A stretch of 64,000 nucleotides of DNA from a bacterium (GTDB lineage: Bacteria; UBP6; UBA1177): NCBI GenBank assembly GCA_017961325.1, contig JAGCXM010000006.1, positions 1 to 64,000 on the forward strand, in the 5' to 3' direction. Below the pieces are notes generated by a model. That model was not told the DNA's origin. It saw only the letters and a program-made list of their open reading frames with translations, and searched no databases. Position numbers and translations under genes: made by a program. Positions 1 to 64,000 of the stretch are shown here, piece by piece (position 1 is the stretch's first letter; each line of letters begins with the position of its first letter).

Positions 1-200
1 ACATAATAGCCGGCAAAGTTGCCAACGACGATGTTTTCAAAACAGTAAACATGTATTTTCAAGGATTTTGGGACAAGCCGCGGGCTCTGGAGGAACTCAG
101 ATACAGTAAGGCAAACGACCAGATCTGCATCGTAAATGCGGATGTTCTTGCCGAAATCCTGAAATTCAAAAATTTTTACAAGGTAATTTCCAATGGTTGA
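1..200 (+). CDS. DUF3990 family protein, C-terminal part
   Basis: An open frame enters from the left edge (first full codon at base 3) and ends at TGA 198-200, giving 65 residues. The segment with VANDDVF, then a Tyr/Phe-rich stretch, then SKANDQICI matches the C-terminal half of DUF3990 proteins as I remember them. That family is thought to have an ADP-ribosyltransferase-like fold and usually sits beside small DUF3791-type genes. The stop overlaps the next start by 8 bases, so the two are translationally coupled, which fits a toxin-antitoxin-like pair. The N-terminal catalytic part lies outside the window, so activity cannot be judged. The family call rests on recall, not on a search. Confidence 0.6.
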   Translation, partial: IIAGKVANDDVFKTVNMYFQGFWDKPRALEELRYSKANDQICIVNADVLAEILKFKNFYKVISNG

Positions 201-432
201 TCAGGAAAAACTCGCCAAATTCTATAAACAGGAACTTGAAACAAAAATCATCGGTTATCTCGCCGAAAAACTCGGAATCGACTTGCGCAAAGCGATGGAT
301 CTTTACTACACAAGCAAACTCAGCACCCAGATAGAACAAGGTTTATACGGGATCGAAAATCTGGATTACAAAAATCTTGCCGAAGATCTGATTGAAAACG
401 AGATCAACAAATCCGATAAAATTCAGAAGTAG
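193..432 (+). CDS. small partner protein of DUF3990 (DUF3791-like)
   Basis: 79 residues, overlapping the end of the DUF3990 frame by 8 bases. The sequence is helical and charged. It has a core in which a Tyr-Leu-Ala-Glu-Lys-Leu-Gly stretch is followed by a YYTSKL segment and a C-terminal NLDYKNLAEDLIEN tract. Small helical proteins of this size regularly accompany DUF3990 genes and are predicted antitoxins or regulators; that role is inference here. There is no signal peptide or membrane segment. A convergent hairpin follows at 447-478. The product could equally be an unrelated small coupling protein. Confidence 0.55.
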   Translation: MVDQEKLAKFYKQELETKIIGYLAEKLGIDLRKAMDLYYTSKLSTQIEQGLYGIENLDYKNLAEDLIENEINKSDKIQK

Positions 433-446
433 GCTATTTTATTGGA

Positions 447-478
447 AATAAATAACGATTTTTTTTAGTTTATTTATT
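447..478. terminator. convergent hairpin with T-run
   Basis: Perfect 9-base inverted repeat: AATAAATAA at 447-455 pairs with TTATTTATT at 470-478, and the loop contains eight consecutive T residues. It lies between two convergent genes and overlaps the stop of the leftward one. The stem is AT-only and therefore weak, so its efficiency as an intrinsic terminator is doubtful. Confidence 0.35.
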
Positions 479-1454
479 AGATGATTCTCTTTTCTATCAG
501 ATACTTTTCGTAATCTTCATCGGACAGAACCTTATCATAATCATCTTTACTTTTCACTCTTTTGAGACTCAGATCTTCCTGCAAGTTAGATAGAAAAGTA
601 CGAAAATCTTCTGATTCTTCTGCAAGTCTGTCAAGTGTATCCCAATCAATATTTTCATTGAATCTAGCGGGACAGACTATTTCAGAATTGTTTATATCTT
701 CAGGATTTAATTTTATGACACCTATTCCAAAAGCATTTGAAAGTCTTTGCAATTCATTCTTAAGATCTTCGTCAATATCTAAACAAACCAAATATCCTTC
801 ATTTGCCCAACTCGAGTTAGAAACTGCTTGGAAAAAATATTGTCTCAAACAGCCAAAGTCCAAAAGCTTTTTCATTTCAAAAGAAAACAATTTTATTCGA
901 GCAGCATTCATATATGTTTGAAGCCCCGTTGTTTCTTTTCTATAATCGTCAAATGAAAAATGGACTCCAACTAAATCAGGATGAAGCCATTGATTCTCAC
1001 CTTTTTGTTTCCGAGTAGATTTTTCGTGATAAATAGTTTTTGTATAGCAGCCAAAATGAGAATTTTCTTTAGCATATTTTACAAGAAGAGGATGCAAAGC
1101 TCTTTCATTAAAACCAGCATCTTTTTTTTCTGCTTCTTTGTCATCTTTTTCTACTATTTTTTCAATAATATCGGATTGTGTCTTTTGAGTATTTTGATTC
1201 CATAAATCTCTAAGAAAAAACCTTGCAGGTCTTTTTGATACCTGAACAAACATGCTGGAATCACCATTTTCTTTAATATCCGTATACAATTTTGCCCCAA
1301 CAGTTTGAGATGGCGTTTTGCCAAAACTTCTTAATTTCTTGTCAAAATTCATTTCAACTGCTTTTTTCCAGATTTCATCAGCAGACATTGGAATTTTAGC
1401 ATGTTTAAAAACATCAATTATCAAATCATAAAAAGCGTACATTTTCTTTTCCAT
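477..1454 (-). CDS. HARE-HTH protein (HrgA/COG2958-like)
   Basis: 325 residues. The N-terminal ~70 residues read as a HARE-HTH winged helix: a start like MYAFYDLIIDVFKHA, an IPMSADEIW helix, then TPSQTVGAKLYTDIK and an Arg-Pro-Ala-Arg-Phe-Phe turn. After a charged linker (about 95-115) the C-terminal ~200 residues resemble the domain of COG2958/HrgA proteins, which are often linked to restriction-modification loci and proposed to be nuclease-like. The start is set by a GAGGAG element 6 bases before the ATG. No methylase or specificity gene is adjacent, so a restriction role is only a family-level guess. It may act as a DNA-binding regulator or an orphan nuclease. Confidence 0.6.
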   Translation of the reverse strand: MEKKMYAFYDLIIDVFKHAKIPMSADEIWKKAVEMNFDKKLRSFGKTPSQTVGAKLYTDIKENGDSSMFVQVSKRPARFFLRDLWNQNTQKTQSDIIEKIVEKDDKEAEKKDAGFNERALHPLLVKYAKENSHFGCYTKTIYHEKSTRKQKGENQWLHPDLVGVHFSFDDYRKETTGLQTYMNAARIKLFSFEMKKLLDFGCLRQYFFQAVSNSSWANEGYLVCLDIDEDLKNELQRLSNAFGIGVIKLNPEDINNSEIVCPARFNENIDWDTLDRLAEESEDFRTFLSNLQEDLSLKRVKSKDDYDKVLSDEDYEKYLIEKRII

Positions 1455-1502
1455 TTTATCTCCTCACCTAAATATTCTTAACAGCCTGTTGATTTACATT
1501 CT

Positions 1503-1625
1503 TTACCATTCAACTTCAGATTCAGAGAGACATTCTTCAAGCGGTGTTGCTTTTCCCTGAAGTAGAGACTCTGTCATTCCCGGAACGGAATTTAAATATA
1601 TTGTATCTTGATCCATCGCTTTCAT
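1503..1625 (-). CDS. tiny antitoxin-like protein
   Basis: 40 codons. A longer frame exists to 1745, but the ATG at 1623-1625 is preceded by GGAAGG at a proper distance and gives a peptide that looks complete. The pattern is short acidic start, then NSVPGMTESLLQ, then a tail ending in SESEVEW. This resembles the C-terminal end of RelB/Phd-type antitoxins, which carry a similar 'PGM.ES...' segment, but the DNA-binding half is absent. No toxin gene follows (the HARE-HTH gene is downstream). It may be a remnant, or a solitary short antitoxin. Assignment is from motif recall only. Confidence 0.4.
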   Translation of the reverse strand: MKAMDQDTIYLNSVPGMTESLLQGKATPLEECLSESEVEW

Positions 1626-1698
1626 AATGACCTTCCAAACAAATCTTAGGCAGATGTTATATTGTAAGTCCGTAAAAAAAGCAAGATGTTTTATCCCT

Positions 1699-2007
1699 CT
1701 ACAAAAATTTGTATTTTCCCTTTCCCTGCCCTGAAACCGGGGCAATCAGCTGCAATTCATCATGAAGCCGCCTGATATAAGTTGTTGCGGTAACTTCCGA
1801 ACAGTGAAGGACTTGAACAATCTGGGAATTGCCGAAAATCTCCGTTCCAAAGCTGTCATAAATCAAAACCATATTCCGTTTTATCTTTTCCGCGTATCCG
1901 GAACGGGCGATCCGATCCTTGACTTCTTTGGTTTCGCCTTCAATCCAAAGTTTTTTCTTTGCTTTAATGCCAATAAAATTTAAAAAGCCGAGATTGTTTT
2001 GTGCGCT
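1699..2007 (-). pseudogene. decayed C-terminal winged-helix fragment (COG2865/Fic-type)
   Basis: Open frame of 103 codons with no usable start: an in-frame TAA lies immediately upstream at 2008-2010. The last ~70 codons give a winged-helix-like sequence with a segment IYDSFGTEIFGNSQIV, a Tyr-Ile-Arg-Arg-Leu recognition helix and an ending GQGKGKYKFL. Such endings are seen in C-terminal winged helices of COG2865-type ATP-binding regulators and some Fic proteins. I infer the 3' remnant of a lost gene, probably removed by deletion. A short independently started gene cannot be excluded, but no ribosome site supports one. This fragment explains most of the otherwise empty 1626-2096 gap. Confidence 0.45.
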
Positions 2008-2096
2008 TTAACTAAGATTCATATTAAAATTTGCCTTTCCAGGCACTCTTTCTATATTTTCCTGTTTTTATTGTTTTTAACTGAAACGGGGGACAC

Positions 2097-2561
2097 ATGA
2101 ACGAGATCTTTTCTCTCTTCAACGACAAGTGGGCGCTTCTCAGCGCGGGAACGAAGGATAAGCACAATTCCATGACCATAAGCTGGGGCGGCATGGGAAC
2201 GTTTTGGAACAAACCGGTCGTCACGGTCTATGTCAGACCGAACAGGCACACATACAGTTTTATGAATGAAAACGACTACTTCACGGTCAGTTTCTATCCT
2301 GAGGAATACAGAAATGCGCTCACGCTGATGGGAAGCAAGTCAGGTCGCGACATCGACAAAGACGTGGCGAGCGGACTCACAGTGAAAGACCTCGGAAAAG
2401 CGGTCAGCTACGAAGAAGCCGAAGTCACCCTTCTCTGCAAAAAAATCTATTTTCAGGATATGAACAAAGAAAATATGCCCAAAGAGGCGAAAGATTTTTA
2501 CGGCGACGAAGCACCACACAGGATCTTCATCGGTGAAGTCGTTGAAACAATAAGACGATAA
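2097..2561 (+). CDS. flavin reductase family protein
   Basis: 154 residues, the usual length for the FMN-binding split-barrel flavin reductase family. A typical flavin-site run is visible: the WALLSAG start, KHNSMTISWGGMG, then KPVVTVYVRPNRHTY and FTVSFY. Family members bind FMN and either reduce it with NAD(P)H or act as flavoredoxin-like electron carriers in anaerobes. Which of these applies here is not visible. A GGGGGA ribosome site sits just before the ATG. The gene stands alone on the plus strand, convergent with the MBL lipoprotein gene 21 bases downstream. It is cytoplasmic, without a signal peptide. Confidence 0.85.
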   Translation: MNEIFSLFNDKWALLSAGTKDKHNSMTISWGGMGTFWNKPVVTVYVRPNRHTYSFMNENDYFTVSFYPEEYRNALTLMGSKSGRDIDKDVASGLTVKDLGKAVSYEEAEVTLLCKKIYFQDMNKENMPKEAKDFYGDEAPHRIFIGEVVETIRR

Positions 2562-2582
2562 TATCTTAAAGAAATCAGGAAG

Positions 2583-3359
2583 TTACTTAACCAGTTCAAT
2601 TTCCTCGCCTTCTCCGATCACAAGGCGGTTCGGGGAATCAAACTGCTCAGCTCTCTCACGGTCGAAATACTTGCCGTCTTTAGCCGCGATCACATGATAC
2701 GGGATATCGTGCTTGGCACCGACAAGTTTCGCGCACTCAGCCGCTTCTGGAAGATCCATGTTGTAAACGCCGTCGCAGCAGTAGAAAGCGTAATCAAGCT
2801 TCTTTTCAGCAAGAGCGGGCATCTGCTGAGTTTTGCTCGTATCGCCCGAAACATAGACGGTTACGCCGTCTGAAAGCGTCAGAATATAGCCGACACATTC
2901 CTTAACGTCGTGATTTTTGTTGTATCCCGCCTCAACTGCCTCGATCTTGACATAACCGAGATCGAAACTCTGGTGCTTTCCGTCAGCGAGAGCCTCTTTC
3001 CATGTGATTATCCTGAAGCCGCTGTTGCGGTTTTTCACCATGTCCGGATTGTTGTGGTCGTGATGGGCATGAGTGATTAAAACCAAATCAGCCGCTTTAT
3101 TATAACCTTCTCCTACGAAAGGATCGATGTAGATCACCTTTCCTTCCGCCGTTGTGATGCGCAAACTTGCGTGTCCCATGTAAAGAAGTTTCGCCTTGGC
3201 GGTTTCTGCAGGCTTGGTTTCAGCCGTTTCAGCCACAGGAGACGGATTCTGCTCACCCTTCTGTTCGTTTTTCTCGGTCTGGTTTGACGCCGTTCCAGTG
3301 CAGGCAGCGAGAATAAAAGCCAAAAATGCTGACATAATAATTTCTACAATCCTCTTCAT
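2583..3359 (-). CDS. MBL-fold metal-dependent hydrolase, lipoprotein
   Basis: 258 residues. A type II signal peptide ends in the lipobox LAAC (Cys about 20), followed by a Gln/Glu/Pro-rich linker to about residue 55. The metallo-beta-lactamase core follows: THAHHDH near residue 96 supplies metal ligands, and SGDTSKT further on supplies another. The overall pattern (GHASLRI, then YIDPF) is that of the UPF0173/YtxL-type group. The substrate is unknown. The lipidated form would face the periplasm. It is the last gene of the leftward run that starts with the small membrane protein at 6080, 19 bases after the transporter fusion. A GGAG element precedes the ATG. Confidence 0.8.
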   Translation of the reverse strand: MKRIVEIIMSAFLAFILAACTGTASNQTEKNEQKGEQNPSPVAETAETKPAETAKAKLLYMGHASLRITTAEGKVIYIDPFVGEGYNKAADLVLITHAHHDHNNPDMVKNRNSGFRIITWKEALADGKHQSFDLGYVKIEAVEAGYNKNHDVKECVGYILTLSDGVTVYVSGDTSKTQQMPALAEKKLDYAFYCCDGVYNMDLPEAAECAKLVGAKHDIPYHVIAAKDGKYFDRERAEQFDSPNRLVIGEGEEIELVK

Positions 3360-3378
3360 CTGTTTCTCCGTTTTAATT

Positions 3379-5574
3379 CTAATTTTCCTTCCCTATCTTC
3401 TCTGTTGCCTTGGAGTAAAGAAGAAGGACGATGAAGATTAAAGTCGAATATGCCGCAGCGTAGCCGTAGCGTTCCTGACGCTGGAATGCCCACTTGTAGG
3501 CTTCGCTTATGAGAATTTCGGTCGCACCGTCAGGTTCGCCGCCCGAAACGAGGTATATGATGTTGAACATGTTGAACGTCCAGACGCTGCCCAAAATAAC
3601 AGCAGGAAGGAGCGCCGGTTTGAGAAGCGGCAGGATAACGTGTCTGAACCGTTGTATTCCGTTGGCTCCGTCAACGCTTGCAGCATCTTCAAGTTCGCGC
3701 GGGATCGCCTGCAGTGCGCCGAGAGCCGTGACCATCATGAACGGGAATCCGAGCCACGTATTTGTCGTGACATTTGCCGCGAACGAAGTCCAGAAGCCGC
3801 TGAACCAGCTGACAGGTTCAAGCCCTACAGCCTGCAGAATGCCATTTATCGCGCCGAACTGTCTGTTGAACATTCCTTTCCAGATAAGTGCCGTGATATA
3901 GTTCGGAACAGCCCACGGGATTATGAGAAGCATTCTGTAGACGCCTTTGAGCTTGAGCCACGGTTCACGCAGCATCAGAGCGAGCGCGAGACCGATCGAA
4001 ACATGCAGGAAAACGTTCACAGCCGTCCACAAAATCGTGACTGCGAGGGTGAAATAGAAGGAAAGCGGATCGGTTATCGGGAAATCCTGCGAAAGAAGGA
4101 TCGATATGAAGTTTGTGAAGCCGACGAACTCGTATTCTCCGCTTTTGTGAGCGAAAAATGCTACCGCAGTTCCGACCGCAAACGGCACGAAAACAAGGAC
4201 GAGCATAGAAAACATAGCCGGGAAAAGATAGATGTAAGGTGTCGGCGACGAAGCCAGCTTCTCGAAAAATTTATATTTTTTTATCTGTCTGACCGTGAAA
4301 ACAAGCCCGACTAAAGCCGCAACAATGAGAATTATAACGAAAACCACCGGACTCTGCGCCGCCGGACGGGGTTTTGCGAAGATTCTGAACTGCTGCTGCG
4401 CTCCTTCGAGAGCGTTTTCAGCCGTATCTGCACCTCTCAGAACCTTGCGGAGCGCACCTGCAAGAGGCTCCCAGACCATTCTCATTCCGGGATTGTTGCT
4501 CATCGGAACGGCGACTTCGGCCTGTTTTTTGAAAACGTTGAGAAGCGGATCGTTCGCGACTTCCTCGTCTTCATAGACTGAAACCGTTGCGACCGACTGT
4601 CTGCCTGTTATTGCGCGGACTTTTGCCGCATCACGCGAAAGCAGGAATTTTCCGAATTCCGCCGCACCGGTTTTATCGGTCGTTTCGTGGTTTGAAATGA
4701 GGTATGCTTCGACCGTAAGAAACGGTTTCATAACTTCGCCTGTAGACGTTACTTTCGGAAGAACCGCCGCCGAAAAAGGAACGTTTTTGTCGATCTCGCC
4801 AAGAAACCACGGGCCGTTGATAACGAAAGCCGAATTTCCTTCATTGAACATCTGCGTGACAAGCGCGGCAGTAGCTTCCTGCGGAGTGACCTTTGAGCCT
4901 TTGACTAAATCATTAATAAATTCAAGTGCTTTCACATTTCCTTTGTCGTTGAGGCATGCAAGGCCGTCTTCGCGCTCCGAGCCGTTTTCAAAGCAGAATC
5001 TGCCGCCGAAACCGTAGATGAAAGAAGCCGCGAAATAAGCCGAAGTCGCTTCGAAAGCAAGTCCGTATTTTCCGTTTTTCGCATCGGTCAGCTTTTTCGC
5101 AGCCTCAAGAAGCTCGTCAGTCGTTTCAGGCACTTTTTCAACCATATCGGTGCGGTAGAACAGAACTGCGCTTTTGAATGAAAGCGGAAATCCCCAGTAT
5201 TTTCCGTTATATTTCAGAGCATCTATAGTTGACGGAATGATGTCGTTTTTCACTTCGTCGCTCAAAAATCCGGAAATGTCTGAAATTATTCCGCTTTCTG
5301 CCCAGTCACCGACACGTTCATGAGCGAAAATGAATGCGTCCGGACCGTTTCCGCGCGGGATAGCACTCGTCAGCTTGTTTGCAAAGGCGTCATACGGAAC
5401 ATTAAGAAGGTCTACTTTGTATTCAGACTGCAGCTCATTGAATTCGCTGCGCAGTTTTTCAAGGGCTGTCTGCTCGTCGCCGCGGTATGAATGCCAGATC
5501 GTTACGGTCTTTCTCTCGGCAAAAAGAGAAAAAACAAGGAGTAAAACCGATAAAAAGATAGTTAGTTTTTTCAT
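3379..5574 (-). CDS. fused sugar-binding protein and ABC permease (MalE-MalF type)
   Basis: 731 residues. Residues 1-18 form a signal peptide. Residues ~20-400 are a family 1 extracellular solute-binding domain (TIWHSYRGDEQTALEKL, PDAFIFAHE, WGFPLSFKSAVLFYR). A membrane anchor lies at about 410-430. The rest is a MalF-like permease with about six membrane segments and the cytoplasmic EAA loop (EDAASVDGANG...LPLL) that docks on the ATPase. Separate MalE and MalF are the norm, so this is a real fusion in one uninterrupted frame. It would tether the binding protein to the inner membrane. Neither the second permease (MalG) nor the ATPase is nearby. Maltodextrin-like substrates are inferred from family only. 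The start overlaps the preceding gene by 4 bases. Confidence 0.85.
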   Translation of the reverse strand: MKKLTIFLSVLLLVFSLFAERKTVTIWHSYRGDEQTALEKLRSEFNELQSEYKVDLLNVPYDAFANKLTSAIPRGNGPDAFIFAHERVGDWAESGIISDISGFLSDEVKNDIIPSTIDALKYNGKYWGFPLSFKSAVLFYRTDMVEKVPETTDELLEAAKKLTDAKNGKYGLAFEATSAYFAASFIYGFGGRFCFENGSEREDGLACLNDKGNVKALEFINDLVKGSKVTPQEATAALVTQMFNEGNSAFVINGPWFLGEIDKNVPFSAAVLPKVTSTGEVMKPFLTVEAYLISNHETTDKTGAAEFGKFLLSRDAAKVRAITGRQSVATVSVYEDEEVANDPLLNVFKKQAEVAVPMSNNPGMRMVWEPLAGALRKVLRGADTAENALEGAQQQFRIFAKPRPAAQSPVVFVIILIVAALVGLVFTVRQIKKYKFFEKLASSPTPYIYLFPAMFSMLVLVFVPFAVGTAVAFFAHKSGEYEFVGFTNFISILLSQDFPITDPLSFYFTLAVTILWTAVNVFLHVSIGLALALMLREPWLKLKGVYRMLLIIPWAVPNYITALIWKGMFNRQFGAINGILQAVGLEPVSWFSGFWTSFAANVTTNTWLGFPFMMVTALGALQAIPRELEDAASVDGANGIQRFRHVILPLLKPALLPAVILGSVWTFNMFNIIYLVSGGEPDGATEILISEAYKWAFQRQERYGYAAAYSTLIFIVLLLYSKATEKIGKEN

Positions 5575-6080
5575 TGTTTATTACTTTGAAGTGATTTTAA
5601 AATCTCAATTATTTCCTGAGGTCTGCGCGTCCCGACAAGAAGCTTGTTTCCGTTCGGGAACTCCATCTGCAGACCTCTGTCGCCGCTGATGCTGAGAGAT
5701 CTGTTGTTGAACCTTCCCTTGTAGCCCCAGCCGCCGTATTCACGCACAGGATGATACTTCCTGACATAGTATGCCGTCATGTTGCTGAAAGGATAGAATT
5801 TGAAAGAAAATCCCAAAGGAAACATCCTTACATAAACACCATGCTCGGTAATTCTTGTTTCCAGTTTTATCGAATAAATCAAAAGGAGGGAAAGGACAAA
5901 AATGGCAGCAGAAGATCCGACCGTACTGAGGAGAATCTCAGGTCTTTCAACCAAGCCGGAATTGTAAAGTTTCTGAAAATTGAGAAACATTGGAATCAGC
6001 TGCACCAAAATAACGATCAGCCAAAGCCACCACTGCGTCAAACGCTGTCTTTCATAAAAAAGGATCTTTTCTTCTTCCAT
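5571..6080 (-). CDS. small membrane protein (DUF6141-like)
   Basis: 169 residues with two membrane segments (about 15-35 and 48-68), then a cytoplasmic beta-rich domain containing KYHPVREYGGWGYKGRF and a GNKLLVGTRRP segment. This C-terminal pattern recurs in small bacterial membrane proteins of the DUF6141/bacterial-PH type, whose function is unknown. AGGAG lies 5 bases before the ATG. The gene ends by overlapping the start of the transporter fusion by 4 bases, so the two are probably co-translated, but nothing shows a functional link. Confidence 0.65.
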   Translation of the reverse strand: MEEEKILFYERQRLTQWWLWLIVILVQLIPMFLNFQKLYNSGLVERPEILLSTVGSSAAIFVLSLLLIYSIKLETRITEHGVYVRMFPLGFSFKFYPFSNMTAYYVRKYHPVREYGGWGYKGRFNNRSLSISGDRGLQMEFPNGNKLLVGTRRPQEIIEILKSLQSNKQ

Positions 6081-6089
6081 TTTTATCTC

Positions 6090-6632
6090 CTAACGCTTTT
6101 TGCTATAATCACATCCGCAGTATTTCTGCCGGTATAAGCCGTACTCTTTCGAAAGTTCGATCGAACGTCTGTAATCCCACCTTTCCAAAAACCAGCGTAT
6201 TCCGAATTTTGCGGAAAGAAGTTTTCCTATCTCGTCAAGCCATTCGAAATTTTTATAAGGACTTATCGCCAGAGTCGTACTCACCGCGCCGCATCCGAGT
6301 TCTGCCGCCTTTTTAAAAGTTTCGAGAAGGCGCAGATAGTAGCAGATCCGGCATCTGAAACCGCCTTCTCCGCTCAGCGAAACGGGCCCGATAAGCGAAT
6401 TCCATTCATCATAGTCGTATTTTCCGCGCAGAACTTTGACCGCGTTTCCGTAACGCGTACCGATGTATCTCACAAGCTCGGACCAGCGCTTTTCCTCTTC
6501 TTCGGCAGGAGAAATGTTCGGGTTGTAGTAAAAAACTGAAATTTCGGAATACTGATTGTCTGCAAGAATTTTTTCAAGAGTCGCCGTCGTGCATGGTGCA
6601 CAGCAGGCATGAAGAAGAATTTTTTCACTCAT
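6090..6632 (-). CDS. queH: epoxyqueuosine reductase QueH
   Basis: 180 residues, matching the DUF208/QueH family. It carries the N-terminal HACCAPC motif (residues ~8-14), an RCRICYYLR pair of cysteines near 90-95 and a C-terminal CGC close to the end. These cysteines are the ligands of the [4Fe-4S] cluster and adjacent metal site. QueH removes the epoxide oxygen in the last step of tRNA queuosine synthesis and replaces cobalamin-dependent QueG, which fits an anaerobe. It is cytoplasmic. It lies in a leftward run with only 5 bases to the upstream mlaC-like gene. Confidence 0.92.
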   Translation of the reverse strand: MSEKILLHACCAPCTTATLEKILADNQYSEISVFYYNPNISPAEEEEKRWSELVRYIGTRYGNAVKVLRGKYDYDEWNSLIGPVSLSGEGGFRCRICYYLRLLETFKKAAELGCGAVSTTLAISPYKNFEWLDEIGKLLSAKFGIRWFLERWDYRRSIELSKEYGLYRQKYCGCDYSKKR

Positions 6633-6637
6633 TCCGG

Positions 6638-7351
6638 CTACTTGGCAGCAGGTTTAGTCTCTTTCTTTTCCTGTTTTTCCGATTTCGAAGACTTTATCTT
6701 TTTGTCGATATTGGCGATAAGTTCGTCAACACTTTTTTCTTTCAAACTTTTTTCAAACTGCTCTCTGTAGTTTCTGGCAAGGCTGACGGTATCAAGCTCG
6801 ACATCGAAAACCTTGTATTTGCCGTCAACTTTCCTGATGTGGTAAACAAGTTCGTAACCAACTGTTTTTCCTTTGAAAATTCCCTGGATCTCAGATGTTA
6901 TGAAAATACTTTCGGGAACACCTTTCAGATATTTTTTCTCGGTTCCCTTCTCAAGATATTTTTTCTCATAACTTTTGTTGTAGAAGAGCTTGTCAAGATA
7001 TACGTCAGAGAACAACTCTTTGATTTTATTAAACAATTCTTCCTTTTTTGATTCTGGCGTTTCGCTCCATTTTTTACCGATTACATATTCGGCAATAAAG
7101 CGGTAATCGATGATTTCTTCAACGATTTCCTTTATTTCCTTGTCTTTTGCGGCATATTTCGGAGTTCCCTTTTTCGGATTTATGTTTGCCAGTTTCTCAA
7201 AAGCCTGCTCTTTGGTTTCAAGAAATTTCATCGCTGCCGCGACATCAAGCCCTGAATTGTCGGCTGCCTGCTTGTTTTCGGAGGTCTTATCTGTCTGTGC
7301 AAAAATGGAAAAGCACCAGCAAATGATGATAATTGTTAAACTTTTTTTCAT
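6638..7351 (-). CDS. MlaC/Ttg2D-like periplasmic phospholipid carrier
   Basis: 237 residues from the ATG at 7349-7351, chosen because it directly begins a signal peptide (MKKSLTIIIICW...FAQ) and follows the upstream stop after one base. A longer frame would add 13 residues of unlikely sequence. The mature part has the family pattern DYRFIAEYVIGKKW, then a helical LFSDVYLDKLF region, GYELVYHIRK and DVELDTVSLARNYREQF. MlaC proteins carry phospholipid between inner and outer membranes. A Lys/Glu-rich tail of ~20 residues is extra. MlaD/E/F partners are not in the window; the preceding gene is a TolC-like channel. Confidence 0.8.
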   Translation of the reverse strand: MKKSLTIIIICWCFSIFAQTDKTSENKQAADNSGLDVAAAMKFLETKEQAFEKLANINPKKGTPKYAAKDKEIKEIVEEIIDYRFIAEYVIGKKWSETPESKKEELFNKIKELFSDVYLDKLFYNKSYEKKYLEKGTEKKYLKGVPESIFITSEIQGIFKGKTVGYELVYHIRKVDGKYKVFDVELDTVSLARNYREQFEKSLKEKSVDELIANIDKKIKSSKSEKQEKKETKPAAK

Positions 7352-7352
7352 T

Positions 7353-8762
7353 TTACTCTGTCGCCCCCGTAAATTCGATAATATCTTCAATTTTCATATT
7401 GTAATCGTAAACCGCCTTGATATATTCCTGCTCGTTCTCGAAAAACGCCTTTACCGCGTCAATCAGGTCTTTCGTGTCGGTCGTCATACCTGATTCGTAG
7501 TTGGCATATTCAGCTGTCATCATACCTTTTGCTGTCTTACGGATCGTTTTAAGGTGCAAAATGTGCGAATCCAGCGCTTTGAGATCATTGTATTTTTTCT
7601 GAATCTGAAGCGTTACGTTCTGTTCGGCGAAAAACGCCTGCGCTTTCATGTAGTTGAACTCAGCCTTCGCTTTCTGGATTTTTCTCACCTGTTCCATTAT
7701 GTTCAAATTAAAAATCAGCCCTATTCCGATTTCGCCGTCGTAACCGTTGTAGGGACTGTTTGTTTTCGGGTAATTTCTTTCATCAACGGAACTTGTGTAT
7801 CTGTATGAATATGAACCGGTCATTCCGAAATCCGGCAAAGTGCGTCTAACTTCAAGCCTGTAAAGTTTTTCGTAAATATAAAGTCCTTTCTGCAGATACG
7901 TCGAATAAGGGCTGTTCTGCTTCATAAAATCGACAAGTTCAGGAATTTCTTTGGAAAATTCCTGCTTTTTCATCTCCTTGTCGGCAAAAGCCCAGTTCTC
8001 GCCCAAAATTTCGGTAATAAGCGATTTAAGCGTGTCTGTCTGCAGAAGAAGACGGTCGTATAAATATTGAATTTTTTCTTTTTCAATCAGGAGTTTGTTA
8101 AGGTCTTTCTGCGTTACACCTTCTTTTTCTTCGTAAAGCATATCGCGGAGTTTTTCTTCAACTTTGTCGATCTCCTTCATTGCAGGTTCCATCACGTCAA
8201 GATAGCTTTGTGCCATAACCCAAGACCAGTAGATCGTGGCAGCCTCTTTTTTTATTTTGAGATCGGTAATTTTCGATTCTGCCTTTCTGAGTTCGACCTG
8301 TGCCTTCGCCGCATGCTTTCCTGCATAAATCTTGCCGAAAGTGTAGATAGGAAGAACAAATTCGATTTTGGTTCTTACCGCGATACCCCATTCCGTAATA
8401 TCACTGTAGTATTTATGCCACTTTCCCTCTTTAAACTCAGGAACACCGTTTCCGTCGGCATCCTGAAGTATCTCTGACGGCTCATAAACATACTTCGGAA
8501 AAGGACCTATTCCTGTAACAATTTTTAATGTCGGGAACATCTGGGCAATAACAGAATCGTAATCGGCCTCAGCCATCTGCACTTTATATTTTGAAGCGTC
8601 CCGCAGCCCCGTTTTTTCTATGAATTTCTCAATAAATTCGTCTTTCGTGTAAACCACGGGATCGGCTTGCAGGTATAGAGATGAAAAGAATATTATAAAA
8701 AAAGAAAGGAGCGTCCTTTTGAAAGACGCTCCCGAAAATGTAAAATCAGAAAATTTGCCCAT
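7353..8762 (-). CDS. TolC-family outer membrane efflux protein
   Basis: 469 residues with a signal peptide (hydrophobic LLSFFIIFFSSLYLQA), then long alpha-helical repeats typical of outer membrane efflux proteins (for example a central DKVEEKLRDMLYEEKEG helix and an AEFNYMKAQAFFAEQNV helix near the end). Beta segments such as GMTGSYSYRYTSS lie between. Family members form trimeric channels for type I secretion or RND/ABC efflux. No inner-membrane partner is nearby; the MlaC-like gene one base downstream suggests a lipid-export role, but this is inference. The gene starts 7 bases after tsf and has no clear Shine-Dalgarno, so expression may depend on coupling. Confidence 0.82.
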   Translation of the reverse strand: MGKFSDFTFSGASFKRTLLSFFIIFFSSLYLQADPVVYTKDEFIEKFIEKTGLRDASKYKVQMAEADYDSVIAQMFPTLKIVTGIGPFPKYVYEPSEILQDADGNGVPEFKEGKWHKYYSDITEWGIAVRTKIEFVLPIYTFGKIYAGKHAAKAQVELRKAESKITDLKIKKEAATIYWSWVMAQSYLDVMEPAMKEIDKVEEKLRDMLYEEKEGVTQKDLNKLLIEKEKIQYLYDRLLLQTDTLKSLITEILGENWAFADKEMKKQEFSKEIPELVDFMKQNSPYSTYLQKGLYIYEKLYRLEVRRTLPDFGMTGSYSYRYTSSVDERNYPKTNSPYNGYDGEIGIGLIFNLNIMEQVRKIQKAKAEFNYMKAQAFFAEQNVTLQIQKKYNDLKALDSHILHLKTIRKTAKGMMTAEYANYESGMTTDTKDLIDAVKAFFENEQEYIKAVYDYNMKIEDIIEFTGATE

Positions 8763-8769
8763 TAAAAAT

Positions 8770-9690
8770 TTATTTCATCTGAGCTGCAACTTCTTCCGCG
8801 AAATTTTCTACTTTCTTTTCAATGCCTTCACCGAGTTCAAAACGGTTGAAGCGGACAACTTTGAGTTCACAGCCGACTTTCTTTCCTGTTTCTTTGATGT
8901 AGTCCTTGATCTTGAGTTCGCTGTTCATAACGAAAACCTGCTCGAGAAGAGTGTTTTCCGATACGAACTTCTGGATTTTTCCTTCAACGATCTTTTCAGC
9001 AACAGCCTGCGGTTTTCCCATTTCGAGAACCTGAGCCAAGAAAGCATGCTTTTCTGAAGCGAGCTTGTCCTGCGGGAAAGATTCTACATCAATGCAGTCA
9101 GGACGCATCGAAGCGATCTGCATAGCGATACCGTCAGCCATCTCGACTACTTCAGGTTTGTTTGCACATTCAGCGCAGCATGCTTCGATCTCAAGCATGA
9201 CACCGATCTTTCCGCCCATGTGGACATAAGAGTGAAGGAGTGATTTTTCGCCTGCTTCGTACTTGACGAATCTTCTCGGTTTGATGTTCTCGCCGATGAC
9301 TGCGACAGCTTCTTTAGTCATGGTCTCGACTTCTGCATTGTAGAAGTTTTCTTCCATGGAAACGACCTGATTTTCCTCTTTCGCATTTTTTGCGAAGTAG
9401 TCGAGCATCGTCTTTGAAAGAGCTTTGAAACCGTCGCTTTTTGCAGCGAAGTCGGTTTCGCAGTTGAGCTCGAGCATAAGGCCCTTGTTTCCTTCGATGG
9501 AAATGAGAACAGCTCCTTCCGAAGCTACTCTGTCAGCCTTTTTAGCCGCTTTCGCAATACCTTTATCTTTAAGAATCTGCATAGCCGCATCAATATCGCC
9601 GTTAGCTTCCATGAGGGCTTTTTTGCAGTCCATCATTCCTACGCCGCTTTTCTCTCTGAGTTCTTTGACCAATCCTGCAGTGATTTCCAT
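8770..9690 (-). CDS. tsf: elongation factor Ts
   Basis: 306 residues. The N-terminal motif VKELREKSGVGMMDCKKAL is the classic EF-Ts signature, followed by the UBA-like helices and the LNCETDFAAKSDGFK core motif that contacts EF-Tu. EF-Ts exchanges GDP for GTP on EF-Tu during translation. It lies 9 bases downstream of rpsB, the near-universal arrangement, and has a strong AGGAGG ribosome site. The dimerisation region is full length compared with the usual 280-300 residues. Confidence 0.97.
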   Translation of the reverse strand: MEITAGLVKELREKSGVGMMDCKKALMEANGDIDAAMQILKDKGIAKAAKKADRVASEGAVLISIEGNKGLMLELNCETDFAAKSDGFKALSKTMLDYFAKNAKEENQVVSMEENFYNAEVETMTKEAVAVIGENIKPRRFVKYEAGEKSLLHSYVHMGGKIGVMLEIEACCAECANKPEVVEMADGIAMQIASMRPDCIDVESFPQDKLASEKHAFLAQVLEMGKPQAVAEKIVEGKIQKFVSENTLLEQVFVMNSELKIKDYIKETGKKVGCELKVVRFNRFELGEGIEKKVENFAEEVAAQMK

Positions 9691-9699
9691 AGTTTCCTC

Positions 9700-10530
9700 C
9701 TATTCTTTTTCTGCTGCTTCTTCAACTGCTTCTTCTTCAGTTTCGGCAGTCTGGATTCTTTTAACGCGGACTTTTCTGCCGGCAACGCTTCTCGTTTCGC
9801 CTCTTGCAGGTCTTTCTTTCTTGTCTTTCTGCTCGGTAGCGATTTTCTGCTTGTAAATGTCGAGACCTTCCATGTAAGCGTCAACGATGTCGGAAGTTAC
9901 AAGCGAAATGCAGCGCATTCCGTCGTCGTTTGCCGGAATGAGGTAGTTGATGCCGTCGGGGTTGCCGTTCGTATCAATGATTGCGATTATCGGAATACCG
10001 AGTTTCTGAGCTTCGTGAACTGCAAGATGCTCTTTCATCGGATCAACGATGAAGATTGCGCCCGGCATTTTTTCCATTTTCATAACGCCTGCAAGGTTCT
10101 TTTCGAGTTTGTCTTTTCTCTTTTCGATGTCTGCAAGCTCTTTTTTCTTATACATTCTTCTTTTTTCGGTGGTAAGAATCTCTTCGAATTTCTGGAACTT
10201 CTTGACCGACTGGTTGATCGTTACGAAATTGGTGAGCATTCCGCCGAGCCAGCGGTAGTTTACGTAAGGAACGTCAGCTCTTTCAGCTTCTTCCTTAATG
10301 ACTTCCTGAGCCTGTCTTTTCGTTCCGACGAGGAAAATCGTCTCACCCTGCATACCGAGTTCCTTTACGAACTTCTTTGCGTCTTCGATGAGTTCCATTG
10401 TCTTCTGAAGGTTGATGATGTGGATGTTGTTGCGCTCCGTGAAGATGTAGGGAGCCATTTTGGGATTCCATTTCTGTTTCTGGTGTCCGAAGTGAGCACC
10501 GGCTTTGAGCATTTCTCTTAATTCAGGCAT
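9700..10530 (-). CDS. rpsB: 30S ribosomal protein S2
   Basis: 276 residues from the ATG at 10528-10530, preceded by GGAGG at 5 bases. The frame could extend 4 codons further to a TTG, but the ribosome site overlaps that extension. Clear S2 motifs are AGAHFGHQKQKWNP, the GTKRQAQE region, NYRWLGGMLTNF and a later PAIFIVDP-type and IPIIAIIDTN stretch. S2 is a late-assembling small-subunit protein. The C-terminal ~45 residues form a Lys/Arg then Glu/Ala-rich tail longer than in E. coli. The gene heads an operon with tsf and has a structured leader (10565-10621). Confidence 0.97.
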   Translation of the reverse strand: MPELREMLKAGAHFGHQKQKWNPKMAPYIFTERNNIHIINLQKTMELIEDAKKFVKELGMQGETIFLVGTKRQAQEVIKEEAERADVPYVNYRWLGGMLTNFVTINQSVKKFQKFEEILTTEKRRMYKKKELADIEKRKDKLEKNLAGVMKMEKMPGAIFIVDPMKEHLAVHEAQKLGIPIIAIIDTNGNPDGINYLIPANDDGMRCISLVTSDIVDAYMEGLDIYKQKIATEQKDKKERPARGETRSVAGRKVRVKRIQTAETEEEAVEEAAEKE

Positions 10531-10564
10531 TTTTTCCTCCAAGAATTACCTGTTCATAATCTTC

Positions 10565-10621
10565 CCTCCGCATCCCGCTCACTCTCAAACAAGAGACAGG
10601 CACGGGACAACCGCACGGAGG
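10565..10621 (-). promoter_or_regulatory. structured rpsB leader (possible S2 autoregulatory element)
   Basis: On the transcribed strand the leader between promoter and rpsB can fold as three nested stems. CCTCCG at 10565-10570 pairs with CGGAGG at 10616-10621. TCCCG at 10573-10577 pairs with CGGGA at 10603-10607. TCTC at 10583-10586 pairs with GAGA at 10593-10596. Structured rpsB leaders bound by S2 are known in several bacterial groups; whether this belongs to a described class cannot be told without a covariance search. Confidence 0.55.
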
Positions 10622-10640
10622 TGCTTCAAAAAAACGGAGG

Positions 10641-10668
10641 ATTCTATTCCATAAAAGAGAAAAGTCAA
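10641..10668 (-). promoter_or_regulatory. rpsB-tsf promoter
   Basis: Read on the minus strand: TTGACT (10668-10663), a 16-base spacer, and TAGAAT (10646-10641). It sits about 110 bases before the rpsB ATG and directly upstream of the structured leader, and fits the form seen at other genes in this window. Confidence 0.65.
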
Positions 10669-10680
10669 GATTTATTTGTA

Positions 10681-11553
10681 TTACACAAACGCGAAATATG
10701 ACGCTTTGTCTTCTGTTTTTTCGACTATCAGAAAGACTTCGCCGTTAAATTTTATAAGGTTGAGCCCGTTTTCGAGATCTAAATGCAACTCTTCGATTTT
10801 ATTGCCGTTTTTTAAATAATTGAAGCCCGTTTCATCGACTTCGCAGCTGTTGCTTCCAGACAGAAATTCGGGAACTGAAAGAAGAGCCTTTTCGATGCTC
10901 ACCGGATTTTCCCTGAGTTCGTCTATCGAGACGGCGTTTTCGAGTTTGAATGGGCCGACTTCGCGCCTGGTGAGCTCTGTCAGAACTGCGCCGCAGCCTA
11001 AAAATTTTCCGATATCGCTGGCCAAAGTGCGGATGTAAGTCCCTTTCGAGCATTTTACCCGAAACGAAAGTTCATCTTCGCTGGTCTGCGTGATTTCGAG
11101 CGATTTTATTTCGACGTTCCTCGCCTTCATTTCGGGAGTCTTGCCTTCGCGGGCCAACTTGTAAGCCCTCTTTCCGTCTATTTTAAGTGCGCTGTAAGCC
11201 GGAGGAATCTGAGAGATAACTCCCTGAAATCTTTTCTCAATTCCTGCACAGTCAATATTCTGAGGAACGGTGCCGGAGCTCACGAGTTCTGTTCCGAGAT
11301 CAAGGCTGTCGCTGGTGAAGCCGAGCCTGATCTTTCCCGAATAGACCTTGTCGAAATCTGTTGCAAGCGAGATCAGCTTTGTCGCCTTTTCAATAGCGAC
11401 CACAAGAACGCCCTGAGCAAGAGGATCAAGAGTTCCGCAGAAACCGGCTTTTTTGATTTTAAGTAGTCTTTTCAGGTAGTTAAGTTCGCCGTTTGAAGAA
11501 AAGCCTTTATGCTTGTTGAGGATAAGAAAAGAAGATTTTTTGGGATCAAACAT
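10681..11553 (-). CDS. truB: tRNA pseudouridine-55 synthase TruB
   Basis: 290 residues. It has the start FLILNKHKGFSS, the catalytic-Asp motif GFCGTLDPLAQGVLVVA (Asp about residue 42), and the KVYSGKIRLG, PPAYSALKIDGKRAYKLAR and GTYIRTLASDIG motifs of TruB. The enzyme makes the universal pseudouridine 55 in the T-loop of tRNA. The C-terminal extension after ~230 is PUA-like but divergent. The gene follows the rubredoxin gene by 9 bases at the end of the oxygen-defence operon, an unusual neighbourhood for truB. Only a weak ribosome site is visible, so coupling is likely. Confidence 0.95.
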   Translation of the reverse strand: MFDPKKSSFLILNKHKGFSSNGELNYLKRLLKIKKAGFCGTLDPLAQGVLVVAIEKATKLISLATDFDKVYSGKIRLGFTSDSLDLGTELVSSGTVPQNIDCAGIEKRFQGVISQIPPAYSALKIDGKRAYKLAREGKTPEMKARNVEIKSLEITQTSEDELSFRVKCSKGTYIRTLASDIGKFLGCGAVLTELTRREVGPFKLENAVSIDELRENPVSIEKALLSVPEFLSGSNSCEVDETGFNYLKNGNKIEELHLDLENGLNLIKFNGEVFLIVEKTEDKASYFAFV

Positions 11554-11562
11554 TTTTTAAGA

Positions 11563-11721
11563 TTATTCTTTCGTGAAGTTGTCCTTGCTTACGCCGCAGA
11601 TCGGGCATACCCAGTCTTCAGGAAGAGCTTCAAAAGGTGTTCCCGGAGCGATTCCGCTGTCAGGATCGCCGACTGCCGGATCATAAACGTGACCGCAAAT
11701 TCCGCATACATACTTGTCCAT
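11563..11721 (-). CDS. rubredoxin
   Basis: A 52-residue protein with the two iron-binding knuckles of rubredoxin: [12 protein letters not shown] near the start and [12 protein letters not shown] near the end. They are separated by the usual Gly/Pro/Asp-rich segment with a LPEDW turn. It is a small cytoplasmic electron carrier with one Fe(SCys)4 centre. AGGAGG lies 5 bases before the ATG. It is placed right after the flavodiiron protein gene (9 bases), which is the standard electron acceptor of rubredoxin, and so probably supplies electrons to FprA, rubrerythrin and superoxide reductase. Confidence 0.95.
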
Positions 11722-11730
11722 GGTTTCCTC

Positions 11731-12930
11731 CTAATTTTTATTGTTGATCTTTTCTCCGATCTCGCGCCCGAGTTCGAAGCACTGTTTTTTGATTTCTTCC
11801 GTCGGGTTGTAGAGCGCTTTCACGCTTCCGACGACTTCACCGCCCATCTCGGTAAGCATCTGGGTGAGGTATTTCACGCTTTCGCCGCTCCAGCCGTAAG
11901 AGCCGAACGCCGCAGTGAACGGAGTTTTGAACTTGAGCCCTTTGAGGTAGCACATAACGTCCGCGACTGACGGGAAAAGCTCGTTGTTTATCGTGGGCGA
12001 ACCGACGATGAGAGCCGATGCGTCAAGGAGTTCAGCGGCAGCTTCGCTTCTGTCGGAAGACTGCATGAAAAGTGATTTGACCTTGATTCCCTGCGTTGCA
12101 AGACCGTCTTCGATATATCTCGCCATTTTTTCAGTCGAATGCCACATCGAATCGTAGACGATGACAGCTTTTTTATCCGTTCTCCTTGCTGACCATTTGT
12201 CGTAAAAACCAAGCATTCTCACGAAGTTGTCCATGTTTCTCCAGACCGGGCCGTGGTCGGGAGCGACGACTTTGAAGGTGAGTCCGCTTGCAGCGACCTT
12301 CTTCAGCAGGTTCTGAACGAAGGGGCTGTAGAGCGTAATGATGTTTGCGTAGTATCCCGTTGACATCTCAAGCAGAAGCGGCCACGGAAGTTCGTCGTCG
12401 AAGCGCTCGCTCGTTGCCAAGTGCATTCCGAAAGCGTCCTGACTGAAAAGGACTTCTTCTTCGGCAAGGTATGAAAACATGCTGTCTGGCCAGTGGAGCA
12501 TCTTCGTTTCCATGAATTTCAGCGTCCTGTTGCCGAGGCTGAGTTCTCCGCCGTCAGCGACTGCTTCGACCTGAAGTTCCGGATAGTATGCCGCAAGTGC
12601 CCTGACGCCGCCTTTTGAAGCGAAGATCTTTTCAGGTGTGACGATTTCCGCGATCTTTGCTATTCCGCCGCTGTGATCGGGTTCAGCGTGGTTTGAAACG
12701 ATGTAGTCTATCTTCTGCGGATCTACGACTGAAGCGACTCTTTCCAGAAGTTCGCACTCAAATCCCTTTTTCACTCCGTCGATGAGGGTGATCTTGTCCG
12801 CCATGACCAGATATGCGTTGTAGGTCGTTCCCTTCAGCGTCGCATAGCCGTGAAAATAACGGATATTCCAGTCGATCGCGCCTACCCAGTAGACCGATTC
12901 GCTGATTTTTATTGCATTGAGATTGGACAT
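11731..12930 (-). CDS. flavodiiron protein (rubredoxin:oxygen oxidoreductase, FprA/ROO)
   Basis: 399 residues. The N-terminal metallo-beta-lactamase-like domain carries the di-iron ligands in SNHAEPDHSGGI (about 80-91), a later FSQDAFG segment and VAPDHGPVW (about 224). The C-terminal ~145 residues are a flavodoxin domain (AVIVYDSMWHSTEKMARYIEDG; LIVGSPTINNELFPSV). Family members reduce O2 to water, or NO to N2O, with electrons from rubredoxin. The partner is encoded immediately downstream. A GGAG ribosome site precedes the ATG. This is a typical anaerobe oxygen-scavenging enzyme. Confidence 0.95.
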   Translation of the reverse strand: MSNLNAIKISESVYWVGAIDWNIRYFHGYATLKGTTYNAYLVMADKITLIDGVKKGFECELLERVASVVDPQKIDYIVSNHAEPDHSGGIAKIAEIVTPEKIFASKGGVRALAAYYPELQVEAVADGGELSLGNRTLKFMETKMLHWPDSMFSYLAEEEVLFSQDAFGMHLATSERFDDELPWPLLLEMSTGYYANIITLYSPFVQNLLKKVAASGLTFKVVAPDHGPVWRNMDNFVRMLGFYDKWSARRTDKKAVIVYDSMWHSTEKMARYIEDGLATQGIKVKSLFMQSSDRSEAAAELLDASALIVGSPTINNELFPSVADVMCYLKGLKFKTPFTAAFGSYGWSGESVKYLTQMLTEMGGEVVGSVKALYNPTEEIKKQCFELGREIGEKINNKN

Positions 12931-12938
12931 TTTATCTC

Positions 12939-13322
12939 CTATTTTCTATTTGCCCAGAGTCCGTGGATGTTGCAGTATTCGCGGGCAATTATGTCTTCCG
13001 AAAATTCCATCGGGAATTCTGCGCTCGGTGCTTCCCCCGGTTTGAGATACTTTCTCATGACGAGGCCGTCTTTGAAAACTTCGATCCATTCGATGTAGTG
13101 GTTGTCCATCATCGGATGAGGAGCCGAGCCTACAGTTACTTTTATCCCGTTTTCCGTTTTTTCGACTACGGGAACGTGCTTTTCGATGGTATGATCCGCA
13201 GTTTTAAGCGGCATGAGATCCATCTCTATGCCGCAGCAGACAAGCGTTCCTCCGGCTTCGTGCGAGACGGTGACGATGTTTCCGCAGACAGGACACTTGT
13301 AGACTTCGTTCATTTTCGTCAT
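12939..13322 (-). CDS. dfx: desulfoferrodoxin / superoxide reductase
   Basis: 127 residues. The N-terminal desulforedoxin-like domain has CPVCGN and a CC pair (about residues 10-30) binding one Fe(SCys)4 centre, which makes it the two-centre (2Fe) class. The catalytic domain shows the ligands EKHVPVV, the HPM motif and a late CNIHGLW giving Cys and His to the reactive iron. It reduces superoxide to hydrogen peroxide without releasing O2. It lies between rubrerythrin, which would remove the peroxide, and the flavodiiron protein, with 8-9 base gaps. GGAG lies 6 bases before the ATG. Confidence 0.95.
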   Translation of the reverse strand: MTKMNEVYKCPVCGNIVTVSHEAGGTLVCCGIEMDLMPLKTADHTIEKHVPVVEKTENGIKVTVGSAPHPMMDNHYIEWIEVFKDGLVMRKYLKPGEAPSAEFPMEFSEDIIAREYCNIHGLWANRK

Positions 13323-13331
13323 CTTCGGCTC

Positions 13332-13910
13332 CTACCAGTTCGTGTTGAGAACTTCGAAGTAAGCCTGAGGATGCTCGCAGGCGGGGCATTTTTCGGGAGC
13401 CTCCTTGCCTGTGTGGATGTATCCGCAGTTGAGGCAGCGCCACGTAACTTCGCGGTCTTTCGCGAACATTCCGCTGTTTTCAAGGTCTTTTATGAAAGCG
13501 TTGTATCTTTCTTCGTGATGTTTTTCGGCAACGGCGATCTTTCTGTACATTTCGGCGATGTCGTGGAAACCTTCTTCGTCAGCGATGCGGGCGAATTCGG
13601 GATATGCTTCGGTCCACTCTTCATGCTCGCCTGCAGCTGCAGCCTTGAGGTTCGCGAGCGTGTCGGAGATCATTCCTGCCGGGTATGTCGCGGTTATCTC
13701 GGTGTTTCCGCCTTCAAGGAATTTGAACATTCTCTTTGCGTGTTCCTTTTCCTGATTTGCAGTTTCTTCAAAAATAACGGCTACTTTCTCGAAACCGTCC
13801 TTTTTAGCCTTGCTTGCGAAGTAGTTGTAGCGCATTCTTGCCTGCGATTCGCCTGCAAAAGAGGTGAGAAGATTTTTTTCCGTTCTTGTTCCTTTGATTG
13901 ATTTCGTCAT
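13332..13910 (-). CDS. rbr: rubrerythrin (classical, C-terminal rubredoxin domain)
   Basis: 192 residues from the ATG at 13908-13910. The canonical start TKSIKGTRTEKNLL and a GGAG 6 bases upstream support it over an ATG four codons earlier. The di-iron four-helix part has the ligand motifs ESQARMRY, ETANQEKEHAK and AVAEKHHEERY. The C-terminal rubredoxin domain has WRCLNCGYIH and CPACEHPQAYF. The enzyme reduces hydrogen peroxide in anaerobes with electrons from NADH via rubredoxin. It is the first gene of the operon rbr-dfx-fprA-rubredoxin-truB and has its own promoter. Confidence 0.97.
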   Translation of the reverse strand: MTKSIKGTRTEKNLLTSFAGESQARMRYNYFASKAKKDGFEKVAVIFEETANQEKEHAKRMFKFLEGGNTEITATYPAGMISDTLANLKAAAAGEHEEWTEAYPEFARIADEEGFHDIAEMYRKIAVAEKHHEERYNAFIKDLENSGMFAKDREVTWRCLNCGYIHTGKEAPEKCPACEHPQAYFEVLNTNW

Positions 13911-13971
13911 GATCCGCTCCATTGAAATTAGTTATTAAAACCTAAAAACCGATTTTTAAATGACCTGCGCA

Positions 13972-13999
13972 ATGATATTTACGCACTGATTTAAGTCAA
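13972..13999 (-). promoter_or_regulatory. promoter of the rbr operon with overlapping dyad
   Basis: Minus strand: TTGACT (13999-13994), 16-base spacer, TATCAT (13977-13972). An imperfect dyad with arms TGCG (13966-13969) and CGCA (13982-13985) is centred on the -10 element. This is where a repressor such as PerR or Rex-type could act, although no regulator can be named. Confidence 0.6.
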
Positions 14000-14073
14000 G
14001 AATTGTGGAGACGCCGTAACATGTGTTTCATTTGTACCGTGACTGTCTCATTTCCGTCAAAACTTTATTAAAA

Positions 14074-14101
14074 TTGATAAGAAAAAATTCTTGTGTATAT
14101 T
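14074..14101 (+). promoter_or_regulatory. promoter of the 14126-16860 genes
   Basis: TTGATA (14074-14079), 16-base spacer, TATATT (14096-14101), ending 24 bases before the ATG. It faces away from the rbr promoter across about 75 bases, so the two operons are divergent. Confidence 0.55.
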
Positions 14102-14125
14102 AACTGAGTTTTTTTGGAGACGGTT

Positions 14126-15886
14126 ATGAAAAAAATGTTCTCTTTTATTGTTTTCGTGCTTCTTTTTTCTTTCGCACTTTCCGCAGAAACTCTTCATTCG
14201 ACTTATCTCGACAGAAGCGAATTCATTTCAGATATAAACAGTGCGTTGACAAGCGAATCTGCAGAAGCTTTGGTTAAGGCTGCTGCAATTTATCTCACGA
14301 AAATGCACGAAGCGAATGTTCCCAACTGTTTCGCATGTTCGCTTTATATCATAAAAATAACCGAAAATGCCGAACCTGGGATGCAGCTTACCGCAGCAGA
14401 TCTAGCCGTAAAGTTTTCGAACGATCTTCCTGAAGCGCATTATCAGTATTTTTCGCGGCTTATCCGTTTTACGCCTTTGCAGGCCGACAAAATTCTGGTA
14501 CAGTTGCTGGCGGCTGTGAAAACTTCTCATAACTTTGTTTTCAGGGATTCGACCAGTTTTCTTTTATTGAAAAGCCTGTCTAAGATCTCTCTTGTCTTTT
14601 TCGCGCTTTTCATTTTTGTGATGTTCATGAAATATCCCGGAATAATAGGCCACAAATATAAGCATCTTGTCGGCTTTTCCCATTTTTACGCCATTGCGTT
14701 TCTCATAACTTTTTCAGCTTCTGCATGGATTGTTTCCGGTGATTTTCACAACATTACATTTGTAATCATTCCGCTTTTGATTTTTTTCGGAGATGTCGGG
14801 ACACGCAGCGAAAAGGCGATTCTCCACATTGCCGTCATTTTGTTCATGCTCTGCGAAGCGTTTTCAATGCTTTCGGAAAAAGATATGAATTCAAAGCATG
14901 ATCAGGATGTTGCATACAATCATCTTCTTGCGGTTGTCTCTCCCGAGACGCTTCCGGATGAAAATATCGATATGGATCAACCGGGAGCATATATGGCGAA
15001 AGGTTTTCTGTTTTTATACAATCACAATTTCAGCCGCGCCGCTTCGAATTTGAAAAAGGAGCTCGCCTCTGTTGAAGTCCCTGAAATCAAAATCATGCTT
15101 TTAAACGCTCTCGGAGTCGCTCTCGCATCGAACGGAAAGCACAAAGAGGCCATTTCTTACTTGAAGGAGGCTTATGCGGCAAGCGGTGACAACAGAATCG
15201 GATACAATTTGGCTAAGATTCTGGACGAAAACGGCGAGGTTACGGCAAGCGAGGCGCTGGAACGTAAAATTCTGTCATCCGATTCTTTGGATGTTTTTCC
15301 GTACCCCTACCTTTATTTCGCCGATTTCGCTGGAATTTGGAAATATCTCTGCTACGGTAATGCCGGTTACGGCAATAAAAACAGAACGACATGTTTGTTT
15401 TATCTCGCATTTTCGATTTTCTTCTACCTTTTCATAATCCTTGTAAAATATGTATATCTCAATTCGCTTAAAATCACGAGATGTCCGGAATGCGGCTCTA
15501 TTTTGTGTTCACAATGCACGCCGGGCGGCGGCGATGTCTGTGCTGTATGCAAGCTTATGAAGGTCGATTACACGCTTTTCAAACGCGGAGAGCGCGAAAT
15601 TTATGAATTTAAGCGGGCAACCTTCTTCAGAAGACGCTCGATTTTGATGAATATCATGACATTTTTGCTCCCAGGCGGCGGTCTGATGTTTGTAGACAGA
15701 GTTGTCGAAGGTTCCGTTTATCTTGCCGTCCCGCTTGTGATAGCTTTGATGTACCATTTTAATTCGATGGAGCTTGTTGTAGATTCATCAGACAGACACG
15801 TGGTGAAAATCGTAATAATTTCAGCACTTCTGCTTTTCTACTTCATTTCTTTGATCCGGGCTCTTTTTGCAGCGAGGAAAGACTGA
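14126..15886 (+). CDS. polytopic membrane protein with TPR and zinc-ribbon segments
   Basis: 586 residues from the ATG at 14126, set by GGAG 6 bases upstream. Visible order: signal peptide (to ~20), an extracytoplasmic helical region (~20-150), about four membrane segments (~150-255), TPR-like helices (~280-390; YMAKGFLFLYNHNFSRAA, ALGVALASNGKHKEAISYL), a membrane segment (~420-440), a zinc ribbon with CPECGS, CSQC and CAVC (~455-480), and two or three final membrane segments. I do not recognise a named family. The zinc ribbon suggests a cytoplasmic loop and the TPRs protein contacts. It is co-translated with the DUF4388 gene by a 1-base stop-start overlap, so the two probably act together at the inner membrane. 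Confidence 0.75.
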   Translation: MKKMFSFIVFVLLFSFALSAETLHSTYLDRSEFISDINSALTSESAEALVKAAAIYLTKMHEANVPNCFACSLYIIKITENAEPGMQLTAADLAVKFSNDLPEAHYQYFSRLIRFTPLQADKILVQLLAAVKTSHNFVFRDSTSFLLLKSLSKISLVFFALFIFVMFMKYPGIIGHKYKHLVGFSHFYAIAFLITFSASAWIVSGDFHNITFVIIPLLIFFGDVGTRSEKAILHIAVILFMLCEAFSMLSEKDMNSKHDQDVAYNHLLAVVSPETLPDENIDMDQPGAYMAKGFLFLYNHNFSRAASNLKKELASVEVPEIKIMLLNALGVALASNGKHKEAISYLKEAYAASGDNRIGYNLAKILDENGEVTASEALERKILSSDSLDVFPYPYLYFADFAGIWKYLCYGNAGYGNKNRTTCLFYLAFSIFFYLFIILVKYVYLNSLKITRCPECGSILCSQCTPGGGDVCAVCKLMKVDYTLFKRGEREIYEFKRATFFRRRSILMNIMTFLLPGGGLMFVDRVVEGSVYLAVPLVIALMYHFNSMELVVDSSDRHVVKIVIISALLLFYFISLIRALFAARKD

Positions 15887-16860
15887 TGGCTGTTACTATA
15901 ATTGAAAAACAGAGCAATAAAATCGCTTTTGCAGGCAATGTGCGGGATAAAAAATTTCTGGACGTCATTACGGAAGCCGCCATCGGGTCGCTGACCGGAT
16001 TTCTCAGATTGAAAGTCCGCGGGGACGAATACTGCCTTTATTTTGAAAAAGGTTCTCTGGTTTACGCTACGGACGGAAAAAAGCCGATAGAAAAAATGGT
16101 TTTTGACATCATAAAGTCTTCCGGCTTCATCTCGCGCGAAAAGCTGATTTTCTGTGAAAGACAGAAAAGCAGCATGATGAAAACGGTTCTCGAAATGCTT
16201 ATCGACGAAGGTTATATTTCGATGATGCTCTATTCAAAAGTCATAAGCACGGCGATGAGAATCAATATCATCAACGCGATGTTGGAAAATGAAGGCGATT
16301 ACAGTTTTGAAATCAGGCCGAGGATCGATTCCGTTCAGGGAGTCAGACCCGTTACCATCACATATTTGAAGTCGGTTGACGCGTTGATTGCCGAAAATCG
16401 GAATGCAGCCAAATTCGTTGCCGATTCTTTTTATTCTACGATCGACGAAAAGTCTAAGGTCGTCTATCTCATTCCGAAAAGTTCGTTCCTTCACTGTGCA
16501 ATTGCTGCGGAAACCGATTTCCTGAAGTTTTTCGTGGCCGCCGTGACTGATTTCGTCGAAAAGAAGTGGTCTTTTCAGAGTTTTTTCAAGAAGGACAGGA
16601 TCCTGAATTCCGCCGCAGTCTATACTTTCAGAATCCTTCTCGTTGTCTCGCTCGCGGCATTTATCTATCTGGCTTTCATGACTACGGCTCTGGATTTGAA
16701 AAGCGAAGTAGTAAGCGGACGCGATTTCTATTTCATTCAGGACAAAATGGTAAAATCCCTGCAGGAATTCCAAAATGTGGAAAATGTTAAAAAACCGGAT
16801 CCGTTAAAGTTCCGCGGAAAGGACGCAAAAGAAAAAAAACTGAAAAAAAATAAAAAATAA
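15886..16860 (+). CDS. DUF4388 protein with C-terminal membrane anchor
   Basis: 324 residues. The N-terminal ~125 residues fit DUF4388/PATAN-like domains: a GSLTGFLRLKVRG strand pair, YLYFEKGSLVYAT-type hairpin and an ENEGDYSFE strand. These domains are found in signalling and motility proteins of deltaproteobacteria and related groups. One membrane segment lies at about 243-263 (FRILLVVSLAAFIYLAF), followed by ~60 residues ending in a very Lys-rich tail. The start codon overlaps the preceding stop by one base. The likely role is a signalling adaptor working with the TPR/zinc-ribbon protein; this is inference. A second DUF4388-like domain is in the FHA protein at 48680. Confidence 0.7.
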   Translation: MAVTIIEKQSNKIAFAGNVRDKKFLDVITEAAIGSLTGFLRLKVRGDEYCLYFEKGSLVYATDGKKPIEKMVFDIIKSSGFISREKLIFCERQKSSMMKTVLEMLIDEGYISMMLYSKVISTAMRINIINAMLENEGDYSFEIRPRIDSVQGVRPVTITYLKSVDALIAENRNAAKFVADSFYSTIDEKSKVVYLIPKSSFLHCAIAAETDFLKFFVAAVTDFVEKKWSFQSFFKKDRILNSAAVYTFRILLVVSLAAFIYLAFMTTALDLKSEVVSGRDFYFIQDKMVKSLQEFQNVENVKKPDPLKFRGKDAKEKKLKKNKK

Positions 16861-16871
16861 CCTCCCGATAT

Positions 16872-16899
16872 TTGATATTCTTGAATTTTTTCGTATAAT
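16872..16899 (+). promoter_or_regulatory. promoter of the 16945 gene
   Basis: TTGATA (16872-16877), 16-base spacer, TATAAT (16894-16899), with a perfect -10 box. It lies in the short gap after the DUF4388 gene, so the next gene probably has its own transcript. Confidence 0.6.
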
Positions 16900-16944
16900 C
16901 CCCCGTTTTTGTTGTATTTTGTCAGATATATTAAGGAGTTAGAA

Positions 16945-18693
16945 ATGAGTACAGTCGATTTTATCGCAATGGACGCAAAAAAGAACGTTTCCGAATTTCA
17001 GGCGCTGGTTTCAACGATCATGAATGCACCTGCGACTTCCGCCGTTTCCGCCGAAGAGCTTTATTCGATGGCGCAGCAGCAGACTACGGTAGTGATTTCC
17101 GATCAGGAGACACCGAAAATCGAAGGCGTTCTGCCGGAAAATTCAACACTGATTTCAAATTTTACCGGTGAAGACACGGAAATTGATTCGTTTGTAAAAA
17201 TAGTTCCGACGATTGAAGAGGCAATGTCCAATCCGGATTCCGCCGACGAACGCGAAGAACTTCTTGAAATCGCAAGAAAGGCTGCAACGGATCTCATTCA
17301 GCGCGAAATGACGGTTCATTCGGTCTATCTTACCGACAGTGCCGATTTCAACTGCAAAATCGACATCGCGGCACCGATACAGTTCCCGAAACTCCTGCTT
17401 GACACTGCTATCCACTATTATCCGATAGATGACAAAACATCAAAAAATTACTCGAAAAGCCGCAAACTTGACATGCCGTCGATAAGAATCGTCTGCTATC
17501 CGGAGTGGGAAAATGAAGAGTGGCTTTACTGGAAATCGAAGGCTCACAACGAAACGGAAGACGAGCCCCAGAGATTTATGATGATTTACGACGTTGAGAC
17601 GAATTCCGCAATGCTCCTCGGTGCAAAGACGTTTGCCGAAATCGAAAAAGCTGTCCGCGTGCTCGCATGGAACACGGCTGTCGAAGCGGGGAAAGGTGAT
17701 TTCCTTCCTGTAAGCGGAACTGCGAAAACGATCGATTTTACGAAAACAGTCGATAAAAAAAGTGAAACGATTTCAACGACTTTCCTTACGATCTCGACTG
17801 ACGGCAGCGAAAGGGGATTCTTCGGTCTCAACATCCATGCCGGCGAAAATACCGGCAAAGGAGAGAAATTCGCCGTTTCGACAAGCGGAGATTCTGGCAT
17901 GCTTATGTCCGTAAGCGGTCAGAACAGGAAAAAATCGCTGATAAGTTTCGGAAGAAACCGTTTCAGCACGATGGGTGTAGCTTCGGCATTCACGAAAGGC
18001 GCGGCAGCTCCCGTTTCGGCTGAAAACATGGCTCTGTTGAAAACCGCTGCCGGCAAGAAAGAGTTCGCGACGAATCCGCTTCTTTCGCCGTGCGCTAAAA
18101 TCCACACCGTTTTCGAACAGGAGGAAAAAGATCTTCCGATGCCCGAATACGTATTTCTGATCGTCCGAGACCCTGCTCTTCCGCCGGTAACGATGGTCAA
18201 GGATTCCGATCTCGTTCAGGCTATGTGGTTCTCATACTCTACGGAATGCGAGTGCTGTTCCGATTCCGAAGTCATTCCCGGAGGAAATGCGGATGCAACC
18301 TGGGAGGTAGAGAAGGAATACGAACTTTTCTCAAAGGCTTTCAAAAAAGGCAAATTCAAAGTTGTCTTAATAAATACGACGCCTTATGCCAAAAATGCAA
18401 AAGCTATCGAAGACGATGTCATTCTCTCCGTTTACATGAAAATCGCTAAGAACGATATGGTATGGAAAGAATGGAAAGTTCTTTCCGGCTTCTATGTTCC
18501 CGACAAAGGCGTCTTCAAAAATGTTCAGAAGGATTTCGATGCGGTCTATGATCCGAACAAATTTCTGGGCAACGATGTCTATACCGATCTTCTCAGGGAT
18601 TCAATCGAAGAGAAAGTCGAATATCTGAGGACCATTGATGCGCCGGTAAACCTTATAAACGCTCTGTACAAATCGCTCGCAAAACTTGTTTAG
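16945..18693 (+). CDS. uncharacterised 582-residue protein
   Basis: The start at 16945 follows AAGGAG at 7 bases; a longer frame begins at 16909 without a ribosome site. No signal peptide or membrane segment is seen, so it is probably cytoplasmic. The first ~130 residues are acidic and helical. The middle contains a striking Gly/Ser-rich part (GFFGLNIHAGENTGKGEKFA, then SGDSGMLMSVSGQN, then AFTKGAAAPVS). A C-terminal segment MPEYVFLIVRDPALPPVTMV, then VVLINTTPYAKNA, faintly recalls phosphoenolpyruvate carboxykinase, but no P-loop or metal motif of that enzyme is present. A cluster CECCS occurs near residue 445. I do not assign a function. Confidence 0.7.
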   Translation: MSTVDFIAMDAKKNVSEFQALVSTIMNAPATSAVSAEELYSMAQQQTTVVISDQETPKIEGVLPENSTLISNFTGEDTEIDSFVKIVPTIEEAMSNPDSADEREELLEIARKAATDLIQREMTVHSVYLTDSADFNCKIDIAAPIQFPKLLLDTAIHYYPIDDKTSKNYSKSRKLDMPSIRIVCYPEWENEEWLYWKSKAHNETEDEPQRFMMIYDVETNSAMLLGAKTFAEIEKAVRVLAWNTAVEAGKGDFLPVSGTAKTIDFTKTVDKKSETISTTFLTISTDGSERGFFGLNIHAGENTGKGEKFAVSTSGDSGMLMSVSGQNRKKSLISFGRNRFSTMGVASAFTKGAAAPVSAENMALLKTAAGKKEFATNPLLSPCAKIHTVFEQEEKDLPMPEYVFLIVRDPALPPVTMVKDSDLVQAMWFSYSTECECCSDSEVIPGGNADATWEVEKEYELFSKAFKKGKFKVVLINTTPYAKNAKAIEDDVILSVYMKIAKNDMVWKEWKVLSGFYVPDKGVFKNVQKDFDAVYDPNKFLGNDVYTDLLRDSIEEKVEYLRTIDAPVNLINALYKSLAKLV

Positions 18694-18737
18694 AAGTTTA
18701 ATTTCCTTATTTTATTCAATAATCTCAGGAGTCACGA

Positions 18738-19589
18738 ATGAATGACATGTCAATGCTTGAGAAAATTTTAGGCAAATTCCTCACACGCGAACAGATTGTC
18801 GCACTTACCGAAGAAATCGCCAGAGGGGTTAATTTTTTGAACAGTATCATTGACGGAAACGAGAAAACAAAGGCTAAAAAGGAGTTTTTGGTTCAGACGT
18901 TCAGGTCGATTGACGAAATGATAGGGAAGTCGTCCAAACTTCCGGCTTCTGTCAAACTTCTTTACGATATGGCGAAGACGAAAACACATTCTCTGCTGGA
19001 ACCTCTGCTTGCAAAACTTGTAAGCGAAAACGATTTTTCCGATCTTGACGACATTCCCGATGTCAATCCCGCTTCCGCAACTCAGAAGGCAGGGATCCGT
19101 GAACAACAGGCGAATGCAGGCCAGCCGCAGAACGGCGAGCAGGGCGGCGGAAGACGCAGAAGGCGCAGACACGGCCGCAACAGAAACGGTCAGAAACCTG
19201 TAGAAACATTGCCTGAAACGTCTCTCGAAACGTTACAACCGGCCGGAACATCTCAGGCAGACACAAAACCAGAGCCGAAGCCTGCTCCGAAAACCGAACC
19301 TGAGCCGAAACCTGTGTCAAAACCTGAACCTGAACCGGAATCCAAACCTGTAGAGATGTCCCAAGAAAACGCTCCGGCGGCACGTAAGCCTGAAACGAAA
19401 TCTGAAGCGAAACCGGGAAGACGAACCCGGAAAACAGATTCAAAGAAACCTGCAGATGAGACAAAACCTGCACCGGAACCGGAATCCAAACCTAAACCCG
19501 TAGAGGCGTCCCATGAAACGTCTCAGCATAATGAACCGGCACCGGAAAAAAGGCGGCCCCGCAGGAAACCGAAACAAAATGCTGAATAA
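18738..19589 (+). CDS. protein with helical head and basic, Pro/Lys/Glu-rich tail
   Basis: 283 residues. Residues 1-115 are an ordinary folded helical domain of no recognised family. After it come GGGRRRRRRHGRNRNGQKP (a basic, RGG-like patch near 145) and ~130 residues of low complexity built from EPKP/EPESKP units, with the near-repeat EPESKPVEMSQEN / EPESKPKPVEASHET, ending in RRPRRKPKQ. Such tails resemble nucleic-acid-binding extensions of RNase E/G-type and ribosome-associated proteins. An RNA-linked role is therefore possible but unproven. It overlaps the start of dacB by 11 bases. AGGAG precedes the ATG. Confidence 0.7.
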   Translation: MNDMSMLEKILGKFLTREQIVALTEEIARGVNFLNSIIDGNEKTKAKKEFLVQTFRSIDEMIGKSSKLPASVKLLYDMAKTKTHSLLEPLLAKLVSENDFSDLDDIPDVNPASATQKAGIREQQANAGQPQNGEQGGGRRRRRRHGRNRNGQKPVETLPETSLETLQPAGTSQADTKPEPKPAPKTEPEPKPVSKPEPEPESKPVEMSQENAPAARKPETKSEAKPGRRTRKTDSKKPADETKPAPEPESKPKPVEASHETSQHNEPAPEKRRPRRKPKQNAE

Positions 19590-20958
19590 TATGAGTAAGT
19601 TATTCGTTGTTTTTCTTTTATTTTCTTCAACTTTTCTTTATGCCGGAAATCCGGCTTTTGATTTTTCGCCTGTTTCGGAAAACGACATTTCGCTCGTTCT
19701 TTACGATACCGAAACCCGCAGAAACGTGATAAGCATAAACGCCGAAACCCCTTTTTCCTACGCGTCGAATCTTAAACTCCTGACTTCTGCGGTTGCTTTG
19801 AGGCATCTGGGCGGCGGATTCAAGTTTCTGACCCGTTTTTCGTTTGATCAGAATGACGGTACGCTTTACATCAAGGCCGGCGGAGATCCTGAAATGGTCA
19901 TTGAAAAACTCTGGGTCGTCGCTACGGATCTGAAGAGGCTCGGCATAAAAAACGTGAAAAAAGTCGTCGTCGACGATTTTCTTTACGGTCAGAAAGGGGC
20001 ATATTCGGCTGAAAGCGGAGACAGGGGCGACAGCGGATATCTTGCATTCATCTCACCGCTCAGCCTGAATTACAATGCGGTTGCAGTTTTTGTTAAAGGG
20101 CGGGAAGCAGGTCAGCCGCTGGAAGTTGATCTGTCTGCTCCGAGCAGCTATTTTTCGGTAAAGAATACGGCTGTCGCAACGGCTGACGGCAACAATCAGC
20201 TTGTCGTCGGAGCGCAGGGTGTTAAAGGTAAAACCGAAATCGTCGTCAAAGGCTCGCTCGGCGCCAGGAGAACGAAGCACGACGTGGTTTTCAAGAGGGT
20301 CGCAAATCCGTCGCGCTATTTTGTCGTCACGCTGCTCAATCTGATGGGCGAGAACGAAGAGACGCCTGTTACCCGCGAGCGTTTGAACGAAGCCTTTTTT
20401 TCTTCTAAAGAGCGGATAAACTTGACGTACAAAAGTAATCCGCTGCGCGACATAATCCGGACGATGAACCTCTATTCGTCGAATTTCATTGCCGACAGTC
20501 TTCAGTTCTATTTGGGTGCAACCATGCGCGGAGATGTAAAGCAGGGCGTTGAAATTCTTAAAGAATTTGCAAAAAAGGAGCTTGGCGAAGAAATAGACAT
20601 CGTCAACGGAAGCGGTCTCGGAAACGACAGGAATTATCTTACCGGCAATTTTTATATCAAACTTCTGAAGCTGGTTTTCGCAGATTATTACAACAGCATA
20701 GACTTTTTTTCGTCGCTTCCCGTGATGGGGGAAGACGGAACTTTGAAGCGTGCCAGCACAAGCAGCGAAAATTCGGGGCTTGTCCGCGGAAAAACCGGTT
20801 CTCTCACAGGTGTCGCGGCACTTTCTGGAATCATGAAGGCAAAAAGCGGCAAGCTTTATCTTTTTGCCTTCGCGATAAACGGATTCCCTTCAAAAAGTTT
20901 CAAGCCGATGTGGGCTCTGCGTGACAGAATAATGAATGAAATCTGGGAGAATTATTGA
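19579..20958 (+). CDS. dacB: D-alanyl-D-alanine carboxypeptidase/endopeptidase (PBP4, S13 family)
   Basis: 459 residues from the ATG at 19579, which has a GGAA element upstream; the ATG at 19591 is the alternative. A signal peptide ends near FLYA. The three penicillin-binding motifs are present: SNLK (active Ser, within YASNLKLLTSA), SSN (LYSSNFIADSL) and KTG (RGKTGSLTGVAALSG). The long insert between the first two motifs is typical of class C PBPs. It trims peptidoglycan stem peptides and crosslinks in the periplasm. It overlaps the preceding gene by 11 bases, though no functional link is evident. Confidence 0.92.
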   Translation: MLNNMSKLFVVFLLFSSTFLYAGNPAFDFSPVSENDISLVLYDTETRRNVISINAETPFSYASNLKLLTSAVALRHLGGGFKFLTRFSFDQNDGTLYIKAGGDPEMVIEKLWVVATDLKRLGIKNVKKVVVDDFLYGQKGAYSAESGDRGDSGYLAFISPLSLNYNAVAVFVKGREAGQPLEVDLSAPSSYFSVKNTAVATADGNNQLVVGAQGVKGKTEIVVKGSLGARRTKHDVVFKRVANPSRYFVVTLLNLMGENEETPVTRERLNEAFFSSKERINLTYKSNPLRDIIRTMNLYSSNFIADSLQFYLGATMRGDVKQGVEILKEFAKKELGEEIDIVNGSGLGNDRNYLTGNFYIKLLKLVFADYYNSIDFFSSLPVMGEDGTLKRASTSSENSGLVRGKTGSLTGVAALSGIMKAKSGKLYLFAFAINGFPSKSFKPMWALRDRIMNEIWENY

Positions 20959-20961
20959 AGA

Positions 20962-21504
20962 ATGCTGTTCCATTCGGCAAACAGCGTCACTTATCTGGGA
21001 AGAACGCTCCGGATAAATTTTCCGTCACGGTTTCCGAAGCCCGAAGAAATCCTGATTCTTACGAAAAAAACAAATCCGTCATTCAGCATTAAGGAAAAAA
21101 CGAGAATCACGACCGAAGAAATCGCGAAATCGGCCGATCTGCGCAAATTTCTGAAATTTTCCGAAAAAACTTCGATAAAAGTCGGCAGTTTCGAAATAAA
21201 AATGGCGGAAGTCGCGCCGGACAAAGACAAATACAACATTTTTATAAATGATTCGGCTTATTTTTTAACTTTTCTGCCTGAAATTTTTTTCCCTTTCCGA
21301 GAAGGGAGCACGCTTCTTCTTCCAGCTGATTCGGAATATTTTTCGGAAAGCGATTTTTTTAAAATAGAGGATTTTGTTGCGGGAACCAAACCTTCGAAAA
21401 TCGTAATATCAGGAAATTATTCTGAAAAACTGTTTTCGTTGCTTCAAGATAAGAGGAATGCCGAAATCAGAAACGAAATTTCTCAGGAAAACCTGTTTGC
21501 CTGA
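20962..21504 (+). CDS. uncharacterised 180-residue protein downstream of dacB
   Basis: Starts 3 bases after dacB. No signal peptide or membrane segment is seen. It looks beta-rich, with regular short strands: VTYLGRTLRINFPSRFPKPEE, TSIKVGSFEIKMAEV, KYNIFINDSAYFLTFL, STLLLPADSEYF and SKIVISGNYSEKLF. The strand-turn pattern faintly recalls metallo-beta-lactamase or exonuclease-like beta sandwiches, but the HxHxDH motif is absent, so it would be an inactive relative at best. Function unknown. Translational coupling to dacB is likely. Confidence 0.65.
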   Translation: MLFHSANSVTYLGRTLRINFPSRFPKPEEILILTKKTNPSFSIKEKTRITTEEIAKSADLRKFLKFSEKTSIKVGSFEIKMAEVAPDKDKYNIFINDSAYFLTFLPEIFFPFREGSTLLLPADSEYFSESDFFKIEDFVAGTKPSKIVISGNYSEKLFSLLQDKRNAEIRNEISQENLFA

Positions 21505-21535
21505 AATCTCTTGTTTCGAGATATTCTGCTTCAAG

Positions 21536-21563
21536 TTGCTTTTTGAACTGATTGTGCTAAAAT
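21536..21563 (+). promoter_or_regulatory. promoter of the EGF-like lipoprotein gene
   Basis: TTGCTT (21536-21541), 16-base spacer, TAAAAT (21558-21563), ending 36 bases before the ATG at 21600. It is weaker than the other promoter matches in the window. Confidence 0.4.
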
Positions 21564-21599
21564 CCTTAGATTTTTTTGTTTTTGTCTTTGGAGGAAATA

Positions 21600-22916
21600 A
21601 TGAAGTTTTCCGTCTGGTTTTCAGTTTTTTGTCTTTGTTTTGTGATGATTTCGTGCGGTGTTGACGAAGACGAAGAAGAGACTGCATCGTGCATTACGGC
21701 CAAGGATTGCGGTGACGGCTATATCTGTAAAAATTCAACATGCCAGCCGAAAAGTACTGCAACGGATGAAAGTTCGGAAGGAAAATCCGACCCTGAGGAT
21801 GTCGGAATTCCGACAAACGGCGATGAAGGCGGCGAAGGCGATGAAAGCGGCGAAAACGGCGAAAACGGTGAATTAGAAGGCTGTCCTAACGCATGCAGCG
21901 GTTTCGGTGATTGTGATTTTGAAACGAAAATCTGCACATGCACGCAGAATCACGGCGGTGAAGACTGTTCGGAATGTGCAGAAGGCTATCATCTGGAATC
22001 GGAAGATATGGATGAAGACGGAGATCCGAATATCCGATCCTGTGTGTACAATGTAACTTGCGATCCGGATCCGTGCAACGGAGGCAGATGCACCGCTAAG
22101 GAAAACACGGTCAAATGCGAATGCTTGAATCACACGGCAGGAGTTCTTTGCGATGCATGCGAGCAAGGTTATCTGAAAAGTGCCGTTGACGGGGAGTGCA
22201 AGCCCGATTGTTCCGGAATCACTTGCGAAGCACCGAAAAAGTGCGGTGTCGACTACGCGACAAACGAAGCAGCCTGCAACTCTTGTTCCGACGAACACTA
22301 TTCCGGCGCAGACTGCAAGAGCTGTGATGCCGGTTACTTCTGCGGCGGACATGCTACGGCTTGTATTGTTGAAGGCAGCTCGCCGAAATGCGCATGCGAA
22401 GCCGCTTATGCAGGTGTCGATTGCAAAGATTGCGCATCCGGATACATGCCTAAAAACGGTGTTTGCGTAAAAAGTTGTACCGCAGAGCAGTGTTTCAAGG
22501 AATTTAAATGTAAAAGTGTATTGTTCGGTGACTACGGTCTTGAATACATCACATCAGGTCACTGCAACATTTCGACTTGTGAATGCGATCAGGGATGGAA
22601 AACGGCAACTTCGGCTTACGGAGAGGGAGAGACTGTTTACTGCACTGATGTTGCATTCGGTGTTCCGCTTGACAGCCGTGCGAACGTTCTATGCACCGTG
22701 TGTGATGTCGACAATCCTCCGTCAAACTATGCGTCAACAGGTTGCCCGGCAGACTGCTATGCAAATTTCTGTAACGGCACGGATACTGCAAACGGACAGG
22801 GCAGCTGTTACACTGAAAAAGGAACTCATAAGGTCTACTGCAAATGCGCATCCGGTTATACAATGACCGGCGGTAGCCAGTATTATGACGAGAACCCTAC
22901 AGGTCAGTGTGAATAA
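21600..22916 (+). CDS. cysteine-rich EGF-like surface lipoprotein
   Basis: 438 residues from the ATG at 21600, which follows GGAGG at 6 bases. A type II signal peptide ends at the lipobox MISC (Cys ~19). Then comes an acidic and Gly/Glu-rich stalk (~20-105, with EGGEGDESGENGENGE). The rest is packed with cysteines in EGF/laminin-like repeats: CSGFGDCDFETKICTC, CNGGRCTAKENTVKCEC, CEQGYLKSA, CDAGYFCGG and CASGYM. Such proteins are usually surface-exposed adhesins or binding proteins of unknown ligand. The heavy disulphide content requires an oxidising periplasm or exterior. It is single-gene, with its own weak promoter. Confidence 0.8.
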   Translation: MKFSVWFSVFCLCFVMISCGVDEDEEETASCITAKDCGDGYICKNSTCQPKSTATDESSEGKSDPEDVGIPTNGDEGGEGDESGENGENGELEGCPNACSGFGDCDFETKICTCTQNHGGEDCSECAEGYHLESEDMDEDGDPNIRSCVYNVTCDPDPCNGGRCTAKENTVKCECLNHTAGVLCDACEQGYLKSAVDGECKPDCSGITCEAPKKCGVDYATNEAACNSCSDEHYSGADCKSCDAGYFCGGHATACIVEGSSPKCACEAAYAGVDCKDCASGYMPKNGVCVKSCTAEQCFKEFKCKSVLFGDYGLEYITSGHCNISTCECDQGWKTATSAYGEGETVYCTDVAFGVPLDSRANVLCTVCDVDNPPSNYASTGCPADCYANFCNGTDTANGQGSCYTEKGTHKVYCKCASGYTMTGGSQYYDENPTGQCE

Positions 22917-22994
22917 CGACCGGAAACCGTAATAATCCAAACACATTTATCTTTTGATATTAAATAGTGTTTTTGTTGCAGTTTATATTTTTTC

Positions 22995-23022
22995 TTGACC
23001 TTTTAAATTCAAGGCATATAAT
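22995..23022 (+). promoter_or_regulatory. lexA promoter
   Basis: TTGACC (22995-23000), 16-base spacer, TATAAT (23017-23022), 32 bases before the lexA ATG. No known LexA operator is recognisable by eye in the flanking 80 bases; lineage-specific operators differ. Confidence 0.65.
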
Positions 23023-23054
23023 GCCGCGGTTAATGCTTTTTTATGAGGTGAATA

Positions 23055-23696
23055 ATGAATGTCCCGAAGAAAAATGAACTTACGGAATCCCAGGCAAGAG
23101 TTTTAAAAACAATTTCTGATTTTATTGCGGAAAACGGCTATTCTCCGACTGCAAAGGAGATCGCAGAAATCCTGCACATCACGCAGACTTCGGTTTTCGA
23201 ACAGCTTTCCAGGCTTGAAAAAAAGAGGTATATAACACGCCAGAAAGGTGCTGCGAGAACTATCGGCATTATGGATGATTTTCAGGAAAAACCTGTAAAA
23301 AACGAATCTCTGAAGCTTGTCAAAGTTCCGGTTCTAGGAACGATCGCCGCCGGAGTTCCGATTTTTGCCGATGAAAATATGGATGGGGAGATTCTGGTCG
23401 ACGAAAGCAACATCGGGAAAGGACGCTTTTTCGCACTCCGTGTCCGCGGCGACAGTATGATAAACGCCGGAATCATGAACGGTGACCTGGTTATAATCAG
23501 ACGCCAGCCTCTGGCTGAAAACGGCGACATTATCGCCGCACTGATTGACAGCGACGCAACTCTGAAACGCCTTTCTCTGAACAACGGCGAGGTGCTTCTG
23601 CTGCCGGAAAACGACAAGTATTCGCCGATAAACGTTACCTGCCGTGATGATTTCAGAATTTTGGGAAAAATGGTGACGACTGTAAGCGTCATGTGA
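23055..23696 (+). CDS. lexA: LexA repressor
   Basis: 213 residues. The N-terminal winged helix has the LexA pattern TESQARVLKTISDFI, YSPTAKEIAEIL and TSVFEQLSRLEKKRYI. The autocleavage site is Ala99-Gly100 within TIAAGVP. The serine-lysine dyad is Ser134 in RGDSMINAGI and Lys171 in ATLKRLSL. LexA represses DNA-damage genes and cleaves itself when RecA is activated. It is monocistronic: its own promoter precedes it and another promoter starts the pil operon 37 bases downstream of its stop. Confidence 0.95.
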   Translation: MNVPKKNELTESQARVLKTISDFIAENGYSPTAKEIAEILHITQTSVFEQLSRLEKKRYITRQKGAARTIGIMDDFQEKPVKNESLKLVKVPVLGTIAAGVPIFADENMDGEILVDESNIGKGRFFALRVRGDSMINAGIMNGDLVIIRRQPLAENGDIIAALIDSDATLKRLSLNNGEVLLLPENDKYSPINVTCRDDFRILGKMVTTVSVM

Positions 23697-23732
23697 TTTT
23701 TTATCGCAGAATCACAATAAAAACGGATATTC

Positions 23733-23760
23733 TTGACGATGAAAATTATTACAATATAAT
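23733..23760 (+). promoter_or_regulatory. pilB operon promoter
   Basis: TTGACG (23733-23738), 16-base spacer, TATAAT (23755-23760), 37 bases before the pilB start. It closely matches the lexA promoter, including the bases GCCGC after the -10 box. Confidence 0.65.
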
Positions 23761-23797
23761 GCCGCCGTTGAATTGCTAACCGCTTGTGGAGTCGCTT

Positions 23798-25543
23798 TTG
23801 AACAACCGACAGTTGACAGGAATGCTGATAAAGAGAGGAATTATCTCTCTTCCTGAGCTTAAATCGCTTGAAGAACTTTCGATCGAATCCGGCGAAAGTA
23901 TAAAGGATATACTCTTCAAGGAGAACAGACTCAACGAAAACCAGCTCGTTGACATTCTCAGCGAACAGTACAATGTCCCGAAAATCGATCTTTCCGAGCT
24001 TGAGATCCAGCCTGAAGTCATAGCTCTTCTGAACGAGCAGATCGTAACGCGTTACAACGTGATTCCGATTTCGAGAATCGGCAATACGCTCACAGTTGCA
24101 ATGGCCGATCCGTCGAATATGAACGCACAGGACGACATCAAGTTTTTGACCGACTACAATGTTGAAGTCGTCATCGCTTCGGCAAGCGACATCGAAGCGG
24201 CTATCACGAAATATTACGGCGAGCAGGCAAAGCAGGATGAGAAAAAATACGGCGACATCAGTTTCGATATGGAGGCGCTTCTCAGCGAGGCCGACGACGT
24301 CAAACTGAGCGAATCTAACTTCGACGAGAGCACCTCTCTCGAAGACATGATCCGCAACTCGGAAGAGGCGCCCGTCATCCGTTTCGTCAACATGGTTCTG
24401 CTCGACGCAATCAAGAAGAAAGCGTCAGATATTCACGTCGAACCTTACGAAAAAAGTTTCAGAATCCGTCTCAGAATGGACGGTGTGTTGTATGATATCG
24501 TTCATCCGCCTAGAAACACGATGGATGCGATCGTCGCAAGACTTAAAGTCATGGCGAACCTCGATATCGCAGAAAAACGTATCCCGCAGGACGGTCGTAT
24601 CAAAATCAAAATCGGTCAGGGCGAGGATATGGACTTCCGTGTTTCGGTCTGTCCTGTAATTTTCGGCGAGAAAGTCGTTCTCCGTCTTCTCGACAAGAGC
24701 AACCTTCAGCTCGATATGACCAAGCTCGGCTTTTTTCCGGACCAGCTCGAAATTTTCAAGGAGGCGATTTACAAGCCTTACGGCATGATGCTCGTTACCG
24801 GTCCTACCGGTTCCGGAAAAACGACGACGCTCTACTCCGCGCTTTCCGACCTCAACAAAGAGGACGTCAACATTTCGACGGCTGAAGACCCTGTCGAGTT
24901 CAACCTCGAAGGAATCAATCAGGTTGCAATCCGTGAGCAGGTCGGTCTCACATTCGCTTCGGCGCTCCGTTCTTTCCTTCGTCAGGACCCAGATATCATG
25001 ATGGTCGGTGAAATCCGTGACTTTGAAACTGCCGATATCGCGGTAAAAGCTGCTATCACGGGTCACATGGTTCTGAGTACACTCCACACGAACGATGCAC
25101 CTTCGACGATCACCCGTCTCATCAACATGGGTGTTGAAAGTTTCCTTGTTACATCTTCGGTAAACTGCATCATGGCACAGAGACTCGGCAGAAAGATATG
25201 CTACAACTGCAAGGAGCCGATAGATGTTCCGAAGTCTGAACTTCTGAAGCTCGGGATCAAGGAAGAGCAGATTGCCGACGGTTACCAGATTTATCAGGGC
25301 AAGGGTTGCGAAGTATGCAACGGCACAGGTTACAAAGGCCGTATCGCGTTTTACGAAGTTATGAAAATGACTGACCCGATTAAAGATGCGATTCTGAACG
25401 GCGCAAGCTCGATGGAACTTAAAGAACTTGCTATAAAACTCGGTATGAAAACAATGAGAATGAGTGCAAATTTGAGACTTCTCGAAGGAACAACCAGCAT
25501 AGCTGAAGTTTTGAGAAATACGGCACCTGACGAAAACTCATAA
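23798..25543 (+). CDS. pilB: type IV pilus assembly ATPase PilB
   Basis: 581 residues from TTG at 23798, chosen because GGAG lies 6 bases upstream; a GTG at 23786 would lie inside the ribosome site. The N-terminal MshEN/GspE domain (residues 1-~150) is followed by the ATPase core. Walker A is GPTGSGKT (335-342). The Asp/His boxes follow, and Walker B is GEIRD (404-408). A tetracysteine zinc site (CYNCKEP and CEVCNGTG) lies near 470-510. PilB powers pilus extension at the inner membrane. It is the first gene of pilB-T-C-S-R. Confidence 0.96.
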   Translation: MNNRQLTGMLIKRGIISLPELKSLEELSIESGESIKDILFKENRLNENQLVDILSEQYNVPKIDLSELEIQPEVIALLNEQIVTRYNVIPISRIGNTLTVAMADPSNMNAQDDIKFLTDYNVEVVIASASDIEAAITKYYGEQAKQDEKKYGDISFDMEALLSEADDVKLSESNFDESTSLEDMIRNSEEAPVIRFVNMVLLDAIKKKASDIHVEPYEKSFRIRLRMDGVLYDIVHPPRNTMDAIVARLKVMANLDIAEKRIPQDGRIKIKIGQGEDMDFRVSVCPVIFGEKVVLRLLDKSNLQLDMTKLGFFPDQLEIFKEAIYKPYGMMLVTGPTGSGKTTTLYSALSDLNKEDVNISTAEDPVEFNLEGINQVAIREQVGLTFASALRSFLRQDPDIMMVGEIRDFETADIAVKAAITGHMVLSTLHTNDAPSTITRLINMGVESFLVTSSVNCIMAQRLGRKICYNCKEPIDVPKSELLKLGIKEEQIADGYQIYQGKGCEVCNGTGYKGRIAFYEVMKMTDPIKDAILNGASSMELKELAIKLGMKTMRMSANLRLLEGTTSIAEVLRNTAPDENS

Positions 25544-25554
25544 GAGGTATAAAA

Positions 25555-26652
25555 ATGGAAAATCCCAATGCTTCCCTATCTTTGCAGGATCTGCTCTCTC
25601 TGATGATCGAACAGGGAGCGTCCGACCTTCACATTACGAGCGGTTCGCCGCCCCAGCTTAGAATCGACGGCAGTCTGCGTCCGGTAAATGTTCCGCCGCT
25701 GACTCCGGTTGAAACAAAAAAATTGGCTTACAGTATTTTGACTGAAAAGCAGAAAAAGATTTTTGAGGAAAAGAATGAACTCGACCTCAGCTTCGGTGTC
25801 AAAAATTTGAGCCGTTTCAGAGCGAATGTCTTCATGCAGAGAGGCGCGGTCAGTGCAGCACTCCGTGTTATTCCTTATAAAATACTCGATTTCAAGCAGC
25901 TCGGTCTTCCGCCGATAGTCGAAGAACTGGCGAAAAAACCGAAAGGTCTGATTCTTGTCACCGGGCCTACCGGAAGCGGAAAATCGACGACGCTTGCTTC
26001 GATGGTCGACTACATCAACCGCAACCGTCACGGGCACATCGTAACGATTGAAGATCCTATCGAGTTCATCCACATGCATAAAAACTGCATTGTCAACCAG
26101 CGTGAAGTCGGAGCCGATACAACTTCTTTCGCTGCAGCTCTCCGCGTTGTTTTGAGGCAGGACCCCGACGTGGTTCTCATCGGTGAGATCCGAGACCTTG
26201 AAACAATGTCGACAGCTCTCCGCGTATCTGAAACTGGTCACTTGACTTTTGCGACGCTCCACACGAACAGTGCCATCGAGACTCTTAACCGAATTATCGA
26301 CATGTTCCCTGAATCTCAGCAGAATCAGGTAAGGGCGCAGCTCAGTTTCGTTCTGCAGGGAATAGTTGCACAGATTCTCGTCCCGAAAAAATACGGCGGA
26401 GGACGTGCAGTCGTGTGTGAAGTCATGGTACCTAATCCGGCTATACGAAATCTCATCCGTGAAGAAAAGCTTCAGCAGATATATTCCAGTATGCAGTCCG
26501 GCCAGAATGATACCGGAATGCAGACTATGACGCAGGATCTCGCAAGACTGGTAAAAAAAGATATCATCAGCATGGAAGAGGCTATGAATCTCGTTCCGAA
26601 TATGGACGAATTTCAGGCTATTCTGGCAAGAACCACCCAACCAAGGAGGTAA
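25555..26652 (+). CDS. pilT: twitching motility retraction ATPase PilT
   Basis: 365 residues. Walker A is GPTGSGKST (137-145), Walker B GEIRDLETM, and the PilT-specific C-terminal motif AIRNLIREEKLQQI near 292 distinguishes it from PilB. PilT is a hexameric ATPase that depolymerises the pilus, giving twitching motility and DNA uptake. It follows pilB by 11 bases and precedes pilC by 3 bases. The length is ordinary for the family (340-370). Confidence 0.96.
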   Translation: MENPNASLSLQDLLSLMIEQGASDLHITSGSPPQLRIDGSLRPVNVPPLTPVETKKLAYSILTEKQKKIFEEKNELDLSFGVKNLSRFRANVFMQRGAVSAALRVIPYKILDFKQLGLPPIVEELAKKPKGLILVTGPTGSGKSTTLASMVDYINRNRHGHIVTIEDPIEFIHMHKNCIVNQREVGADTTSFAAALRVVLRQDPDVVLIGEIRDLETMSTALRVSETGHLTFATLHTNSAIETLNRIIDMFPESQQNQVRAQLSFVLQGIVAQILVPKKYGGGRAVVCEVMVPNPAIRNLIREEKLQQIYSSMQSGQNDTGMQTMTQDLARLVKKDIISMEEAMNLVPNMDEFQAILARTTQPRR

Positions 26653-26655
26653 AAC

Positions 26656-27849
26656 ATGCCTTTTTACAAATACGCCGGTGTCAACAAAAAAGGAGAAAAA
26701 GTCAGAGGGTCGATTGATGCCGATGACGAAAAAGGAGCAAAACAGGCCCTGTTGGCGCAGGGAATAAGAATTGATTCCCTGAAGAAAGACTGGACTAAGA
26801 TCGAGCTCGGCGGCGGCGGAATGAAACCGAAGGAGCTCGTTATTTTCACGCGTCAGTTTGCAACGATGATCAATGCCGGTCTTTCAATTATTCAAGGTCT
26901 GGAAATTCTGGCGGCTCAGTCAGAGACGCCTTATTTCAGAAGCATTCTGAGAAAAGTCAAAAATTCGGTTGAAGAAGGTAAGTCGCTCAGCGATTCGCTC
27001 AAAGACCACAAGGTTTTTTCCGATCTTTACGTCAACCTCGTTGCGGCAGGCGAAGTCGGCGGTATCTTGGATACGATTCTTGACAGACTTGCAATATTCC
27101 TTGAAAAGAATGCGGCAACGACTGCAAAAATCAAGAGCGCGATGAAATACCCGACAGTAGTTTTGACGGCAACGGTTTTGATTACCATCGTTCTTCTTTA
27201 CTATGTTGTTCCGACCTTTGCGACAATGTTCATGAGCAACGGTCAGCAGCTTCCCGGCCTTACACAGGTCATCGTTGACATGAGCCAGTGGGTTCAGGAT
27301 AACATTCTGTTCATCATAATCGGACTTGCCGGTCTTGTTTTCGCTATGAAAATGGCTATGAAAAACCCGAAATTCCGTTTCGGTGTTCACAGATATGCCC
27401 TTAACGCTCCGATAGTCGGCGACCTTATACGCAAATCGGCTGTTGCGAGGTTCACGAGAACTTTGGGAACGCTCGTCAGTTCGGGTGTTCCGCTTGTCGA
27501 CGGTCTTGAAGTCGTTTCGAGAACTTCAGGTAACCTGATGATCGAAAAAGCGATTATCTTTGTCAGACAAAAGGTTATCGAAGGTAGCGACATGACGACT
27601 CCGCTTACCGAAGCGGGTGTTTTCCCGTCGATGGTCGTTCAGATGATCGGTGTCGGTGAAGCAACCGGTGCAATGGATACGATGCTTAACAAAATTGCTG
27701 ATTTTTACGAAGAAGAAGTCGATGTCGCAGTCGACGGTCTGACCTCGATGATCGAGCCTATCCTCATGGTCGTAATCGGCGGCATCGTCGGAACGATGAT
27801 GGTTGCAATGTATCTGCCGATGTTCAGCATGGGTAAAGCTGTCGGATGA
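26656..27849 (+). CDS. pilC: type IV pilus inner-membrane platform protein PilC
   Basis: 397 residues with the two-fold GspF/PilC architecture: a start FYKYAGVNKKGEKVRGSI, two cytoplasmic four-helix T2SSF domains (e.g. FTRQFATMINAGLSIIQGL and FTRTLGTLVSSGVPLVDGL), each followed by membrane segments (~170-190, ~218-235, ~372-392). PilC couples the PilB/PilT motors to the assembling pilin. A strong AAGGAGG ribosome site overlaps the end of pilT. Its stop overlaps the pilS start by 4 bases. Confidence 0.96.
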   Translation: MPFYKYAGVNKKGEKVRGSIDADDEKGAKQALLAQGIRIDSLKKDWTKIELGGGGMKPKELVIFTRQFATMINAGLSIIQGLEILAAQSETPYFRSILRKVKNSVEEGKSLSDSLKDHKVFSDLYVNLVAAGEVGGILDTILDRLAIFLEKNAATTAKIKSAMKYPTVVLTATVLITIVLLYYVVPTFATMFMSNGQQLPGLTQVIVDMSQWVQDNILFIIIGLAGLVFAMKMAMKNPKFRFGVHRYALNAPIVGDLIRKSAVARFTRTLGTLVSSGVPLVDGLEVVSRTSGNLMIEKAIIFVRQKVIEGSDMTTPLTEAGVFPSMVVQMIGVGEATGAMDTMLNKIADFYEEEVDVAVDGLTSMIEPILMVVIGGIVGTMMVAMYLPMFSMGKAVG

Positions 27850-29417
27850 GTCCAATCTCGACGGATGAATTCCGTAACCACCTGAATTACTATCTCGTAA
27901 TCCGTTTTTTCTTCATTTTTACGGTTATATTTTCGTTTTTTCTGTTTCCGTTTATCCGCGAAAATACTGATATTTTTTCGTTTTCGAACAAGTTCTTCCT
28001 TGTAACTACGTTTATTATGCTTGTTCTCAATATTGCTTCTTTGATAACGAGTCACTTCATAAACGACAGATATCTCACTTTTTTTGCCTATCTTCAGTTT
28101 TTTGTAGAGATTCTGTTCTGGGTTTTGATTTCTTACATAAGCGGCGGCATAACGTCTCCTTATCTTTATGTAATCATCATAAACATTATTTATGCCGGAA
28201 TTCTGATGCATGAAAAAGGCGTGGTGATTACAACGCTTTACTCGTTTTCTCTGATGCTTTTTCAAGGTGTTTGCGTTAAATTCGGTTTTCTTCCGCTCAT
28301 CACTTCCGAACTTGTGAAAATTTACACAGCTTCGTGGGAATCCTACTTTTCAAGACTTTTTACCTATCTTCTTTTCTTCTCGTTTACTGGTTTTGTTGCG
28401 AGCAGAATAACCCGCAGTTTTCAGCAGACAAACATGTCTCTTGTAGAATCAACACGGATAGGTAAGGAGATGCAGAAGCACTTCTTTGCGATTTTTTCGC
28501 AGATAAACATCGGAATCGTTATTTTTGACGAAACAAGAAAATTCTATGTTAACCGCTATGCAGCCCAGTTTGAAAGCATTCTCGACAAATTTTTGGCGGA
28601 AGCTGCGAAAGACGCCGCTTCAAACGGAGCATGGTCAGAGAAAAAATTTAATGAAAACTGGCTTTCATACACTGTAATGCCGTATATTGACAATCAGAAA
28701 GTCGTGATATTTTCAGATCTTACGGCTACAAGGAAGCAGGAGGAGAGCTTCGAGCTTCAGGAAAAACTGGCTTCAATCGGCAAACTTACGGCGACGATAG
28801 CCCACGAAATAAAAAATCCGCTTACGAGTCTTATCGGGGCGAGCGAGCTTATGTTTTCAGAAATAAAGGAGATTCAGCCGGAATCTGAAATGGAGGAACT
28901 TATCGACATCGTCCGCCGAGAGGGGACCCGCGTAAAAACGCTGCTCGACTCGCTTTTCAGATACACCGAGGATACTTCCTACACGATTATGGAGTGCAAT
29001 CCGAGTTTGATTTTGACTGATGTGGTGACACTTTTCAAAGTCGGACATCCGAAAGTAAGAATCTCGTGTAATGTCGAGACATTTCACGTTTTGGGCGATG
29101 CGGAAAAACTGAAACAGGTTTTCTGGAATATTATGACGAACAGTGCGGAAGAGATGAATGAAGAAGGTGAAATCAATATATTTTCGGAACATACAGGCGA
29201 TTCGTTCAAGATATATTTCGATGACACCGGTCCAGGATTCATTGAAAAAAATCTTGACAAAATTTTTGACCCGTTTTTTTCGACAAAAAAGCGCGGGACA
29301 GGTCTCGGACTCGCTCTTGTTTATAGGATAATTACAAAGCACGGTGGTAAAATCAAAGCTATGAACACAGAAAAAGGTGCGAGAATCATTATTGATTTCG
29401 GAAATAAGGCTGAATAA
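27846..29417 (+). CDS. pilS: PilS-like sensor histidine kinase
   Basis: 523 residues. About six membrane segments lie in the first 200 residues, as in PilS. A PAS-like part (~210-290) follows. The H-box is AHEIKNPLTSL (phosphorylated His about residue 320). The ATPase domain carries an N-box and Gly motifs DDTGPGF and GTGLGLALV near the C-terminus. PilS senses membrane signals (pilin levels in Pseudomonas) and phosphorylates PilR. It overlaps pilC by 4 bases and pilR by 1 base, so the pair is translated together with the motor genes. The exact signal here is unknown. Confidence 0.9.
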   Translation: MSPISTDEFRNHLNYYLVIRFFFIFTVIFSFFLFPFIRENTDIFSFSNKFFLVTTFIMLVLNIASLITSHFINDRYLTFFAYLQFFVEILFWVLISYISGGITSPYLYVIIINIIYAGILMHEKGVVITTLYSFSLMLFQGVCVKFGFLPLITSELVKIYTASWESYFSRLFTYLLFFSFTGFVASRITRSFQQTNMSLVESTRIGKEMQKHFFAIFSQINIGIVIFDETRKFYVNRYAAQFESILDKFLAEAAKDAASNGAWSEKKFNENWLSYTVMPYIDNQKVVIFSDLTATRKQEESFELQEKLASIGKLTATIAHEIKNPLTSLIGASELMFSEIKEIQPESEMEELIDIVRREGTRVKTLLDSLFRYTEDTSYTIMECNPSLILTDVVTLFKVGHPKVRISCNVETFHVLGDAEKLKQVFWNIMTNSAEEMNEEGEINIFSEHTGDSFKIYFDDTGPGFIEKNLDKIFDPFFSTKKRGTGLGLALVYRIITKHGGKIKAMNTEKGARIIIDFGNKAE

Positions 29418-30850
29418 TGGACACTGAGGAAAAAGTAAAAATTCTTGTTATCGATGACGAAATCAGTATGCGTCAGTTTCTGCAAATTCTGCTTAAAAAA
29501 GACGGATACGACGTTACGACTGCTAAAAACGGCGAAATTGCTCTGAATAAACTTAAAACAGAAAAATTTCCTGTAATTCTGATGGATTATAATATGCCTG
29601 ACGCGATAGACGGTATAGATTTGTTGAATGAAATGCTTCACGTAAGTCCGAAATCGCAGGTAGTCGTAATCACCGCCTACGCTTCAACCGAACAGGCTAT
29701 AAAAGCAATAGAGCTCGGTGCGGTCGACTATGTCAGCAAACCGTTCAATGTGGCTGAAATCCGCGACATCGTAAAAAGATGTGTCACAACGGCTGAGCAA
29801 CTGCAGACCAAAACCGAAGCGACAAAGTCTGTTTTACCGAAAACCGCCGCAAACGATTCTAAGAAGAGTGCCGAATCACTTGATTTTGTTGTCAAAAGCC
29901 CGCAGATGCAGAAAATTTTTGAGCTTGCTAAGCGGATAGCGCCGACTGACAGCACTGTTCTGATAACAGGCGACAGCGGTACAGGAAAAGAGGTTTTGGC
30001 TAATTTCATACATAAAAACAGCGGTAGGAATGATCTTCCGTGGTATCCGATAAACTGCGGTGCAATCCCTGAAAATCTTTTGGAAAGTGAACTGTTCGGA
30101 CACGAAAAGGGCTCGTTCACGGGAGCGTATCAGACCAAAAAGGGGTATTTTGAAGTTGCCGGAAACGGAACTCTTTTTCTCGATGAAATCGGCGAACTCG
30201 GTGAAACTATGCAGGTGAAGCTGCTTCGTGTTCTTCAGGAACGCGTATTCACGAGGGTCGGCGGCACTGACAAGATTCCGACCGGAGTCCGTTTGATCGC
30301 TGCGACAAACAAAAATCTGCAGGAGCAGATAAAAAAAGGTAAGTTCAGAGAAGACCTTTACTTTCGTCTCAACGTGATCGAACTTTACATTCCGCCGCTT
30401 GCAGAAAGGCGCGAAGACATCATGCCGCTCGCTGAAATGTTTCTTAAACAGTTTTCCGAAAAGGCCGGGACGGAATTTAAATTTTCAGATGAAATCCTTG
30501 ATTTTTTCAAGACTTACACATTTCCCGGCAATGTCAGGGAGCTCAAAAACATTGTCGAGCGAGGAACTATCTTCGCCCATGACGGTCTTGTCTCTCTGAC
30601 TAATTTTGAAAGAACATCGTCTGAGCCGAAAATTCAGAATCATAACGAAACGGCAAATCATTTCGAGGTCGATCTCTCACACAATGTGGATCTTGACGAA
30701 ATTTTGGCCGGTATTGAAAAACGCTATATAATTCAGGCGCTTAAAAAGACGAATTATAACCGTCATGACACCTGCGTCCTTCTCAATCTTACCGAAAGAA
30801 TGCTTAGATACCGGATGAGCAAACTCGGGATCAAAGACGATAAAGAGTAG
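29417..30850 (+). CDS. pilR: PilR-like sigma-54 response regulator
   Basis: 477 residues. The receiver domain has an acidic pocket (VIDDEISM) and phosphorylatable Asp in LMDYNMP (~55-60). The AAA+ domain (~160-390) has Walker A GDSGTGKE and ELFGHEKGSFTGAYQ, the sigma-54 contact loop in its GSFTGA form (usually GAFTGA). It also has a LDEIGEL Walker B and an arginine finger region. A Fis-type HTH closes the protein (TNYNRHDTCVLLNLTERMLRYR). It should activate sigma-54 promoters, classically pilA, but no pilA and no clear -24/-12 promoter is in the window. Confidence 0.92.
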   Translation: MDTEEKVKILVIDDEISMRQFLQILLKKDGYDVTTAKNGEIALNKLKTEKFPVILMDYNMPDAIDGIDLLNEMLHVSPKSQVVVITAYASTEQAIKAIELGAVDYVSKPFNVAEIRDIVKRCVTTAEQLQTKTEATKSVLPKTAANDSKKSAESLDFVVKSPQMQKIFELAKRIAPTDSTVLITGDSGTGKEVLANFIHKNSGRNDLPWYPINCGAIPENLLESELFGHEKGSFTGAYQTKKGYFEVAGNGTLFLDEIGELGETMQVKLLRVLQERVFTRVGGTDKIPTGVRLIAATNKNLQEQIKKGKFREDLYFRLNVIELYIPPLAERREDIMPLAEMFLKQFSEKAGTEFKFSDEILDFFKTYTFPGNVRELKNIVERGTIFAHDGLVSLTNFERTSSEPKIQNHNETANHFEVDLSHNVDLDEILAGIEKRYIIQALKKTNYNRHDTCVLLNLTERMLRYRMSKLGIKDDKE

Positions 30851-31022
30851 TTTCAGATAGTTTCCTGGAGTTTTTTTATCAACACTTTTTTGATTTTTCG
30901 TGTTTTTGCTGGTCTGCCGGAATTTCTGAAAAAATTTCATAATTTTTTTAAAAATCGCTCTAAAAAGTGGAAAAAAATTTTTTTTGTTGTAGAGTGCCCT
31001 GCGTTTTTGTTTGAGGAATGAC

Positions 31023-32306
31023 GTGGAATACTTTTATATAAAAGGCGGGGATGCCGCAAACGGCGAGATTATAACTTCCGGGAATAAAAACGAAGCCCTC
31101 CCTGTTATTGCAGCTTCACTGCTTTCCTCTGAAACTGTCATTCTCGACAACGTGCCTGATATTCTTGATGTAAGAAACATGCTTGAAATCGCTGAAGATT
31201 TGGGCGCTTCGGTTACAAGGATTTCAAAAAACAAAATCGAAATCAATGCCGCGAATCTGAGAAATAAGCCGCTTGACCGCGAGCTTTGCGGAAAGGTGAG
31301 GACTTCGGTGCTTTTTGCCGGTCCGCTTCTTGCGAGAAACGGCGAGGTGATTCTGCCTCCTCCGGGCGGAGACGTCATCGGCAGAAGAAGGCTTGACACT
31401 CATTTCATCGGTTTCAAACAGCTCGGAGCGGAATATTCTGTCGAAGGCGAAGGTTACGAAATCCACGCTGAAAAACTTGTCGGATCCGATATTTTTCTTG
31501 ACGAAGCGAGTGTCACGGGAACCGAAAATGTCGTGATGGCGGCGGTTCTGGCCGAAGGAACCACGCTGATAAGAAATGCCGCGACGGAACCGCATGTTCA
31601 GGGACTTTGTACTTTCCTGAAAAAAATGGGGGCTAAGATCAGCGGAATCGGAACCAGTCTTCTTTCAATCGAAGGTGTTTCGTCGCTTTCGGGATGCACG
31701 CACACGATCGGTTTCGACTATATCGAAGCCGGAAGCTATATCGCTCTTGCGGCAATGACGGGCGGCGAGCTTACTGTTAAAGATTCCGCTCGTGACGACA
31801 CTTTGAGAATGGTTCTTCACACTTTCGGAAAACTCGGAATCAAGACCGAAAAGCGTGGAAACGATATTTTTGTTCCGTCTCAGAAAATGGTTGTCGCAAA
31901 AGAGATGAACAACGCAATAGCCAAGATTGACGACGGAATATGGCCTTCTTTCCCGTCTGATCTGATGTCAATCGCGATTGTCGCGGCGACGCAGGCGGAG
32001 GGAACGATGCTTTTCTTTGAAAAAATGTTTGAAAGCCGCCTCTTTTTTGTCGACAGGCTTGTCGGAATGGGAGCGCAGATAATTTTGTGCGATCCTCACC
32101 GCGTAGTCGTTTCAGGCGCCTCACAGCTTCACGGTGCGAACCTCGATTCGCCCGACATACGCGCCGGAATGGCAATGCTAATGGCTGCAATCGCGGCAAA
32201 AGGGCCCAGCAGGATCTTTAACGTCCGTCAAATTGACCGCGGATATGAAGCAATAGAGGATAAATTATTAAAAATAGGAATATCAATTGAACGTAAAGAT
32301 GGCTAA
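31023..32306 (+). CDS. murA: UDP-N-acetylglucosamine 1-carboxyvinyltransferase MurA (Cys-to-Asp active site)
   Basis: 427 residues from GTG at 31023, favoured by GAGGA 5 bases upstream; a TTG at 31011 is the alternative. MurA motifs are GNKNEALP near the start, VRTSVLFAGPLLAR and PGGDVIGRRRLDTH. The catalytic Cys of the usual PGGCAIG motif is Asp here (codon 31371-31373). Cys-to-Asp MurAs from mycobacteria and chlamydiae are active but not alkylated by fosfomycin, so natural resistance is expected. The enzyme catalyses the first committed step of peptidoglycan synthesis. It lies between the pilR and pilM blocks and has a possible promoter at 30968-30995 (TGGAAA-16-TAGAGT). Confidence 0.93.
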   Translation: MEYFYIKGGDAANGEIITSGNKNEALPVIAASLLSSETVILDNVPDILDVRNMLEIAEDLGASVTRISKNKIEINAANLRNKPLDRELCGKVRTSVLFAGPLLARNGEVILPPPGGDVIGRRRLDTHFIGFKQLGAEYSVEGEGYEIHAEKLVGSDIFLDEASVTGTENVVMAAVLAEGTTLIRNAATEPHVQGLCTFLKKMGAKISGIGTSLLSIEGVSSLSGCTHTIGFDYIEAGSYIALAAMTGGELTVKDSARDDTLRMVLHTFGKLGIKTEKRGNDIFVPSQKMVVAKEMNNAIAKIDDGIWPSFPSDLMSIAIVAATQAEGTMLFFEKMFESRLFFVDRLVGMGAQIILCDPHRVVVSGASQLHGANLDSPDIRAGMAMLMAAIAAKGPSRIFNVRQIDRGYEAIEDKLLKIGISIERKDG

Positions 32307-32373
32307 AATTGCTGAAAGTTTTGCGAAATTTTATATAATTATATGAATATGATGTATTTTTTTACAAAAATTC

Positions 32374-32401
32374 TTGACTTCCGATTTTTTTCTGCTAATG
32401 T
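32374..32401 (+). promoter_or_regulatory. possible promoter of the HTH-pilMNOPQ operon
   Basis: TTGACT (32374-32379), 16-base spacer, TAATGT (32396-32401). The -35 is excellent but the -10 is poor; a GCTAAT at 32394-32399 is the alternative. It ends 45 bases before the first ATG. Confidence 0.4.
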
Positions 32402-32445
32402 CGCACAGATTTTTGTTGTTTGTTCTATTTGCGAAGGAGTATGCG

Positions 32446-32652
32446 ATGGCGGAAAACAATCTTAAAAAAATGAGGGAAAGGCTGCTTATGAGCAAGTCGG
32501 AACTTGCTAGAAAAGCCGGCGTTTCGGTTCTTACGATCGACAGGATCGAAAAGAACGGTAAATGCCGCATGGAGACGAAGAGAAAGATTCTTCTTGCTCT
32601 GGGGCTTTCTCTTGATGAAAAACACAAAGTTTTTTCAGATGATGAAGAATAG
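32446..32652 (+). CDS. small XRE-type helix-turn-helix protein
   Basis: 68 residues from the ATG at 32446, with AAGGAG 6 bases upstream; upstream in-frame codons lack a ribosome site. It is a single HTH: MSKSELARKAGVSVLTIDRIEKNGKCRM reads as the helix-turn-helix core, followed by TKRKILLALGLSL. A single-domain regulator directly before pilM (14 bases) suggests control of, or co-expression with, the pilus alignment operon. Autoregulation through the promoter 45 bases upstream is plausible. No target site can be seen. Confidence 0.85.
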   Translation: MAENNLKKMRERLLMSKSELARKAGVSVLTIDRIEKNGKCRMETKRKILLALGLSLDEKHKVFSDDEE

Positions 32653-32666
32653 CCAGGGAGGCGGAG

Positions 32667-33722
32667 ATGTTTTATAACAAGCAACTGATGGGACTTGACC
32701 TCGGGTCTTATCTGATCAAAGCTGCGCAGCTCCAGAAAAAAGGGAAGGGGAAGTATCAGCTTAAAAAGTTCGGATTTATTCCGATTCCCGTAAACACGAT
32801 GGTAGACGGAAGCATTATGAACACTTATGAGATGAATGATGCCGTCAAGACGCTTCTCGCGAAAGAAAAATTTCGCGACAAATACTGCTCGATTGCAGTC
32901 GCGGGTCACGGAATCATCAACAGAGTCATTAATGTTCCCAAAGTTTCGCAGCAGGAATTTTACGATGCGCTCAAAGTTGAGGCCGAGACGCATATCCCGC
33001 ACGACATTAAGGAAATTTATTTCGACGGTATCAAAACCGACATCGTCGAGGACGGACGCGACAGAGTCATTCTTATCGCGGCGAGAAAGGATCTTATCGG
33101 TGACTTCATTCAGGTAGTAAGCGACGCCGGCGTTAAACCTATGTCGGTCGAGATCGATGCTACCGCGCTCGCCAACATTTTTGAACTTAACTATCCTGAA
33201 GAAAAGGACAAAACAGTCGCTGTTCTCAATATCGGCGCGTCAAAGACGAATATCGTCGTTATGTCGAACGGAAACGTCAGATTCTTCAGGGATGTTCTGA
33301 CGGGCGGAAACTTTATCACTGAAGAGATCACGAGAAGGCTCAAAGTCAGCTTCCAGCAGGCTGAAAGCCTTAAATCGGGAGCTCATGCGACTGGCGATTC
33401 GATTCTGCCGAATCAGGTCGAGGAAATTATCGCGGATGTCGCAAAGAACATGGTTTCCGACATTATGAGAGTTTTTGATTACTATACAAACACGAATCCA
33501 GAAGACAGCGTTGCAAAGGTTTTTGTAACGGGCGGAACGACGAAAAGTTTCACCTTTATGCAGACTCTGCAGTCCACTCTGACGATCCCGGTAGAAAGAA
33601 TGAATCCGTTCAAAGAGATAATCGTTCCCGGACAGGTTCTTTCAAGGGAAGAGGTTGAGGATTACAGCCATGTCGCTGCATTAAGTCTCGGATTGGCATT
33701 ACGGAGGATGGACGAACAATGA
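32667..33722 (+). CDS. pilM: type IV pilus assembly protein PilM
   Basis: 351 residues with an actin-like ATPase fold: MGLDLGSYLIKAAQL (phosphate 1 motif), a VAVLNIGASKTNIVVMS motif (phosphate 2) and KVFVTGGTTKSF (adenosine motif). PilM is the cytoplasmic partner that binds the N-terminal tail of PilN and links the alignment subcomplex to the motor. GGGAGGCGGAG precedes the ATG. It overlaps pilN by 4 bases. Length and motif order are normal. Confidence 0.95.
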   Translation: MFYNKQLMGLDLGSYLIKAAQLQKKGKGKYQLKKFGFIPIPVNTMVDGSIMNTYEMNDAVKTLLAKEKFRDKYCSIAVAGHGIINRVINVPKVSQQEFYDALKVEAETHIPHDIKEIYFDGIKTDIVEDGRDRVILIAARKDLIGDFIQVVSDAGVKPMSVEIDATALANIFELNYPEEKDKTVAVLNIGASKTNIVVMSNGNVRFFRDVLTGGNFITEEITRRLKVSFQQAESLKSGAHATGDSILPNQVEEIIADVAKNMVSDIMRVFDYYTNTNPEDSVAKVFVTGGTTKSFTFMQTLQSTLTIPVERMNPFKEIIVPGQVLSREEVEDYSHVAALSLGLALRRMDEQ

Positions 33723-34342
33723 TAAAAATCAATCTGTTACCCGTAAAGGAAGACAAGCTTATCGCAGAAGCGAAAGGTTTTATCGCTCTTTTTGTCATTT
33801 CCATCGTCGTTGTCGTTGTTCTCGTTGTTTTGAACAGTTCCCTTCTTGCCGAGCGAGAAGTAGAAAGCAGGGCAAGAATTGCCGAAGCCGACGAGGAAAT
33901 CGCGAAACTCAAATCGATTATGGGCGAAATCAAAAACCTGAAGGACAAAAAAGCTAAACTTCAGGAAAAAATGGATATGATCATCAAGCTGCAGGAGCAG
34001 AACATCGGTCCGGTCAGAGTTCTTGATGAACTTTCATTGAAAATTCCGTCGAACAAAATTTGGGTCGACAAGATTTCGATCAAAGGCGAAAAGCTTGAAC
34101 TTGACGGAAAAACCTTGGAAAATCAGGAAGTCGCGAACTTTATGAAGCAGCTTGAAAATTCGCTTTACTTTTCAAACATCAACTTGAAAAAAGTTACGAA
34201 AGGCAATGCGGTTCAAGGGGTTACGGTGCTTACCTACGGTTTGAACACAAATGTTCACTTCGGTGGAAGGCAGGAACAGCCGGCTCAGCCGAAACCTGAA
34301 GGCCAGCAACAACCCGCAGCGGCTCAACCGAGTGCTAATTAA
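33719..34342 (+). CDS. pilN: type IV pilus assembly protein PilN
   Basis: 207 residues. The start MIKINLLPV is the conserved PilN tail that binds PilM. One membrane segment follows at about 22-42 (very Val/Ile-rich), then a coiled coil (~45-90) and a periplasmic ferredoxin-like domain. A Gln/Pro/Ala-rich C-terminal ~25 residues is an extension. PilN pairs with PilO across the periplasm. It overlaps pilM by 4 bases. Confidence 0.94.
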   Translation: MIKINLLPVKEDKLIAEAKGFIALFVISIVVVVVLVVLNSSLLAEREVESRARIAEADEEIAKLKSIMGEIKNLKDKKAKLQEKMDMIIKLQEQNIGPVRVLDELSLKIPSNKIWVDKISIKGEKLELDGKTLENQEVANFMKQLENSLYFSNINLKKVTKGNAVQGVTVLTYGLNTNVHFGGRQEQPAQPKPEGQQQPAAAQPSAN

Positions 34343-34354
34343 TGGAGGAGTAAT

Positions 34355-35017
34355 ATGAAATCCCTATTAGTAAATATCGGAAAATTAAAGCCAGCATACA
34401 GATACGGAGCGCTGCTTTTGATTATTGTCGCCATCGTTGTGGTTTATTACGTTACCGTTTATATGCCGCATGTTGAGACGATGGAGTCGCTTTACCGCGA
34501 GTTCAATTCCAAAAAAGCGGAATTTTCCAAAATGGTCGTGCTGGTTCGTGACAGAGGACAGTTTATGGAAGAAGTTGAAGCTCTCGACAGAGACCTGAAG
34601 GTTGCAATCAGTATGCTTCCTGATAAGAAAGAGATTCCTTCTCTTCTGAAAAAACTCTCGGATGAAGCTGAAAAGTTCGGTCTTGAAGTCTACTACTTCG
34701 AGCCTTTGGCGGAACGTAAGAGAGACTTTTATGCGGAAGTTCCTGTGTCAATGAAGGTAAAAGGAAGTTTCCACGAAGTTTTGGGTTTCTTCGACAGTGT
34801 TAACAAACTGGCGAGAATAGTAAATGTCAGCGATCTTGACATGAAAGTCGTTGGCGGCAACAATGCGGCGGCAAATAAAGATAAAAAGAGTAAGGTTACG
34901 ACGTCTTTCGGCGGTTTCCAGCCGAACAAAACTGCGCTCGATATAGCTTTCAGAGCCACGACTTACCGTTTCCTTTCATCTGCTGAAATGGATGGAGGTC
35001 AGAATGCAAAAAAATAA
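34355..35017 (+). CDS. pilO: type IV pilus assembly protein PilO
   Basis: 220 residues: a short cytoplasmic end, one membrane segment (~20-38), a coiled coil (~45-90) and a periplasmic domain with VSMKVKGSFHEVLGFFDSV, a pattern typical of PilO. It forms the alignment complex with PilN and PilP. GGAGGAG lies before the ATG. It overlaps pilP by 14 bases. A Lys/Asn insert near 168-180 is slightly unusual. Confidence 0.93.
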   Translation: MKSLLVNIGKLKPAYRYGALLLIIVAIVVVYYVTVYMPHVETMESLYREFNSKKAEFSKMVVLVRDRGQFMEEVEALDRDLKVAISMLPDKKEIPSLLKKLSDEAEKFGLEVYYFEPLAERKRDFYAEVPVSMKVKGSFHEVLGFFDSVNKLARIVNVSDLDMKVVGGNNAAANKDKKSKVTTSFGGFQPNKTALDIAFRATTYRFLSSAEMDGGQNAKK

Positions 35018-35642
35018 CATGCGTTTCATGATTTTGATTTCTTGCTTGATTCTTTGCTCGCTTCTCACAGGCTGTGCAAACGAATATCAGATTGAGCCTT
35101 ACGACTACAAAGCTGAATACGAAAGGGTCAGCAAGGCGAAGTCCAGTGAAAACAAGACGAAAGAAATTGATATTACCGACATTGCACAGAGAAGATCGAA
35201 TTACCGTTATTCCGCAGTCGGCAAAAAGGATCCGTTCAGAAATTATTTCGGTGACATGGCAAGTCTCAACAAAGAGAAGAAGATAGTCAGCGAATTGCAG
35301 AATTTCGATGTCACCGACCTCAGACTTACGGCAGTCGTTTACGGAATTACCGATCCGAGAGCCGTTGTCGTTGCTCCGGACAGAAAAAGCTACATTATTA
35401 GAAACGGTAGCTTTATCGGCAAAAACTGGGGAAAAGTCAACAGAATTCTGCCGGACAAGATTGAAATTGTGGAAACTTATAAAGATCCGCTCGGAAGAAA
35501 GGTTATAAACAAGTTGTATCTTGAACTTCCTGTAAAATCGCCTCTCAAAGAGTCGGATGAGCCGGAGGATGCTGCTGAATTTGACAACGGCGGCGATAAT
35601 AACGGCGAGAATAATAAAGTAAAAGAAGATTTGAATAACTAA
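35004..35642 (+). CDS. pilP: type IV pilus lipoprotein PilP
   Basis: 212 residues from the ATG at 35004 (GGAGG 5 bases upstream, inside pilO). The signal peptide ends in the lipobox LTGC (Cys ~24). A flexible linker leads to the beta-sandwich HR domain that contacts PilQ (KKDPFRNYF, DLRLTAVVYG, YIIRNGSFIGKNWGKV, ILPDKIEIVE). The acidic Asn/Asp-rich tail is not typical. PilP connects PilNO to the secretin. Confidence 0.93.
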   Translation: MQKNNMRFMILISCLILCSLLTGCANEYQIEPYDYKAEYERVSKAKSSENKTKEIDITDIAQRRSNYRYSAVGKKDPFRNYFGDMASLNKEKKIVSELQNFDVTDLRLTAVVYGITDPRAVVVAPDRKSYIIRNGSFIGKNWGKVNRILPDKIEIVETYKDPLGRKVINKLYLELPVKSPLKESDEPEDAAEFDNGGDNNGENNKVKEDLNN

Positions 35643-35658
35643 CGGAACGGAGATTGGA

Positions 35659-38070
35659 ATGAAAAGTCTCAGGTTATCATTTATTCTTGTTTTGGTTTTT
35701 TCGGTTGTAACGGTTTTCGCTGTTGCGCAGAACAAGAATGATTCGTTGTCCGTCGAACAGAACGGAAGCAACGTTGTAGTTTCCGAGAATTTTGACGGAA
35801 CTTACTTTAAACTCAATTCCGACAGCGTTGAAGTGATCGGCTTCGGAGATGCGGTTGAAGGAACTGCCGAGCATGGAACAGTCAACGGCAGGAAGGCTGC
35901 TCATCTTAAAATCAATGCTAACGAAGGCAATGTTCTTTTTGAATCACTTTCGACCGGTATGACTTCCGTAAAAACCGGCGATTTTGACAGCCTTGTTTCG
36001 ATGGCAGAAGAAAAAGAGCTTAAGAACAGCCGCGTCACGATGAGTTCAAAGTCGGGAAATATCAGTTTTGCTTTCACCGTACAGCCTGAAAAAGTCAGAT
36101 TTTTCACGCTGAAAGGTCCCGACAGACTTGTTTTTGATTTTATCGGTATCAAAGGTTCGATGAAACAGGCAGACGGTGTCCGCAGTGCAAATCATCCTGC
36201 AGGTTACCGTGTTGTTGTGGAAAAGGAGCTTCCGCAGTACTTCACGATCAGCCGCTCGAATGTCTATGCTTTCGGAACGGAAGGCAGAAAGTTGTTCGCA
36301 TCTTTCAAAAACCAGACGGCAGAAACCGCTGTTGCAGAAGCTAAACCCGCAGCAAACGAAGCTGTTCAGGCAGTTGCAGACAAAACCGAAATTTCGGGTC
36401 TTGCGTTTATCGGCGAAGAATCGGAAATACTTAAAGTAAAGGCTGACAGAAAACTTGAAATCAGCAAGCAGGTTTCCGGTAATGACATTGAAATTACTAT
36501 TAAAAATGCGTTCATAGCAAAAGAAAAAGAGCAGGTTATCGATGCGGCTTCCCTTAACGGTCCTGTTTCTGAAATCGCTGTTTACAATGCAAAAGACAGT
36601 GTTAAGATCCTTGCAAAGATGAAAACTGCAAAGCATGATCTAGTAATAGAAGAGTCGGCTCACGGAAGCGACTTCGTTTTCAATTTCAAGAATGAAAAGG
36701 TTCAGGGCGTAGCGGGTTATTCCGAAGCGCAGATCGTCAGACTTCCTCAGGCTGCAGTTGCTCAGGAAGAAGGCGGTGCGGATGAAAAAGGCGGCGCAAT
36801 CAATATGGAAGACGAGCCTGTTCAATATACCGGAAAAAAGATCAACCTCGATTTCAAGGAAGTAGATATTCTTGATGTTCTGCGTCTTATGTCAGATATC
36901 AGCAAGCTCAACATCATTGCCGGCGATGACGTAAAAGGAACCGTTACGGTAAGACTTGTTGATATTCCCTGGGATGAAGCGCTTGACGTTATTTTGAAGA
37001 GTAAATCACTCGGCAAAGAAAGATACGGCAACATCATCAGAGTTGCTACGGTCAGAACGATGCAGAGGGAAAAAGAAGAGGAACTTGCAAAGAAAAACGC
37101 TCAGAAGAAACTTGAACCTGTAAAAGTCAGACTCGTTCCCGTAAATTATGCGATGGCTGACAAACTTGTTCCTCAGATTAAAGAGCTTCTTACCGACAGA
37201 GGTACGGTAAGCTACGACCAGAGAACAAATGTTCTTATCGTTAAGGATGTAGAGGAAATTCTTGATAAATCGGAACAGCTGGTTGATTACTTGGATACGC
37301 AGACACCTCAGGTTCTCATCGAGGCAAGAATCGTTGAAGCTACTTCAACGGCTGCTCTTGGTCTTGGTATTCAGTGGGGATCAACTCATACTTACACCGA
37401 TGCAAACGGTCATCCGACGAATGCGGTTTTCCCGTATAACTTGGGTGTCGGTGCGAATGTTGCTGTTCCAGGTCCTGCCGATCCGACGGGTGTGCTTGGT
37501 TTCACGTTCGGCAGTGTCGGTATGATCAACGACCTTAACCTTACCTTGAACGCAATGGAATCTGACGGAAAAATCAAGATCGTAAGTTCTCCGAAAGTTG
37601 CGACTCTTGACAACAAAGAGGCTATGATCCAGCAAGGTACCAGTATTCCTATAACCACGAGAGGTACTGGCGGTGACGTTTCGACGAAGTACGTTGATGC
37701 TACCCTTGTTCTCAAGACTACTCCGCACATCACGGCTGACGGTTCGATTCTTTTGAACATCGAAATCAACAAGAGTGAACCTGACTGGTCAAATTCAAAC
37801 TACTTGGGTGAGCCTTCAATCATAAAGAAAGAGGCAAAAACCGAGATTTTGATAAAGAGCGGTGACACTGTTGTTATCGGCGGTGTTTACACCAATCTGA
37901 CTTCTGTAACGAAAAGATATGTTCCGCTTTTGGGAAAAATTCCTGTTTTGGGATGGCTTTTCAAATCGCGTGAAAGCAGAGTCGAAAGAAGCGAATTGTT
38001 GATTTTCCTTACTCCGAGAATCATGAATAAGGTAAAATCGTCGATTCCTTTGAAGCAAAGCGAAGAGTAA
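35659..38070 (+). CDS. pilQ: type IV pilus secretin PilQ
   Basis: 803 residues, larger than many PilQ. A signal peptide (to ~23) is followed by two AMIN-like regions that bind peptidoglycan (~40-175 and ~240-365). An N0/STN domain (KINLDFKEVDILDVLRLMSDI, from ~393) and N1/KH-like repeats follow to ~530. The secretin pore (~560-795) has VLIEARIVEA, SSPKVATLDNKEA and the end GDTVVIGGVY and VPLLGKIPVLGWLF. It forms the outer membrane channel for the pilus. Its stop overlaps the aroC start by one base. Confidence 0.95.
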   Translation: MKSLRLSFILVLVFSVVTVFAVAQNKNDSLSVEQNGSNVVVSENFDGTYFKLNSDSVEVIGFGDAVEGTAEHGTVNGRKAAHLKINANEGNVLFESLSTGMTSVKTGDFDSLVSMAEEKELKNSRVTMSSKSGNISFAFTVQPEKVRFFTLKGPDRLVFDFIGIKGSMKQADGVRSANHPAGYRVVVEKELPQYFTISRSNVYAFGTEGRKLFASFKNQTAETAVAEAKPAANEAVQAVADKTEISGLAFIGEESEILKVKADRKLEISKQVSGNDIEITIKNAFIAKEKEQVIDAASLNGPVSEIAVYNAKDSVKILAKMKTAKHDLVIEESAHGSDFVFNFKNEKVQGVAGYSEAQIVRLPQAAVAQEEGGADEKGGAINMEDEPVQYTGKKINLDFKEVDILDVLRLMSDISKLNIIAGDDVKGTVTVRLVDIPWDEALDVILKSKSLGKERYGNIIRVATVRTMQREKEEELAKKNAQKKLEPVKVRLVPVNYAMADKLVPQIKELLTDRGTVSYDQRTNVLIVKDVEEILDKSEQLVDYLDTQTPQVLIEARIVEATSTAALGLGIQWGSTHTYTDANGHPTNAVFPYNLGVGANVAVPGPADPTGVLGFTFGSVGMINDLNLTLNAMESDGKIKIVSSPKVATLDNKEAMIQQGTSIPITTRGTGGDVSTKYVDATLVLKTTPHITADGSILLNIEINKSEPDWSNSNYLGEPSIIKKEAKTEILIKSGDTVVIGGVYTNLTSVTKRYVPLLGKIPVLGWLFKSRESRVERSELLIFLTPRIMNKVKSSIPLKQSEE

Positions 38071-39101
38071 TGCAGTTTGTTTCTGCCGGAGAGTCCCACG
38101 GTTCGGAGCTCGTTGCCGTTCTCAGCGGATTTCCGGCGGGTGTCAGGTTTGACAATGTTCTTTTTGAAGAGGATTTAAAGCGGCGCCGTTTGGGGCTTGG
38201 ACGCTCGGCAAGACTTGATGTCGAACAAGACGATGTCAGGGTCGTTTCCGGTGTTGCAGCTTATGTCACGACAGGCGCTCCGATAGCTTTTCTGCTGAAA
38301 AATGCGGCGGAAAGCAGGTTCTTTGAAAACGGAGTAATTGATAAAGGGTTTCCGAGACCGGGGCATGCAGATTACAGCTCGTTCAGGAAATTCGGATATG
38401 AAAACATTTCGCTGGGTGCTGAACGCTCAAGTGCCAGAGAGACGGCTTTGAGAGTTGCTGCCGGTGCTTTGTGCAGGATGTTCCTTGCCGAGATGAATGT
38501 TATGGTCAAATCCGAAGTTCTTGAGATCGGCGGAGTTCCTTACAGTGGATTTGATGCTGAAAAGGCGCTTGCCGACAAGGAAAGAGGCACTTACGGCGGA
38601 GTTCTGAAAGTTGTTGTTTCAGGAATTCCTGCCGGGTTAGGTTCGAATGTCCAGTGGTCGGATCACTTGGATTCACGGCTCGCGGCGGCTTTCGTGTCGA
38701 TACCGTCGGTGAAAGGAGTCTATTTCGGTGACACGGAACTTCACAGGATGAGAGGAATCAACGCAGCGGATGCTTTCTGCGGAAGGCACGGCGAGCGCGC
38801 AACAAACAGATGCGGCGGGATCGAAGGAGGTATATCGAACGGTATGCCTTTGGTTGCAACGCTCTATTTCAAGCCGATTCCGACTCAGCCTTTTGAGGTC
38901 GAGTCAGTTTCGCCGCTTACCGGCAAGGCAGGAAAGTGTCTTCCCGGAATGAACGATCTCTGGTGTATCGAACGTGCTGGAGTTATTGCCGAAAGCATGG
39001 CGGCATTGATTGTGTCGGATGCTTTCTGCGAAAAGTTCGGGTCGGACAATTTGAGTGATATCAGGTCGGCTTACGCGGCTTATCTGGAGAAACTGCTATG
39101 A
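38070..39101 (+). CDS. aroC: chorismate synthase
   Basis: 343 residues, slightly short for the 350-390 family. Motifs: SAGESHGSELVAVLSGFPAG at the start, then RRRLGLGRSARL, PGHADYSSFRKFG, AERSSARETALRVAAGAL and GGIEGGISNGMPL. The flavin-binding Arg/His set is intact. It converts EPSP to chorismate using reduced FMN and is the last enzyme of the shikimate pathway. It overlaps pilQ by 1 base and aroK by 4 bases, so it is part of the pil operon. Confidence 0.95.
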   Translation: MQFVSAGESHGSELVAVLSGFPAGVRFDNVLFEEDLKRRRLGLGRSARLDVEQDDVRVVSGVAAYVTTGAPIAFLLKNAAESRFFENGVIDKGFPRPGHADYSSFRKFGYENISLGAERSSARETALRVAAGALCRMFLAEMNVMVKSEVLEIGGVPYSGFDAEKALADKERGTYGGVLKVVVSGIPAGLGSNVQWSDHLDSRLAAAFVSIPSVKGVYFGDTELHRMRGINAADAFCGRHGERATNRCGGIEGGISNGMPLVATLYFKPIPTQPFEVESVSPLTGKAGKCLPGMNDLWCIERAGVIAESMAALIVSDAFCEKFGSDNLSDIRSAYAAYLEKLL

Positions 39102-39601
39102 AGCGGCTCGCTCTGATAGGGTTTTCGGGAAGCGGAAAAAGTTCGCTTGTTACTCTTGCTGCGAAAAGCGGTTTTGCGGCGGTTGATTCGGATGCTTTGA
39201 TTGAAAGGCAGTGTCCGGATGCTGCTGAAAATATGCTGGGAACCGGCAGGGAAGAGGATTTCAGAATGCTTGAAACTTCGGTGATAAGCGGAATTCTGAA
39301 GTCCGGTTTCGATTTTGCGGCTTTCGGCGGCGGAGTGAACTACGCTCACCCTGCTTGGAAAGAGATCTACCAAATTGGTCTCAAGCTGATTTATCTGAGA
39401 AGTTCTTTTGAAAATCTCGTCGGGAGATTTGAAGACAGACCTCTCTATAGGAAGCTGGGACGTGATGGTTACGAAAAGCTCTTTCTGGCAAGACGTGAAC
39501 TTTACGAGAAGGCTGCGGCGTTTGTCGTCGATACCGACAGGCGCGGTTTGGATGAAATCTGGTCGGAGATTGAGGAAATATGGAACTCACTTTTTCGGTA
39601 A
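39098..39601 (+). CDS. aroK: shikimate kinase
   Basis: 167 residues. The P-loop is GFSGSGKSS (8-16), followed by DSDALIE (shikimate-binding Asp) and FGGGVN (the GGG motif), with the lid arginine near RFEDRPLYR. It phosphorylates the 3-hydroxyl of shikimate with ATP. The Asp-Arg pair usually seen after DSD is slightly changed but the core is intact. It overlaps aroC by 4 bases and aroB by 22 bases. Confidence 0.92.
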   Translation: MKRLALIGFSGSGKSSLVTLAAKSGFAAVDSDALIERQCPDAAENMLGTGREEDFRMLETSVISGILKSGFDFAAFGGGVNYAHPAWKEIYQIGLKLIYLRSSFENLVGRFEDRPLYRKLGRDGYEKLFLARRELYEKAAAFVVDTDRRGLDEIWSEIEEIWNSLFR

Positions 39602-40578
39602 CGCACGTGACGAAAGTCGGATTTGCGAAGTCTTTTGCGGATTTTGCCGGATCCGTCGGTGGTGACTGCTGTTTCGTGATTGACAGATCGCTCGAAAATT
39701 TGGCTGAATCGCTTCCTGATGTTCGTGTTTTCCGCATTGACGGCGAAAAGGAGAAGGATCTGAACCACGTTGAAAGCTGTCTTGAATGGCTGATAGATCT
39801 TAACGCGGGGCGTAAAACGACGCTTGTTGCAGTTGGCGGCGGTGCTACGACCGATTTCGCCGCTTTTACGGCTTCGATTTACAACCGCGGGATGAGACTA
39901 GTGCTTCTTCCGACAACGCTTCTTTCGGCTGTCGACAGTTCAATAGGCGGGAAAACGGCGGTGAATTTCGTTGCGAAAAACACGATCGGTACTTTCTATC
40001 CGGCGCATGAAGTCGTGATCATAGAGGATTTTTTCAAAACTCTTTCTTCACAGCAGATTGCATCTGGAAAGGCAGAAATCATCAAGCTCGCTTTGGTAAA
40101 AGGCGGCCGGCTTGCCGATATGGTTTTCGCGGCTGAAGACTTGCTTTCGGAAGAGGCGCTGACGCTTGCGATACTCGGTAAATACGAGATTGTAAGTGCC
40201 GATTTTACGGATACCCTTGAAAAAAGAATCGTTTTAAACTGGGGGCATACATTCGGCCACGCGATAGAGTTTTATTACTCTCTGCCGCACGGTCTGGCTG
40301 TTGCCGCCGGTATGGTTCTTGCGCAGGAATGGGCTGAAATCGCGGGGGCGGACGAGGTCTTTCCGGCGGCGGAACTTGAAAAATTGTTGCAGAAACACGG
40401 AGTGAACAACAATTTGAAAAAATATAAAACTGAAAAAAAATGGCGTAGATTTATAATGTTGGATAAAAAAAGGAATTTGGACGGAATTTCGATGGTTTAC
40501 CTGAAAAAAACGGGTGTTCCGGGGATAATATGCAGGCATTCTAATGACATATTGAAAGATTTGGAGGAATTAAGATGA
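39580..40578 (+). CDS. aroB: 3-dehydroquinate synthase
   Basis: 332 residues, near the lower family range. NAD-binding VAVGGGATTDFAAFTAS, metal-site GKAEIIKLAL and the zinc-ligand His in LNWGHTFGHAIE and LPHGLAVAAGMVLA are all present, with PTTLLSAVDSSIGGKTAVNF between them. It converts DAHP to 3-dehydroquinate, the second step of the shikimate pathway. It overlaps aroK by 22 bases and the following lipoprotein gene by 4 bases. The order pilQ-aroK-aroB is also known in Pseudomonas; here aroC precedes. Confidence 0.95.
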   Translation: MELTFSVTHVTKVGFAKSFADFAGSVGGDCCFVIDRSLENLAESLPDVRVFRIDGEKEKDLNHVESCLEWLIDLNAGRKTTLVAVGGGATTDFAAFTASIYNRGMRLVLLPTTLLSAVDSSIGGKTAVNFVAKNTIGTFYPAHEVVIIEDFFKTLSSQQIASGKAEIIKLALVKGGRLADMVFAAEDLLSEEALTLAILGKYEIVSADFTDTLEKRIVLNWGHTFGHAIEFYYSLPHGLAVAAGMVLAQEWAEIAGADEVFPAAELEKLLQKHGVNNNLKKYKTEKKWRRFIMLDKKRNLDGISMVYLKKTGVPGIICRHSNDILKDLEELR

Positions 40579-41618
40579 GAAAGTTTTTCATTCTTACCCT
40601 GATGGTAGCTTCTTTGATGATGGTTTCTTGCGTCGAAAGGCGTAATCAAGTCATCCTTGACAAATTTATTCCGGTTGATGACAGCTGTGAAATCAAGGTC
40701 GGCGGTGACAAGTACTACACGGAAGGTGTGATGGACCTTGCGTTCACCGATGATTACAAACTTGCTTTCCAGATTACGAACCGTATTCCGTCTAGTGACG
40801 GAGGCGGCACGGATCTTGCAACTTCCAATGCCAACTATTTTTATGTAAGGAAAGCGGAAATAAAGTATGAGTGGGATCCGAACACTCAACAGAACGGCAA
40901 TACTATTAGATGTGATAAGATAGATGATGAGAGTACGAAGTGTATGAATCGTAAACTTTGGGATAAAAAAACAAGAGAGATGTCTCAGGACATAGTCGTT
41001 GATCCTGACGGCGGTCAGGCTGCCGGTTACATCCATCTTTTCGAGAGGGCTCAGATTGAAAACCTGCTGGGTGTTTATTTAGCAGTTCCTGACTTCGACT
41101 GGATTGCAAGTCCCCTTCAAATAACAGTCAGAATTATCGGATACCTCTCTGACGGTACGGAAGTTAAAACGAACAGGTTGTATTTCAGCATTATTCCGAC
41201 TTTCGGAACAACGGTTCAGATGGGTTCGGTATATCCTTATCCTGCTGATAAATGTGACGACATTGAGTCTTATGAGTGTCAAAAAGCTTTGTATGATGTT
41301 ACCACGAAGTCCTGTGCTTACAACGACCCGGTGATGAACGGTTGCTATTACGGTCAGGATTATTCCAGTGTAAACTGCTATGCCGGAGATACTGAATGGG
41401 AAAGATATATCGCAGATACATACGGAGAGTCAAATTATACCGGATATGCTGCTGCTGACGTAGTTGAAATGATTTACAACCAGTATAAGAAAGTACCTAA
41501 AGATAAAGATGAAGATGTATACTTCAAGTGTTGTCCCGGTAAGGCTATGGAAGAACCGGAAAAACCGGAAGAAGATGAAAACGGCGCTACTACTACGGCG
41601 CCTGAGAGCGGCGAATAG
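40575..41618 (+). CDS. uncharacterised lipoprotein at end of pil-aro operon
   Basis: 347 residues. The signal peptide ends in a lipobox MVSC (Cys ~19). The mature part is beta-rich with several cysteines (about 10, mainly in pairs near CDDIESYEC, SCAYNDPVMNGCYYG and FKCCPGK). The Pro/Glu/Thr tail EKPEEDENGATTTAPE is low complexity. No family is recognised. GGAGG precedes the ATG, which overlaps the aroB stop by 4 bases. Co-transcription with pilMNOPQ hints at a pilus- or outer-membrane-associated role (comparable to TsaP- or pilotin-type accessory lipoproteins), but this is inference from position only. Confidence 0.75.
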   Translation: MRKFFILTLMVASLMMVSCVERRNQVILDKFIPVDDSCEIKVGGDKYYTEGVMDLAFTDDYKLAFQITNRIPSSDGGGTDLATSNANYFYVRKAEIKYEWDPNTQQNGNTIRCDKIDDESTKCMNRKLWDKKTREMSQDIVVDPDGGQAAGYIHLFERAQIENLLGVYLAVPDFDWIASPLQITVRIIGYLSDGTEVKTNRLYFSIIPTFGTTVQMGSVYPYPADKCDDIESYECQKALYDVTTKSCAYNDPVMNGCYYGQDYSSVNCYAGDTEWERYIADTYGESNYTGYAAADVVEMIYNQYKKVPKDKDEDVYFKCCPGKAMEEPEKPEEDENGATTTAPESGE

Positions 41619-41628
41619 TTTCTTAGAT

Positions 41629-41720
41629 CTCACCCCTGCCACCTCCCGAAGCGGGAGGGATTATTAAGGCACTTTCCCTTTCTTCATTCTTGATAGGGGA
41701 ATAAAGGGGTGAGGTTTTTT
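41629..41720 (+). terminator. nested hairpin terminator after pil-aro operon
   Basis: Outer arms CTCACCCCT (41629-41637) and AGGGGTGAG (41705-41713) pair perfectly over nine bases and are followed at once by G then an 8-base T-run. Inside lies a second hairpin: CCTCCCG (41642-41648), loop AAG, CGGGAGG (41652-41658). The T-run makes the outer hairpin a credible rho-independent terminator, although the outer stem is 67 bases apart. The region 41720-41898 holds only T-rich sequence and a TATAAT at 41861-41866, a possible -10 for the next operon. Confidence 0.6.
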
Positions 41721-41898
41721 TTATCTTAAAACGGATCTTACTTCAGACTTCTTCTCAGTAAGGCGGGTTGGATTTATCAATTCAGTTTTCTCTGAAATAC
41801 GGAATGAAATGGAAAAATTAAAAAAAACACTCTTAATAATGATTTTTTTATAAAAATTCTTATAATGCTCCGTTTTTTTGTTTTTGATGGAGAAAAGA

Positions 41899-42699
41899 AT
41901 GGGACTTATTCATCTTAAGGATGTTGTAACTTTGGGGAATGTCGCCATCGGTTTTTTTTCCGCCGTTCTGGCGATAGAAGGTGATATTCAGCAGGCATGT
42001 TATCTGGTGATGGTGGCTTATGTTCTCGATTTTTGCGACGGAATCGTGGCAAGAATCACGAAAATGAGCAATGAATTCGGCAAGGAACTCGATCTTATAG
42101 CAGACCATGTTACTTATGCAGTTTGTCCGGCGTTTGTCGTCTATGCTTTTTACAGAGTTGAAGACGGCAGTTTTCTGAACGCTTTCATCGCTTACTGCAT
42201 GGGTATGGTTCCGCTTGTTTTCGGCTGCATCAGGCACGCGAGAAACGAAGTCTACGACATTGATTTTCCCCGCTTTTTCCTCGGAACTCCGCGTCCGGTA
42301 TCTGCTTTTTATCTTATGAGCCTTATCGGAGCCGGAATGCACCTCAGCAAGTATATCCCTCAGGAATATAATCCGACCTATAAATATTTTCTTATTCCGC
42401 TTTTCATATGGATAGGCTGGAACAATCTTTCGTTCAGACCGTTCCTCAGCCATCACGGGCGCAAATTCAACAAAAAACTTAAATTCTTTATGAGCATTGC
42501 CGTTGTCATGCTTGTTTTGAGCGGTATTGCGACGGCTGTCACCGGAGAGCCGTGGCTTCTCGACTGTCTTCTTTTCCACATGTTGGTTTATACTTTCTTT
42601 ACGCCGGTCTGTTTTGATCCGGGTGATCTTGACGGTTACGAAGATTACGTAAAGGCGAAAAAAGCGGAAATCGCAAAAGATATGCAACCTAAAGGGTAG
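41899..42699 (+). CDS. pssA: CDP-alcohol phosphatidyltransferase (PssA-like)
   Basis: 266 residues from the ATG at 41899 (GGAG 6 bases upstream). The CDP-alcohol phosphotransferase signature is present near residues 50-72: Asp-x2-Asp-Gly-x2-Ala-Arg, then Gly-x3-Asp-x3-Asp (DFCDGIVARI, FGKELDLIAD). About six to eight membrane segments follow. The neighbourhood start GLIHLKDVVTLGN and the short length suggest CDP-diacylglycerol-serine phosphotransferase, but inositol-phosphate or glycerol-phosphate acceptors are possible. The next gene is a nucleotidyltransferase fusion. The enzyme would make a phospholipid headgroup in the inner membrane. Confidence 0.8.
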   Translation: MGLIHLKDVVTLGNVAIGFFSAVLAIEGDIQQACYLVMVAYVLDFCDGIVARITKMSNEFGKELDLIADHVTYAVCPAFVVYAFYRVEDGSFLNAFIAYCMGMVPLVFGCIRHARNEVYDIDFPRFFLGTPRPVSAFYLMSLIGAGMHLSKYIPQEYNPTYKYFLIPLFIWIGWNNLSFRPFLSHHGRKFNKKLKFFMSIAVVMLVLSGIATAVTGEPWLLDCLLFHMLVYTFFTPVCFDPGDLDGYEDYVKAKKAEIAKDMQPKG

Positions 42700-42704
42700 G
42701 GTTT

Positions 42705-44027
42705 ATGATGAAACAAGGCGTTATCCTTGCAAGCGGACTTGGCAGCAGGCTTAACAGTGAAGGCCGTAACGAGCCGAAGCCGCTTATGCCGGTCGGCGGA
42801 ATGGCTTTGATCGAGCGCGTTATCACTTTGATGCAGAATGTCGGCATTGAGAAAATTGTCGTTGTCGTCGGCTACCGCGGCGATCAGATCAGGGAATACA
42901 TAAATAAAAACAATATTCGCGGCGTTGTTTTCGCCGAAAATCCCGAATACAACAAGAAAAACGGCATTTCGCTGCTCCGCGCTCGTGATTTTCTTGACGA
43001 TGCCCCGTTTATGCTGTCGATGTCGGATCATATTTTTTCGGAAAATTTTTTTGCCGATTTTTTGGAAAAGGCAGAGCCGAAACTTGAAAAATATGAAGTT
43101 GTCCTTTCTATCGACAGAAATATCGAAGGAGTTTTTGATCTCGACGATGCGACGAAAGTCGTCACGGAAAACGGTGAAATCACGGCAATCGGCAAAGATC
43201 TGCCCTCTTATGATGCGGTTGATACCGGACTTTTCCTCTGCAAACCCGATATCTTTGCGCGACTTCAGAGTGTTTACGACGAAACAGGGGATGTTTCGAT
43301 TTCCAATGTGATGGGAAGTGTCGCCGCCGACAGAATGTTTGCATGCGCGGAAATGACCGGGCATCTCTGGCAGGATGTAGACACGCCGTCAATGAAAAAC
43401 GAAGCGGAAGAGCGTCTGGTTGACGACTATATTGAAAAAAACCGCTCGACGCACTTTTTTTCAAACCGGTTTTTTATAAAAATCGCTAAAGAGACGGTTC
43501 TTGCGCTGTTTAAGAAGGAACATTTCGACTGGGAGTTTTTTCACACTGCTGTTTTTGTCGTTTCGCTGATAATTACGGCGGTTGCACTTTTTGAAGATTT
43601 GATTCAGCTTTCTGTTCTGCCGCTTTTTTTCACGACTTTTATGTCCTATATCGATAAAATCAGAAAAAATGTCAGGATAACCTGCCTGAAAAACGAAAAT
43701 TTCATTCTTTCGTGGAAATTCGGTTTCATACTTTCGACGCTGCCGGCTGTTCTTGCGGCTTGCGGTACGGTTTTTGTCGGTTTGCCGCTTGTCGTTGTGA
43801 TGTTTGCGGTTGCTCTGGCGAAGCATCTGGGTTTCTTGGATTTTCTGATGTCACAGCGTGCCGAACTTCCTGATGTTGACGAATCTTTGTCACAGACGCT
43901 TCTTGCACCGTCGCTTTTCTGGATGGTTTACTCGGTTGCAGTTTTTGTTCTGCCCGAATGGCTGACCGGTTTTCTTCCCTTCGCATACTTTATTTTTGCA
44001 CCGTGTTTTTATGACGAGAGGGGCTGA
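42705..44027 (+). CDS. nucleotidyltransferase fused to membrane domain
   Basis: 440 residues. Residues 1-~240 are a sugar-nucleotidyltransferase fold: GVILASGLGSRL, EPKPLMPVGGMALIERV, KIVVVVGYRGDQI, then LSMSDHIF as the catalytic Asp motif, and a late WQDVDTP. This half resembles the inositol-1-phosphate cytidylyltransferase part of bifunctional IPCT-DIPPS enzymes. The C-terminal ~190 residues contain about five membrane segments but no visible CDP-alcohol motif; that motif sits in the separate preceding gene. I infer CTP-dependent activation of a phosphorylated polyol for lipid-headgroup synthesis. The identity of the alcohol is not readable. The gene lies 5 bases after pssA and shares 1 base with exbD. 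Confidence 0.7.
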   Translation: MMKQGVILASGLGSRLNSEGRNEPKPLMPVGGMALIERVITLMQNVGIEKIVVVVGYRGDQIREYINKNNIRGVVFAENPEYNKKNGISLLRARDFLDDAPFMLSMSDHIFSENFFADFLEKAEPKLEKYEVVLSIDRNIEGVFDLDDATKVVTENGEITAIGKDLPSYDAVDTGLFLCKPDIFARLQSVYDETGDVSISNVMGSVAADRMFACAEMTGHLWQDVDTPSMKNEAEERLVDDYIEKNRSTHFFSNRFFIKIAKETVLALFKKEHFDWEFFHTAVFVVSLIITAVALFEDLIQLSVLPLFFTTFMSYIDKIRKNVRITCLKNENFILSWKFGFILSTLPAVLAACGTVFVGLPLVVVMFAVALAKHLGFLDFLMSQRAELPDVDESLSQTLLAPSLFWMVYSVAVFVLPEWLTGFLPFAYFIFAPCFYDERG

Positions 44028-44437
44028 TGGAACTCAAAAAGCGGGCAAGCAGGGATTTTTCCATCGACATAAGTTCGCTTGTCGATGTTCTTTTCACGCT
44101 TCTCATTTTCTTTTCGCTTACAAGCACTTTCGTTAAGGAATCTGGTCTGAAGGTCGATCTTCCGAAAGCGAGTTCCGACACTCCGCTCGTTTCAGCTGAA
44201 AAGTTTGAAATCGCCATAAGTTCGGACGGCAGAGTCGCTTTGGGCGGAACCGAAGTTTCGTCAACTGAAGAAATCAGGAAATTCCTTTCAAAATTTGACA
44301 CCGATATGCGTTTAAAATATGTTATGGTCATCAAGGCCGACGTGACTACGCCTCACGGCAAGGTTACTGAGGTTCTTGACATACTGAAGTCTTTGAAATT
44401 CGAGAATATCGCGGTTGCGACGAGGTCGAAAGAATGA
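44027..44437 (+). CDS. ExbD/TolR family protein
   Basis: 136 residues, the usual ExbD/TolR size. A short cytoplasmic start leads into one membrane segment containing the essential Asp: DISSLVDVLFTLLIFFSLTSTF (Asp ~ residue 19). A periplasmic domain with VDLPKASS, EIAISSDGRVALGG and VMVIKADVTTPHG follows. ExbD/TolR uses the proton gradient together with ExbB/TolQ to energise outer membrane processes. No ExbB/TolQ lies next to it, which is unusual. It shares 1 base with the upstream gene and overlaps the FtsB-like gene by 4 bases. Confidence 0.85.
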   Translation: MELKKRASRDFSIDISSLVDVLFTLLIFFSLTSTFVKESGLKVDLPKASSDTPLVSAEKFEIAISSDGRVALGGTEVSSTEEIRKFLSKFDTDMRLKYVMVIKADVTTPHGKVTEVLDILKSLKFENIAVATRSKE

Positions 44438-44712
44438 AAAGAAAGCATGTTCTGTTCGTTTTCGGTGCTGTTTTTCTGATTGTATCAGTTTTTCTGATTT
44501 ACGACACGGTTTCGTCTTACGGCGAAATACGCCGGAATCGTATGAAAATTGAAAAAATCGAGGCAAAACAGCGCGATATAAGCCGCGAAAATGTCAGAAT
44601 CCGCCGCAAAATAGACAGAATTTCTAACGATCCGAGGGCTGCGGAGGAAATTTTGAGATTGAAATATAAAATGTTGCGTAAAGATCAATTCAGGTATGTT
44701 CCGGAAAAATGA
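44434..44712 (+). CDS. FtsB/DivIC-like septum formation protein
   Basis: 92 residues: one membrane segment (~5-25), then a charged coiled coil (~30-65) and the end AAEEILRLKYKMLRKDQFRYVPE, the pattern of FtsB/DivIC bitopic division proteins. These bind FtsL and FtsQ in the divisome. It overlaps exbD by 4 bases and the GGDEF gene by 4 bases. The assignment rests on architecture; other small bitopic coiled-coil proteins look similar. Confidence 0.7.
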   Translation: MKRKHVLFVFGAVFLIVSVFLIYDTVSSYGEIRRNRMKIEKIEAKQRDISRENVRIRRKIDRISNDPRAAEEILRLKYKMLRKDQFRYVPEK

Positions 44713-46691
44713 CAGCTTTATTTGAATTCCGCTTTTTTTGGCATTTTGTCACGCTTGTTTTTTCGCTGATTTCGGTTTATGTCGGTCAAAGCGTGCCGCT
44801 TCAGATTTTTTTATGGAGCGTTTTTGCAGTTTTCGTCATATACAGCTGGTTTGTCGAAAAGAAAAAGTTTCCTTTTCCGTTTTTGTTTTTTCCGGCTTTC
44901 GTTCTTACTGGCGGCGTAGGCGGACCGGTTACGCCTGTTCTTTTTCTCCTGCTTCCTTATTTTCTTAAAAAATACGGGCTTTTTTCTTATGTGATTTTTG
45001 CCGTTTCAGTTTTCGTTCTGATGATATGTTCAGGAAATATTTCTGACGAAGCGGCATTTGCAAGCTACGTTCTGTTCGTTTTTTCAGCTGTCGCGGTCTG
45101 GTTTTTCATCGAAAAGAAGAATTTTTCGTTTTTTATGGAGCCTGTTCCTGCAACACCGCTGAAAATTACTCCGAAAGTAAGTTCTTCTCTGGTCGAGGAT
45201 CCTTTCCGGCCGCTGAAAAAGTATCTGAGCAGGACTAAAAATTTCAACGGAAAGCCGGTTTCGCTGCGTCTCGTCGAGCTTCTGCCTGGCGGAATGGCAA
45301 AAATATACGAAACCGAAAGCGAATTCCGGCAGGAAGGTCTGCTCTACAGAGTCGTTCACGACAAAACTCCGGTCGCGGCCAAGACGCTTCTTGCCGAAAT
45401 CGAAAACATTCCGATGATGCCGGAATACAATTTCAGGATTTATTATCCGCTTTCGCTGCTTGAAAACGGAGATTCTTCATTTTTCGAGCCTGAATACGTT
45501 CTGGTAGTCGATATCGCCATGAAGGAAAAATCTGTCGATAAGGACGAGCTTATTGCCGAATTTGCCGAGATAAGAACCGATGTCGCGGAACAGCTCAAAC
45601 AGTCTGAAACATTCAGTCACATTTCGGTCGAAAAACAGCGCAACGCCGCTTTATACCGCGAAACTTCGAACATCGTTGATTCATTCGAGCACGACGAACT
45701 GCTAAAAGCTGCGGCGCTTGCGATTTTCAATCTTGCGCCCGAATCGAGCGGTGTTTTCGTCGCGGAGAAAAGCGGCGGAGAGGCTTTCAACGGCTACGCT
45801 TTCGGGATAGCTGAAGCGTCAAAGGGAAAGTGGCCTCTTGAAATGACCGATATAAAAGAGATCGCGAAAGCTGAAATTAAGGATCAGCAGTCGGTTCATG
45901 CGATGATGGTATGCGGAAAAATGGATGATTATTTCGAGGCGACCGACGTGAACAAACGGAAAAACGAGCCGCTGTTTCAGTCAGAATTCGACGATTTCAA
46001 CAGAAAAAGCTGCATTTCCATCCGCCTTCTGACTTTTAAAAACGACGTGAAGGGAACGATTTCGGTCCTCACTGATACGCAGAAGGATTTTGAGCTGCTT
46101 AAAGACCATTCCGATTCAATAAGAATGATTTCAAAAGTCGTGACATCAGCTCTTAACAACATAGAATTGTTCAAGAAAATGGAAGAGTTGTCCAATGTTG
46201 ACGGATTAACAGGACTTTACAACAGACGCTGTTTCAACAATATGATCGAGCGTAAGACGAGCGAAGCCGGCAGGATGAAGGTTCCGCTTTCGATGATCAT
46301 GCTCGACATTGACCATTTCAAGAAAGTCAACGATGTCTACGGTCACAAGGCTGGTGACGACGTTATCCGCTTTATTTCTAAAACGATACGGAATTCGATC
46401 AGAAAAGTCGATTTCGCGGCGCGTTACGGCGGTGAGGAATTCGTTATCCTGCTCAACAACACTACCGTTGAATCGGCTGCAAAAATAGCCGAAAAAATCA
46501 GAAATCTGGTGCGCGACGCTTCCGTAAATGCCGACGGAATCATTCTTTCTGTGACTGCTTCATTCGGCGTTTCTTCGTTCCCGGAGCCTTCGATGAGTGC
46601 CGGCGAACTCGTCAAAGACGCCGATACTGCCCTTTACTATTCTAAGGAACACGGCCGCGATCAGGTCAATATTTTCAATCGTGAAATGTAG
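44709..46691 (+). CDS. membrane-anchored diguanylate cyclase (GGDEF)
   Basis: 660 residues. About five membrane segments lie in the first ~140 residues, then a linker and a GAF-like regulatory domain (~310-475) with no clear ligand residues. The GGDEF domain (~500-655) has the active site in the GGEEF form (RYGGEEFVILL). The inhibitory I-site RxxD five residues before it is intact (RKVDFAARY). The protein should make cyclic di-GMP and be product-inhibited. It is the last gene in an operon with lipid and division genes. A 28-base palindrome overlaps its stop. Confidence 0.9.
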   Translation: MTALFEFRFFWHFVTLVFSLISVYVGQSVPLQIFLWSVFAVFVIYSWFVEKKKFPFPFLFFPAFVLTGGVGGPVTPVLFLLLPYFLKKYGLFSYVIFAVSVFVLMICSGNISDEAAFASYVLFVFSAVAVWFFIEKKNFSFFMEPVPATPLKITPKVSSSLVEDPFRPLKKYLSRTKNFNGKPVSLRLVELLPGGMAKIYETESEFRQEGLLYRVVHDKTPVAAKTLLAEIENIPMMPEYNFRIYYPLSLLENGDSSFFEPEYVLVVDIAMKEKSVDKDELIAEFAEIRTDVAEQLKQSETFSHISVEKQRNAALYRETSNIVDSFEHDELLKAAALAIFNLAPESSGVFVAEKSGGEAFNGYAFGIAEASKGKWPLEMTDIKEIAKAEIKDQQSVHAMMVCGKMDDYFEATDVNKRKNEPLFQSEFDDFNRKSCISIRLLTFKNDVKGTISVLTDTQKDFELLKDHSDSIRMISKVVTSALNNIELFKKMEELSNVDGLTGLYNRRCFNNMIERKTSEAGRMKVPLSMIMLDIDHFKKVNDVYGHKAGDDVIRFISKTIRNSIRKVDFAARYGGEEFVILLNNTTVESAAKIAEKIRNLVRDASVNADGIILSVTASFGVSSFPEPSMSAGELVKDADTALYYSKEHGRDQVNIFNREM

Positions 46692-46715
46692 AGACATTTC
46701 ATGAAATGTCTCTAC
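46688..46715. repeat. perfect 28-base palindrome between convergent genes
   Basis: The half GTAGAGACATTTCA is followed directly by its exact reverse complement, with no spacer. It contains the stop codon of the GGDEF gene (46689-46691) and ends 2 bases before the stop of the convergent rng gene. No T-run follows on either strand, so a standard intrinsic terminator is unlikely, although it could act as a bidirectional terminator or a processing site. Loop-free palindromes of this length are uncommon by chance. Confidence 0.6.
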
Positions 46716-46717
46716 GG

Positions 46718-48247
46718 TTATTTCCCTTCGACCGTGAAAGATTCTCTGTGAAGATTGTTGTCTGATTCGGTGTTTATCGAAATTTTGAGTTCTTTTTTGA
46801 GTTTTTCAAGTTCGTCGGCGTAAATGTGTCCCATTGCGAACAAAGTGTCGGGATGGGCTTTTACCGTCAGAACCTTGCTGCCGTAAAGGCGGACATATTT
46901 TTTGATTTCTCGGAAAATCTGGAAAGTTACGGTTTCTTTCGAGCGGATTATGCCGTTTCCGCTGCAGTACGGGCACGGCTCGGTGAGCGACGAGATGTTG
47001 CTTTCGGTCGTTCTTTTGCGCGTTATTTGGATGAGTCCGAGGCGCGTGAAGTAGAAAACAGTGCATTTTGCGGAATCTTTTTCAAGCTCTTTTTCGAGTT
47101 TGGCAATAACCTTTTTCTTATTCGCCTGATTGCGCATGTCGATGAAGTCGACGACGATGATTCCCGCTAAATTCCTGAGCCTCAGATGGTATGCTATCTC
47201 TTCGGCAGCTTCGCAGTTCGTTTTGACGACGGTGCTTTCAAGATCTCCTTTTCCGACGAATTTGCCGGTGTTGACATCAATGACGGTGAGCGCTTCGGTC
47301 TGTTCGATGATGAGAAAGCCGCCGCTTTTGAGCCAGATTTTCTTCTTGACGAGTTTTGCGACTTCAGGTTCGATCGAATAGTAGTCGAAAATCGGGTAGG
47401 GGAGATCGTAGAATTTCACCTTGTCGTCGGGATTTTCGCCGTAGAATGCAAAGTAGTTGCGCACCGCCAGTTCATCGTTTCTGTTGTCGACGACGATTTC
47501 GGAAAGTTCATCCATGCCCGTGTTCTGAACGAATTCGAGCATCGGATCAAGTGCGGGTTCTATAAGCGCCGTTCCCTTGCCTTTCTGGAATGTGTTTTGA
47601 ATGGAAATCCACTTTTTTATAAGAAAAACGACCTCTTTTTCGATCGTTTTGATGTCTGTTTCCGCGGCGAGTGTTCTCAGAATTATGCCGAACCCCTTTT
47701 TCTGCACTTTCAGACCGAATTCCTTGAGTTCTTCACGTTTTTCGCGGTCGCTGATTTTGCGGCTCACTCCGATGTGTGTGATTGTCGGCAGCAGCACGCA
47801 GTATCTTCCTGCAAGCGAAATGTGTGTCGTGAGCTTGGCCCCTTTCTGTCCGATCGGTTCTTTTACGACCTGAACGAGAATGCGGTTGCCCTCTTTTGCG
47901 TATTCGGTGATGTCGGTGAATCTGCGCGGCTCGCTCTGCGTTTCAGACGACTGGTCTTCGTGACCGGAATCTTCATCCTCGTCACTTTCAAGATTTTTCT
48001 GATACTCTTCGTAAGTTATATCGAGTCTAAGATCGTTCGCGTGGATGAATCCCGTTCTCGTGCCGCCGAATTCGACGAAAGCCGACTGCATTCCTGGCAG
48101 TACCCTTCGGATTATGCCGGAGTATATATTCGAAAGACAGCTGCCTTCCTCCGAGTGCATAACATGTAGTTCGACGAGTTTTCTGTCTTCAAGGATGGCT
48201 ATTCTTTTTTCGCCGTAAGTGTTGTTTACTATGATTTGTCTGTTCAT
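46718..48247 (-). CDS. rng: ribonuclease G/E family protein
   Basis: 509 residues, close to RNase G length (489 in E. coli) and without the long RNase E scaffold tail. An S1-like RNA-binding region with IYSGIIRRVLPGMQSAFVEFG lies near 40-110. The catalytic Asp motif VIDVNTGKFVG and the later VVDFIDMR supply metal-binding Asp. The zinc-link CPYCSGNG lies near 435. It cleaves AU-rich single-stranded RNA, including 16S precursor. The acidic insert SDEDEDSGHEDQSSE at ~90-105 interrupts the S1 region and is unusual. It follows the NifU-like gene by 25 bases. Confidence 0.92.
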   Translation of the reverse strand: MNRQIIVNNTYGEKRIAILEDRKLVELHVMHSEEGSCLSNIYSGIIRRVLPGMQSAFVEFGGTRTGFIHANDLRLDITYEEYQKNLESDEDEDSGHEDQSSETQSEPRRFTDITEYAKEGNRILVQVVKEPIGQKGAKLTTHISLAGRYCVLLPTITHIGVSRKISDREKREELKEFGLKVQKKGFGIILRTLAAETDIKTIEKEVVFLIKKWISIQNTFQKGKGTALIEPALDPMLEFVQNTGMDELSEIVVDNRNDELAVRNYFAFYGENPDDKVKFYDLPYPIFDYYSIEPEVAKLVKKKIWLKSGGFLIIEQTEALTVIDVNTGKFVGKGDLESTVVKTNCEAAEEIAYHLRLRNLAGIIVVDFIDMRNQANKKKVIAKLEKELEKDSAKCTVFYFTRLGLIQITRKRTTESNISSLTEPCPYCSGNGIIRSKETVTFQIFREIKKYVRLYGSKVLTVKAHPDTLFAMGHIYADELEKLKKELKISINTESDNNLHRESFTVEGK

Positions 48248-48272
48248 TTTTGATGGAAAATAAGAAAATCCG

Positions 48273-48509
48273 CTACATGTTTACGACTTCTTTGACTTCA
48301 GGAACAAGTCTTTTGAGATGCTGTTCGATTCCCATTTTGAGCGTCATCTGGCTCATCGGACAGCCGGCGCAGTGACCCTGAAGGGCTACTTTTACAATGC
48401 CGTCATCGGTTATTTCCAGAAGTTCTACATCTCCGCCGTCACGCTGCAGAGCGGGTCTGACATCTTCAAGAACTTCCTTTACCTTTTCTTTCCAAGCTGC
48501 TTCTGACAT
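48273..48509 (-). CDS. NifU C-terminal-domain protein (iron-sulfur carrier)
   Basis: 78 residues from the ATG at 48507-48509, with GGGAG upstream. The sequence follows the NfuA/NifU C-terminal pattern: VRPALQRDGGDVELLEI, then GHCAGCPMSQMTLK with the CxxC pair that binds the Fe-S cluster. It carries [4Fe-4S] clusters to target proteins, which is fitting for a genome with QueH and other iron-sulfur enzymes. It is a single-domain protein, so it is an Nfu-type carrier, not a full NifU. It heads an operon with rng. Confidence 0.92.
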   Translation of the reverse strand: MSEAAWKEKVKEVLEDVRPALQRDGGDVELLEITDDGIVKVALQGHCAGCPMSQMTLKMGIEQHLKRLVPEVKEVVNM

Positions 48510-48548
48510 TTTTATCTCCCTGAAAAAGTTAAAAAACAAAAACGGATA

Positions 48549-48576
48549 ATTCTAGGAATTTCGGAAAAAAATGCAA
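48549..48576 (-). promoter_or_regulatory. promoter of the nifU-rng operon
   Basis: Minus strand: TTGCAT (48576-48571), 16-base spacer, TAGAAT (48554-48549), 39 bases before the ATG. Confidence 0.5.
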
Positions 48577-48613
48577 AAAAATCAGTTTTTATGATATAAA
48601 ACGACAGATTTTC

Positions 48614-48641
48614 TTGAAAAGAGTTTTTTAATAACTATATA
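48614..48641 (+). promoter_or_regulatory. promoter of the FHA gene
   Basis: TTGAAA (48614-48619), 16-base spacer, TATATA (48636-48641), 38 bases before the ATG, divergent from the nifU-rng promoter. Confidence 0.5.
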
Positions 48642-48679
48642 TTACGTCGTTTTTTGAACCATTAAAAAAGGAGAATCCG

Positions 48680-49921
48680 ATGGGGAAATACAGCAATTTG
48701 GTAAAAAACGTTGCTAACGATGACGGAAAGGTAAAGTTTTTGTTTATAAACGGAAAGTATTCAGGCGGTGAATTTTCAATCCGTGACGGTCAGAAACTTT
48801 CAATAGGACGTGATATTTCTTCCGATGTCGCCATTGTTGATTCGAAAGTAAGCAGAAATCACGCTTCGATAACGGCTCACGACGGAAAACTTTTTATCGA
48901 AGACCACAACAGCACGAACGGAACATATGTCAACGGTGAAAAGCTCAGTCCGTCGATTGAAACCGAGCTTAAGATGGGATCTAAATTCTCAATAGGTGAT
49001 TCGACGATTTTGGTCGGCGACGAGAAAGAGGCGGACGAAAACGCTATAGAGCTCTCTTTTACGAACGCGAGAAAAATACAAGAGACGACAATTCCTGTTG
49101 CTCAGGCTACGGTTGCCGGCGATGACGAAGAGGAATCTTTCACGCTTGACGAATCGCTTCAGGTCGAGGATCAGCCGGATAGCAGTTTCAGCCTCGGCGA
49201 CGAAGCTCATATTATAGCTCCTGATCCTTCATCGTCTTTCTATTTTGAACAGCCGAAGGTGAAAGTAGGACAGCTTTCTTTGAATAAAACTTCAAAACTG
49301 GATATTGCAAAAGACAATCTGGCTAATTCGAAGACTTCATCGACAGGCAGTCTTTCGGCGATGGATATTACAGATCTCTTGAAAGTAATTGCTCGGTCGG
49401 CTTCTTCGTCAGGCTATCTGAAACTCAACATCACCTCTCCGTTTGAGGAACAGATCGAAGTGACGATCGGTTCTGCCGGCATTGTTGCATGTGAATCTGT
49501 GACGAACAAGAATTTCTCGCAGGAAAAGGCTCTTTCCAGAGCACTTCTGGCTAGAGACGGCGAATATGTGTTCAAAGTTGACGCGGCTCCGAAAAATGAA
49601 ACTCCTAACAGACAGCTTGAAGATTTGTTTATGGACATTGCAAATCAGAGCAACGCGCTCATGAAATACAGGAAAATCGTAAATTACGGGAAACTGGAGT
49701 TTGCGGTTCCGCTCAAAGGCAAACTTTCCAATCTTTCAAAGGTGGAACTCGATTCTCTCCAGTTTATGATAAATTCAATTGAAGTAATTCCCTATCTCAA
49801 TTCTTTTGCCGACAACGACGACATGATTCTTCTTGCTGAAATCACAAAATACATAGATTTGGGCATTATTTCCGACGGACAAAAATTCGACATGCTTTCA
49901 GACGACGTCATAGATTTTTAA
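48680..49921 (+). CDS. FHA-domain protein with C-terminal DUF4388-like domain
   Basis: 413 residues. The FHA domain spans ~20-115 with the phosphothreonine-binding residues visible: SIGRD, SRNHASI and STNGTYVNG. An acidic linker (~120-210) follows. The C-terminal ~190 residues (TGSLSAMDITDLLKVI, SGYLKLNI, GIVACES, REGEYVFKV-like) match a DUF4388-type domain. No membrane segment is seen. FHA domains recognise phosphorylated partners, suggesting a Ser/Thr kinase input, but no such kinase is in the window. GGAG precedes the ATG. The gene lies 3 bases before aroE. Confidence 0.85.
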   Translation: MGKYSNLVKNVANDDGKVKFLFINGKYSGGEFSIRDGQKLSIGRDISSDVAIVDSKVSRNHASITAHDGKLFIEDHNSTNGTYVNGEKLSPSIETELKMGSKFSIGDSTILVGDEKEADENAIELSFTNARKIQETTIPVAQATVAGDDEEESFTLDESLQVEDQPDSSFSLGDEAHIIAPDPSSSFYFEQPKVKVGQLSLNKTSKLDIAKDNLANSKTSSTGSLSAMDITDLLKVIARSASSSGYLKLNITSPFEEQIEVTIGSAGIVACESVTNKNFSQEKALSRALLARDGEYVFKVDAAPKNETPNRQLEDLFMDIANQSNALMKYRKIVNYGKLEFAVPLKGKLSNLSKVELDSLQFMINSIEVIPYLNSFADNDDMILLAEITKYIDLGIISDGQKFDMLSDDVIDF

Positions 49922-49924
49922 AAA

Positions 49925-50695
49925 TTGACTCTTCCGGAACAGACAGAAATCATCTATATCTGGGGCGATCCGCTCGATTTTTCACTTTCTCCATTTTTTC
50001 AGGAACATTGCGCGATTTTATCGGGAAATCGCATACTTTACAAAATATTCCGCGGCGGAAGGGAGGAGTTTTTAGAACTTTTAAAGAATGAACGGTGTAT
50101 CGGCGCAAACGTTACGATCCCGCATAAAATCCATGCGCTGGAACTTTGTGACGATCTGACTGGGAAGGCACGCAATGCCGGCAGTGTAAACACGATTTTC
50201 AAATCAGGCGGCAGGATTGTCGGTGACCACACCGACGGCGCAGGTCTGGTGAAATGGCTTAAAATCAAGGGCGAAAGCCTTGAAGAATGTGCGATTCTGG
50301 GCAACGGAGGAAGTGCCAGATCGATTGCAGCTGCACTTTTTGAGGAAAAATGCAGCATCACGATTTTCGGCAGAACCGAAAAAGGTTGGGAAACAAAGTT
50401 CGGCAGTTTCCGTCAGCTTTCCGATTGGAAAAACGATTTCCCGACAATCAGCACTCTTCCGTTTGAAGTTCAAGGTAAAAATGTCGTAACTATCGGATAT
50501 TCTTGCGGAAGAATTTCGACAGATGCCGAAATGATGCTCGCATTCCAAGGCTGGCTCGGGGCGAAAAGGTGGTTCGGAAAAACGCTTCCGGCGGAAGATT
50601 TTGCACGAATTGTGAAACTTCACGCAGAAGCTCAGTTAAATCAACAACTTATATTGAACTTGGCAGACGTAAATGAGATACAACCGATTTCTTGA
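49925..50695 (+). CDS. aroE: shikimate dehydrogenase
   Basis: 256 residues starting at TTG 49925, the only usable codon after the preceding stop; there is no clear ribosome site. Substrate-site motifs are intact: DPLDFSLSP, NVTIPHK (catalytic Lys) and DHTDGAG (Asp). The NADP loop is GNGGSARS. The C-terminal part is shortened compared with the usual ~270 residues. It reduces 3-dehydroshikimate to shikimate. It overlaps rsmB by 23 bases. It is separate from the aroCKB set at 38-40.6 kb. Confidence 0.9.
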   Translation: MTLPEQTEIIYIWGDPLDFSLSPFFQEHCAILSGNRILYKIFRGGREEFLELLKNERCIGANVTIPHKIHALELCDDLTGKARNAGSVNTIFKSGGRIVGDHTDGAGLVKWLKIKGESLEECAILGNGGSARSIAAALFEEKCSITIFGRTEKGWETKFGSFRQLSDWKNDFPTISTLPFEVQGKNVVTIGYSCGRISTDAEMMLAFQGWLGAKRWFGKTLPAEDFARIVKLHAEAQLNQQLILNLADVNEIQPIS

Positions 50696-51860
50696 AGAAA
50701 TGCTTGTCAAAGCGTTATTGTTAGTCGATTCTCAGGATAAGTGTGATATTTTATTGAATAATCTGTTCAAAGAAAACAAGATCGGCAAACGTGACAGAAT
50801 CTGGGTCAGGGACAGATTCTTCTTTTATCTGAGGCACAGGCTTCTATTTGACGAAGTGTCGGAAAGCATTGGAGAACTTGCGAAAAATACGGCAATGTTT
50901 TTTGAAGACGAACCGGATGAAACTCTGGCATCAAAAATAGAATTTTTGCGGAAAAACGGGAGATTCGATTCTCTTTTCAATGAATCTTTTTCTGATTTTT
51001 TAATTAGTAAAATCAGTGTGTTATATGGTAAAAATGCTTTTCTTTGGTTCAATTCCAAAGCTAAAACGGTTTTGCGTGCCAATTTGGTAAAAATTTCACG
51101 TGCTGAGCTTTCAGGAATGCTTGAAAACGAAGGTTTCGGCAATTTTCCTACAGAAATAACGCCCACCGGAATAGTCCTTGAACCTACGGAGAAAAGTCTT
51201 AAAAATATTGAACTTTTTGAGAAAGGCTTCTTCGAATTTCAAGATGAATCGAGCCAGCTTGCCTCGCTTTTAGTAAATAAAAACAGCAGAAATCTTCTTG
51301 AACCGTGTGCAGGCGGCGGAGGAAAATCCCTTGCCATTGCCTCTTTTTTCAAAAATATTGAAATCACGGCAAGCGATTCGCGAACCTACCTTTTCAAAGA
51401 GATAGAGGAACGCGCCGGAAGGGCGGGAACGAATATAAAAACAGCCTCTTTTAGTGATATAAGTGACAAATTCGATACCGTTTTCATTGATGCGCCGTGC
51501 AGCGGAAGCGGCGTTCTCAGGCGTAATCCAGGCGACCGTTGGAAAATTGACGAAAAAAGTGTTTCCGAACTGAGTCTGCTGCAGAAAGAGCTTATTCAGA
51601 AGTTTTCTGAAAAAGTGAAGAAGGGCGGCGAGCTGATTTATGTGACATGCAGCTTCCTTGAAAGTGAAAACGAAGAAGCCGTTCGGAATTTTCTTAATAA
51701 AAACAAATGTTTTACTCTTGTGCCGGCAAAACAACGTCTTTTTGAGAATATCGGTTGCGAAGAGAGCTTGGATGAAGTTACGGAAGGAGATTTTTTGAAA
51801 ATACAACCTTTACATGAACGTGATCTGATGTTCGGAGCCGTTATGAAAAAAGTTGATTAA
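50673..51860 (+). CDS. rsmB: 16S rRNA m5C methyltransferase (RsmB/Sun family)
   Basis: 395 residues. A NusB-like N-terminal helical domain (~1-110) is followed by the SAM-binding Rossmann fold (EPCAGGGGKSLAIA), the Asp motif FIDAPCSGSGVLRRNPGDRW with one catalytic Cys, and YVTCSF with the other. The double-Cys arrangement is the mark of rRNA cytosine-C5 methyltransferases. RsmB methylates C967 of 16S rRNA in E. coli. The family also contains tRNA enzymes, so the exact site is inferred. The gene starts inside aroE. Confidence 0.85.
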   Translation: MRYNRFLEEMLVKALLLVDSQDKCDILLNNLFKENKIGKRDRIWVRDRFFFYLRHRLLFDEVSESIGELAKNTAMFFEDEPDETLASKIEFLRKNGRFDSLFNESFSDFLISKISVLYGKNAFLWFNSKAKTVLRANLVKISRAELSGMLENEGFGNFPTEITPTGIVLEPTEKSLKNIELFEKGFFEFQDESSQLASLLVNKNSRNLLEPCAGGGGKSLAIASFFKNIEITASDSRTYLFKEIEERAGRAGTNIKTASFSDISDKFDTVFIDAPCSGSGVLRRNPGDRWKIDEKSVSELSLLQKELIQKFSEKVKKGGELIYVTCSFLESENEEAVRNFLNKNKCFTLVPAKQRLFENIGCEESLDEVTEGDFLKIQPLHERDLMFGAVMKKVD

Positions 51861-51878
51861 AGAGTGATGAATTTCTGA

Positions 51879-52472
51879 CTATTTTCCGAAGTATCTTTCA
51901 AGAAGACCTTTAAGAGCCTTTCCGTGACGGGCTTCATCGCGGGCCATCTCGTGAACTGTGTCGTGGATTGCGTCAAGACCGTTCTGTTTGGCGCATTTTG
52001 CAAGCTCTACTTTGCCTGCAGTTGCACCGAATTCGCAGTCAACGCGCCATTTGAGGTTTGCTTCGGTCGAAGCCTTCATGTTGGGTTCAAGCGTTTCACC
52101 CAGAAGTTCAGCGAATTTTGCAGCGTGCTCAGCTTCTTCGAAAGCAGCCTTTTCCCAGTAGAGACCGATTTCCGGATAGCCTTCCCTGTGAGCGATTCTC
52201 GCCATGCAGAGATACATTCCGACTTCCGAACATTCACCGGTGAAGTTCGCCTTGAGCTGCTCAAGGATGAATTTTTTGTCTTCTTCGGAAATGTTTTCAT
52301 TGTTTTCTACAGTTTTGCCGTAAACGCCGAACTCGTGTTCAGCGGCAAGTTTGAGCTCGTCCTTGATCTCTTCAAACATTTTGGCAGGAGCTTTGCATAC
52401 CGGACATTTTTCGGGAGCCGCTTCACCTTCGTAAACGTAACCGCAAACCTTGCAAACGAATCTTTTTTTCAT
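51879..52472 (-). CDS. reverse rubrerythrin (N-terminal rubredoxin domain)
   Basis: 197 residues from the ATG at 52470-52472, preceded by GGAGGAAGG. The order of domains is inverted relative to the rubrerythrin at 13.3-13.9 kb. Here the rubredoxin part comes first ([23 protein letters not shown]; ~4-35). The di-iron four-helix domain follows ([44 protein letters not shown]). Reverse rubrerythrins of clostridia reduce peroxide and O2. It follows the thrombospondin-3 lipoprotein gene by 14 bases, so it may be transcribed from that promoter. Confidence 0.93.
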
Positions 52473-52486
52473 ACCTTCCTCCATCA

Positions 52487-53683
52487 TTAAATCAAATTAA
52501 TACATGAACCATCTCTTGAATAACATGAATCATCGGAAATTTCGGTGTCTCCGGAATCTTCGAAATCTTCATTATCTGAATCTCCATTATCGGGAACTTC
52601 ATCATCATCTCCGTAATCATCGCCAGAATCTCCTGAATCATCATCTGAATCAGCGGAATCACCTGAATCATTTTCATCTTTTACATAAGGATTTTCGTCA
52701 CACGCATCGCCGATTCCGTCACCGTCGGTATCGAGTTGTGAAACATTGTATATTTCCTGACAGTTGTCAACGCAATTAGGAACTCCGTCACCGTCATTGT
52801 CGGTTTCTGCAACTCCGCAGCCGCATATTCCTTCAGAAATTGTTTTGCCGGCATCATCCGGACAAATGTCGCAGAGATCGCCGACACCGTCACCGTCAGC
52901 ATCTTCCTGAAGCGGATTGGTATCATTCGGACAGTTGTCTTCGTTGTTTTTAACTCCGTCGCCGTCCAAGTCTTCGTCGCACGCGTCGCCGATTCCGTCG
53001 CTGTCAAGGTCAGGCTGTCTGCCGGACGAAAAAATAGAAGCTCCTTCTTTCGGATTGGCGATATTCGGGCAGTTGTCTTCAACGTTTTTCACTCCGTCTC
53101 CGTCAATATCGTCGTCGCATGCATCGCCTTGGCCGTTGCCGTCCGAATCGGTCTGATCCTTGTTTGCATCGAGAGGACAGTTGTCAATACAGTCGGGAAT
53201 CGTATCCTTATCGGTGTCAAGTTCGCTTTCCGCAATTCCGCAGCCGCAGATTCCGGGTTCAGCCTTGTCTGGATCTTCGGGGCAGCCGTCTTCTTCGTCA
53301 ATTACGCCGTCGCCGTCTCTGTCTATAGGAATATCTTCGTCGTTTTCGTTTTCCTCATCTTCCTCGTTGTCTCTGTCCGGACGATCTCCGTCGCGGTCTG
53401 GACGCTCGTTATTTTCGGGATCTTCCTCGTCTTCTCCACCCCATCCGTCTTCTTCTCCGTCGTTTTCATTGCCGTTGTCGGGGCGTTCCGGTCTTTCATC
53501 ATCTACGTCTTCATTTTCACCGTCGCTGTCGCCGGCCGTTTCTGAATCGTCTGTTCCTGAAATGTCGTCTTTTGTCTCGCTTTCCTCCGTGAAAGAATCC
53601 TTGTCTGCGATTCTTTCAAGGGTTTCGTTGCAGGCAGCAAGGAAAAAAACGAAAGAAATTGCCAAAATTGTTGCTCTTTTCAT
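52487..53683 (-). CDS. thrombospondin type 3 repeat lipoprotein with acidic stalk
   Basis: 398 residues. The lipobox is LAAC (Cys ~18). A very acidic stalk (~20-135; Asp/Glu/Asn/Gly/Pro/Arg-rich) precedes calcium-binding thrombospondin type 3 repeats (~125-335). These include two almost identical units [15 protein letters not shown] and [15 protein letters not shown], plus GICGCG pairs followed by [14 protein letters not shown]-type units. A second acidic Asp/Ser tail with a final CYS..GSC pair closes the protein. Such proteins are surface-exposed and calcium-binding, with adhesion or structural roles. It has a strong promoter with divergent serA. Confidence 0.85.
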
Positions 53684-53724
53684 TGTAAAACCTCAAAAAG
53701 TCAAAAAAATCGATAAATTGTACT

Positions 53725-53752
53725 ATTATACAAATATTTTTCCACAAGTCAA
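53725..53752 (-). promoter_or_regulatory. promoter of the thrombospondin-3 lipoprotein gene
   Basis: Minus strand: TTGACT (53752-53747), 16-base spacer, TATAAT (53730-53725), 41 bases before the ATG. It is one of the best promoter matches in the window. Confidence 0.68.
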
Positions 53753-53779
53753 ACTCTTTTGAAAAATAACAGATTATAT

Positions 53780-53808
53780 TTGACAAAGCCGTTTTTAAAA
53801 TATTAGAT
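53780..53808 (+). promoter_or_regulatory. serA promoter
   Basis: TTGACA (53780-53785) is a perfect -35 box. The best -10 is TTAGAT at 53803-53808 (17-base spacer), with TAGATA one base further as the alternative. It is divergent from the lipoprotein promoter, with the two -35 boxes 27 bases apart. Confidence 0.5.
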
Positions 53809-53848
53809 AGCCGTGCTGTTCTTTTTTAAACTTTTTATGGAGGTTGAT

Positions 53849-54772
53849 ATGAAAAAAGTTCTTCTTGCTACCGAAAAACCTTTTGCAGCGAAGGCTGTTG
53901 CAAAAATCGAAGAGATCTGCAAGGGTGCAGGTTACGAATTCCGCAAACTTGAAAAGTACACGTCGGTTGACGAGCTCAAAGCTGCCGTTGCAGACGTAAA
54001 CGCTATCATCATCAGAAGCGACAAAATCACGAAAGAGATCATGGACGCAGCTCCGGAACTCAAGATCGTAGTCAGAGGCGGCGCAGGTTTCGACAACGTT
54101 GACTGTGCAGCTGCAAAAGAGAAAGGCATCGTCGTTATGAATACCCCCGGCGTAAACGCAAACGCTGTTGCGGAACTTGCAATCGGTATGGCTATCTACA
54201 CCGCTCGTACCTGCTTCACCCCGACGACAGGAACCGAACTTAAAGGCAAAAAACTCGGTCTTCAGGCTTACGGAAACGTCGGAAGGAACGTTGCAAGGAT
54301 CGCAAAAGGACTCGGCATGGAAGTTTATGCGTTCGACCCGTTCCTCACCAAAGAGAAGATCGAATCCGAAGGCGTAAAATACATCGCTACCAAAGAAGAG
54401 CTCTACAAGACCTGCAACTATGTATCGCTCCATATTCCGGCTAACGACGAGACCAAAAAATCGATCACGAAAGAGTTCATGATGGATATGCCGAAACCGG
54501 CTACCCTCATCAACACCGCAAGAAAAGAGATCATCAACGAGGAAGATCTCGCGGCTGTTCTTGAAGCAAGACCCGATTTCAAATACGTCGCGGACGTAGC
54601 TCCGGACAACGCTGAAGAACTCAAAGCGAAATTCGAAGGCAGAGTTTTCTTCACCCCGAAGAAAATGGGCGCTCAGACAAGCGAAGCGAACGACAACGCC
54701 GCTGAAGCTGCTGCAACGGAGATCGTCAACTTCTTCGAAAAAGGCGACGTAAGATTCCAGGTCAACAAGTAA
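53849..54772 (+). CDS. serA: D-3-phosphoglycerate dehydrogenase, Lys-type
   Basis: 307 residues from the ATG at 53849 (GGAGG 5 bases upstream). It is the short form without the ACT/regulatory domains. The NAD fold has GLQAYGNVGRNVAR. The substrate Arg lies in VRGGAGFDN and the catalytic Arg in NTARKEIINEEDL. In place of the usual catalytic His (TPHxGA.T) the sequence is TPKKMGAQT; the aligned residue is Lys271 (codon 54659-54661). This matches the group called type IIIK, known from Entamoeba and some anaerobes. It catalyses the first step of serine synthesis. Its codons look strongly biased, suggesting high expression. Confidence 0.9.
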   Translation: MKKVLLATEKPFAAKAVAKIEEICKGAGYEFRKLEKYTSVDELKAAVADVNAIIIRSDKITKEIMDAAPELKIVVRGGAGFDNVDCAAAKEKGIVVMNTPGVNANAVAELAIGMAIYTARTCFTPTTGTELKGKKLGLQAYGNVGRNVARIAKGLGMEVYAFDPFLTKEKIESEGVKYIATKEELYKTCNYVSLHIPANDETKKSITKEFMMDMPKPATLINTARKEIINEEDLAAVLEARPDFKYVADVAPDNAEELKAKFEGRVFFTPKKMGAQTSEANDNAAEAAATEIVNFFEKGDVRFQVNK

Positions 54773-54790
54773 TTTTTTGTTATTCAGTTA

Positions 54791-54850
54791 TCGCGCCGCA
54801 GGCGTGCCGTTATTCGGAAATTCCGGTATCGCGGCAATGGTGCGGCGCGA
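54791..54850. repeat. long nested inverted repeat between serA and fabD
   Basis: Outer arms TCGCGCCGCA (54791-54800) and TGCGGCGCGA (54841-54850) are perfect reverse complements. Inside, TGCCG (54805-54809) pairs with CGGCA (54832-54836), and CGGAA pairs with TTCCG around one A at the tip. The whole can form one long hairpin of GC-rich stems. There is no T-run on either side, so it is not a normal terminator. It directly precedes a possible fabD promoter. It could be a mobile palindromic element (REP/MITE-like), a regulatory RNA or a cruciform site. Confidence 0.55.
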
Positions 54851-54855
54851 AAATC

Positions 54856-54884
54856 TTGACAAATCTCCTCGTTTTTCTTTGAAT
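54856..54884 (+). promoter_or_regulatory. possible fabD operon promoter
   Basis: TTGACA (54856-54861) is a perfect -35 box. A weak -10 candidate TTGAAT lies at 54879-54884 (17-base spacer), 34 bases before the fabD ATG. The -10 is poor, so confidence is limited. Confidence 0.35.
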
Positions 54885-54918
54885 CAAAAAGTTTTTTGTG
54901 TGTTATGTTCGAGGCTGA

Positions 54919-55857
54919 ATGACAAAAACGGCTTTCATTTTTCCCGGTCAGGGTTCGCAATATCCCGGAATGGGACGTGATTTCGTCGGGAATTTTCCAA
55001 TATTTTCACAAGTTTTTGAAGAAGCATCAGACCGTTTGGGTTTTGATTTGCTTAAAATAGTAATGGATGGAAGCGATGAAGATCTGATGCGGACGGAAGT
55101 GACCCAGCCCGCTCTTCTCACCGTTTCAAAGGCGATTCTTGAAGTCATTTCGCAGGAAACCGGACTGACGGGTGATTTTGCGGCCGGCTTGAGTTTAGGC
55201 GAATACACAGCGCTTGTCTATGCCGGAGCCTTGAATTTTGCCGACGGAGTAATCATTGCGAAGGAACGCGGCAGAATAATGCAGAAGGCTGTTCCGGAAG
55301 GTGTCGGCGCGATGGCTCCTGTAGTCGGCTTGGAATATGATGAAGCTGCCGAATTTATTAAGGAAATCAAAGGTCTCGGCGTGGTCGAAATCTCTAATTT
55401 CAATTCGCCGGCGCAGGTTGTCCTTTCCGGAAATACTGAAGCTGTCCGGGCGGCGGTCGATTTAATCAAAAAAAGCCGCAGGGTACGTGCCGTTTTTCTG
55501 CCGGTAAGTGCGCCTTTTCACACGTCGCTGCTTCGTGAAGCTTCACTTGAATTCGAGAAAATTCTCAATGATTATGACATGCTGTCTCTTGGAAAAACGG
55601 TCGTTTCAAATGTTACGGCTCAGCCTTATACCGATATTTCTGAGGTAAAACCGTGTCTGGTAAGGCAGTTCTACAGCACTGTTTTGTGGAAGCCTTCCGT
55701 CGAATTCATGATAGAAAACGGAGTCGATAGTTTTGTTGAAATCGGTCCCGGAACATCGCTTTCGGGTTTGGTGAGAAAGACCGCAGCCGCTATGAATAGA
55801 GGCGTCAATATTCAGAACGTCGAAAATATGGAAACATTTAAGAACTTGAATTTATAG
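54919..55857 (+). CDS. fabD: malonyl-CoA:ACP transacylase
   Basis: 312 residues. The start TAFIFPGQGSQYPGMG, the active-site motif GLSLGEYTALVYAG (Ser ~93) and PFHTSLLREA (catalytic His ~201) are all present. Transfer of malonyl from CoA to ACP supplies fatty acid synthesis. GAGG lies before the ATG. The next gene is acpP, 9 bases downstream, then fabF; fabH and fabG are not here. Confidence 0.95.
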   Translation: MTKTAFIFPGQGSQYPGMGRDFVGNFPIFSQVFEEASDRLGFDLLKIVMDGSDEDLMRTEVTQPALLTVSKAILEVISQETGLTGDFAAGLSLGEYTALVYAGALNFADGVIIAKERGRIMQKAVPEGVGAMAPVVGLEYDEAAEFIKEIKGLGVVEISNFNSPAQVVLSGNTEAVRAAVDLIKKSRRVRAVFLPVSAPFHTSLLREASLEFEKILNDYDMLSLGKTVVSNVTAQPYTDISEVKPCLVRQFYSTVLWKPSVEFMIENGVDSFVEIGPGTSLSGLVRKTAAAMNRGVNIQNVENMETFKNLNL

Positions 55858-55866
55858 GAGAAAATC

Positions 55867-56100
55867 ATGTATTTTGAAAAGATTGCCGATGTTGTCAGAA
55901 ACCATCTGGCTTTGGATGAAAGTGTTCAGATCACGCCTGAAACTTCACTTAAAAACATGAAGATCGATTCTTTAGATGTCGTTGAAATCATTATGAAAAT
56001 AGAAGACTGCTTCGATATCGAGATTCCTGACGAGAAGCTGAAGGAGTTCCGTAATCTGGGCGACATCGCGGAATATGTGAAATCGGTAAAAGAGTCTTGA
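55867..56100 (+). CDS. acpP: acyl carrier protein
   Basis: 77 residues, acidic, with the phosphopantetheine attachment motif IDSLDVVEII (Ser ~35). The length and pattern are of fatty-acid ACP. AGGAG precedes the ATG. It lies between fabD and fabF, in the usual fab order. The stop overlaps the fabF start by one base. Confidence 0.95.
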   Translation: MYFEKIADVVRNHLALDESVQITPETSLKNMKIDSLDVVEIIMKIEDCFDIEIPDEKLKEFRNLGDIAEYVKSVKES

Positions 56101-57353
56101 TGCAGGATTTTTCCGGAAAAAGGCGCGTCGCCGTCACCGGTGCCGGGTGCGTTACCCCTTTCGGAGTCGGCAGAGGCGTTTTGTTTGACAGTCTGCTTGC
56201 CGGAAAGTCGGCTGTCTCTTTGATTTCTTCTTTCGACACCTCTGATTTTAAGACGAAAATCGCGGCTGAAATAAAAAATTTCGATCCCGTTTCCTATTTT
56301 CCTAAAAGTGAAACGCGCAAAATGGACCGCGTTACGCAGCTTGCGGCTGTGGCGGCAAAAGATGCTATTCTTGATTCCGGTATAAAACTCGAAACGCTCG
56401 ACAGGAGCCGTTTCGGAATCGTTCTCGGAGTCGGTTTCGGCGGAATTTCGACGACTCTTGAACAGCATAAGGTGCTGATTGAACGCGGTGCAAGACGGGT
56501 TTCGCCCTTCTGCGTTCCGATGATGATTCCTAATATGACGGCCGGATTCCTTTCAATTCTTTTCGGCGCTGAAGGACCGAACGAGACCGTTTCGACCGCC
56601 TGCGCCTCTTCATCACATGCGATTGCAGCAGCGACAGGGCTCATCAGAAGCGGAAAGGCCGATGTCATGATATGCGGCGGAAGTGAAGCTGCCATTAATC
56701 CACTCGTTCTTGCGGCGTTTTCTTCGATGAACGCCCTTTCCAGACGCAATGACGAACCGGAAAAGGCGTGCAGGCCGTTTGACAAAAACCGTGACGGATT
56801 CGTTCTTGGCGAGGGGAGCGGCATCCTTATTCTTGAATCATTTGAACACGCCCTATCAAGAAAAGCCGCTATTTATGCCGAGATAGCGGGAACGGGAAGC
56901 TCAGCCGACGCTTTTCACATAACTTCGCCGAATCCCGACGGGTCTGGTGCGGTAAATTCAATGAAATCGGCACTTTGTGATTCCGGAACCGATGTCTCTG
57001 AAGTGAATCTTATTTATGCCCACGGAACCGGAACTTCGGCGAACGATGCTGCTGAAACCAAGGCTGTAAAGGCGGTTTTCGGTGAAAATTCGTATAAAAT
57101 TCCGGTCACTGCTATAAAATCGATGACTGGACATGCCTTGGGAGCTGCCGCGGCTATTGAGGCGGTTTCTGCTGTTTCTTCAATAATTTCAGGTATTATC
57201 CCGCCGACAATAAACCTTGAAACACCCGATCCGGAATGTGATCTTGACTATGTTCCGAATTTTGCCAGAAAGGCTGAAATCAAAACCGTTCTGGCGAATT
57301 CTTTCGGTTTCGGCGGGCAGAATTCGACACTTGTTTTCAAAGATGTCAAATAA
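56100..57353 (+). CDS. fabF: beta-ketoacyl-ACP synthase II
   Basis: 417 residues from the ATG at 56100; a TTG one codon earlier is an alternative. The catalytic triad is visible: Cys in STACASSSHAIAAA, His in YAHGTGTSANDAAE and His in SMTGHALGAAAAIE. The protein elongates acyl chains in the fatty acid cycle. The C-terminal NSFGFGGQNSTLVF is the family end. It is translationally coupled to acpP and is the last gene of fabD-acpP-fabF. Confidence 0.95.
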   Translation: MQDFSGKRRVAVTGAGCVTPFGVGRGVLFDSLLAGKSAVSLISSFDTSDFKTKIAAEIKNFDPVSYFPKSETRKMDRVTQLAAVAAKDAILDSGIKLETLDRSRFGIVLGVGFGGISTTLEQHKVLIERGARRVSPFCVPMMIPNMTAGFLSILFGAEGPNETVSTACASSSHAIAAATGLIRSGKADVMICGGSEAAINPLVLAAFSSMNALSRRNDEPEKACRPFDKNRDGFVLGEGSGILILESFEHALSRKAAIYAEIAGTGSSADAFHITSPNPDGSGAVNSMKSALCDSGTDVSEVNLIYAHGTGTSANDAAETKAVKAVFGENSYKIPVTAIKSMTGHALGAAAAIEAVSAVSSIISGIIPPTINLETPDPECDLDYVPNFARKAEIKTVLANSFGFGGQNSTLVFKDVK

Positions 57354-57423
57354 TATCTGATTTTCTGTTTTTTATTTTAATTTTAAATACAATATTCCGT
57401 TTTGCGAATCGAAGAGGTTCAAA

Positions 57424-59019
57424 ATGACAAAAACCATGCCGTTTTCCACCGTTTTCAGCACTAAATTTTTATTTTTTCTTCTCTTTTTTGCAATAATTTT
57501 TCTTTTTTCAGGCTGCGGCGGCAGCACAAAACCTGAACCTGTTTCCAATACCGATGAAGATTCGACCGATGCGGACTGTGACATGGATGAGGAAGATAGT
57601 GACGAAGATGAAGAAATAGAAGACGAGGAAGAAAACGATACGGAAGCAGATTCTAAACCTGACAAAGATACTGACTCGGAAAAAGCAGATACCGATTCCG
57701 ATGCCGACAACGATTCAGGCAAACCTACACGCACAGAATGCCGCAAGGTTGGCGGAACATGGGACGAATCTGACAAAAAATGCTACAAACGAGTTCAGTG
57801 TAACGAAAAACCTGAAAATTCCCTCTGGAATACAGCTATATATTATTACCAGTACTACGAAAAAGGTGAATGGAGCGAACCTATAGCAACTGAATACAAC
57901 GAGGAAACAGGAGCTTGCCACTTTATATGTATAAAAAATTATTTCTGGGACGGTGAAGAGTGTAAAAACCTCTGTGATTCTGATCCTTGCGCTGCAGTCG
58001 GACATTCAGACGGCACCTGCACTACTACAACTCCATATATTTATTCCTGCGGATGCGATGACGGATACACTTGGAATGAAGAAAAGTGCAAAGAAATCAC
58101 CTCAAAACTTAGCCTTGGCAACATCTGCTCCTGCCAGTCGGAATGTTACACGGATGTTGCCCAGAAAGAGAGTGCACGTTGTCCCGCCGAAGGTTTTAAT
58201 TTTTTCGGACAGGATGCCATAAATGCCGCTTTAGGAACCTGTGTCCGCAAAAATTATTCAATAAAGGAAACCGGTATCGAAAACGAAAACATCATTATTG
58301 ACAAAAATCTGAAACTTGAGTGGCAGCAGACAATACCTACAGAAATATACACTTGGAAGGACGCTGTCTATTACTGCGAAAACCTTGAATACGGAGGATA
58401 CGATGACTGGAGACTTCCGACACCGAAAGAACTTTTCGCCAACATTGACTATGGACGCTGCGATCCTGAAATCACCGGAAACTATTTCAAGGAACCAAAA
58501 ACTTTCTGGACTTCGAAACTTTATGCCGGCAATCCGAATCAGGTATGGCACGGGAATTTCGGTTCAGGAGACATGTTCTATGATGCAGTAAGCAAAAAAC
58601 GCGAAGTCCGCTGTGTCCGCGGAGAAACAATTCAGGAAGACATTTTTGTTGTTTCAACACTGGACGGTGATGAAATCGTAACCGACACTGCTACAGGCTT
58701 AATCTGGCAGAAAGAACATGCTGCCGGAAAAAGATGGAAAGAAGCTCTCGAATACTGCGAAAATCTGACTTACGCAGGATACTCTGACTGGAGACTTCCG
58801 AACATAAACGAACTTGTATCTCTTTCAAATTACGACAAATACAGCCCGGCATCCGATTTTCCTGATATACCCCTGGAGTATTTCTGGTCTTCCACAACAA
58901 AAATGACAACAAGTGAGTATTCATACAGCGGCCATGTTGCCTGGACTGTTTTATTTTATACAGCTGCAGTGATTTCAGAAAACAAAGATATATTTTATTA
59001 TGCAAAGTGTGTGAGATAG
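57424..59019 (+). CDS. DUF1566 lipoprotein with acidic stalk
   Basis: 531 residues. A long hydrophobic signal peptide ends in the lipobox FSGC (Cys ~31). An acidic stalk follows (~40-100, runs of Asp/Glu with Ser/Thr). A Cys-containing EGF-like part lies at ~180-225. Two DUF1566 (Lcl-type) domains follow: the first has LEWQQTIP and DAVYYCENLEYGGYDDWRLP; the second has LIWQKEH, EALEYCENLTYAGYSDWRLP and an ending YYAKCVR. The family is common in uncultured anaerobes and its ligand is unknown. It is likely surface-exposed. GAGG precedes the ATG, and a paralogue follows 9 bases later. Confidence 0.82.
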   Translation: MTKTMPFSTVFSTKFLFFLLFFAIIFLFSGCGGSTKPEPVSNTDEDSTDADCDMDEEDSDEDEEIEDEEENDTEADSKPDKDTDSEKADTDSDADNDSGKPTRTECRKVGGTWDESDKKCYKRVQCNEKPENSLWNTAIYYYQYYEKGEWSEPIATEYNEETGACHFICIKNYFWDGEECKNLCDSDPCAAVGHSDGTCTTTTPYIYSCGCDDGYTWNEEKCKEITSKLSLGNICSCQSECYTDVAQKESARCPAEGFNFFGQDAINAALGTCVRKNYSIKETGIENENIIIDKNLKLEWQQTIPTEIYTWKDAVYYCENLEYGGYDDWRLPTPKELFANIDYGRCDPEITGNYFKEPKTFWTSKLYAGNPNQVWHGNFGSGDMFYDAVSKKREVRCVRGETIQEDIFVVSTLDGDEIVTDTATGLIWQKEHAAGKRWKEALEYCENLTYAGYSDWRLPNINELVSLSNYDKYSPASDFPDIPLEYFWSSTTKMTTSEYSYSGHVAWTVLFYTAAVISENKDIFYYAKCVR

Positions 59020-59028
59020 GAGGCTGAT

Positions 59029-61302
59029 ATGAAAATAATTTTTACAGCATTTCTTATTTTTCTCTTTATCTCTTGCAACACCAACGCAAAACACATTACA
59101 GACAACGATCCTTCGGCTGAAAATCCTGATACTGACGACACTGACGATATTGAGAATGCGGATTATGACACAGGCTTGGAATCTGATAAGGATATTGAAA
59201 CCATCGAAAACGACGACGATATAGAACATGATGAGGATACAGAAATCACTGATGAAGACGACCAAAAACCTGACGAAGACGAGGAAAATACTGAAGATGA
59301 AGATATTAAACCTTTCATAGATCCCTGTCTTGAAGAACCATGCAAAAATGTCGAAAATTCCACCGGAGAATGCCTGACAAAAGGCAGAAAAGGTGAATAT
59401 CTCTGCGTTTGTAATGAAAATTATGTCTGGTTTCCGAACAAAAAAATCTGCGAGCCGGAAAACTCTTTTAAAGGTTTGTCGTGCACCGGTCAGACAAAAT
59501 GCTACGACAACGAAAAAGAGATCCCCTGCCCCGAAGAGGGCGAACCTTTCTTCGGTCAGGATGCGAACTATGCTGAAAAAAGACTGTGTTTTCCGCAGAA
59601 TTTCACAATAAAAAACTACGGAACCGGCAGAACAGTCATTGATAACAATTCCGGACTGGAATGGCTTCCGGAAATTGTAAAAAGTCAAACATCATCCCCT
59701 CAGGCCTACATTGACAATCCCGCTTTTGAAGAATATTTAGACTGGAGAAACGCAAACAGCTGGGATTTGAATTCAATAATCGACAGCGGAACATTTGCTC
59801 CGACTATAAACGAGGCATATTTCCAAGATGCATCTCCTATAGAAATCACTACTGGCTATGGTTTGTATCAGTGTTATGGTTACAAGTCACCGCCGGCAGG
59901 ACCACCGCCAGGACAATATGATTTCTGCTATTATATATCAGGAATTGATTTCAGTACTGGGCTCACATTCTCAAACACTTACGGTGAAAATGGAAATACA
60001 ATGCCGGCAGAAGTGAACTTATACACAGTAAGAGATACTTCGGAAAAAACCGGCACATGCTTCATCGCGCTGCAATCGGATGAGCACAAAATTGTCACAT
60101 TTTTTCCGCAAAGGCTTCTTGTCAGCGTTCCGGAATTAGGTAAAAACTGGGAAGAGTCTCTTGAATACTGCGAAAATCTGACTTATGCAGGCATTTCAGA
60201 CTGGCGGCTTCCCAACAGAAACGAAGCTTATTTTTCAGTATCGGCAACTGCTGAGTTCATTGATGTCTTAAATTCCTGGGATGCGGAATATTTCCGTCCG
60301 TGGTGGACAGCAACCTCTTATGTTGATGATCCTACAAAAGCTATAAGATATTTTTATTTAAGTAATAACTCCATAAGTGCCAACCTGAAAACAGAAACAG
60401 GAAATGTAATGTGCGTCGCATTTGATCCATGTCCAGAAAGTGAAATATGGAACGGAACAGAATGCATTTCAACCGAAAAAATTGTCATTAAAGAGGGAGA
60501 ATGCGGCTGCAGTGCCGGTTATGCCTTGGAAAAATCGCAGTGTGTTAAAATATGTGACGATGATTTATGCAAAGACAAAACACATTCGACAGGACTTTGC
60601 CTTAACGTGCAGGAAAAAGACGGAATAGAAAATGTCTCATGCCAGTGCGAGGAAAACTATTTCCTGAATGAAAATTTCGAGTGCGTGAACCCGTGCGACG
60701 CCGCTCCTTGCTTAGAAAGAGAAAATTCGGACGGATCTTGTGCTCCGACAGGAGTTTCCAGTTTCACATGCGGATGCAAAAAAGGATACTATCCCAAATC
60801 AAACCAATGTGTTGCCGTCAATTCAAACAACTGCTTCATCGATTATAGCGACAATGCATGCGTCAACGATGTCGCCGGCATAATGTGGTCTTCAACTTCC
60901 TCCCCCATCGACCCTCTCACATCCACTTCTATCCAGCTTCTGAGATGGTCTGAAGCAAAAAAATACTGCGAAAATCTGGAGGAAGCGGGATACACCGACT
61001 GGAGACTACCGAAAGTTGAAGAACTGTGGACTTTCGCGAAATCATGCAACAACATTCCGAAAGAATCATGCGAAGCGAGCGAAAAAAACTGTTGCCTTTC
61101 TGAAGAATGCATATCGCAGTGCAGATGTAAAACCGATCTCGAAAATGACGGTGTTTATCCCTATAACGCTCTATGGTCTTCATCTTTCAAATCAGACGAT
61201 ACTGACAAAGTCATCATGCTTTACAGCTATTATTATGTTCTTGAATTCCGTAATATAAAGAAAGATTTCGGTTTAGTCAAATGCGTCAGGAATATTGAGT
61301 GA
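59029..61302 (+). CDS. large DUF1566/EGF-like lipoprotein with acidic stalk
   Basis: 757 residues. The lipobox is FISC (Cys ~16), then an acidic stalk (~20-95). EGF-like segments lie near ~100-140 and ~490-590 (CDDDLCKDKTHSTGLC, CDAAPCLERENSDGSC, FTCGCKKGYYPKSNQC). DUF1566-like regions lie at ~190-460 (NWEESLEYCENLTYAGISDWRLP) and ~600-755 (AKKYCENLEEAGYTDWRLP, ending in VKCVRN). It is a larger relative of the preceding protein, 9 bases apart, so tandem duplication followed by expansion is likely. AGGAGG precedes the ATG. Function unknown; a surface location is inferred. Confidence 0.82.
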   Translation: MKIIFTAFLIFLFISCNTNAKHITDNDPSAENPDTDDTDDIENADYDTGLESDKDIETIENDDDIEHDEDTEITDEDDQKPDEDEENTEDEDIKPFIDPCLEEPCKNVENSTGECLTKGRKGEYLCVCNENYVWFPNKKICEPENSFKGLSCTGQTKCYDNEKEIPCPEEGEPFFGQDANYAEKRLCFPQNFTIKNYGTGRTVIDNNSGLEWLPEIVKSQTSSPQAYIDNPAFEEYLDWRNANSWDLNSIIDSGTFAPTINEAYFQDASPIEITTGYGLYQCYGYKSPPAGPPPGQYDFCYYISGIDFSTGLTFSNTYGENGNTMPAEVNLYTVRDTSEKTGTCFIALQSDEHKIVTFFPQRLLVSVPELGKNWEESLEYCENLTYAGISDWRLPNRNEAYFSVSATAEFIDVLNSWDAEYFRPWWTATSYVDDPTKAIRYFYLSNNSISANLKTETGNVMCVAFDPCPESEIWNGTECISTEKIVIKEGECGCSAGYALEKSQCVKICDDDLCKDKTHSTGLCLNVQEKDGIENVSCQCEENYFLNENFECVNPCDAAPCLERENSDGSCAPTGVSSFTCGCKKGYYPKSNQCVAVNSNNCFIDYSDNACVNDVAGIMWSSTSSPIDPLTSTSIQLLRWSEAKKYCENLEEAGYTDWRLPKVEELWTFAKSCNNIPKESCEASEKNCCLSEECISQCRCKTDLENDGVYPYNALWSSSFKSDDTDKVIMLYSYYYVLEFRNIKKDFGLVKCVRNIE

Positions 61303-61305
61303 AAT

Positions 61306-63681
61306 TTACCCGAACAAAACCTTGAAAACGTCGTTGTATTCCTTGACGAAAACGACTTTTATTCCAGATTTTATCTCGTCTTCAATGCTTTCGTAAAGGG
61401 CTCTGTTCTGCTCCGGAATAAGGACTTTGGTAATTTCGTTGCGTTTCGCGGCAAGAAGTTTTTCCTTGAGGCCGCCGATAGGAAGGACTTCGCCGGTAAG
61501 GCTGATTTCTCCGGTCATCGCGGTTTTTGAATCGACTGCTCTGCCGAGGAAAAGGCTGAGCAGCGCGGAAGTTATCGCTATTCCGGCACTCGGACCGTCT
61601 TTCGGGGTCGCTCCGGCAGGAAAGTGGATGTGAATGTCCTTGTCGCTTATCGTAAAATCGTTTCCGAGCCCGAATTTTCCGGCGTTGCTGCGGATGAACG
61701 AAAGGGCGATCCGCGCAGATTCCTGCATGACTTCGCCGAGTTTGCCGGTGAGAAGCAGGTTTCCGCTGCCTTTCATTGAATTTGTCTCTATTTTCAAAGT
61801 CGCGCCGCCGTACTGCGTCCACGCAAGTCCTGTGATTACGCCGATCCTGTTTTTGTTGTCGAAATCGCTGTCGGAAAAAGGCGGAAGCTTGAGATACTTT
61901 TCGACGACGGCCGGAGTAATTTTCTTTGCAAACTCCTTTTTCTGAACTTTGAGCGTCACGGTTTTGCGGCAGATCGAGCCGATGCACCTTTCAAGGTTCC
62001 TGACACCCGCTTCACGGGTGTATCTTCTCGAAATGAAAAGAAGAGTTTCTTTCGTGAACTGGATCTCCTTCTGTGCGAGACCGTTGTTTTCAAGCTGACG
62101 CGGAATAAGATATTTCTTGGCGATCTCAATGCGTTCAAGGTCGGTATAGCCCGAAAGATGAATTACTTCCATTCTGTCTTTCAAAGGCTCGGGGATCGTG
62201 TCCTCCCAGTTCGCCGTCGCAATGAAAAAGACTTTGCTGAGATCGAACGGAAGCCCGATGTAATTGTCCAAGAACGAAAAATTCTGTTCCGGGTCGAGCA
62301 CTTCGAGCAGTGCCGACGAAGGATCTCCGCGGAAATCCTTGCCGAGTTTATCGATTTCGTCGAGCATGAAAACCGGGTTGTTCGATTTGCAGGTTGTAAG
62401 TCCTTTAAGGATTTTTCCCTGCATCGCGCCGACATAAGTCCGTCTGTGGCCGCGGATCTCTGCTTCGTCGTGCAGACCGCCGAGACTCAGACGGTAGAAT
62501 TTGCGTTTCAAAGCGCGTGCTATCGACTTGCCGAGCGAGGTTTTGCCGACTCCGGGAGGCCCCACGAAACAGAGGATCGGGGATTTCGAGTTCTGGTCGC
62601 CCTTTATCTGACGCACTGCCAGAAACTCCAGGATCCTTTCTTTGACGTCTTCAAGCCCGTAGTGATCGGCCTGAAGCACTTTTTCAGCCTCGTTTATATC
62701 CTTGTTGTCCTCTGTCGAATCTTTCCACGGCAGGTCGAAAACAGAGTCGATCCACGACGAAAGCATCGAAGAATCCTGCGAAAAAGGACTCATGCTTTTA
62801 AGCCTGTCGATCTGCTTTTTGACTTCGACTGCCGCATATTCAGGCAAAATATTTTGAGCCAGCTTCTTTTCATAATCCTGAATACTTGCCGAAAACGGGT
62901 CGCTTTCACCGAGTTCGCTCTGGATCTGCTTCATCTGCTCGCGCAGGATCATGTCCTTCTGCCCTTTGTCGATTTTGGCCATCGTCTTGCGCTTGATGTC
63001 GTTCTTCACCTGCATGAAAGCAAGGGCGTCCTCAAGCGCCTTATGCACAAGATTCAGCTTTTTAAGCGGCGAATTTTCTTCAAGGACTTTCTGCAGCTCT
63101 TCCGTATTGCGCAGGAAATTGGAGGCGATGAACTCTGCAAGCCTTGCAGGATCGCTGATGTTTTTGAAATCTTTTACGACGGCCGGAGGAAAGGCGTTGA
63201 GCGAGCCTATCGCGTTGAAAAGCTCACGTGTGTCGATCACGGCGGTGCGGAGAAGCATTTCGTCTTTCGCTTCGAGGAAATTGTTTTCCTCGACCACTTC
63301 GACACGTGCGAAACTCATGTCAAAAACCGGATTGAAAAGAACACCTTTTATCGCGACTTTTTTCAGACCTTTCAGCAGAATGTTGCCGCGTCCGTTTTCT
63401 CCGCCATTTTCGCGCACGACTGCCGCAACTGTTCCGATCGGGTAAATATTTTCCATACTTACGATTTTCGGAAGCAAACTTTTGTCTTCACCCGGCTTTT
63501 TTTCCGCAACTACGACGATATAGTTTCCGGTCGATTCGGCCGCACGCAGCAGATTTGCAAACATTTTCTCGTTCGGAGCAGCAATCCCCATCAGCATAAA
63601 CGGAAAAAGCACCCCTTCCTTGATCACGAAAACTGGTAAGGTCGCCGGAATTTCAGTCATCATAAAATTTTCAGAACTCAT
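61306..63681 (-). CDS. lon: ATP-dependent protease Lon
   Basis: 791 residues. The N-terminal substrate-binding domain (~1-200) starts with TLPVFVIKEGVLFPFM. The AAA+ module has Walker A GPPGVGKTSLGKS and Walker B FMLDEIDKLG. The protease domain has the catalytic Ser in KDGPSAGIAITSAL and Lys in GGLKEKLLAAKRN. Lon degrades misfolded and regulatory proteins in the cytoplasm. The length is normal for bacterial Lon. It has a GAGG ribosome site and its own promoter. It ends 3 bases after the convergent DUF1566 gene. Confidence 0.95.
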   Translation of the reverse strand: MSSENFMMTEIPATLPVFVIKEGVLFPFMLMGIAAPNEKMFANLLRAAESTGNYIVVVAEKKPGEDKSLLPKIVSMENIYPIGTVAAVVRENGGENGRGNILLKGLKKVAIKGVLFNPVFDMSFARVEVVEENNFLEAKDEMLLRTAVIDTRELFNAIGSLNAFPPAVVKDFKNISDPARLAEFIASNFLRNTEELQKVLEENSPLKKLNLVHKALEDALAFMQVKNDIKRKTMAKIDKGQKDMILREQMKQIQSELGESDPFSASIQDYEKKLAQNILPEYAAVEVKKQIDRLKSMSPFSQDSSMLSSWIDSVFDLPWKDSTEDNKDINEAEKVLQADHYGLEDVKERILEFLAVRQIKGDQNSKSPILCFVGPPGVGKTSLGKSIARALKRKFYRLSLGGLHDEAEIRGHRRTYVGAMQGKILKGLTTCKSNNPVFMLDEIDKLGKDFRGDPSSALLEVLDPEQNFSFLDNYIGLPFDLSKVFFIATANWEDTIPEPLKDRMEVIHLSGYTDLERIEIAKKYLIPRQLENNGLAQKEIQFTKETLLFISRRYTREAGVRNLERCIGSICRKTVTLKVQKKEFAKKITPAVVEKYLKLPPFSDSDFDNKNRIGVITGLAWTQYGGATLKIETNSMKGSGNLLLTGKLGEVMQESARIALSFIRSNAGKFGLGNDFTISDKDIHIHFPAGATPKDGPSAGIAITSALLSLFLGRAVDSKTAMTGEISLTGEVLPIGGLKEKLLAAKRNEITKVLIPEQNRALYESIEDEIKSGIKVVFVKEYNDVFKVLFG

Positions 63682-63713
63682 TTTAACCTCATTGGTTTCA
63701 CAAAACGGCTAAG

Positions 63714-63741
63714 TAAATAAACACGGATTCCGGAAAGTCAA
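63714..63741 (-). promoter_or_regulatory. lon promoter
   Basis: Minus strand: TTGACT (63741-63736), 16-base spacer, TATTTA (63719-63714), 32 bases before the ATG. The -10 is weak. No heat-shock (CIRCE-like) element is visible. Confidence 0.45.
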
Positions 63742-63779
63742 TTGTTTTATGTCGACAGGCGGGCGGATTCAGAACGGGA

Positions 63780-64000
63780 TCACCTTACGCAGCGGACATC
63801 ACGGATCCATTCTTTACCGGAATATTCAATGCCTTCGTAGAAATAGAGATACCATGCATGCATGCTGTCTACTTCATTGGAAGACCACAGATCGTTTACC
63901 ATACTTCTGATTTTTGCCCCTTGAAACAATTCCGGCAGGCAGTTTTCTCTGTTCCAGCAGTCATAGGACGTGCAACTGTCGGAAACATTGCATTCCCAGT
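63780..64000 (-). CDS. DUF1566 protein, C-terminal part
   Basis: An open frame runs from the right edge to TGA at 63782-63780, giving 72 residues. The ending, with DLWSSNEVDS, AWYLYFYEG and IRDVRCVR, is the typical close of a DUF1566 domain and closely resembles the ends of the two proteins at 57-61 kb. Its upstream cysteines (CTSYDCW, ENC) fit the same family. The start and any stalk lie beyond the window. It is transcribed leftward, upstream of lon. Confidence 0.75.
   Translation of the reverse strand, partial: WECNVSDSCTSYDCWNRENCLPELFQGAKIRSMVNDLWSSNEVDSMHAWYLYFYEGIEYSGKEWIRDVRCVR

Follow-up and report, generated by a model that had tools for sequence, protein, structure and literature searches.

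In the 64,000-nucleotide bacterial stretch analysed here (the window), the gene at 42705-44027 encodes a protein like CTP:inositol-1-phosphate cytidylyltransferase (IPCT) fused to a multi-helix membrane domain without the CDP-alcohol motif, and a separate CDP-alcohol phosphotransferase gene that carries this motif intact lies directly upstream. We lean, if only somewhat, towards the reading that the membrane-tethered IPCT and a separate transferase together make a phosphatidylinositol-type lipid by way of CDP-inositol. The features on which the argument turns are the following.

41902-42699, forward strand: CDP-alcohol phosphotransferase of PssA descent, 265 amino acids from the ATG at 41902; a TTG at 41878 is also possible.
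42028-42105, forward strand: intact CDP-alcohol catalytic motif of this transferase, D..DG..AR........G...D...D, reading DFCDGIVARITKMSNEFGKELDLIAD.
42094-42096, forward strand: Leu65 codon of the transferase, replacing the serine-contacting Ser63 of M. jannaschii phosphatidylserine synthase (PSS) by alignment.
42244-42246, forward strand: Asn115 codon of the transferase, replacing the serine-contacting Phe105 of M. jannaschii PSS by alignment.
42705-44027, forward strand: IPCT-like cytidylyltransferase fused to a multi-helix membrane domain, 440 amino acids from an ATG start.
42705-43424, forward strand: N-domain, residues 1-240, predicted CTP:inositol-1-phosphate cytidylyltransferase with invariant catalytic residues.
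43425-44024, forward strand: C-domain, residues 241-440, membrane domain without a CDP-alcohol motif, its predicted fold nearest to CDP-alcohol phosphotransferases.

The fused gene is a genuine conserved gene and not a chance open reading frame, because its N-domain is strongly conserved across 16 aligned orthologs and the gene is present in each of the 20 genomes in families f1 and f2 (the window genome is one of them); it occurs in 0 of the 8 genomes of families f3 and f4 of the same phylum. We use UBP6 as a label for the window lineage and its relatives, inferred from the nearest named records. The window genome (G000, with the window on contig C33) measures 2.35 Mb, and many of the 20 closest named loci (L038-L057) come from ruminant-gut MAGs.

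Pfam recognises a nucleotidyltransferase at residues 5-229 of the 440-residue protein (PF12804, 7.7e-15; PF00483, 3.3e-12), with an IspD match at 0.028 that falls below the IspD cut-off, and returned zero matches for the C-terminal half. In NCBIfam the lead goes to NF041135, a model for the IPCT/DIPPS of Thermococcales (1.9e-46, residues 4-297), at 158.9 bits, short of the 580-bit cut-off of a model that is, by its name, Thermococcales-specific; the next model scores 74.4. Against PDB sequences the protein reaches 96.5 bits with the A. fulgidus IPCT-DIPPS, 92.1 with IPCT and 73.8 with T. maritima IPCT, and outside the IPCTs 43 with MurU, 39.6 with PntC and 38.5 with LicC. The N-domain is thus nearer to IPCTs than to other nucleotidyltransferases by score, and it is nearer by fold as well. 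The clustering with nucleotide-sugar enzymes of which the earlier note had warned was not seen, the IPCT matches leading the sugar enzymes by 158.9 to 74.4 in NCBIfam and by 96.5 to 43 bits in PDB. The nucleotidyltransferase signature, the catalytic R15, K25 and D108, and Lys151 are all present in the N-domain, and R15, K25, D108, K151, D224 and D226 are invariant in the aligned UBP6 orthologs (16- and 18-row alignments); catalytic roles for such Arg, Lys and Asp residues in related nucleotidyltransferases are described in the available parts of PMC6697681 and PMC12275187. The earlier note had likened the N-terminal half to the cytidylyltransferase half of IPCT-DIPPS enzymes, a likeness that sequence models, fold and catalytic residues all bear out. 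It had also placed the CDP-alcohol motif in the separate preceding gene and seen no catalytic motif in the membrane half, and here too it was right, since the full motif lies in 41902-42699 and both Pfam and motif scans of relatives find none in the C-domain.

The gene company of the N-domain points to the same substrate. Myo-inositol-1-phosphate synthase (MIPS) makes inositol-1-phosphate from glucose-6-phosphate, and the window genome encodes a MIPS above both Pfam cut-offs (PF07994, 289.8 bits; PF01658, 111.3 bits) on a different contig from the fused gene. When the full protein was searched against 28 genomes, MIPS was found in 19 of the 20 IPCT-bearing genomes, the exception being 59% complete, versus 0 of the 8 without IPCT in the same phylum, a pattern that may reflect one or two events on the tree rather than 28 independent points because the genomes are related by descent. 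The MIPS gene (L090:7691-9016, reverse strand) is 93-100% identical over matched stretches within the genus, compared with 52-82% for IPCT, as would fit either exceptionally strong constraint or an exchange in the recent past.

When 386 genomes were searched with the profile (E <= 1e-30), 45 further matches turned up outside UBP6, in 41 genomes, and all 45 were inspected with their flanks. In 29 of them the protein continues into a CDP-alcohol phosphotransferase domain (the fused relatives), and in 16 it does not; five of the 29 (L190, L193-L195 and L058, the last on the contig of L216) belong to the eight proteins of the DIPPS profile and match by construction. The IPCT of L188 is a single-domain gene, part of the 31-row profile and outside the 29 fused proteins. 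A same-strand MIPS gene lies within 1.2 kb of 17 of the 45 (15 of the 29 fused, 2 of the 16 single), a count limited by the many flanks that end at contig ends, and in 13 of these 17 the genes touch or lie at most 12 bases apart. The neighbour profiles for MIPS were built from picks made by eye, and all 17 were then confirmed above the PF01658 cut-off.

Taken with the scores, this makes it very likely, as judged from sequence and gene context, that the N-domain makes CDP-inositol from CTP and inositol-1-phosphate. The match to IPCT alone is no proof of inositol, because CpgD, which makes CDP-glycerate, likewise has T. maritima IPCT as its best structural match (PMC12275187, in the part available), and the available parts of PMC6697681 and PMC12275187 present the nucleotidyltransferase family as diverse in substrate. 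The cytidylyltransferase might accordingly activate another phospho-alcohol (2-aminoethylphosphonate, phosphocholine, phosphoglycerate or glycerol phosphate), as PntC, LicC and CpgD do. Three Myxococcota relatives that, like PntC-AEPT, carry a fused class-V aminotransferase give this alternative some substance, and the N-domain tree is compatible with it. In the tree of 34 N-domains, which contains two long branches and two composition flags and covers IPCTs other than the archaeal ones, UBP6 forms one clade (100/99) that lies between the fused IPCTs and a branch of aminotransferase-fused and single-domain proteins, with the deep fork at 90/90. The phylogeny proposed in the earlier note thus, for the N-domain, groups UBP6 as a single clade without fixing its side of the fork, and the substrate call rests on scores and gene company rather than on the tree.

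We nevertheless regard activation of another phospho-alcohol as quite unlikely, given the wide lead of the IPCT scores and the co-distribution of MIPS with the fused gene. The search for PEP mutase gave nothing in the window genome, and matches over the cut-off in 3 of 21 genomes. The AEP-contacting Glu104 of PntC aligns with Met106 of the N-domain, a Met in 18 of 18 UBP6 rows (the comparison was made at Glu104, one of two contacts, the other being Glu196). Met106 is common to all 63 aligned rows, the three aminotransferase fusions included, and because of this it argues against the T. denticola PntC contact and not by itself for inositol. Glu104 has been equated with LicC Asp105 in the available part of PMC6697681; the HMMER alignment of LicC puts its Asp one column earlier, on Ser105, so that the LicC side is unsure, and residue 105 is uninformative as a substrate discriminator. 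The phosphonate (PntC) function was rejected as first choice, PEP mutase not being found in the window genome and Glu104 being replaced by Met.

The membrane C-domain is likely, on structure prediction, to be a decayed DIPPS-type CDP-alcohol phosphotransferase domain. The full CDP-alcohol motif is missing from the IPCT frame in all 19 relatives' loci scanned (L009-L027, two of them truncated), and the core D..[DEN]G is missing from 17 of the 18 aligned C-domains; the sole core match, DNVNG in L053, comes without the remainder of the motif. Among the fused non-UBP6 relatives, 26 of 29 retain all four catalytic Asp residues. In L234, L241 and L249, one Asp is changed or the pattern is missing, and in L222 and L226, both fused IPCT-DIPPS relatives, the motif Arg has become Val with the four Asp retained.

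For the full protein the AlphaFold model (pLDDT 85.9, pTM 0.82) has as its top Foldseek match 4mnd, the A. fulgidus IPCT-DIPPS (E 7e-20, TM 0.64 by query), and VIA aligns 392 residues (2-436) to it at Z 29.1 and rmsd 4.4. Because the N-domain could carry much of this match, the C-domain was also folded alone (pLDDT 81.0, pTM 0.79). Foldseek returned nothing significant for the isolated domain, with PSS 7pow in third place (E 1.3, probability 0.51). Among the families listed in its VIA table, the top four matches are all CDP-alcohol phosphotransferases at Z 8.9, 7.3, 6.8 and 6.5, in a range below about 13 where a common helical-bundle arrangement can account for the score; 4mnd is matched at Z 8.9 over 186 aligned residues (rmsd 4.8), and lower rows hold rhodopsins at 5.3 and PSS at 5.0. 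Structure prediction of the membrane half, as the earlier note had proposed, thus places CDP-alcohol phosphotransferases at the head of the VIA list and gives no significant Foldseek match for the isolated domain.

Sequence comparison of the C-domain with DIPPS was negative throughout. In the alignment of the family profile with 4mnd, which extends across the DIPPS part, non-catalytic residues stand opposite the DGCDGEIAR stretch; the best score against the DIPPS HMM was 2.4 bits in 18 rows versus 4.6 among shuffled rows; hhalign gave probabilities of 0.2 to 1.1 percent; and neither a PDB profile search nor Pfam found the CDP-alcohol family in the C-domain. Sequence homology between the C-domain and DIPPS was consequently dropped as an argument, hhalign and HMM being negative and shuffled controls equally high. 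The absence of any sequence signal to DIPPS and the sub-significant Foldseek result for the isolated domain would both be expected if an IPCT had independently acquired an unrelated multi-helix membrane anchor. Such an origin is possible though doubtful in our view, as the C-domain shares its place and a similar length with the DIPPS domain, the match to 4mnd runs over the full length, and CDP-alcohol phosphotransferases head the VIA list for the isolated domain.

The first candidate for the transfer step is the adjacent gene, which ends 5 bases before the fused gene begins. D..DG..AR........G...D...D is the CDP-alcohol phosphotransferase motif, and the adjacent gene holds it in full. Its best NCBIfam model is PssA TIGR00473 at 85.3 bits, below the cut-off of 107, which the canonical PssA of the window genome also misses at 91.8 bits, and the only two PDB sequences it matches at E <= 1 are both PSS (7b1k, 7pow). 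These matches are what a plain second phosphatidylserine synthase would give, its proximity to the cytidylyltransferase then being a coincidence of operon order.

The serine-binding residues tell against this. In M. jannaschii PSS the residues that touch serine are Asp62, Ser63, Asp66 and Phe105, according to the available part of PMC8633023; Ala59, also named at the serine site in a figure legend there, varies in both of the groups compared below and was left unused. All 24 PssA-type rows have Ser at the Ser63 place and Phe or Tyr at the Phe105 place, whereas both of these contacts are altered in all 16 IPCT-linked rows, with Leu, Val or Thr at the first and Asn at the second. Three f4 homologs (Asn and Phe) were counted in neither group, and L151 (the same gene as L141) and L152 (a duplicate of L187) were dropped. 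Six genes missed by the motif pattern stand outside this alignment, namely L132, L140, L142 and the f3 genes L147, L149 and L150. The first three were read separately: L132 follows the IPCT-linked pattern, L140 (under the handle L054) carries Val and Asn, and the f2 partner transferase L142 (under the handle L192) carries Asn in both positions. Canonical PssA is present alongside the adjacent transferase in the same genomes, and Psd in 25 of 28, so that phosphatidylethanolamine need not depend on the adjacent transferase. Its place is kept as well: in all 19 genomes compared, a same-strand ortholog lies directly upstream of the fused gene (the two matches are about 300 bases apart in G019 and fewer than 25 in every other genome), an adjacency retained into a second family; G018 is outside this comparison and has the identical gene order at its locus, L053. 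With its serine contacts changed, a canonical PssA in the same genomes and its position maintained, a plain second phosphatidylserine synthase is distinctly improbable.

A changed serine pocket does not in itself make CDP-inositol the substrate. Homologs of the adjacent transferase occur in f4 (33-41%) without IPCT, and at two Myxococcota loci a homolog adjoins an AF2299-like transferase, with a fusion of cytidylyltransferase and class-V aminotransferase nearby; the substrate of the adjacent transferase therefore need not be CDP-inositol. By its sequence, the adjacent transferase belongs to a PssA-derived subfamily that twice accompanies headgroup-activating enzymes. The Myxococcota loci (L062:3707-8870 and L071:2407-7595), where the PssA-like enzyme has Asn at the Ser63 place and the aminotransferase fusion lies farther on, form a possible phosphonolipid cluster.

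The adjacent gene is also not the sole candidate, because an AIPS-like CDP-alcohol phosphotransferase on contig C43 of the window genome (L092:5488-6294, reverse strand) is equally co-distributed, being found in 19 of 20 IPCT genomes (two of the 19 matches run through one stop codon) versus 0 of 8 others. The window genome further encodes two AF2299-like proteins on contigs C6 and C21 (L088:8246-9442, forward strand, and L089:10786-12021, reverse strand), which carry the CDP-alcohol motif and match AF2299/DIPPS, and in whose N-terminal halves Pfam found no nucleotidyltransferase. L092 or either AF2299-like protein could use CDP-inositol, and in another phylum the L188 locus has MIPS, a standalone IPCT and an AF2299-like gene in a row. 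CDP-inositol might then be made and feed soluble di-myo-inositol-phosphate, or an inositol lipid made through one of these three transferases instead of the adjacent one. We consider this rather unlikely, since the direct adjacency (19/19) favours the PssA-like gene, the AF2299-like proteins are not fixed partners (L088 orthologs in 9 of 28 genomes at >=68% identity, L089 orthologs in 8 of 28 at >=44%), and L092 has, by eye, Val in place of the Arg of the M. tuberculosis PIP synthase KARAE stretch. The idea of the AF2299-like proteins as obligate partners, with reciprocal loss leaving complementary halves, was dropped on account of their patchy occurrence in the clade. The L092 gene adjoins FtsX-permease, ABC and Omp85 genes that resemble LolC, LolD and BamA. 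A 700-residue protein at L191:5740-7839 joins three domains in a single chain, a nucleotidyltransferase, a CDP-alcohol phosphotransferase and a HAD hydrolase, and so resembles the Bacteroidetes alternative inositol-lipid gene set.

Downstream of the fused gene the order of the conserved block is as follows.

44027-44437, forward strand: ExbD/TolR-like gene, next in the block (Pfam, relatives' loci).
44434-44712, forward strand: small DivIC/FtsL-like gene (28.1 bits, just below the Pfam cut-off of 28.9).
44709-46691, forward strand: GGDEF protein, final gene of the block (family search, relatives' loci).

ExbD is present at 17 of the 20 named loci, and the other three are contig ends or a fragment. 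L049 and L055 stop within the fused gene, and L056 is a 6-kb contig with the N-domain only, its neighbours absent. These three genes (window 44027-46691) accompany the gene pair across families, which hints at a link to envelope or division. Elsewhere in the window, the proteins encoded at 52487-53683 and 57424-61302 show, by eye, extended Asp/Glu-rich tracts close to the N-terminus and, in some cases, Cys-rich repeats.

Set against known systems, the fused protein shares its IPCT N-domain and catalytic residues with the A. fulgidus IPCT-DIPPS (4mnd) and the Thermococcales proteins (NF041135), and with 4mnd also a membrane domain in the same place and a whole-length fold match. It differs in that this domain has neither the CDP-alcohol motif nor detectable sequence similarity and that the motif-bearing transferase is a separate gene. 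AF2299-type proteins (4o6m) have the same plan of a cytidylyltransferase-like N-domain and a CDP-alcohol phosphotransferase C-domain; in the window protein, by contrast, the N-domain looks active by sequence and the C-domain lacks the motif, while the two AF2299-like proteins of the window genome show the reverse. With PssA (7b1k, 7pow) the adjacent transferase has the CDP-alcohol motif and overall sequence family in common, and it differs in the Leu and Asn that replace the Ser63 and Phe105 contacts. PntC, PntC-AEPT (6pd1), LicC (1jyk) and CpgD share the nucleotidyltransferase superfamily and the catalytic Arg and Lys, PntC standing apart by the Glu104 headgroup contact, which is Met here, and by PEP mutase, which was not found in the window genome.

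The closest functional parallel is a CDP-inositol route to inositol phospholipids, reportedly described by Jorge et al. in 2015 in the thermophile Rhodothermus marinus. A CDP-inositol route to lipid has also been proposed for some Bacteroidetes, with genes for MIPS, a nucleotidyltransferase, a CDP-alcohol phosphotransferase and HAD (PMC9246714 and PMC10191378, in the parts available). The window system, predicted from genes, has in common with these a MIPS, a nucleotidyltransferase that uses CTP and a CDP-alcohol phosphotransferase, CDP-inositol being the putative headgroup donor. The three genes co-occur in the genomes and are not all clustered: unlike the Bacteroidetes cluster, the conserved block holds no HAD gene and MIPS is encoded elsewhere. 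The window IPCT also differs in being fused to a motif-less membrane domain, and the transferase in being of PssA descent. Among the matches listed from PMC-licensed papers, this gene arrangement was not found.

In the pathway that we propose, MIPS, encoded elsewhere in the genome, would supply inositol-1-phosphate from glucose-6-phosphate, and the N-domain would couple it with CTP, yielding CDP-inositol and releasing pyrophosphate. The C-domain would have lost its site for metal and nucleotide and may serve as an anchor or docking surface. A separate motif-bearing CDP-alcohol phosphotransferase, for which the adjacent PssA-derived gene with its changed serine contacts is the first candidate, would then transfer the phosphoinositol of CDP-inositol onto diacylglycerol or a related lipid alcohol, so that the product would be a phosphatidylinositol-type lipid. 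The phosphoinositol headgroup guessed at in the earlier note gains support from the MIPS co-distribution, the MIPS-adjoining relatives, the 4mnd match and the altered serine contacts; the lipid itself we infer. More tentatively, it is possible, though less likely than not, that a bifunctional IPCT-DIPPS was split, that its transferase half became a dead docking domain, and that a duplicated PssA without its serine pocket was recruited as CDP-inositol:diacylglycerol phosphotransferase.

Inositol lipids are rare in bacteria and important in gut ecosystems, as stated in the available part of PMC9246714. If the pathway is as proposed, an uncultured phylum would activate the headgroup, not the lipid, to make inositol lipids, using an enzyme that has its second catalytic domain switched off and a remodelled phosphatidylserine synthase as partner. 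A split IPCT-DIPPS together with a recruited PssA would represent a new origin of phosphatidylinositol synthesis, and the fused protein would mirror the AF2299-like proteins, in which the transferase persists and the cytidylyltransferase has been lost. Because the system is small, comprising two adjacent genes and MIPS, and can be rebuilt in E. coli, the poorly characterised CDP-inositol route would become directly testable.
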